DNA of 27,445 nucleotides from Chrysophaeum taylorii (Eukaryota; Sar; Pelagophyceae; Pelagomonadales; Pelagomonadaceae). The notes under the pieces are model-generated. The model did no database searches and was not told the origin of the DNA. It saw nothing but the letters and a program-made list of their open reading frames with translations. This document shows, piece after piece, positions 1-27,445 of this stretch. A program made the translations under genes and the position numbers. Each line of letters starts with the position of its first letter. Position 1 is the stretch's first letter. The stretch spans positions 1 to 27,445 of the forward strand of contig JAQMWT010000500.1 of the NCBI GenBank assembly GCA_029834535.1, written 5' to 3'.

Positions 1-1
1 C

Positions 2-499
2 CGCGGTCGCGACGGCGGTGGCCGTCGGCAGCGGCGACGAAGACGCCGGCACGCATCGTATCGAAGCGCTGGCCCGGCGGCGCGGCCGCCCGCCGAGCGA
101 GCCGCCGAAGTTTTTTCGGGTTTGTCGATCGGACGTCAACCCGCGGGCGAGTCCGATACCGCGACGTCGATGGCCGCTCGGCGACGAAGCCGGCGGCACG
201 CATCGTATCGAAGGTGAAACGATGTTCGATCCACCGAGTCGACGGTCGAGTCTCGTTCGCTCCGCGTTCTCGAGGACGGCCCGTCGGAAGATCGAGTCGT
301 AGCCGTGGAAGCGGGCTTTGACCGCAGACGCGAGCGCGGCAAGCCGTTGTCGATTTCGGTGGCCGGTCGCAGCGGCGACGAAGACGCCGGGCAGCATCGC
401 GCGCGTACCGAAGAGTTCGCGCGGAATAAAGGCGAAATCGCGTCGCATTTTTGCGCGCGCCAGAACCCCGAAAGAACCCCGAACGTAAAACGCCGGCAT
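2..499 (-). CDS. GC-rich coding fragment, open at window edge, unrecognised
   Basis: An ATG at 499 on the minus strand opens a frame without stop codons to the window edge (about 166 codons). The first ~100 codons look truly coding: third positions are mostly G or C, and segments such as RELFGTRAMLPGVFVAAATG have ordinary protein composition. Past about position 235 the frame turns into serine/proline/arginine-rich text, while an adjacent frame reads FDTMRAAGFVAER and later FDTMRAGVFVAAADG, which resemble the earlier RAMLPGVFVAAATGH. A frameshift in a repeat-containing protein is therefore likely. I recognise no family. GC is higher than around the host genes at 15-19 kb, so this may be a gene of different origin or a mobile-element gene. 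Confidence 0.4.
   Translation of the reverse strand, partial: MPAFYVRGSFGVLARAKMRRDFAFIPRELFGTRAMLPGVFVAAATGHRNRQRLAALASAVKARFHGYDSIFRRAVLENAERTRLDRRLGGSNIVSPSIRCVPPASSPSGHRRRGIGLARGLTSDRQTRKNFGGSLGGRPRRRASASIRCVPASSSPLPTATAVATA
20..418. repeat. Three diverged copies of a short GC-rich motif
   Basis: The motif GGCGACGAAG(A)CGCCGG followed by GCATCG occurs near 36, 180 and 371, spaced about 145 and 190 bases. On the minus strand each copy encodes a version of RAGVFVAAADGHR, so this is probably an internal protein repeat of the GC-rich coding fragment and not a separate element. Confidence 0.5.
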
Positions 500-648
500 G
501 CGATGCCGGCGTCGAGGCTCGCGTAGCGTCCCTGGCTCGCGTCGTCCCGTTTGCCGGGCGAAGGCTCCATCGCCGTCGCACGCGACAACCTTACTTCAAA
601 AAAATTTTTTTTACGACTACAACCTTACCCTGATCGCTGACTGCGGGC

Positions 649-794
649 GATGGAGGACGGTGCCTCACGAATCCTGAGCCTTGCGAGGGCCATCCGCCCT
701 CCCGGCGTAGGTTGGCACCTATTCGCCTCCCGGGCGTGCCGGTTGGCAGCCGGAACGTTCGCTGTGGGACGGTGCATGGCCGGGGTGGCGAAGA
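649..794 (+). mobile_element. Copy A of a short retroposon head (about 145 bp)
   Basis: The stretch beginning GATGGAGGACGGTGCCTCA is nearly identical, over about 145 bp and in reverse complement, to 24470-24614. The 24.6 kb copy has a recognisable start, a (TTAG)n tail and a possible target duplication, so this is probably a second insertion of the same short retroposon. Homology stops near 794 in the GGCGAAGA region, and the downstream sequence is different, so only the head is shared. I saw no convincing RNA polymerase III A or B box, so the origin of the head is unknown. Confidence 0.55.
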
Positions 795-1532
795 GCCCTC
801 GAAATATTCGCTGCGATCTACGACTACGCCAGCATACAGCCAGCATAGAAATCGACCATCCGACAGGGTTTTCTTTTCAACGAATACTACGGTTTTTCTC
901 CTTCGAAATTTCTCTCGGTTTTCTCTCCTTCGAAATACACAGGATCCGAACTCGAGACGTACGTACAGCAATCACCCAGATTCTCGCTCAAACTTCTAGG
1001 GTCTCTTCGATACTCCAAGGGTCGCCGCAGATAGCAAGAACATTTTATAAACATTAAGGCTTTTGGCTCATACATTTAGCAAAGAACAGAAAGTAGGCCT
1101 CGAGTGAAGCGTTTTGAAATGAATCGGCTTTACAAAACGCAGATTTTGACGGCCCGTTTCGAGCATACATAGGGATTCGAACAGAAAGTAGAGTTCCGTT
1201 AAGTGATCCTCACTGACAGACTGACATTTCCCAATTAATTATTGTGGATTATTGTGGACTAGTCGTCGTTTTTCCGCTTTTTCGGGGGCAAGCCCCGAAC
1301 CCCCGGGAATTGGGGGCTCTGCCCCCCAAACCCCCGCCGGGGGATCACCCCGACCCCACCGCCTCGACGTTCGCTTCGGGAGCCGACGAAAACGCTGTCG
1401 CACGCCGTGGAAATTCTGTCTTTTCGGTTCTTGAAGATTTCCGCGTAATTTTTCGTTGGGTTAGCGTGTACCGTTTTCCTTCTTCCGTTGGGCGCGTATG
1501 TTCTGGGGGTTAAAGGGTTATTTTCGGCTTTG
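795..1532. other. Gene-less spacer with small repeats and a GC-rich foldback motif
   Basis: No supported gene is visible. The segment holds a direct repeat of TCTCCTTCGAAAT (about 898-945), two copies of GAACAGAAAGTAG (about 1085 and 1180), a short ATTATTGTGG tandem (about 1239-1259), and a G/C-run block at about 1283-1345 in which G5 and C5 runs can fold on each other (GGGGGCTCTGCCCCCC). The last sort of block is often a dispersed repeat in algal genomes. Its role here is unknown. Confidence 0.4.
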
Positions 1533-1544
1533 TACTAATCGACA

Positions 1545-2400
1545 GATGTTTGTCTGTCTTTAAATGTCGACTGCGAATATGCCGGTGTGTGGGGAGCACA
1601 GCCGATGTGGGTGGGTTTGTTCGTTTGTCTGTTTGTTTGTGTCTGTCTTGCCAGAGGGGGGTGTGTGGGGCAAGTTTCACGCATGTGGTGGTTTGTGGGG
1701 TATTACAGGCTTATGGCGGAGATGGCATGCGTAATCTGTCGGGTCATCGTTTGCGCGTGGGGCAGGCGAAGAGGACGGCCCCGCCCGCGGGCGTCGTACG
1801 CCGCTGCCGCCGACGCGCACTTCGCTGGTGACGTCCTGTTGATTCAGGCGGCCTATGGGGTTCCCCGAGGCGGCTACCTTGGTGAGGCGGCAGGCGCCAG
1901 CGAACCCGGCCTGCACGCAAGCGATCCCCCACTCACGGTAGATGCGGCTGTCCTAGCCGCCTTTGCCTTCTGTGAGCTGGCGCTACTGCTTGTCACCCCG
2001 GTTTGTGTCTGTCTTTAAACGTCGACTGCTGGGTGTGTGGGAGCATGGTGCCGATGTGGGTGGGTTTGTGGGGTATGCGGATGCCTGACGCATGGAGCCG
2101 CGGGACCTAGTCGGGGTCATCGCCGAGGCGTGGGGCAGGCGAAGAGAGACGGCCCCGCCCGTAGGTCGTACGCCGCTGCCGCCGACGTATGTGCGACGCG
2201 GTGACGTCCTGCTGGGATCGGGCGGCCTGGGCGGGGTTCCCCGAGGCGGCGACATGGTGAGGGCGGTGAGGGCACAGCGAGCCCGCCGCAAGGTTGGCGA
2301 TCCCCCACTCACGTAGATGCGGCGAGTTTGGGCCGCCTTTGCCTCTGTGAAGTTGGCGCCGCTTGTCACCCAGGTTCGCGCAGCGATGCGCTCTGCGCAT
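1545..2400 (-). repeat. Tandemly duplicated LINE 3' UTR
   Basis: Two diverged units lie in tandem: about 1547-2007 and about 2008-2400. Shared landmarks are GTCTTTAAA(T/C)GTCGACTG (about 1557 and 2010), GGGCAGGCGAAGAG (about 1759 and 2132), GGTTCCCCGAGGCGGC (about 1858 and 2234) and GCGATCCCCCACTCAC (about 1920 and 2298). The first unit contains about 80 extra bases of GTTT/GTCT-rich sequence. The unit next to the protein-coding part is also the one represented in the short deleted relative at 9967-10242. Confidence 0.7.
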
Positions 2401-2957
2401 GTTTGGCGTGGCACGCCGCGCTGGCCTCACCGGCACCAAAGACGAGGCCGGCGACGGTGCCGTAGCTACGTCGTTCGACGGGGCCAAGAGCCAGGCGGTG
2501 GTGCTGTACCCGGCTGGGGATGATGGCGTCGATGCCGCGGGCGTGAGCGAGGTATTCGAGTGGACTTGCGCTGCGCGCCGATCGACGCGACGGTGGGCGG
2601 ATGGCGGCGTGGGCGGTGTACAACGAACCCAAGCGAGGGTTTTGATGTCGTAGGTTGCTCCTTGTTGTCGAGCGTGTGGATGTCTGGACGACTTGACGTC
2701 GGGCGAGATTGCCTGGGTACCGGCCGTAGAGGCGCGTGCGAATGGTAGGGCGACGACGTCAGCAAAGATGCCGAAACCTCGGACAGGGCTGGGATGCCGG
2801 CCTCTTTGACGCTGCCGTGGACGCAGTCGAGCTGGCTGTCATGCCAGGTGGTCCGCGCTCCTCCGCGGTTGACAAGGTTGGCCTGCGTGAGAAGCACCTT
2901 GCCGTGAGCGTCGAGAACGACGTCAGTGCCCAGAATGCGAGTGCCCACGAGGCCCAA
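2366..2957 (-). pseudogene. LINE C-terminal domain following the reverse transcriptase (frameshifted)
   Basis: In minus frames the text LGTDVVLDAHGKVLL is followed, after frame changes, by VFGIFADVVALPFARA, TYDIKTL, SPLEYLAHARGIDAI, SYGTVAGLVFGAGEAS. From memory this order resembles the conserved region downstream of the reverse transcriptase in a group of protist retroelements (invariant DxKT, YxxHAR-D and YGxVxGLVFG-x-EAS blocks), thought to act as an accessory nuclease-like domain; that function is not certain. At least two frameshifts separate the blocks. It belongs to the same LINE as the reverse transcriptase upstream. Confidence 0.5.
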
Positions 2958-3310
2958 AAGCTGGAGAGGTTAGCCAAATTACAGGGCACACATCTCAGCC
3001 CAGCAGCGGTTGGGGATTTGAAGGCCAGAGCTGGGCCGAGCTGATGAACGTGGTCAGCGATCCCATGAGGACGCCGCTACTCGAAGTGCTTCGGTGATGG
3101 GTGCAAGGCGCTGGAGTGCAGTGGCCCGAGCTGTCTCGCGCTGGGAGGTTAGAGCACGCTGGAGTTGGGGTATGAGCACGGTGTCGAGATGGTGGGGTCG
3201 ACGAGGACGCCCATGGAGACGAATTCGTGGGAGAGAGGACCGTCGACGAGATGAACGTTGGCGGGTCGCCGGAACCAGCGCCGCCGTGGGAAGCCAGCGT
3301 GGTACGGAGA

Positions 3311-5442
3311 TCAGCCCGAAGTCCGTCCCACGCAGTCTCGAGTGTCCCGCCCCAGGCGGCAACCGGATGCGAGGAGGTGGTGCCAACGGTGCAACTCGTT
3401 ACCCGTGCGAAGAAGTGGCACCCAGGACCGAGGCGAGGCGGGGGAGCCAGGGACCTCCAAGCACCCGTAGGATCGCGAAGGTCGACGAGGTGGGAGGGCC
3501 TGGGCCGCCGTGCCAACAAAGGCGGCGGGGCTGAGGTCGGCGCAGGAGCGAATGCCGCCACCCCACTTCGAGCAGGAAGACGGGCGTTGGAGGACGATGC
3601 CGTTGGAGTCAAAACCTGACGCGGATCTGCGCCAATGCTGTGGCGACGAAGCTGAGGCGGCAACGCGGCGGAGCGCGCTCAAGCCGCATTGGGGGTAGCA
3701 GTGTTGCGCGATGTAGTCCATGCGCGGGGCTGCAGTAGCGGCCCAACGAGTACATGCAGTGGAGGAGACGTTCTGGAGCTTGGTGCGAATACGGCTCATG
3801 TAGCTCACCTGAGCGTCAACCTCGCGTTGCAAGGTAGCTTCGACATAGGCATCTCCGGCGTGGCCGGAGCCGATGGGCACACCGTAGATTACGAGGCCGT
3901 CGGCGACAACGGGGATACCAGCAAGAGTACGCGTGCCGTCAGGCGCAACCTGGACGTGGTCGTGAACATCGGGGTGGAGAAGCCCCATGCCAAGTGCCGG
4001 ACAGAACGCCTCGCACTTGTCGAGGAGTCCTCCCGCTAGCTTGGATGTCGCGGGCGTACTGCAGGAGCGTCGACAACCTCACGAGGGGAACCAGAGATGA
4101 CGCCGTCGTCCATGCCAAATCGGGCGTAGCCGGCACATGAACGTAAGCGGGTGTCAGGGCCTGAGCGGCGTCATGCAAGGTCACATAGGTGGGGTCGCCT
4201 TGCTGGCCGCCTTCTTGAGAGTCGAAGGGCGCGATCGAGGCCGGTGGGGCCGTGGAGGGCCACCCAGGATGCCGGCCGCAATTGCTTGAACATAAAGTGG
4301 CCAAAGGCACGCAGCTTAGCGTTGGCGTGGTTTGCGAGTTTGTCCACGACGGTCCGGCGCTTGAGCTCGTTGAAGGCGTTGCGTTTGTCCAGCTTGATGA
4401 TGACCTGGTCGGGGTACTGCTCCGCGTGGGTGCGGACGCCAAAGACGAGGCGCGAGGGGCCGCCCTTGACCCCGACGGCAACGTTGATCGGGTACAGTGC
4501 CTCAGAGAGCTCGGAGTGGAGGCTACGCACAAGGCACCGTCCAGTGGCACGGCGGCGGACGGTGCCAATGCCGATAGGTCGAACGTCAGGTGCTTGGTTA
4601 GCGTCAGCGGCGCGTCGTTTTACCAACGGAATGAGGGTTACCGTGGTGGTGATGAAGTAATACCAGTCAGGAAGCTCCACGAACGAACAAGGTCTCAAGG
4701 TTGTCGATTTTGTCCATCGCCGAGCGTGCCTTGACGTTGCTCGGGAAGGCTGGGCGAAAACGGAGAGGAATTCATTGCGGCACTGGTCGGGGCCACACCA
4801 GCCTTCGGCCGGGCGTGCGGTAAGTTTCACGCAGGGCGACCGAGAGTGTGGCGAGCCCTTGCGGGTGGTTGGGTGTGAAGGTCCTCCTTGCGAGCAGGAT
4901 GTTTGGACACGAGTTGGCGCATGACGTCTGGGTGGCATGGGTCGGCGATGCCCAGGCTGGTGAGAATACGGCACGCCCGAGGTCGCCAGATTCAGCGAGT
5001 CGCAATGCACGAAGTGCGTCCGCGTCATCGTCGGGGCCGCCCGTGAGCGTACATGGGAGCGCACGCGAGTCACGTCGTGGAGGTAGCCGTCAATGAGGAG
5101 GTCGTAACGCCCTGCGGCGGGCTGTAAAGCGGTCAGTGAGCACGTCGGGCCGACGGGCGCCGCCTCGTGGTGCTCGCCGAAGAAGTAGGCTGTGAAGGCT
5201 CATGTACCAAAGGAGGGCACGGTCACGAGCGTTATCGGAAGTGGCGTCTTCAAACCATGAACACACCTCGGCCATTGCGCTCGCCCATGCCTCGCGGAAT
5301 TGGGCGGGAATGGTGCGAATGCAAGAGCACGGCGATATAATGAGGTCTTTGATGGAGACCTCGTCGATCGCAGAGCGCAAATCGCTCAGGTCACGTGGAC
5401 GGCGTGTCGGGAGGGAGGGCTGGCCCGGATGACGTAGGTGGG
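3311..5442 (-). pseudogene. Non-LTR reverse transcriptase (frameshifted)
   Basis: The protein copies LINE RNA into DNA at the insertion site. The N-terminal part (about 5395-5090) reads IDEVSIKDLIISP and AQFREAWASAMAEVC, then LLLRRAPRGGARRP. Near 5005 another frame gives MRLAESGDLGRAV. The polymerase core at 4650-4350 has LIPLVKRRAADANQ, DVRPIGIG, VAVGVKGGPSRLVFGVR and IIKLDKRNAFNEL, which is motif A with its aspartate. A frame change then gives SQEGGQQGDPTY (motif B, about 4205) and AWTTASS where the catalytic DD motif region is expected; the adjacent frame reads MDDGVISG (about 4110). The thumb region includes GIPVVADGLVIYGVPIGSG and GGGIRSCADLSPAAF (about 3540). Three or more frameshifts make it non-functional. 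The family is clear; the clade is not. Confidence 0.7.
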
Positions 5443-5598
5443 CGGGGGCAACAGACGGTGGCGCCGAATGTGACCGAGGCCCAATGGGAGAAATGCCAGG
5501 AGACGCGCTCGTGGGGCTGCAGCCGTGACAGGGGTGTTGCGGTGGCTGGTGGCAGCGGCGCGGCGGTTGCCGGCGGCAGCGGCGGGGGTGGAGGAGTG

Positions 5599-7060
5599 CT
5601 AGTAGTGGTGGTCCGGTGCCAGCGGTGTGGCGGCTGGCTGTTGCATTCGCAGTGCGGTTGCCAGACGCAGTGGTGCGGCGGTTGCCAGCGGGAGGTGGCG
5701 GGGTGTTGCGGGTGCCAGTGGATCGCGTGCTGGGAGAGGCGGGCGGCACGGGCAGCTTGAGCAGCGTGGGCGGCAGCGCGATGGGCGAGGTGCGTCGGCG
5801 CTGGCAGCAGCGGCGGCGGCCCGTCCCGTGTCGAGTTGGAGTGCCGCAGCAGCGGCAGCAGCAGCGTGCATAGCGGCGAGATGGCGTTCCGCAGCAGCAG
5901 CGGCAAGGGCGGCGTCGCGCATACGCACTCGAATGCGATATCGGGCGGTAGTGGCGGCAAGGGCTGCAGCAAGTGAGAAAATGCGATGGGGTGCGGCAGC
6001 GCGGACCTGGGGAGAGTGCACAGACACCCAGCTTTGATGAGGGCGGACCATGCGTATAGGACTGCGGCAGTTGGGGCACGGCGGAAGGCGCGCGCGGTTG
6101 GTGGGCGCCACGTCAGGGTCGCCTTGGTCGCCGGCGAGGTTGCTTAGCGCCCACTGACCAACGCAGGCGGGGTGCAGGACCACGCGACAGCAGCGGACTT
6201 GGCAACGGGTAAAGGGGCTGGAGCATATAGGACAAGCGCGGTCCCGGAGGTAGCTGACATAGCGGCCGGCCGTGTGGCGCAGGAAGCGGCGGATTATTGC
6301 CAGGGATCGACGAGCACGTAATCGCTTCCAGGCTCGAAATTGGTGCTGAAGAAGGGCCGCTGCGTAGTGGAGTGGCGGGCCAGGAGTCTGGCGCAAGGCC
6401 GCGACGCGGTTTTGCCGGGCAGCACGTGCTTGAGCGTGTTGAGCGCGGGTGCGTATGACGCGGGCGACATCCGGATGTGCAGAGTTGGTGCATGCGCGTG
6501 AAGGCGAGGCAGATAGCGGCGGCTGAGAGGTAGGTGACGGGCCCGAGGGTGGCGAGGAATTTGGCGTGGTGTGGCAGACGCCGGGGGGTGGCAGTGGGTG
6601 TGACGGACTGTGTGGGCGTAGCAGGTGAGCGACGGGCACGGAGGTGCTGCCGAGCGCGAACAAAGCGCTGAAGACGGAGCGCGGCGGTGTGACGTGGCTG
6701 ACCAGGAGCGCGGCGCAGGGTCGCAACGAGGTTCTGTCGAGCAGCACGTGCAAGAGTATGATGAGCGCGACTTCGGGCAGCACGAGCGGTGGACGAGAAA
6801 GTAGAGTGCGGGGCAGGGGTCGGAGGCAGAGCCGGTTGTGGTGGCGGAGGAGTTGGCGAGATCTGGGTCGCGGAGGCGGGCGGCGAGTGAGCCGGTGTGG
6901 CCGCAGCAGACGATGGAGGGCTGTCGGTAGCGAGCTCCCTGGGGTTGAGTCCGTGCGCGAAAGCGGCGCTGGAGACGAGTCGCAGCGTGGTGGCGAGACT
7001 CACCAGGATCGTGGCGCCGAGCTGCGACGAGGCTCAGCCGGCTGCACGCGCCTGGGCGTG
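5599..7060 (-). pseudogene. IQ-repeat and RING-finger part of the LINE first protein
   Basis: The longest frame (6783-5599) carries VRVIRTRAQHAQARAARQN-type text, then AALLQHQFRAWKRLRARR (about 6370-6310), which fits an IQ-like calmodulin-binding helix. It continues to CPICSSPFTRCQVRCC..H..CVGQW...LPPCPNCR (about 6240-6050), the cysteine/histidine spacing of a RING-type zinc finger. An alanine-rich helix and proline-rich tail follow. Two more IQ-like copies (AALRLQRFVRARQHLRARR and AATRLQRRFRARTQ) lie upstream in other frames, and the end of the membrane-segment ORF (HLHAQARAAG, about 7045) runs into the first copy. I infer one long ancestral protein broken by frameshifts. RING fingers usually recruit ubiquitin-conjugating enzymes, which would be an unusual accessory activity for a LINE. 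Confidence 0.5.
6335..7030 (-). repeat. Three diverged ~310-bp tandem repeats encoding IQ-like helices
   Basis: Anchor sequences GCTGAAGA(A/C)GG, CCAGGAG(T/C) and GAGCAGCACGTGC recur at about 6342, 6662 and, more diverged, 6962. Each repeat translates, in its own frame, to ARAARQN-x-VA-x-LR followed by LQ-x-x-FRAR. The repeats arose by duplication inside the coding region and have since drifted out of phase. Confidence 0.55.
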
Positions 7061-8872
7061 TAGATGTTGGGTGCGTGCAGCGCGGCGACCGCTGGCAAAG
7101 TGGGATGGGTGCAGGCTCGAGCACGATCGGTAGGCAAGGCGTGGAGACGCGGTAGGGGGCGTGCGACGAGCCAGGAGCCTCGACAGAGGGCGAAGGCGTT
7201 GGCGTGGGTGCGGGAGATGGCGGAGAGATGTCAGGGTGTGCGCGGGAACCGGTGGCGGAGGATGGTCGACCTCAAGGTCCATGTCCGTGCCGGTGGGAAG
7301 AGGTGTGTGCCAGACGATGTGTTCTCGGCGGCAATGTGGGTGTACATGAAGGACGGTTCGGGTCCATAGGCGCAGGCTCAAGTGGGACGGGGTCATGAAC
7401 TGTGGCGGAGGACCGCTGGCGGTGTGGGCGGCGGCGACGCGATGCAGGAGAGTTTTCGGCAGAGGGGAGGGTGGGTGGCTGGCGCCGTGGTGGGTATTGG
7501 GAGGGCGCGGTGGTATTGGCGTTCCCCGCGATCGGTGGAGGCGCGATGTCCGTAGCAACAGACCCGGATGGTGGCGAGCGGCGGCGGGGGCCATGGTGGC
7601 GCGGTGCCGGTGTCGCAGCGGGCGGAGGGAGTCGCATTGGTGGGTTCCCGTCGGCGAGGGGGAAGTAGCGGACCCTGCCTCCGATGACTCCAGGTCCATA
7701 GCCACAGGCCCAGGAGGTGTGGTGTCAGTGGGCGTGGGGGAAGACCTGCGGCGACGGGAGTGGTGTCGGTCTGGTCCGGGTGCGGGAGGAGGGGAATCCA
7801 GCCCCATGTCCGTGGACGGTTGAGTGGTGAGCTCCTGTCGGCGCTGACGACGAGGACGCGGAGCATGCGGACCTGAGGACGTATCCGAGGTTGCAGGAGA
7901 CTCCGCACGAGGGGCGGACTCCTGTTGGTGCCGGTGGGGAGGATGAGGAGCAGGCGTGGCTGGGGGCGCAACCGAGGGTGCCGGTGATTCCACACGAGGG
8001 GCGGACTCCTGTCGGCGTCGATGGCGAGGCCGACGAGCGGGTGTGGCTGGGGGTGGCTCCGAGGTTGCAGGTGACGCCGCACGAGGGGCGGACTCCGAGG
8101 CAGCTCCACGGGGATCGCGATGTTGCTCGTAAGGGAGAAACGCGTCAAGAGCAAGGCCAAGGGCCACGGAAGTGGCATGGCGCGAAACAAAAGCGACGCG
8201 TTTGAAGAAGGTGGCGAAAGGCCGCGGGACATGACCGTAGATTCTGCGTGCCTCGGCGTGCGTGAGAATAAGGCAACCATAGATGGCAGGGCATCGGGCG
8301 GATCGATGCAAAGGATCACGCTGAACCGCACGGCGGAGCGACCAGAAGCCGCGCATGAGACGCAGCTGGGCCGCCCGCGAGTAGCAGCAATGGCGGTGGC
8401 AACGATGATTGCGGTGGGCGAGGCGGTGGCGAGCACGAGCGTGTGAGATCCGCACGAGCGTGCTGACCAAGTTGCAGAGGGCGGTAAGAGGTCCAATGCA
8501 AGCGGCCTTGAAGGGTGCGCAAGGCAAAGAGTTGCAGGCGGTGGCTACAGATGAGCCGGCAGCAGCAGCTTGCGAGATAGTGACCATACAACGCTTAACC
8601 AGGAGAAGAGTCAAGAGCCGCACTAACGTAAGCACAGTAAAGCCTATGAGGAACATGCGACGCTGGGACCAAAAGTAATCGACGTCGGTGGGGAAGACAT
8701 CGAGCCGCGTGACGCCGCAGGAGACCTGGACCGAGAGCGAAGACCAAACACGGAATGGATGACTCGCGGGGGCTGATGGCGAGCCGACAATGAGAAAAAT
8801 AGCGAAGATGGTGGAAAGGAGCAGGAGACGCCGGAAGCACGAGAAAGCCAGTCCCCGACTGCCCGAAGCCAT
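7034..8872 (-). CDS. LINE first protein, membrane-segment and proline-rich N-terminal part
   Basis: ATG at 8872 lies in GCCACCATGG, a textbook strong eukaryotic start context, and opens about 612 codons. Residues ~8-35 (CFRRLLLLSTIFAIFLIVG) and ~72-100 (MFLIGFTVLTLVRLLTLLLV) are hydrophobic enough to be membrane helices. A histidine/arginine-rich cytosolic-type stretch follows, then a long disordered proline/serine/arginine region with three 29-residue repeats starting ESAPR. The frame ends at 7034 just inside the first IQ-like repeat, so the stop may be a frameshift product and the protein may once have continued into the RING part. I know of no family matching the N-terminus. Its place at the 5' end of the LINE suggests an ORF1-type role. 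Confidence 0.5.
   Translation of the reverse strand: MASGSRGLAFSCFRRLLLLSTIFAIFLIVGSPSAPASHPFRVWSSLSVQVSCGVTRLDVFPTDVDYFWSQRRMFLIGFTVLTLVRLLTLLLVKRCMVTISQAAAAGSSVATACNSLPCAPFKAACIGPLTALCNLVSTLVRISHARARHRLAHRNHRCHRHCCYSRAAQLRLMRGFWSLRRAVQRDPLHRSARCPAIYGCLILTHAEARRIYGHVPRPFATFFKRVAFVSRHATSVALGLALDAFLPYEQHRDPRGAASESAPRAASPATSEPPPATPARRPRHRRRQESAPRVESPAPSVAPPATPAPHPPHRHQQESAPRAESPATSDTSSGPHAPRPRRQRRQELTTQPSTDMGLDSPPPAPGPDRHHSRRRRSSPTPTDTTPPGPVAMDLESSEAGSATSPSPTGTHQCDSLRPLRHRHRATMAPAAARHHPGLLLRTSRLHRSRGTPIPPRPPNTHHGASHPPSPLPKTLLHRVAAAHTASGPPPQFMTPSHLSLRLWTRTVLHVHPHCRREHIVWHTPLPTGTDMDLEVDHPPPPVPAHTLTSLRHLPHPRQRLRPLSRLLARRTPPTASPRLAYRSCSSLHPSHFASGRRAARTQHLHAQARAAG
7887..8106 (-). repeat. 87-bp tandem repeat, about three copies, in frame
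   Basis: CACGAGGGGCGGACTCC occurs at 7906, 7993 and 8080, a period of exactly 87 bp (29 codons). The copies encode ESAPR-(V/A)ESPA-type proline-rich units of the LINE first protein, so the repeat keeps the reading frame. Confidence 0.85.
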
Positions 8873-8990
8873 GGTGGCGGGACTTGCGTCAGCTATGACA
8901 ACCCGTGTCGACGTGCACACTGAGCTCACATTGTTTTGTTTTTGTCCCTCGTTTGTGTCTGTCCCTCGATTTAGGGTAAGGACAAGTGCA

Positions 8991-9332
8991 GGCCAGTAAG
9001 TTCGCCAGTAAGTTCACCTGGTCCCAATCTCTAACCCCAGTAAGTTCACCTGGTCCCAGTAAGTTCACCTAGTCCCAATCTCTAACCCCAGTAAGTTCGG
9101 CGTAAGCCCACTCGTGCTCACATCCACTCACCCCACTCTCCTTCGAGCTCGTCGCTCTCACCTCCGCCAATCTAAGCTGCTTTAATCCGTACACGCCGCT
9201 AGCCTTTGCGTTCACTCTAAAAACCCCAGTAAGTTCACTTGGTCCCAGTAAGTTCACCTGGTCACTAAGTTCACCTAGTCCCAATCTCAAACCCCAGTAA
9301 GTTCACCTGGTCCCAGTAAGTTCACCTACAGT
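8991..9332 (-). repeat. Subterminal repeats of the palindrome, left arm
   Basis: About ten copies of (C)CAGTAAGTTCACC(T)(G/A)GTCCC occur, some separated by AATCTCTAACCCC and split by a ~130-bp unique block (9100-9225). Clustered short subterminal repeats of this sort are typical transposase or helicase binding arrays in DNA transposons; that role is inferred. Confidence 0.8.
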
Positions 9333-9334
9333 GC

Positions 9335-9940
9335 GCGTGTAGACGCCGGGAGGGGGCTTATCGGTATTGCGCAGCACGTGTGGGGTAGGGTGGAGTCGTC
9401 GACTCAGAAGAGGATATCCTCGGGGTTGCCGATCGACAGAGAGCCACGTAGAGCTGGACGTGGCAGAAGACGGGCTTCGCCAAGAGGACGCCGACCTCGC
9501 GGGGCGTCTGGCCCTGGCTCTTGGTGATCGTTTGGCGTCGGCGGGCCTTACGGGATACAGGTTGGAGGAGCCTCGGTGACACGCGATCGATCATGTATCT
9601 GGTACCGTTGCAGAGGCCGTGCGACGGGTCGAGGTTGCGAAGACTTTAACCTCGCGATCAAAGTCAGCATGCCGTTGGTTGTCAGGGAGTCGAAAACTCG
9701 ACTATAAAGAGCGAGGCGTCGTCTTCCGACCCAACCTAGTCGGCCGAAAAGAACTCCGACGCCTCGTCTCCGGGAAAAAAAGGCCGCGGTCATGCGCGCG
9801 TTGTCAGCATCGACAACATCGTTTCGACGGGGCGTGAGAATGGCGCGCTGGCTAAAACAGCCGCCGCGGGTCGTGGAAATAGTCTGCGAGGTCGCCGTAG
9901 ACGGCTTGGAGGATCACTGTCTGGCTCTCGCGCCTACCTG
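9335..9940 (-). pseudogene. Helitron/PIF1-type helicase C-terminus, left arm copy
   Basis: In minus frames this copy reads RQTITKSQGQTPREVGV and then KPVFCHVQLYVALCRSAT (about 9545-9430). It is the last helicase motif block of the PIF1 superfamily as found in Helitron Rep-Hel proteins (consensus TINKSQGQT ... PVF-H-QLYVALSR). Upstream, diverged text corresponds to the CNGTRY and RAIL-P blocks, seen more clearly in the right arm. Several stops and frame changes make it dead. Lacking the N-terminal helicase and any replication-initiator domain, it cannot be autonomous. Confidence 0.65.
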
Positions 9941-9970
9941 ATCCTTACTCTCGCGCCTACCTGATCCTTA
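9925..9970 (+). repeat. 23-bp perfect tandem duplication at the palindrome centre
   Basis: CTCTCGCGCCTACCTGATCC plus TTA occurs twice back to back (9925-9947 and 9948-9970), directly before the 5' end of the LINE derivative. The first copy belongs to the palindrome arm: the right arm has a similar sequence in reverse (about 10243-10268). The second may be part of a duplication made when the LINE derivative inserted. Confidence 0.8.
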
Positions 9971-10242
9971 CCCTAAATCGAGGGACAAACAAACAATACG
10001 CACGCGTACGACCTACGGGCGGGGCCCGTCCTCTCTTCGCCTGCCCCACGCCTCGGCGATGACCCCGACTAGGTCCCGCGTACTTATCTCCGCCCGTCAA
10101 GCACATCCTTCATACCCCACAAACCCACCCACATCCTTCATGCTCCCCACACACACCCCCCCCTCTTAGCAGTCGACATTTAAAGACAAACAAACAAACA
10201 AACAAACAAACAGACAGACAGACAAACATCTGTCGATTAGTA
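9967..10242 (+). mobile_element. Short internally deleted LINE derivative
   Basis: This 276-bp unit begins CTTACCCTAAATCGAGGGAC, the same as the 5' end of the LINE at 8980. It then jumps to the LINE 3' UTR (CGTACGACCTACGGGCGGGG, matching about 2150-2175 in complement) and ends CATCTGTCGATTAGTA exactly as the LINE does at 1533. Everything between, including all coding sequence, is missing. It contains an expanded (CAAA/CAGA)n tract at about 10175-10228. Short elements sharing both ends with an autonomous LINE are known in trypanosomes (RIME with ingi, NARTc with L1Tc), so it was probably mobilised by the LINE enzymes. Confidence 0.75.
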
Positions 10243-10259
10243 GTTAAGATGATGTAGGC

Positions 10260-10860
10260 CTACGAGCCAGACAGTGATCCTCCAAGCCGTCTACGGCGAC
10301 CTCGCAGACTATTTCCACGACCCGCGGCGGCTCTTTCAGCGCGCCATTCTCACGCCCCGTCGAAACGATGTTGTCGATGCTGACAACGCGCCCATGACCG
10401 CGGCCTTTTTTCCCGGAGACGAGGCGTCGGAGTTCTTTTCGGCTGACTAGGCTGGGTCGGAAGACGACGCCTCGCTCTTTACAGTAGAGTTTTCAACTCC
10501 CTGACAACCAACGGGATGCTGACTTTGAGCGCGAGCTTAAGGTCTTCGAAACCTCGACCCGTCGCACGGCCACTGCAACGGTACCAGATACATGATCGAT
10601 CGTGTCGTTGTCACCGAGGCTCCTCCAACCTGTATCCCTTAAGGCCCGCCTACGCCAAACGATCAACAAGAGCCAGGGCCAGACCCCCCGCGAGGTCGGC
10701 GTCCTCTTTCCCAAGCCCGTCTTCTGCCACATCCAGCTCTACGTGGCTCTCTGTCGATCGGCATCCCCGAGGATATACTCATCTGGGTCGACGACTCCAC
10801 CCTACCCCACACGTGCTGCGCAATACCGATAAGCCCCCTCCCGGCGTCTACACGCGCACT
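10260..10860 (+). pseudogene. Helitron/PIF1-type helicase C-terminus, right arm copy
   Basis: The plus strand reads in order, with frame changes: VYGDLADYFHDPRRLFQRA, AILTPRRNDVVDADNA (about 10290-10395), FFPGDEASEFFSAD (about 10408-10450), LRNLDPSHGHCNGTRYMID (about 10545-10600) and then INKSQGQTPREVGVLFPKPV with QLYVALCRSASPRIYSS (about 10662-10785). This is the motif order of the C-terminal third of Helitron-type PIF1 helicases: RAILTP-N-VD-N, LPG, LRNLD-GLCNGTR, TINKSQGQT, LYVALSR. Stops (for example after FFSAD) and shifts show it is decayed. It mirrors the left arm copy. Confidence 0.7.
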
Positions 10861-10861
10861 A

Positions 10862-11206
10862 TAGGTGAACTTACTGGGACCACGTGAACTTACTGGGGTT
10901 TGAGATTGGGACTAGGTGAATATAGTGACCAGGTGAACTTACTGGAACCAAGTGAACTTACTGGGGTTTTTAGAGTGAACGCAAAGGCTAGCGGCGTGTA
11001 CGGATAAAAGCAGCTTAGATTGGCGGAGGTGAGAGCGACGAGCTCGAAGGAGAGTGGGGCGAGTGGGTGTGAGCACGAGTGGGTTTACGCCGAACTTACT
11101 GGGGTTAGAGATTGGGACTAGGTGAAGTTACTGACCAGGTGAACGTAACGGGACCAGGTGAACTTACTGGGGTTAGAGATTGGGAGTAGGTGAACTTACT
11201 GGCCTG
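10862..11206 (+). repeat. Subterminal repeats of the palindrome, right arm
   Basis: GTGAACTTACTGG(G/A)ACCA units, interspersed with GGGGTT(T/A)GAGATTGGGA, form the mirror image of the left arm array. Point differences between the arms (for example GTGAATATAGTGACC near 10916) show that they have diverged since the palindrome formed. Confidence 0.8.
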
Positions 11207-11213
11207 CACTTGT

Positions 11214-12063
11214 CAAGTAACTATCCGGATGTCCGCTCCTCATAGTCCGCACACGGGTCCGCCGCTCCTTGGACGCCAAACCACTGATAAGCTGGTCGAG
11301 GATATCAACGTCATCCATCGTGCGGCTGGACACGGCACAAAAGGCCAAAGCCACACTTTGAAATTCGGTACAATGCGTTTGTACGTGAGGCTCCCCAGAC
11401 TTCTTCGGAACTGAAGCCTGAGTGACCTTCCGCAGCTTATCGAGCAGCTCCTGCTGCGTGCTCGGAGGTCGGCAGGTCGATCTAAAATAATCCAGAATTT
11501 TATCGCAATATGTCTTATTAAGACGACGGATGCGACGAATCGAGACTCCATGCTCTTCATCGTCAGCATCCAATTTCAAATAAAACGACGGACCGGGCGG
11601 TAGCTCATCGCAGAGCTCCTCGTATTTCCGCAAATGTTCCTCGAAAATTGGTGCAACGGTATCCCGCAAGTGCACCGGTAATAGGTAGCGTAATTTCTCG
11701 ACCGAGTAATGGTCATCAGCTAAAGTGTGCATCACCGCTGCCGAATCCAGATTGAACTGCCGTTGATCTCGGCCGTCGATGACGAGTTTGAAGTTGTCAG
11801 GCTTCAAACTGGGAGTGGGGCGACGAGATCGGCTCAAGTTGGCCTTCTCGAAGGCGTCCGCAACCGTCTGCGATAATCCCCGTGATAATCCCCGTAAAAT
11901 TTTCGTACCTTCATCCTCAGTTTCCGCCCTACCCTCAGTCTCCGTATCGACTCGGGGCGGAGGTTCATCCCCCGTTTCAGTGTTCATTTCCGGCTCAGTC
12001 CGCCTCACGGGCGTTTCCGGTTCGGGTCGACTCACGGGTCGTTCGCGGCTCAACATACCATCA
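11214..12063 (-). pseudogene. Retrotransposon gag, linker and capsid-like part, truncated
   Basis: The minus frame carries an acidic/proline-rich linker (RPEPETPVRRTEPEM) followed by a folded helical region: FKLVIDGRDQRQFNLDSAA, LRDTVAPIFEEHLRKYEEL, KTYCDKILDYFRS, QELLDKLRKVTQ, DVDILDQLISGLASKERR. This is the all-helical, capsid-like organisation of LTR-element gag proteins. The reading frame runs straight into the palindromic element at 11214, whose end supplies the last residues TSAGQ and a stop, so the insertion truncates gag. The N-terminal coiled-coil part of probably the same gene is at 13865-14292, separated by foreign DNA. Confidence 0.6.
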
Positions 12064-13345
12064 CAAGCCGAAACCAAAAGGGATGCCGATCACACTTCTC
12101 TATCGTCATTGGACGAAAAGCACGGCATGGCTGATGAGGCTGACGAACCATCACCACTTGTTCAACCGATCATTATTCCAACGAATCTGTTATTGCTGAA
12201 GAACTTCTTTACAGCCAGCCTCTCCATTACTTGCCCACATTCGGAAAACGCCTTTCTCACCAACTACATGAAGGTAAACAGTGTCCCTCCACATTGCTCT
12301 TTTCTATATTTTGACTCTTGTGCTACCATCTCATTGATGTCCACCTACGATTTCGCAATACCCAATCATATAATTCCATTGGACTCCAAATACGCGCCGA
12401 TTGTTATTCAGACGGCAACAGGACAACAACGGGCATCACACATGATGTTAACACGCAACATCGTTATTCCCCTACCAGATCATCCACAAGTTGGCTACGT
12501 TAAGATCGACTTCGCTTTATGTCTTCCACCAGTGCATGACCGACATCTCGCTATCCTGAGCATGCTCGAGTGGAACCAGACTAACCTTACCACCGTGTTC
12601 AATGATCGAGCTGAGCCAAAGCTCAGCGCTGTCACGAGCCGCATAGACAAAGATGTCCGTATACCCATACACTATGTAGCAGCTAATTTACCCGCTCTCC
12701 CTTGTATCACTTACAACATCGCGCGCGACAAGCGGCTGGAACTTCGCTCCCTTGCATTTCCCCTCAAGCGATACCATGAAAACAGGGATCTACTGGCATA
12801 CTACAATTACCTACTCCTACGAGTTTTACCAGATCGGCCGTGGATTCGCCCTTTGGTTCTCAATCTTCGGAAACAGAACAAATTTGTTCAGCAAAATACG
12901 CAGCCAGTAACTTGACTACTCTCACGCCCAGTGTTTCTCTCACAAGAGTCCAATCTCCGCAAACCCTCTGTCATGTTACTTTGTTATGGTTTGTCAACTC
13001 CGGCGTTCCTGTCTCAAGCCACTAATGACTTAGGCTCAAATATCAATGTAAAAGTTGTTGTTGAGTCTGATGATACGCTTGTTCGTATGTTACGCCACCG
13101 TTTTCCTACTGTACTATTATTTGAATCTCTCTCCGCCTTTATTAACCATCTTCACCTAATCTCACCAGAGGAAAGGCGCACATTCCATTGTGATATAATT
13201 GAGATCACTCCTCCCTGCACAAAGAGGAATTTACTAAAACAGCAAAAGTCGGAAGACTTACACAGCCTGCTGGACGATTCTCTTTTCGACAGCATGCTGT
13301 CTGTCATCAAACTACTCCAGCCCTTGGTACTACTGGCTGAGATGA
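12063..13345 (+). pseudogene. Retroelement protease plus C5 DNA-methyltransferase fragment
   Basis: One plus frame, broken only by TGA at 12913-12915, reads through two domains. First is a retropepsin-like protease: LYFDSCATISLMSTYDFA (about 12308-12360; consensus D-(S/T)-G-A, here Gly is Cys) and later AILSMLEWNQTNLTTVF, the ILG-type flap partner. Second is the front half of a cytosine-C5 methyltransferase: VMLLCYGLSTPAFLSQ (motif I, FxGxG-like), VKVVVESDDTLVRMLRHRFP (cofactor motifs II/III), CDIIEITPPCTKRN (motif IV, catalytic Cys at 13216-13218) and LVLLAEMTPPHKY (motif VI, normally ENV). It stops at a GC-rich foreign segment near 13350, so motifs VIII-X are lost. AT-richer than its neighbours. 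Gag, RT and integrase are absent. Confidence 0.62.
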
Positions 13346-13349
13346 CGCC

Positions 13350-13846
13350 TCCGCATAAGTACTGTTCCCGATGGCGCTGGCTGTTCGCGTGCGCGTCTCG
13401 CGCCGTCGCGGTCTCCTCGGGCGAAGCCGCGTGGCGCGCGGCGAGGCGGCGGTGGCGTTCGCGGACGTATCTGTATCCGGCGTGCTTGAACGTAAAACGG
13501 TACCCCGTTCGATAGCAGGTGTCGCAGCCGCGTCCCGCGCACGACGCGCACGCGTCCTCGCGGTGTTGCCAGAAATCGAGGATCTGGGCATCGGTGAAAC
13601 TCCGATACGTAGCCGCGGCGTCGTCGGGCAAGGTCGCGTCGTGAGCGAGCGCGGCCGGGGCGACGCGGGGCTGCGGAGGACCGTCGACCGTCCGTACCTG
13701 TCCGACGGGCGCCGGAATTGCGTTCGGCGCTGCGTCGTTCGCGTCGGTCCGGAGGAGGCGCGCGGCGTTGATTCGCCGTTGGCGGCCGTAGACATACGTG
13801 TAGGCGTCGTGCTTGGTCGAGAATCGACGGCCGGTCCGGCAGCCTC
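13350..13846 (-). pseudogene. GC3-rich gene fragment with DnaJ-like zinc-binding motif
   Basis: The minus frame opens at about 13846 and reads well-formed protein: KHDAYTYVYGRQRRINAARL, DAAATYRSFTDAQILDFWQH, then CASCAGRGCDTCYRTGYRF, a CxxCxGxGCxxC zinc-binding motif of the DnaJ central-domain style, then YVRERHRRLAARHAA. Third codon positions are overwhelmingly G or C, unlike the AT-richer methyltransferase fragment next to it. The coding quality stops at about 13350, where the methyltransferase fragment begins on the other strand. There is no clear start or stop of its own, so it is a piece of a larger gene. Family unknown. The base composition resembles the fragment at 2-499 and suggests a shared GC-rich source, perhaps viral or bacterial; this is inference. 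Confidence 0.45.
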
Positions 13847-13864
13847 ACGACGCGTACGTTCGGC

Positions 13865-14292
13865 TAACAGTTCATCTCGCTCACGACGAAATCGTTCAAC
13901 CCCTTCACGTAGGATGTTCGTTGTCTCGATCTCTTGCTGCAATGCGCCATTTAGCATGTCCACTTCTCGTCGAGCCGCTTCTTCTTTCGCTTCAGCCCTT
14001 TCACGGGCAAATCGCTCAGCTAATCGTTCATTTTCGCGACGTCTCCGCTCGAGGTCTTCACGAAGTCGACTTCGGGCTGCGGATCCGCGCTCAATCGTAA
14101 CACGCTCGCCACGGTCCGGGGTCGTTGGACTCAACGGCGAAAAATTGCAGTATCCGGAGGCACGTCAGGGGGCAAGTCAGCAACGTCGACTGCCTCGGCC
14201 TCTCTTAATTCACCTTCCTCGCGGCCTATCTCAGGGGCGGCGGGAAGAACTGGAGGAGATTCGTCCTCACGCACGTCTGCGTCTGTATCCAT
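13865..14292 (-). pseudogene. Retrotransposon gag N-terminus with coiled coil
   Basis: ATG at 14292 starts MDTDADVREDESPPVLP, an acidic leader. After a frameshift near 14140 comes a long charged helix (REDLERRRRENERLAERFAR ... NGALQQEIETTNILREG ... RFRRERDELLAERTRREA), a clear coiled coil. The plus-strand gag at 20794 has the same layout of acidic/proline leader, coiled coil, linker and capsid. The coil ends where the GC3-rich segment begins, so gag was interrupted here. Its capsid part is probably 11214-12063. Confidence 0.6.
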
Positions 14293-14702
14293 ACTATATC
14301 AAATGTCGATGGGGAATCTCGAAACACGTCCGGTTCCGATCACTCGAAGTAATGCACGTTGATCCCAACAGCGCTATCTGTCGCTGTAAAAACAGCACTC
14401 ACGGAATTCCAATCCGCTGGCAATCCAAAATGCCCGTGGGTAGCGATCCCACTCGCTAACAGCTTCCGCCGTTCAGCTATACCAAAATCAATTCCCGGGA
14501 GAATGCGCTGCGATTTCCAACTCGCACGCGTGTTCGTCGTCTCTCGGAACGCACGAACACAACAAAGTCCGCGTATATTCTCAACGCAAACCGGTCCACT
14601 GGAACTCCGCGTGCTTGATCAGGGCACACGTGCAAATCCGGACCACGTAATACAATACGTACGGCAGCACTCGTTCGTCGGCGACCGATGTAGTCGCACG
14701 AT

Positions 14703-14718
14703 CTCGTGTACTCCACCA
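14703..14718 (-). promoter_or_regulatory. Candidate primer-binding site of the minus-strand LTR element
   Basis: Read on the plus strand, this ends ...ACTCCACCA, like a tRNA 3' terminus with CCA. On the minus strand it starts TGGTGGAGT two to five bases after the end of the LTR-like repeat at 14721, the place where a primer-binding site is expected. The tRNA was not identified. Confidence 0.25.
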
Positions 14719-14720
14719 CG

Positions 14721-15013
14721 TATGGCGGCACAGAAAAGCCACTACCGACCCCCGGGTGACAAAGGGGGCACTCACAGACTCGTCCTAGACCTCACTGAAC
14801 GAGGAAAACACGGACTCGGGGTCGGATATGCTCGCCACACACCTTGCTCACGCTCACCAAGCCTCTCAACAAGATGGAGAGATGGTATATGATAGCAAGA
14901 ATGCTACAAGAATACTGCAAGAATGCTTCTCACAAGGGAGAGGTATGATGTCACTAGGAAAGTAGCAAAAAGGCGTCCCGTTGAACGGGTATCAAGCCTC
15001 GAGAAGGGAGGGT
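14721..15013 (-). repeat. LTR-like repeat, copy 1 (upstream of the minus-strand gag)
   Basis: About 290 bp starting TATGGCGGCACAGAAAA and ending near AAGGGAGGGTA (plus-strand reading) matches 19555-19826 in the same orientation. Shared blocks include GAACGAGG, ACACGGACTCGGGGTCGG, CGCCACGCACCTTGCTCACG (one difference) and GCGTCCCGTTGAACGGGTAT. Read on the minus strand it sits 430 bp before the gag start at 14292, so it may be that element's 5' LTR. This copy carries extra diverged AAGAATGC-type repeats (about 14896-14935). Ends do not show a clear TG...CA, so LTR status is tentative. Confidence 0.5.
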
Positions 15014-15025
15014 AAGCCTTAGCGG

Positions 15026-15976
15026 TCAGGAGTTGCCGCCACAGTAGTCGATGGCCCGGCGGCGGAGCGTCCAGGCACAGTAAGACTTGCCCTCAACGGC
15101 GCCGTTGAACGGAGAGCTGGCAATCACCTCCTCGGGTATCTGCACCAGCGTCAGGCCGCCCTCGCCAACGATGGACAGCTGCTTCTTCTCGATCACGGTG
15201 AAGTAGGCGTGCAACAAGTGGGCCTGCTCCCGGACCCTCTGGAGCTGGTGGTCGGTGAAGGACATGTTGACCTCGGATCGTACCTTGTCGTCCTCGTCTG
15301 GCCCGGCCGAGTGCAGGAGCAGCTGGACCGTGGTGCCGTTGGCGATGGCGCTACCTAGTCGATGAATGTGTTCGCGGCGCCACTCCGCGGCGTCCTCCAG
15401 CCGCTTTTCCTGCTCCTCGTCTTCTGCGCCGTGTCGTTGGACTCGCCGCTTGTCCCCCTTGTTCCTCGAGAGGCGCTTCGACTTCCGCTTTCTCTGAACG
15501 CGCTGCACGCACTTGGCGAGATCCTCGGCGCGCTTTGAGTAGATGAACTCATCCTTGCGCTTCTTGTTCGGCAGAGGCCGGCCCACTGAGCTTTCTCCGA
15601 CGGCACGACGAGCGCCCCGTTTCGGTCCCACAAAGGAGGGCGCGACCTTGGGCTTCTTCAGCGGCGGCGACGACGCGGCCGCGAACTTCGGCGTCGTCTT
15701 GGCCGTCTCCTCCGAGGCGACCTGCGCGCCCGCAGGCTTGCGCTTGTACGCCCGCGGCTCGTGTTCCCGCCGAACGTCGTACCTCGCTGCAGCGGCCTCC
15801 TCTGATGTGTCGTACAGCGTCGAGCTCCGAACCACCTCCGCCTTGCCTTTCCCCACCCTCTTCTCGTACTTGTCAATGATGACGAAGAACTTGCCCGCGC
15901 GGCTTGCGTGTTGATCATCGCTGTAACGACCGATCCCTGGGATCGGCCGCCCGTCTCCGGGGCTTGTGCAAACCAT
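15026..15976 (-). CDS. Basic protein with AP2-like segment, probable nuclear factor
   Basis: A single uninterrupted frame of 316 codons from ATG at 15976. Residues ~28-72 (KFFVIIDKYEKRVGKGKAEV ... STLYDTSEEAAAARYDVRRE) recall the AP2/ERF DNA-binding fold, where a three-strand sheet is followed by a helix with the signature (F/Y)DTAEEAA-AYD. The central part is disordered and strongly basic (PLKKPKVAPS, PNKKRKDEF, RVQRKRKSKRLSRNKGDKRR), with nuclear-localisation-type clusters, then a charged helix (DEEQEKRLEDAAEWRREHIH) and a folded C-terminus (TDHQLQRVREQAHLL). Balanced codon use and no stops support a real host gene without introns. The AP2 assignment is by pattern only; DNA-binding residues of the sheet are poorly conserved. 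The LTR-like repeat starts 13 bases past the stop codon. Confidence 0.6.
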   Translation of the reverse strand: MVCTSPGDGRPIPGIGRYSDDQHASRAGKFFVIIDKYEKRVGKGKAEVVRSSTLYDTSEEAAAARYDVRREHEPRAYKRKPAGAQVASEETAKTTPKFAAASSPPLKKPKVAPSFVGPKRGARRAVGESSVGRPLPNKKRKDEFIYSKRAEDLAKCVQRVQRKRKSKRLSRNKGDKRRVQRHGAEDEEQEKRLEDAAEWRREHIHRLGSAIANGTTVQLLLHSAGPDEDDKVRSEVNMSFTDHQLQRVREQAHLLHAYFTVIEKKQLSIVGEGGLTLVQIPEEVIASSPFNGAVEGKSYCAWTLRRRAIDYCGGNS

Positions 15977-18014
15977 GCTGGAGCGTGCGCGTGAGAGTGT
16001 ATTCTCCTCCCGAAGCCATCACAGCGTGCAGGAGCGACGCAAGTATCGCGATCAGTTTGATTCAAATCGATTACGCCACCTTCGTCGAGCGACAGCCATG
16101 TGGCAGACGTGACAGACGCATATTGAACCTCCCGTTTTCTCTATCCGTTTAGTGTCGAACATACTGAAAAACTGAGCTAGCGACGACGGTTTCGCCAACG
16201 CAGAAATCAGCCTAAGAGCTTTGGTCAAACCCTTCTCTTCGAGAGGGCTAGTTTTTCAACCAAGGCAGGTAATTAATGGGATTTAACTTTGGCGGCTTCG
16301 GGACCAAATTGGCCGGCACTTGGCGCGCTCTCCTCTTCAGCACAATGAACCCTCGGTCGGGGGCTCCCGACAGGAGGCCCGAGCATCCGCAGCTATGACG
16401 ATTTTTATCTCGAAACCACAACGACGCACACGACGCCTCGTTCGACCCTCTCACAGGCTGGGCCAGGGGCTGCGGGCGGGGGGGTGGTAAATTTTGTCCG
16501 GACAATCGTGGGGTTATCCTCGAATACACTTGTAGTCGCGCCATGAAATCAGAGCCGCGGTATGTTTAGGATTTGGAAACCAAAATGTTCAAATCTGCAA
16601 GTACATATCGCTCGTAAGTGGTGACGAAGAGCGGGAGAGGAGGAGGCTCGAGCGGAAGAGGGGCTCGAGGCCGTCTTGCGAGTTGTGAAACGTCGTCGCC
16701 TCGTTGCGCTCATGGCTTGCGACGAGCGGGGGGGCGCGGCACGCCGCGGGCCCACGCTTCTGCCAGTGTCCGCCTAAACGTGGAGTGCATACCTGCTACT
16801 AGATACACATTTTTTTGCTCGGGAAAGGGAGCTCAGAGGGGCGCGGAGATCGAGCGGGAGCGTATGGCAAGTAGGCAAACTTTTTCTTGATCATGGTGGC
16901 GCTGGCGACAAGGCCAGGGCTCGGGAACGGGGGGAGCTTCGTGAGATCCTCTGGGTAGCCGTCTTTGCCACGTAAGAGTTTTTCTTGTCGAGCTCGGCGT
17001 CGTCGGGCGTGTTGAAGGTAGTGGCCGCCTTTTTCCTGACCTAGTTCGTGTCCTTAGCGTCCAACTTGGCCCGCATCATGGTCTCGTCCCGTACGAGAAA
17101 GTCTGTCCGAGCTTGACAAAGACGTTGACCATCCGCGGGTGGCTGTGCTGGCGGTTCCAGTGCTGAGTCACAGGTGGCGGCGATTTCGGGGCAATTTGCC
17201 GACGGCTCCGTCCGTATCGGCGACGCAGAAACACGGAGCGCAGCTGGTCCCAGTGTGACCGTGTTTCGTACGTGTACGCGGTGCCGGCGCCGGTCTCATT
17301 CCGGTCGTCGTCCCCGTCCTTCGGTGATTATTGCCTCGCCAGCCAGTCAACCAGAGTCTGAAAGTTCCAATTCGAGGCGCGCGGCGCTTCCATTCCAACA
17401 ATTCGAGCCCGCCGCGCTACCTCTGTCTTTAAGGAAGTGTTGTCGGGGCACGTACAAGGAGGATACCAAGCCTGCTTGGTCATTGGGGTCCACCCAGGCG
17501 CGAATGACCGCAACGCCAACCGCTTTTGCTCCTGTGACCACCCCCAAACCATAAACTTGGCTTACCATCAACTTGGCTTTTGCAACAAGTTCGATCGACT
17601 TTGGGAGTTGCCTCGCTTGGTTTGAAAATGAGGGCCTGGAAACCAAACTTGACCATAAACTAGTAGCAAATCCTGCAACTTTGGTGGTTTGCAGCCTGTA
17701 GAAAACGGGCCGTAGTTCCGTGAGTTTGCACGCAGTCGAAAAGAGAGCTAGAGCGTGTACCCATGCTACACTGTCCCAAAACAGCCTGGTCCCATCTCTT
17801 ACCCGTTCAGCCGAAAGGTCGTCCTTTCGGAGCGAGCTGTTGCCCTTTTGACACTTCAAAAAGCCCACATAGCAAGCCACAACGAGCAATCGCCCGTCCA
17901 AAGTCGACGGGCGGGGCACTTTCTTACAATGATACGCGTCTCATGAGGCCGACGAGACCCGCACATCCGCCTCTTTTGACCAGGCACCATCGATAATGTC
18001 CGCAACAAGCAAAG
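15977..18014. other. Intergenic region with decayed coding-like fragments
   Basis: No intact gene is supported. On the minus strand, short coherent stretches appear in shifting frames: LPKSIELVAKAKLMVSQVYG (about 17620-17560), ASNWNFQTLVDWLARQ (about 17378-17331), HWDQLRSVFLRRRYG (about 17250-17205), MVNVFVKLGQTFSYGTR (about 17137-17088) and MMRAKLDAKDTN (about 17082-17046). They might be a decayed gene, but I recognise no family. The rest (15977-16890) shows only low-support frames, and the promoter of the AP2-like gene should lie at its left end. Confidence 0.35.
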
Positions 18015-18995
18015 TCAACTAGGAGAGAACTTGTGGAAAAGCGTGAGAAACAGGAAGGTGATAAGAAAGATGAGAGCCGTAAGGCATTTGGCCGGCATTG
18101 CTCTATAATCCTGGGTGTCAGTGTGTAAGATCTCCGTAGTGGCTTGCACTGTGCGGTGCGTTGTGCTTTCCATGTTGTAATCGATGCGATCGAGGAGTGT
18201 GCCTTGATCAATAACCATAACCGCAAGTTCCTTGATTATATGTGCAACCTGGTTCACCGATGCCACTAGAGTCTCGAGATCGTGGTCCCTTCGATCAAGA
18301 ACGTTTTCGTACGCCTCCAGTCGTCGGACTTGATGATTTAGCGCAACGTGTCGGCCTTCATCAAAAATGACATTATCAGGGTCTTGTGATTGAAGCAGAT
18401 CAAGTGCTTGCTTGTCCGCACCCGAGGTGGTAAATGAGAGATTGGAGTCTAGGTGTGTAACGATCGCCGAGGTTTGAAGCGCTCCATCGCCAAGGCCGGT
18501 GAGTTTGTGAAAGCGGCGGGACAATTCATTTAAGCGCTGTGCCAGCTTTTTTCGAGCATTGGTCTTGGTACAAGCCGCTGCCACCGAGTCAGACTGTGTC
18601 GGAGAAAACGGGCCTCCCACTGACAGCAGCTGCTCAGCTTTGCGCAAATTGTGACCGATTTGTTTCGAACAACTTCTGCAGTCACGGTCGAGGAAATTCT
18701 CTTGGTAATCAAAGGTGACGAGCAACCGGCGCTTGCAGAGTGCGACCATCCGCTTGAGTCCACAGTCTATTGACTCAGCGATAGACTCCACTTCATCGAA
18801 TTTGCTCACCCATGATGGTAGCTCGATCATATTCACCGCCAAAGCTTCGACATCATCCTCGGCCAAACACCAGCCGCTGGGTTTGGCCAGGAGCCCGTCA
18901 GCAGCATGCTCCTCTGTCCAACGCTCCAGCTGGCCCAAGGCACGCTGTGCGCTTCGACAATCCCGAAATATCGCCGTCAAGTCGCGACAAGCCAT
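18015..18995 (-). CDS. STX16: Syntaxin-16/Tlg2-type Qa-SNARE
   Basis: A 326-residue, single-exon protein for membrane fusion at the trans-Golgi network and endosomes. I place the start at ATG 18995, because the first residues MACRDLTAIFRDCRSA match the N-peptide of the syntaxin-16/SYP4/Tlg2 group (M-x-x-R-x-x-T-x-x-F-R-x-R), which binds the SM protein Vps45. The longer frame upstream has no ATG. The middle (LPSWVSKFDEVESIAESID ... KRRLLVTFDYQENF ... LAQRLNELSRRFHKL) is the helical Habc region. The C-terminal SNARE helix includes VIDQGTLLDRIDYNMEST, whose Gln is the zero-layer residue and whose DQG-LLDRIDYN is diagnostic for syntaxin 16. CLTALIFLITFLFLTLFH is the tail anchor. It should pair with Vti1-, syntaxin-6- and VAMP-type partners; these are not in this window. 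Confidence 0.93.
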   Translation of the reverse strand: MACRDLTAIFRDCRSAQRALGQLERWTEEHAADGLLAKPSGWCLAEDDVEALAVNMIELPSWVSKFDEVESIAESIDCGLKRMVALCKRRLLVTFDYQENFLDRDCRSCSKQIGHNLRKAEQLLSVGGPFSPTQSDSVAAACTKTNARKKLAQRLNELSRRFHKLTGLGDGALQTSAIVTHLDSNLSFTTSGADKQALDLLQSQDPDNVIFDEGRHVALNHQVRRLEAYENVLDRRDHDLETLVASVNQVAHIIKELAVMVIDQGTLLDRIDYNMESTTHRTVQATTEILHTDTQDYRAMPAKCLTALIFLITFLFLTLFHKFSPS

Positions 18996-19554
18996 TGGAG
19001 AAGGCAACCTTGCCATAATATCCTCGATGTTAACGACGAGACTGGCAACAGACTCCACAGCGACATGAAGCCCACCCCCTAATTTGTGCGACCCCTGGGT
19101 CTGAAACTAGGCCCTAATCTGAGTCACGCAGAGTCATCGGCTTGGGCATGCTAACTCTAGCGTGTCGGCTCCCCGTATCTTTGTGTGGGTAAGTCCACGC
19201 GAGGCCACGTCAGCGACGGCACAAAATGTTCTAAATCGAACACGAACTTCGGGCCGCGAAAGCACGCGATCGGAGCAGCGCTCCCCCCGCCGGACTTTGC
19301 GTCTACGGAAACTTCACGACCTCATCTGTCGATCAGGCCAAAGTAGCCCTAAGAAGCAGGAATTTCCGCCACAGCCACCTCCACGTCGCCCTCCTATTGG
19401 AGGAAGGTGGAAGACCCATCTCCAGCGCTGCGAGGGTTGAACGACAAAGGTACTTTTGAGACGAACGATCCACCAACTGAGGTGGTGCGGGAGGGGGAAG
19501 CGAACGAGGAGGTCATGATGACCGACGATGCCTGCCCCGTGTAGCGGTAACGCC
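18996..19554. other. Upstream region of the syntaxin gene, nothing recognised
   Basis: This stretch must hold the syntaxin promoter, but no TATA box or other element stands out. A minus-frame extension of the syntaxin ORF continues to a stop at 19107-19109 without an ATG. Plus-strand frames here give low-complexity basic text and no recognisable family. Confidence 0.4.
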
Positions 19555-19826
19555 TATGGCGGCACAGAAAAACACTCCCGACCCCCAGATGACAAAGGGG
19601 GTACTCACCGACTTGCCCTAGACCTCACTGAACGAGGCCAACACGGACTCGGGGTCGGTTATGCTCGCCACGCACCTTGCTCACGCTCACCATGCCTCTC
19701 AACTTGAGGATGGAGAGTTGGTTTATGATAGCGAGATACGCCTCTCTCGAGGGTGAGGTATGACGCCACTAGGGGAGTAAGAAAAGGCGTCCCGTTGAAC
19801 GGGTATCAAGCCGTGAGGAGGGGGGT
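19555..19826 (-). repeat. LTR-like repeat, copy 2 (solo)
   Basis: Same repeat as 14721-15013 and in the same orientation, but with no gag or other element body next to it on the side expected for its orientation, so it looks like a solo copy. GCC (19552-19554) and a GCC at about 19810-19812 occur near the two ends, but the exact end points are unclear because similarity fades into GGGAGGGTA. Confidence 0.5.
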
Positions 19827-20793
19827 AGAGATAGAAAATTTGAATTAGGGTTAGTACCCCCTATTCTAGGGTTAGTTCCCTTAACTTTAGCACCTTTTGA
19901 TTTAAGAAAACGCTGTGTTATTCACACCGGCTGTCCTCGTTCTAGGAGGCAGATTCGAGGGCAGACTACCACTGCTCTCTCGCTCTGCTGAAGGGTAACT
20001 GTGGCAGTAACGCCCATCCCCCCACTTGCCTGCCTGCCACCTGACTTACCTTGATTGTTGCTCTGGTACTGCCCTTGCAATTATGGGGGGGTGTCATCTT
20101 GAAATCCTCACCTGCGCTTCCACTGAGCCCAATGTACCAGGCATTTTTATTGCTTTCTAGCTGTCTTCTTGCTATTACCCTCATTTGATTGTCCGATTTT
20201 CGTGATGGCGTGAGGTGTTTGCGCTGAGATCGGGCGTGTGGTGCTTTGACCCGCGGTTCGGGTTGGGAGAAAGGGCTGTTGAGGCCTCTGGCCCGGCCAA
20301 GAGGGGCGGGTATCTGAGAAAACCACTACAGTGGTCTCAGAAACGGGAATCGATAGTCCAACTCCGGACTATCGATCTCCTGTTTTTCGGCGGCGAGTCG
20401 GTTCGTAACGGTCGAGTGAGTGCGAAGCCGACGCATTTGTGGGTGAATATCCAGGGGATCACGGGTACCGCCGCGGGGTTCATTTTACGTGATTCGGATC
20501 GAACGGGGAGCGGAGTCACTACGACTCAACCAGGCAACACATCATTAGACCTAAAGAGGCAAATAAAGAGTAAGCCCTAACCTAGCTGGCAGACCACCTC
20601 CCTGACGGCGAGCGACAGCACCGGGAGGGCTGTCCATAGTCTTCACGCGCAAGGCAAATACTTCCGTAATTCCAGCGCACCGGTACCTGCGCGCAGTCAG
20701 GCGGCTGCCGGCAAGTGTCGTCTGACGAAAAGGAGTACAACAAGCGAGTTGTGAGCGTTCGGATTAATCTTATTGTCCGGACAAAGCGCGGTC
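19827..20793 (+). other. Region before the plus-strand gag: probable leader and LTR remnants
   Basis: No gene is visible. TTAGGGTTAG-like words occur near 19849 and 19875. An AATAAA (20562-20567), followed by AGAGTAAGCCCTAACCTAGC and then TGGCAGACCACC, would fit the end of a 5' LTR and a primer-binding site that starts with TGG. Without the 3' LTR, which lies outside the window, this cannot be confirmed. Two strong hairpins at 20314-20376 are listed separately. Confidence 0.35.
20314..20376 (+). other. Pair of adjacent perfect hairpins
   Basis: CTGAGA-aaa-CCACT-ac-AGTGG-TCTCAG (20314-20340) is followed eight bases later by ATCGATAGTCC-aactcc-GGACTATCGAT (20349-20376, 11-bp stem). They lie 420 bp upstream of gag in the LTR element. 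Possible roles are RNA packaging or dimerisation signals, or a DNA-level inverted repeat. The conserved CUGAUGA core of hammerhead ribozymes is absent. Confidence 0.6.
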
Positions 20794-22623
20794 ATGGCAG
20801 AAAGACCAATGACAGAACGACCGCAGTGGTTTCGGGACGCACAGGAGCGTCTGCAACGATTCAGTGCAGGGACTCCATTTGCGTCTATTGGAAGAACACC
20901 GTTCAGCTCGCCCTTTCAACGGCCGGAAGCCGAGGAAAGCGGCATCGGAAGAGAGGCAAGATCATCTGATAGCCTCGACAGCCCCCCAAGCGTGGTCATC
21001 CTTCCGGATCCACGCGCCGGCGAAGGGGGAGCTACGGTTGCGCCAGACGCAACTTCAAGACCGGGTGAGCCGACGTTCCCGCACGCACGACCTTACGAAC
21101 GTGCGATGAATGCTACGGAGTCATCTCGAGCGGAACCCGGATCGTCTACGGCGATGCGTGGACCAGAGGAGAGTGCACCTCCTAGGCCACCATCCGCGAA
21201 CACGAGAGCTACGGCAGATTTTCGTGTGGATACCGACCCCGAGATTCTGCAGGCCATCAACGAGCGATTCGAGATGTACCAGTCGCAGATCGAGCAAGTC
21301 ATACGTGAACTTGAGAGTACCCGCCGCGACGCGCAACAACAACGCTCAGAAGTGGAGCGGCAGCGGATCGACAACGATCGACTTCGACGAATGGTGGAGG
21401 AATCCACGCGGGTGCGTGCTCGAGAGGCACGGCCAGCCTCTCCGGATGCTACGCGTGTTACGCCCGAAGAGGGTGGCGCTGTATCGGCACTGACCGACGA
21501 TCAGCCACCGCGAAGTCAACCGGTGCCTATCCCGCAGCATCATACTGACCCCGGTTCAGCACGTCCTCGTAACGAAGAAGAGATACTTCAGATCAAGAAG
21601 GGGGCTGCTGGTATGACTCGTATCACGCTTTCGGATCTTAATGGGCAAATTACTAAGGACCGGGAGGAGGTGGACGCGTGGTGGATGCAATTGCGGCGTA
21701 TGATGGAAGGCAGAATTGACAAACCTTCGATAGCGATGAACTTGATCGGAGGCGAGTGTCAACTCGCCCCTACGGAAGCTTGTCGCAAATGGGAAGCCGA
21801 ACGGCCGCAGATGTGGAAAAAATACAAGGAAGGAACCATCACATTAAAAGAGCTGCGCCAGCATGATGAGGACTGTCTGGATGCTATGCAAGAGGCGACG
21901 AAACTTCCTTGCCCACCTCGGGCTACGGTTGAGGAGCTTGAACGTGAATGGTTCAATTTACGGCAAGGGAATTTGTCATTGAAGAAGTATATTGCGCGCT
22001 GGGTGCAGAAATTCGGCCAGTGGCGAGCAATGTCGGGTCGCGATACTGACCCTGCCGCGTTTCGGTCGCACTTCACTGCTGGGCTCAATTCTGAGCGCTT
22101 GCGGACGAGTGTCGAACTTGCCCAGGCCTCACCTCATATGAAAGCATCTACTCTGACGCTCAATGATGTCATTCAATTGACCATCCAGATCTCCAAGATT
22201 TTGGGAGCCAACCCTACTGCCAACATCGAAGAGGCGATTATGAAGGAGAAGGGAAGGGAGCGCGCTCCACGGATGAGGAGGGAGCAGCAGCAGCAGATGC
22301 AGCAGTTGCAGCCAGTACAACGGGTTGGTTATGTTACTGACTCGGGATTTGGAACCTGGCTACCACAAGGGATAGATGCCAATGCGCGTCAAGCAATTAC
22401 GACGTGCCTTAGTTGCGGCCGGCATGGTAGTTTTTACCACGACAACGGTGTGTGTCCTGTGCCGGACAATCCCAAGAGGAAGAGATGTGCTGCTCAGACG
22501 TTGACGAATGCGGGTTTTCCAGCGACGCCAGAGGGACAGGAGCAACACCGACGGGCGCTTTTAGCTGCAGCAGGACAGGCTTCAGTGACGCAGCTAGCGC
22601 CGCACGTCGTGCAACAGCCGTAG
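20794..22623 (+). CDS. Gag polyprotein of the methyltransferase-bearing retrotransposon
   Basis: 609 residues from ATG 20794 (GTCATGG context). Layout: disordered proline/serine-rich leader (residues ~1-150), coiled coil (~150-215: YQSQIEQVIRELESTRRDAQ, EVERQRIDNDRLRRMVEE), linker, then an all-helical capsid-like region (~270-480) with EEVDAWWMQLRRMMEG, EELEREWFNLRQGNLSLKKY, ARWVQKFGQW, HFTAGLNSERLR. That region resembles the Ty3/gypsy retrotransposon gag domain (W...F...L.QG..SV..Y...F..L). Near the end CLSCGRHGSFYHDNGVC gives CX2CX7HX4C, a diverged zinc knuckle for RNA binding. It ends with UAG at 22621-22623, and the same frame continues without a gap into the protease ORF. Confidence 0.82.
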   Translation: MAERPMTERPQWFRDAQERLQRFSAGTPFASIGRTPFSSPFQRPEAEESGIGREARSSDSLDSPPSVVILPDPRAGEGGATVAPDATSRPGEPTFPHARPYERAMNATESSRAEPGSSTAMRGPEESAPPRPPSANTRATADFRVDTDPEILQAINERFEMYQSQIEQVIRELESTRRDAQQQRSEVERQRIDNDRLRRMVEESTRVRAREARPASPDATRVTPEEGGAVSALTDDQPPRSQPVPIPQHHTDPGSARPRNEEEILQIKKGAAGMTRITLSDLNGQITKDREEVDAWWMQLRRMMEGRIDKPSIAMNLIGGECQLAPTEACRKWEAERPQMWKKYKEGTITLKELRQHDEDCLDAMQEATKLPCPPRATVEELEREWFNLRQGNLSLKKYIARWVQKFGQWRAMSGRDTDPAAFRSHFTAGLNSERLRTSVELAQASPHMKASTLTLNDVIQLTIQISKILGANPTANIEEAIMKEKGRERAPRMRREQQQQMQQLQPVQRVGYVTDSGFGTWLPQGIDANARQAITTCLSCGRHGSFYHDNGVCPVPDNPKRKRCAAQTLTNAGFPATPEGQEQHRRALLAAAGQASVTQLAPHVVQQP

Positions 22624-24279
22624 GTGGTCTACACAGCAGCACAGGTTCCAGGTGCAGGTCAACAGCAGTTGGTTGCAGGCTCTCAACAGCGTTTAGTTGC
22701 AGGCACTCAACAGCAGGTGGTCCGAAGGCAGCCCGCAGTGCAGCGGACCGCTCAGACCTCGGTGCGCCTGGAGGATCTGACTACGGCTCTCAACACGATG
22801 AACTTGCTTCGTCGAGCACAGCAGACGGCTCCAACGGTTAGAGGGCAACAGCCGCAGAGAGCAAACCCTAGCCAGCGCACTCATGGTGTCGCCGCTCAAT
22901 GGCTTGAAGTGCTTGGCGAAGATGAGGATGACGCTAAGCGAGCGGACTACTGCACTGTGCAGTATTCTGAGCTCATGCAAGGCAACATGTATGACGGTGA
23001 CGGTGACGAGGTTGGAGACCATGATGATAGCTTCTCTGCAGAAGGCTATTCCCCTGGTGAGCCCATGGAACCTCTTTCCTTTTTGGTCATCACTGAAGAT
23101 GCGTGGGTGGAGGAGCAGGGGCAAAGTACCGAAGTGACCGGAGTTGCACCCAGAGTTCCCTCGGAAGACGAAGATAATCTTGATGGACTGCGATATACGA
23201 TCGTTCGTGTGGGACGAGATACCTTGGTTGTTATGGATATAGTGCCTCCGAGGGACGACTGTACCGAGCGTTACGCCGCTCACCCTTCCATCTCTTCGGA
23301 TTTCGAGAGTTTCTGCCCTCAGACTGCGTTGAATACCACTAGGGATACCGACCATCGTGAAAATAAAGCCGCGAGGTACGATGGCACGAGATCCGCCTCT
23401 TTGACGTATGTGCCTGTGGCTGTCTCTTCGCTAGATGGTTCGAAAAATTCCATCATCGCTGCCGGTTTGGATGGCGTGGCTGATTCCCCCTACATCGATC
23501 ACCGCTCGTATCGCAAACTTGATCATGACGGCAAAATCATCTATCGTCAGCCACTCCCTACGATTCGTACTCTGAATGGGCCAGGAGGTTCGGGAGCTGC
23601 TATCCGAGAATGGGTCATTCTCCGGATCTCGTTGGTGCCAACGACATCCATACTGCTCATGTTCTTTGTTGGTCAAACTAATGGGCAGTTACTATTGGGA
23701 GCACGAGAATTACGACTCTGGGGTGCGATTTTGGATTATGCAACAGAGAGAGCTATTTTCCGGCGTTCTGAAGTCACCATCGGAGTTCTCAAGAATCGGA
23801 CTTCCACCTCGCCACAAGACCAGCATGGAGTTGTCCTTTACAATGGTGCATTCGATGCGACTCCGCAGGTAGTGCATATGTTCCCGACAGCTAAGCTCGC
23901 TATACAAGACGGGAATACCCAAACTTGGACGCCAGTTGGTAAACCGTGGAGTTATGACAGTCTGCTGCGCTCTATTCGTACCAGAGCGAACCACCATCAT
24001 GCTCATCGCGGTGATAAGACTGCTGAAAAAGCGGAAGACCAACTTCAATGCCCTGCAGACGAGGAAGATATAATCCCTCATTTCGCGTACGTGACGAGTA
24101 CTCGATTTCTTCTTCCGAGCCAACCGTACTTCTTGGAGATAGAGTGCGATGTGCCGCTGGAAAAGGGTCAAGTATTCCGACCTCATCGGTCACTCCTCCC
24201 AGATCACCGCCTCGTACCTGGCTCCTATTCATCGTATTGCTCCGACGAGCCCAACGAGGTTCATGTGGCCGTGGAGCAC
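22624..24279 (+). CDS. Pol N-terminal part: glutamine-rich linker and aspartic protease
   Basis: This frame continues gag after a single UAG and has no ATG of its own near its start (first codon GTG), so it would need readthrough. A glutamine-rich stretch (~1-60) and an acidic linker precede a retropepsin-like domain at about residues 265-385. AAGLDGVADSPYIDHRSYR occupies the active-site loop, where D-(T/S)-G-A is expected but D-G-V-A is found. NGQLLLGARELRLWGAILDY is the ILG-x-x-(F/L) element before a conserved (I/V)DY. The altered catalytic triplet suggests a damaged enzyme in this copy. After residue 552 (CAC at 24279) the frame is broken by a short retroposon. Confidence 0.68.
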
Positions 24280-24623
24280 TAACTAACTAACTAACTTCAG
24301 ACCTCTCCCGAGCATGGGAGCCAGGCCGGACCGACAGGAGCCAGTCCGGAATCACGGGCCTGTAGACGAGGAGCGCCGAAAGGTCGGTCGGCGGAGAGTG
24401 ACCATCAAGCTTGTCGCCATGCGACGAGGAGACCGCGATGTGACCGATAACCAACTCGTCGATAACCTTCCGTCTTCGCCCCCGGCCATACCCCTTCCCA
24501 CTGCGAACGTTCCGGCTGCCAACCGGCCCGCCCGGGAGGCGAATAGGTGCCAACCTACGCCGGGAGGGCGGATGCCCTCGCAAGGCTCAGGATTCATGAG
24601 GCACCGTCCTCCATCGTGGTCAC
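24280..24623 (-). mobile_element. Short retroposon with (TTAG)n tail inserted in pol, copy B
   Basis: Read on the minus strand the insertion starts ATGGAGGACGGTGCCTCA (24614), shares its first ~145 bp with 649-794 and ends in (TTAG)4 (24280-24295). CGTGGAGCAC (24270-24279) and CGTGGTCAC (24615-24623) look like a diverged target duplication. Removing 344 bp joins the protease frame to the methyltransferase frame (VAVEH then ISEEPIGID), which strongly supports the limits. Lack of a recognisable reverse transcriptase makes it non-autonomous. The (TTAG) tail suggests mobilisation by a LINE that uses such tails. Confidence 0.75.
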
Positions 24624-26197
24624 ATCAGTGAAGAGCCCATTGGTATCGACCCCGAAGTCCCGGTGGTCGAAGGCGAGATCATGCCGCATGAAGGATGCGT
24701 CAACATGCAGCTAGAAGCCACTGAGGACGTTTGTCATGCGACTCTCACGGCTGCTGTTGACGAGAATGAAGTCGAGGAGGATGTCTGGAGTGACAGACCT
24801 CGTCCTGAGCCACCTCTAGATGAAGAAGTGAAAAAAACACCAGAAATGGAGATGGAGGCGACCGCTAAGGAGCTGCTATCTAAGCACGCCTCCTTCGTTT
24901 GGATACCCATCACCAACACCTTTGTCGTCGTCTACATTGCTGGCGCTGGAGGATCAACGTTGGGTATCCGGCGATGCAATGAGCCATATGGCAGTTCATT
25001 TCGCATTGTCTTGGCTTTGGATGCTTGTCCCCAAGCCAGAGCCACCTTAGAGCTCAATTTTCCGAAGATTCCCTATGTTTTGCACGAGTTGGGGGAATCT
25101 CATCGTCGTACATACGACTTGGTGTTGTCGTATTTACATTCAGATTTTTGGAGGCATTCTTATTTTCACGCAAGTCCGCCGTGTATCTATGGGTCGACAG
25201 CCAATTTGCACTACAGGGAAGCACGCAAGGGCGCTACAATTACTTCTTGGGTCCTGCGTCATTTCCGCAACGCACCTTCTGTAATTGGACATGGACGCTC
25301 GAGCAGGAACCATCAGTGATCCCTTTTGTGCATCACCAATGTCATGTGCCGCGCATTGTCGATTTTTATAGTATCACACCAGAATTGCTGTGCTCGCGCA
25401 CGCGCCTACTTGCTTGCAATGCTCGCTTGGAACTGCCTTTATTATCGCGTGTACCACCGAATTTACGGGACCGTTTCGGGCCAGCGTTGGGATTTACAGG
25501 TGGTCACCCGCTCATTATAGTGAACAGTTTCTCATCTACGCGCCCGGCTATCGGCCCTGCCTTCACGGTGACGCGCAATAAGCTCCACCTAGGACCTCAT
25601 TTCTCGGACACCCGTCCACTCACGTTGCAAATGCACCAGGAAATTATGACCGTTCCTGCTACGTGGCAATGGGGTGAGAAAGTTTCAGAGACAGCAGCTA
25701 TGAAGATGCTTGGCAGTATGGTGCCACCCGCGACTATGACGCGGATCGGGCTAGCAGTGCACAATTCGTTTGGCCCTTCACTTCGAAATTTGGGTAAGTT
25801 GCGGAATGTTGCGACGACTACGATAGCCCAACCCGATCACCATATTCTACGGTTTTCACCTTTTGCTGTCGAGTCGCGCATTCCAACGCTCGACCCTGCC
25901 ACTCGAAGTGTGTCATGGATCTCGCCCGATGACCTCTACTCTCCTGCGAGTCCTGCACCATCAGCTGCTGCCACCACCACCCCGCCACCACCTTCGGTTA
26001 CATCGCCTGGGGCGGCTCAATCTTTTGCGGGGGGCACCGTCGCCACTGCAGTTATGCTGAGCAACCAAGCCAACAACCAGCCCCCCGCAACTGCTGGAGA
26101 AGAAGGCACCGCGAAGGAGCGACCTGCGTATTTTAATAAGTACGACGTTCCGTGGGCGGACGCGCCTCACGACGAACATGGTCAACCTTACCGGTGA
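24624..26197 (+). pseudogene. C5 cytosine DNA methyltransferase domain in pol (one frameshift)
   Basis: The family transfers methyl from S-adenosylmethionine to cytosine C5 in DNA. Motifs in order: I, TFVVVYIAGAGGSTLGIRR (about 24919-24975; consensus dlFaGaGG); II/III, VLALDACPQARATLELNFP (about 25010-25065); IV, FHASPPCIYGSTAN with catalytic Cys at 25182-25184. A frameshift near 25285 follows, then VI-like WTLEQEPSVIPF (E-Q for E-N); VIII, CSRTRLLACN (25391-25420); target-recognition and IX region, RPAIGPAFTVTRNKLHLG; X, RPLTLQMHQEIMTVPATWQW ... KMLGSMVPPATMTR (about 25610-25745; consensus GNaVPp). All core motifs of a complete enzyme are thus visible. A proline/alanine-rich linker follows to the TGA at 26195-26197. 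Its position between protease and reverse transcriptase is unusual for a Ty3/gypsy element. Confidence 0.85.
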
Positions 26198-26199
26198 TG
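26195..26199 (+). promoter_or_regulatory. TGATG stop-start overlap between methyltransferase and reverse transcriptase frames
   Basis: The TGA ending the methyltransferase frame overlaps an ATG (26197-26199). If one 29-bp duplicate downstream is ignored, that ATG opens the frame leading into the reverse transcriptase leader (MPPHLADQASMQVIPP). Such overlaps support termination-reinitiation in some retroelements; here this is inferred. Confidence 0.4.
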
Positions 26200-27227
26200 C
26201 CTCCTCATTTAGCGGATCAGGCGAGCATGCAGGTCATCCCTCCGATCAGGCGAGCATGCAGGTCATCCCTCCGACCGTCGCGCAGGTCGAAGATGTGATG
26301 ACTGATTTGGGTATTACTGAGCATCCTGCTTTAGATGATGACGAGAAGCTGATGATGAAGCATCCAATCTCGTATTCGAGGGCATTTTTCGATGATGTGA
26401 TGAGACCTGTCGATTCACCTGAAGTGACGCTCCGGTTCAAATAAGAGAACCCCGACTCCCGTCAAACTCTCGCCATATCGGTTGTCGAAAGAAAAGATTG
26501 AATGTTTGCGAATACAGATTGAAGAATGGACCCGATACGGAGTTATTTGTCCCGCGAATTCTCCATGGGGTTTCCCTATTTTGATGTTGCCTAAGAAAGG
26601 TGCTGAGCCTGGCATTTCCAATGCTTACAGGGCAGCTGTCGACCTACGGCGCCTTAATGCATTGCTCAAGGATGATAGCTGGCCGAGTGTGAGCATGGCA
26701 GACGCGTCGATGTTTCTCATCGACAAGATCTGTCGTTCCAGTTTGGATATTCGTTGGGGCTATCACAATTTACGATTGTCGCTAGATGCACAAGATGTGG
26801 TAACCTTCACTAGTCCTCTGGGAGCGTACAGCTACATGCGTCCACCTTTGGGAGTCAAACCAGCCGGAAGTTTGTTCTGTAACCAGTTAAACACTGACTT
26901 GTCGAAATGGCTATATCGTGATCTCGTGGCATATATCGACGATATTCGCGCCGGTCACGCGGATACAAAGAATCACTTGCAGTGCCTTGTGCAAGTTATT
27001 CCCCGTCTCGCCTTGAAAGGGTACAGCGCCAAGATCAAGAAGATCCATTTCATGCAAGAAGTCATTGAGTTTTTGGGTCATTTATCCACCCCGAACGGAC
27101 ATCTTCCATCACCGAGGTCTTTAGGAGCCATCAGACACATGCCAATTCCTGGCACTTTGTCGGATGCTGACCCTAAGAAGCAAATGCGGTCTTTCCTTGG
27201 AATGGGGCGTTTTTGCCGGCGTTATGT
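26197..27227 (+). pseudogene. Ty3/gypsy reverse transcriptase (frameshifted)
   Basis: The leader (HPALDDDEKLMMKHPISYSR ... SPEVTLRFK) ends at TAA 26442-26444. Polymerase sequence resumes one frame over at about 26446 (TPVKLSPYRLSKEKIE). Motifs: SPWGFPILMLPKKG; AAVDLRRLNALL; motif A SSLDIRWGYHNLRL with catalytic Asp; motif B SYMRPPLGVKPAGSLFCNQL; motif C LVAYIDDIRAG with the Asp pair at about 26938-26943; then KKIHFMQEVIEFLGHLSTPNG and QMRSFLGMGRFCRRYV. YIDDI and FLGH place it in Ty3/gypsy and not copia or BEL. The frame shifts again near 27227. The polymerase core itself is intact in one frame from 26446 to 27227. Confidence 0.85.
26215..26272 (+). repeat. 29-bp perfect tandem duplication in pol
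   Basis: The unit GATCAGGCGAGCATGCAGGT plus CATCCCTCC occurs at 26215-26243 and 26244-26272 with no differences. Since 29 is not a multiple of three, the duplication shifts the frame at the start of the reverse transcriptase ORF. The perfect identity suggests it is recent. Confidence 0.92.
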
Positions 27228-27445
27228 AATTTTGCGAATGTTGCAGAGCCATTAAGACAACTGACGTTGCCGGACGTAAAATTCGAATGGACGAAAGAGT
27301 GTCAGGCAGCTTGGGATGCCATCATCGAGGCTATTGTCACTTCGAAGGGTGTCTACCATCCTGACTACTCGCTGCCTTTCTACATTCGAACTGATTCATC
27401 CGCGCATGGGTGGGTGCTTACCTATTTCAAAAAAGGTACCATCGT
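27228..27445 (+). pseudogene. RNase H start of pol, cut by window end
   Basis: One frame after the reverse transcriptase gives NFANVAEPLRQLTLPDVKFE, WTKECQAAWDAIIEAIVTS and FYIRTDSSAHGWVLTYFKKG. This is the usual Ty3/gypsy connection (nFa.iA.PL..Lt....f.Wt.ec..aF) followed by the first RNase H strand with its catalytic Asp (TDSSAHG; consensus TDAS--GIG). The domain removes RNA from the RNA-DNA hybrid. The window ends within it. Confidence 0.8.

Follow-up and report, generated by a model that had tools for sequence, protein, structure and literature searches.

A Ty3/gypsy-type LTR retrotransposon in the 27,445-nucleotide stretch of DNA analyzed here (the window, which is the whole of contig C500) carries a cytosine-C5 DNA methyltransferase (MTase) domain between its protease and reverse transcriptase (RT), as the initial annotation had proposed. 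This arrangement is borne out by RVT_1, RNase H, H2C2, and rve domains in the window and in a second copy, and by the many copies found in the 70.8 Mb of genome searched. Substitution ratios within one family indicate that the gypsy MTase domain is kept under purifying selection. From the sequences, we propose with a probability of roughly 0.55 that the MTase is translated as part of Gag-Pol and that it methylates cDNA of the element itself. Among the main defenses against transposons is DNA methylation; transposons that carry a methylating enzyme turn the usual logic round.

The gypsy element and its methyltransferase domain

The element begins at window position 20000 and is cut off by the contig end (Table 1). 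The start of the 5' LTR was placed by a genome search in which 34 of 48 other rows begin at query 699-703, which is window 19998-20002. A search with the LTR only gave 41 other rows, of which 15 stop at window 20330-20332, 20 reach the query end, and 6 end elsewhere. Directly 3' of the putative primer binding site lies a hairpin with two perfect 11-base arms (20349-20376). Contigs C494 and C362 each hold a pair of LTR matches on the same strand, spaced 9.7 kb apart; the window copy lacks a 3' end. Inverted neighboring LTR matches in C344 and C384 were taken as nested or rearranged. A Pfam scan gave no match in the N-terminal part of Pol. Downstream of RT, the copy in contig C311 (L038) has an H2C2 zinc finger (E = 2.2e-17) and an rve integrase core that scores 32.1 bits, just short of the 32.6 cut-off. 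Taken together, the window and C311 place the protease first, followed by MTase, RT, RNase H, and integrase. The window element is therefore of the Ty3/gypsy LTR type, with RT, RNase H, and then integrase in order. DIRS elements have a tyrosine recombinase in place of a DDE integrase, and the H2C2 and rve-type integrase in C311 speaks against membership of its family in that group. Beside the element, an open reading frame at 18015-19106 on the minus strand has a SNARE-domain match just below cut-off (24 versus 26.8 bits) and is a possible host gene.

Table 1. Features of the gypsy element in the window. Motif names (I, IV, VI, VIII, IX, and X) are those that we take to apply at the positions given.
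Feature	Position	Strand	Basis or detail
5' LTR, 331 bp, TG...CA	20000..20330	+	boundary from genome search, LTR search, and sequence reading
Putative primer binding site, first bases TGG, directly 3' of LTR	20332..20347	+	inferred from sequence reading, without tRNA match
gag-like open frame, ends at stop	20755..22623	+	Pfam Retrotrans_gag below cut-off (E = 0.017)
Pol N-terminal part, in gag frame	22624..24282	+	sequence; aspartic-protease-like site 23464-23499 called by eye
High-copy repeat inserted immediately 5' of MTase	24283..24616	+	L036 aligns on both sides without the repeat
MTase N-terminal half	24618..25289	+	profile matches; motif I 24924-24965, PxC motif IV 25167-25208
MTase C-terminal half, other frame	25277..25942	+	motif VI-like 25292-25318, VIII 25385-25420, IX 25541-25675, X 25706-25747
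MTase-RT linker, local tandem duplication near 26214-26277	25943..26427	+	sequence reading, comparison with L036
Reverse transcriptase, RVT_1 (PF00078), YIDD at 26932	26428..27255	+	Pfam, E = 3.7e-12
RNase H, truncated by contig end	27246..27443	+	PF17919, E = 4.4e-9

The window copy is dead and carries several lesions. Its MTase domain (24600-26197) is split over two overlapping frames, 24600-25319 and 24983-26197, the second of which is in register only from near 25277, and the frame switch falls between 25289 and 25292. The initial annotation had thus located the frameshift correctly (near 25285) but counted too few lesions in recording only one, as a stop separates gag from pol (absent from L025, one other copy compared there), a repeat of about 334 bp is inserted, and the frame also shifts after the MTase, before RT, and at the RT end. 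The extent first given to the feature, 24624 to 26197, likewise held in part. Its start was set by the repeat insert that sits just 5' of the MTase; the core domain ends near 25942, and the remainder to 26197 is linker. The repeat itself, which has a CTAA-rich end, occurs in at least 40 other places at 98 to 99% identity and in several of the copia loci fetched, with a partial copy at window 648-794 on the minus strand; it may be a SINE or MITE.

Taken by themselves, the two window halves do not reach the 22-bit Pfam cut-off for DNA_methylase (PF00145); they score 14.7 bits (E = 0.02) and 17.4 bits (E = 0.003). Copies of the same family (family A) with an open frame pass this cut-off at 31.4 to 35.6 bits (L036, 35.3; L037, 35.6). 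A profile free of family-A sequence, which combined one protein each from families B and C (described below) with one environmental protein, matched the window halves at E values of 1.9e-38 and 1.1e-47. With this profile, none of 90 other window open reading frames did better than 0.2 and none of 1,000 shuffles better than 0.42. The C5 MTase domain of the initial annotation is confirmed, and the failure to resemble C5 MTases that the initial annotation had allowed for did not occur. Family B scores 25.5 bits with PF00145 (cut-off 22), a Pfam scan gives the family C MTase no match of its own, and three of the five sequences in alignment A5 (31 to 80% identical to the first) match at E ≤ 0.01. 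The motif I glycines, the catalytic PxC, the motif VI Glu, and the motif VIII RxR are all present in A5; the motif I glycines, D58, P110, C112, E152, R184, and R186 are invariant in all five sequences. Motif IV of the window MTase contains SPPC and its motif VI-like segment reads LEQE, the gypsy MTases having EQE or EQV in place of ENV. Two AlphaFold models were of low confidence (mean pLDDT of 37 and 28).

Copies, selection, and two diverged gypsy families

A copy free of the frameshift, which the initial annotation had suggested looking for, is L036, where a single open frame of 966 codons extends from the protease region across the MTase and on into RT. In family-A copies with an open frame, the MTase is in frame with RT. 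The genome holds at least 159 matches to the N-terminal MTase half and at least 110 to the C-terminal half, counted among the best candidates scored and with fragments counted separately. RT matches listed number 140, the window RT included. Among the 98 of these at ≥75% identity, the C-terminal MTase half lies ≤3 kb upstream in at least 64 (median distance, 226 bp), and some MTase match lies within 5 kb in 74; none was found for the other 24. These spacing counts are lower bounds, as the rows used were 103 of the 110 listed for the C-terminal half and 97 of the 159 listed for the N-terminal half. Other copies therefore retain the MTase before RT at nearly fixed spacing, where a chance insertion, as first envisaged, would have left copies lacking the region.

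The ratio dN/dS was 0.08 for L036 versus L037 (dN = 0.115, dS = 1.417) and 0.09 for L036 versus L039; the value of 0.94 for L037 versus L039 comes from sequences that are too close. The window halves gave 0.21 and 0.26 against L036, 0.06 and 0.15 against L037, and 0.07 and 0.15 against L039. Of the 14 pairs compared, the 5 that involve L040 were saturated. The elements show no CpG depletion (observed/expected, 0.96 to 1.23; four other stretches, 1.14 to 1.43), and TpG/CpA is only slightly raised (1.09 to 1.22 versus 0.70 to 1.09 elsewhere).

Two more gypsy families, each represented by one examined copy (L040 for family B, L041 for family C), carry a diverged MTase at the same place, with RTs about 60% identical to that of family A. 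A first count had found an MTase beside none of the 42 listed RT matches at 59 to 62% identity; the idea that these are MTase-free was ruled out, since both L040 and L041 belong with them, and the zero arose because detection failed on diverged MTases. With the family-B MTase as the query, a match lies 502 to 543 bp upstream of 22 of the 42, and there is none among listed matches for the other 20, L041 included. The L040 frame has 3,067 codons by the search table, with RT and rve within it. At least 114 genome matches to the family-B MTase were found (the best 114 of 1,074 candidates scored), 90 of them without a stop and 76 of these full-length. Among the 113 other listed matches, 20 are 97 to 99% identical to the query, which suggests that family B has recently been active.

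MTase identities between the families are 37.5% (A-B), 37.4% (A-C), and 44.6% (B-C), and those of the linker plus RT N terminus are 56.0, 53.9, and 77.4%, respectively. The two regions group the families alike, which fits inheritance of the domain along with the element, although three sequences make this a weak test. Given a diverged MTase at the same place in B and C, the domain probably traces to a common ancestor of the three families.

A copia family with a methyltransferase of its own

A separate Ty1/copia family has a C5 MTase between protease and integrase. Of 57 PF00145 matches listed in the genome, two resemble host genes. Among the 55 others, 27 were fetched, and all 27 match the copia MTase profile; 22 of the 24 larger copia-MTase loci also hold the copia integrase region. 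A copia RT match is listed downstream on the same strand for 30 of the 55, at 2.95 to 4.1 kb in 29 cases and at 6.6 kb in one. Locus L010 is one frame of 1,952 codons with MTase, RVT_2, and an rve match below cut-off. At motif IV the copia MTase reads LPC; it also has ENV and a motif X, and its Pfam match spans the first part only. Between motifs VIII and IX, L010 residues 478-782 form a segment of about 300 residues that has no Pfam match and is well conserved among copies. Over 28 pairs, dN/dS for the copia MTase ranged from 0.08 to 0.51. Direct repeats sought in five copia loci gave no clear LTR pair, a distant pair in L020 falling in the 334-bp repeat. In contig pairs C10/C297 and C25/C521, copia RT matches occur at nearly the same place and score; such pairs may be duplicates or haplotypes, in which case the copy counts would be slightly too high.

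A profile comparison of gypsy and copia MTases detected no similarity between the two, both profiles being shallow. This suggests that they represent two separate captures.

Enzyme class, role, and host

No DNMT class could be assigned to the gypsy MTase. Profile searches of the PDB with alignments A2 and A5 reached DNMT2 and other cytosine MTases at E values of 0.021 or worse, and Dnmt3 was absent from matches at E ≤ 10. With A5, a glycosyltransferase-like protein, which is unrelated, ranked first (E = 0.17); four MTases scored below E = 1 (E = 0.29 to 0.49), three of them bearing the name DNMT2 or tRNA (cytosine38) methyltransferase and the fourth that of a cytosine-specific MTase. The profiles aligned to the host DNMT2-like protein over just 94 and 145 columns, without a full-length DNMT2 match, and showed no profile similarity to the host DNMT5-like protein (E = 0.27 and 0.35). 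SNF2 was not found in the element frames scanned with Pfam. Protein searches with two polyproteins found no relative. The search with A2 found one environmental protein, P0003 (34% identity over 61% of the query; hhalign E = 5.5e-32), in which a Pfam scan gave no match. No relative of A2 or the copia protein was found in viral_contigs, nor of A5 in genome_contigs. A phage search gave one weak match annotated as a C-5 MTase (E = 0.02), and PHROGs families described as DNA methyltransferase were matched by L036 (best E = 9e-10), L040 (best E = 1.7e-6), and L010 (best E = 8.8e-9).

An active enzyme in the particle is the reading best supported by the position inside Pol, the catalytic residues, and purifying selection. 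The MTase would be translated as part of Gag-Pol, be packaged with RT, and methylate cytosines of the new double-stranded cDNA before or at integration, such that a new insertion would land already methylated. DNMT5 is a maintenance type in fungi, and a host DNMT5-like enzyme could copy the methyl mark at each replication. The mark might protect or disguise the cDNA, or keep the element in a low-cost silent state; a benefit of this kind would explain why selection has retained the domain. Speaking against this reading are the undepleted CpG and barely raised TpG/CpA of the elements, the EQE or EQV in place of ENV, the low-confidence structure models, and the missing Pfam match of family C. In this compact genome, self-methylation of cDNA is directly testable.

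On the sequence evidence, cDNA is the likeliest substrate and RNA is a live rival. De novo CG methylation is reported for some retrotransposon DNMTs in PMC5890265, which also raises RNA methylation for LINE-borne enzymes. An action on RNA, whether on the element's genomic RNA or on a tRNA primer within the particle, would fit the PDB results, in which three of the four MTases below E = 1 bear DNMT2-type names, and the hhalign comparison with two host MTases, which put the profile nearer to the DNMT2-like protein (single-comparison E = 3.1e-5) than to the DNMT5-like one (E = 0.35). However, the PDB matches are not significant and rank behind an unrelated protein, and an alignment of 94 to 145 columns may reflect a short shared core. 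We consider this reading unlikely. Methylation mainly in trans, by which the enzyme would alter host chromatin for the element's benefit or be used by the host, is unlikely. It draws on the high copy number and on the scarcity of host-like genes among the PF00145 matches listed (two of 57, with all 27 fetched others copia-type), but that search was exon by exon, with 27 of 55 matches inspected, and host DNMTs can escape it, while the nearly fixed spacing inside Pol points to action in the particle.

The domain could also be catalytically dead and retained in Pol for binding or for structure, as the replacement of ENV by EQE or EQV and the lack of a Pfam match of its own in family C might indicate. 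We find this improbable, because SAM-binding and catalytic residues stayed invariant in five of five sequences while identity between families fell to 36 to 45%. A chance motif string, an assembly chimera, or a one-off insertion would account for window halves that score below the Pfam cut-off. Such an origin is refuted by the recurrence of the domain in dozens of places at nearly fixed spacing, by its one open frame in L036, and by the failure of shuffled sequences to score.

Beyond the proposed self-methylation of cDNA, we raise as a tentative and doubtful idea that, in one algal lineage, C5 MTases were captured separately by gypsy and by copia elements and that the genome's de novo cytosine MTases are chiefly or solely those of the elements, with the host supplying just maintenance (DNMT5). 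If this is true, parasites write the mark that then silences or shields them.

DNMT-carrying retrotransposons are already known, and the variety seen here is unusually diverse. PMC5890265 describes them in Symbiodinium (DIRS and LINE) and Klebsormidium (gypsy). KnitGypsy-Dnmt3 of Klebsormidium nitens resembles the present element in having a C5 MTase in the gypsy Pol frame, several copies, and purifying selection. It differs in its charophyte host, the present host appearing to be a chlorophyll-c type alga. By its published description it may also differ in its DIRS-like repeat structure (two copies here show a plain direct-repeat pair 9.7 kb apart) and in its Dnmt3-class MTase (the PDB profile searches with the gypsy MTase listed no Dnmt3). 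As with SymbioDIRS-Dnmt3 and SymbioLINE-Dnmt, as described there, very many retrotransposon C5 MTases occur in one genome, the LINE type having an orphan MTase class, but those are tyrosine-recombinase or LINE elements, whereas ours are integrase-bearing gypsy and copia. One sentence in PMC12344493 places retrotransposon DNMT3s in "LTR Copia and DIRS families", citing PMC5890265. A copia assignment is thus in print, as here, but for streptophytes, dinoflagellates, and DNMT3; in the part of PMC5890265 available, the streptophyte element is called gypsy and the Symbiodinium copia elements lack a DNMT domain. Brown-algal gypsy elements with chromodomain, Tudor, and NADAR (PMC12477816) likewise have captured chromatin or enzyme domains in Pol, but the text available describes no C5 MTase among them. 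Literature searches, with subscription journals and preprints mostly outside their coverage, found no C5 MTase in stramenopile, haptophyte, or cryptophyte retrotransposons (including the parts available of PMC9998398, PMC6338049, PMC3145265, and PMC5963040). A third lineage, two LTR superfamilies, more than 55% divergence between gypsy families, and selection within one suggest that such capture is recurrent and useful.

An acquisition in a new lineage fits the evidence on the host. A host-gene look identified the MTase on contig C634 as DNMT2-like by eye, and contig C621 encodes a C5 MTase and SNF2 in one open frame (L009:3968-9901), a host DNMT5-like protein. The light-harvesting protein beside the DNMT2-like gene has best matches named VCPI, PCPI, and FCP, which are presumably names from chlorophyll-c and related algae. 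The plastid and light-harvesting genes suggest that the host is probably a chlorophyll-c type alga, and so probably neither a dinoflagellate nor a charophyte; genome size and the plastid contig make the former unlikely, and the light-harvesting type speaks against the latter. The plastid genes are two adjoining members of the PsaA/PsaB family on a 103.6-kb contig; in one of them, a 300-residue stretch is identical at 252 of 300 positions to its best PDB match, the psaB chain 9ygv_B.
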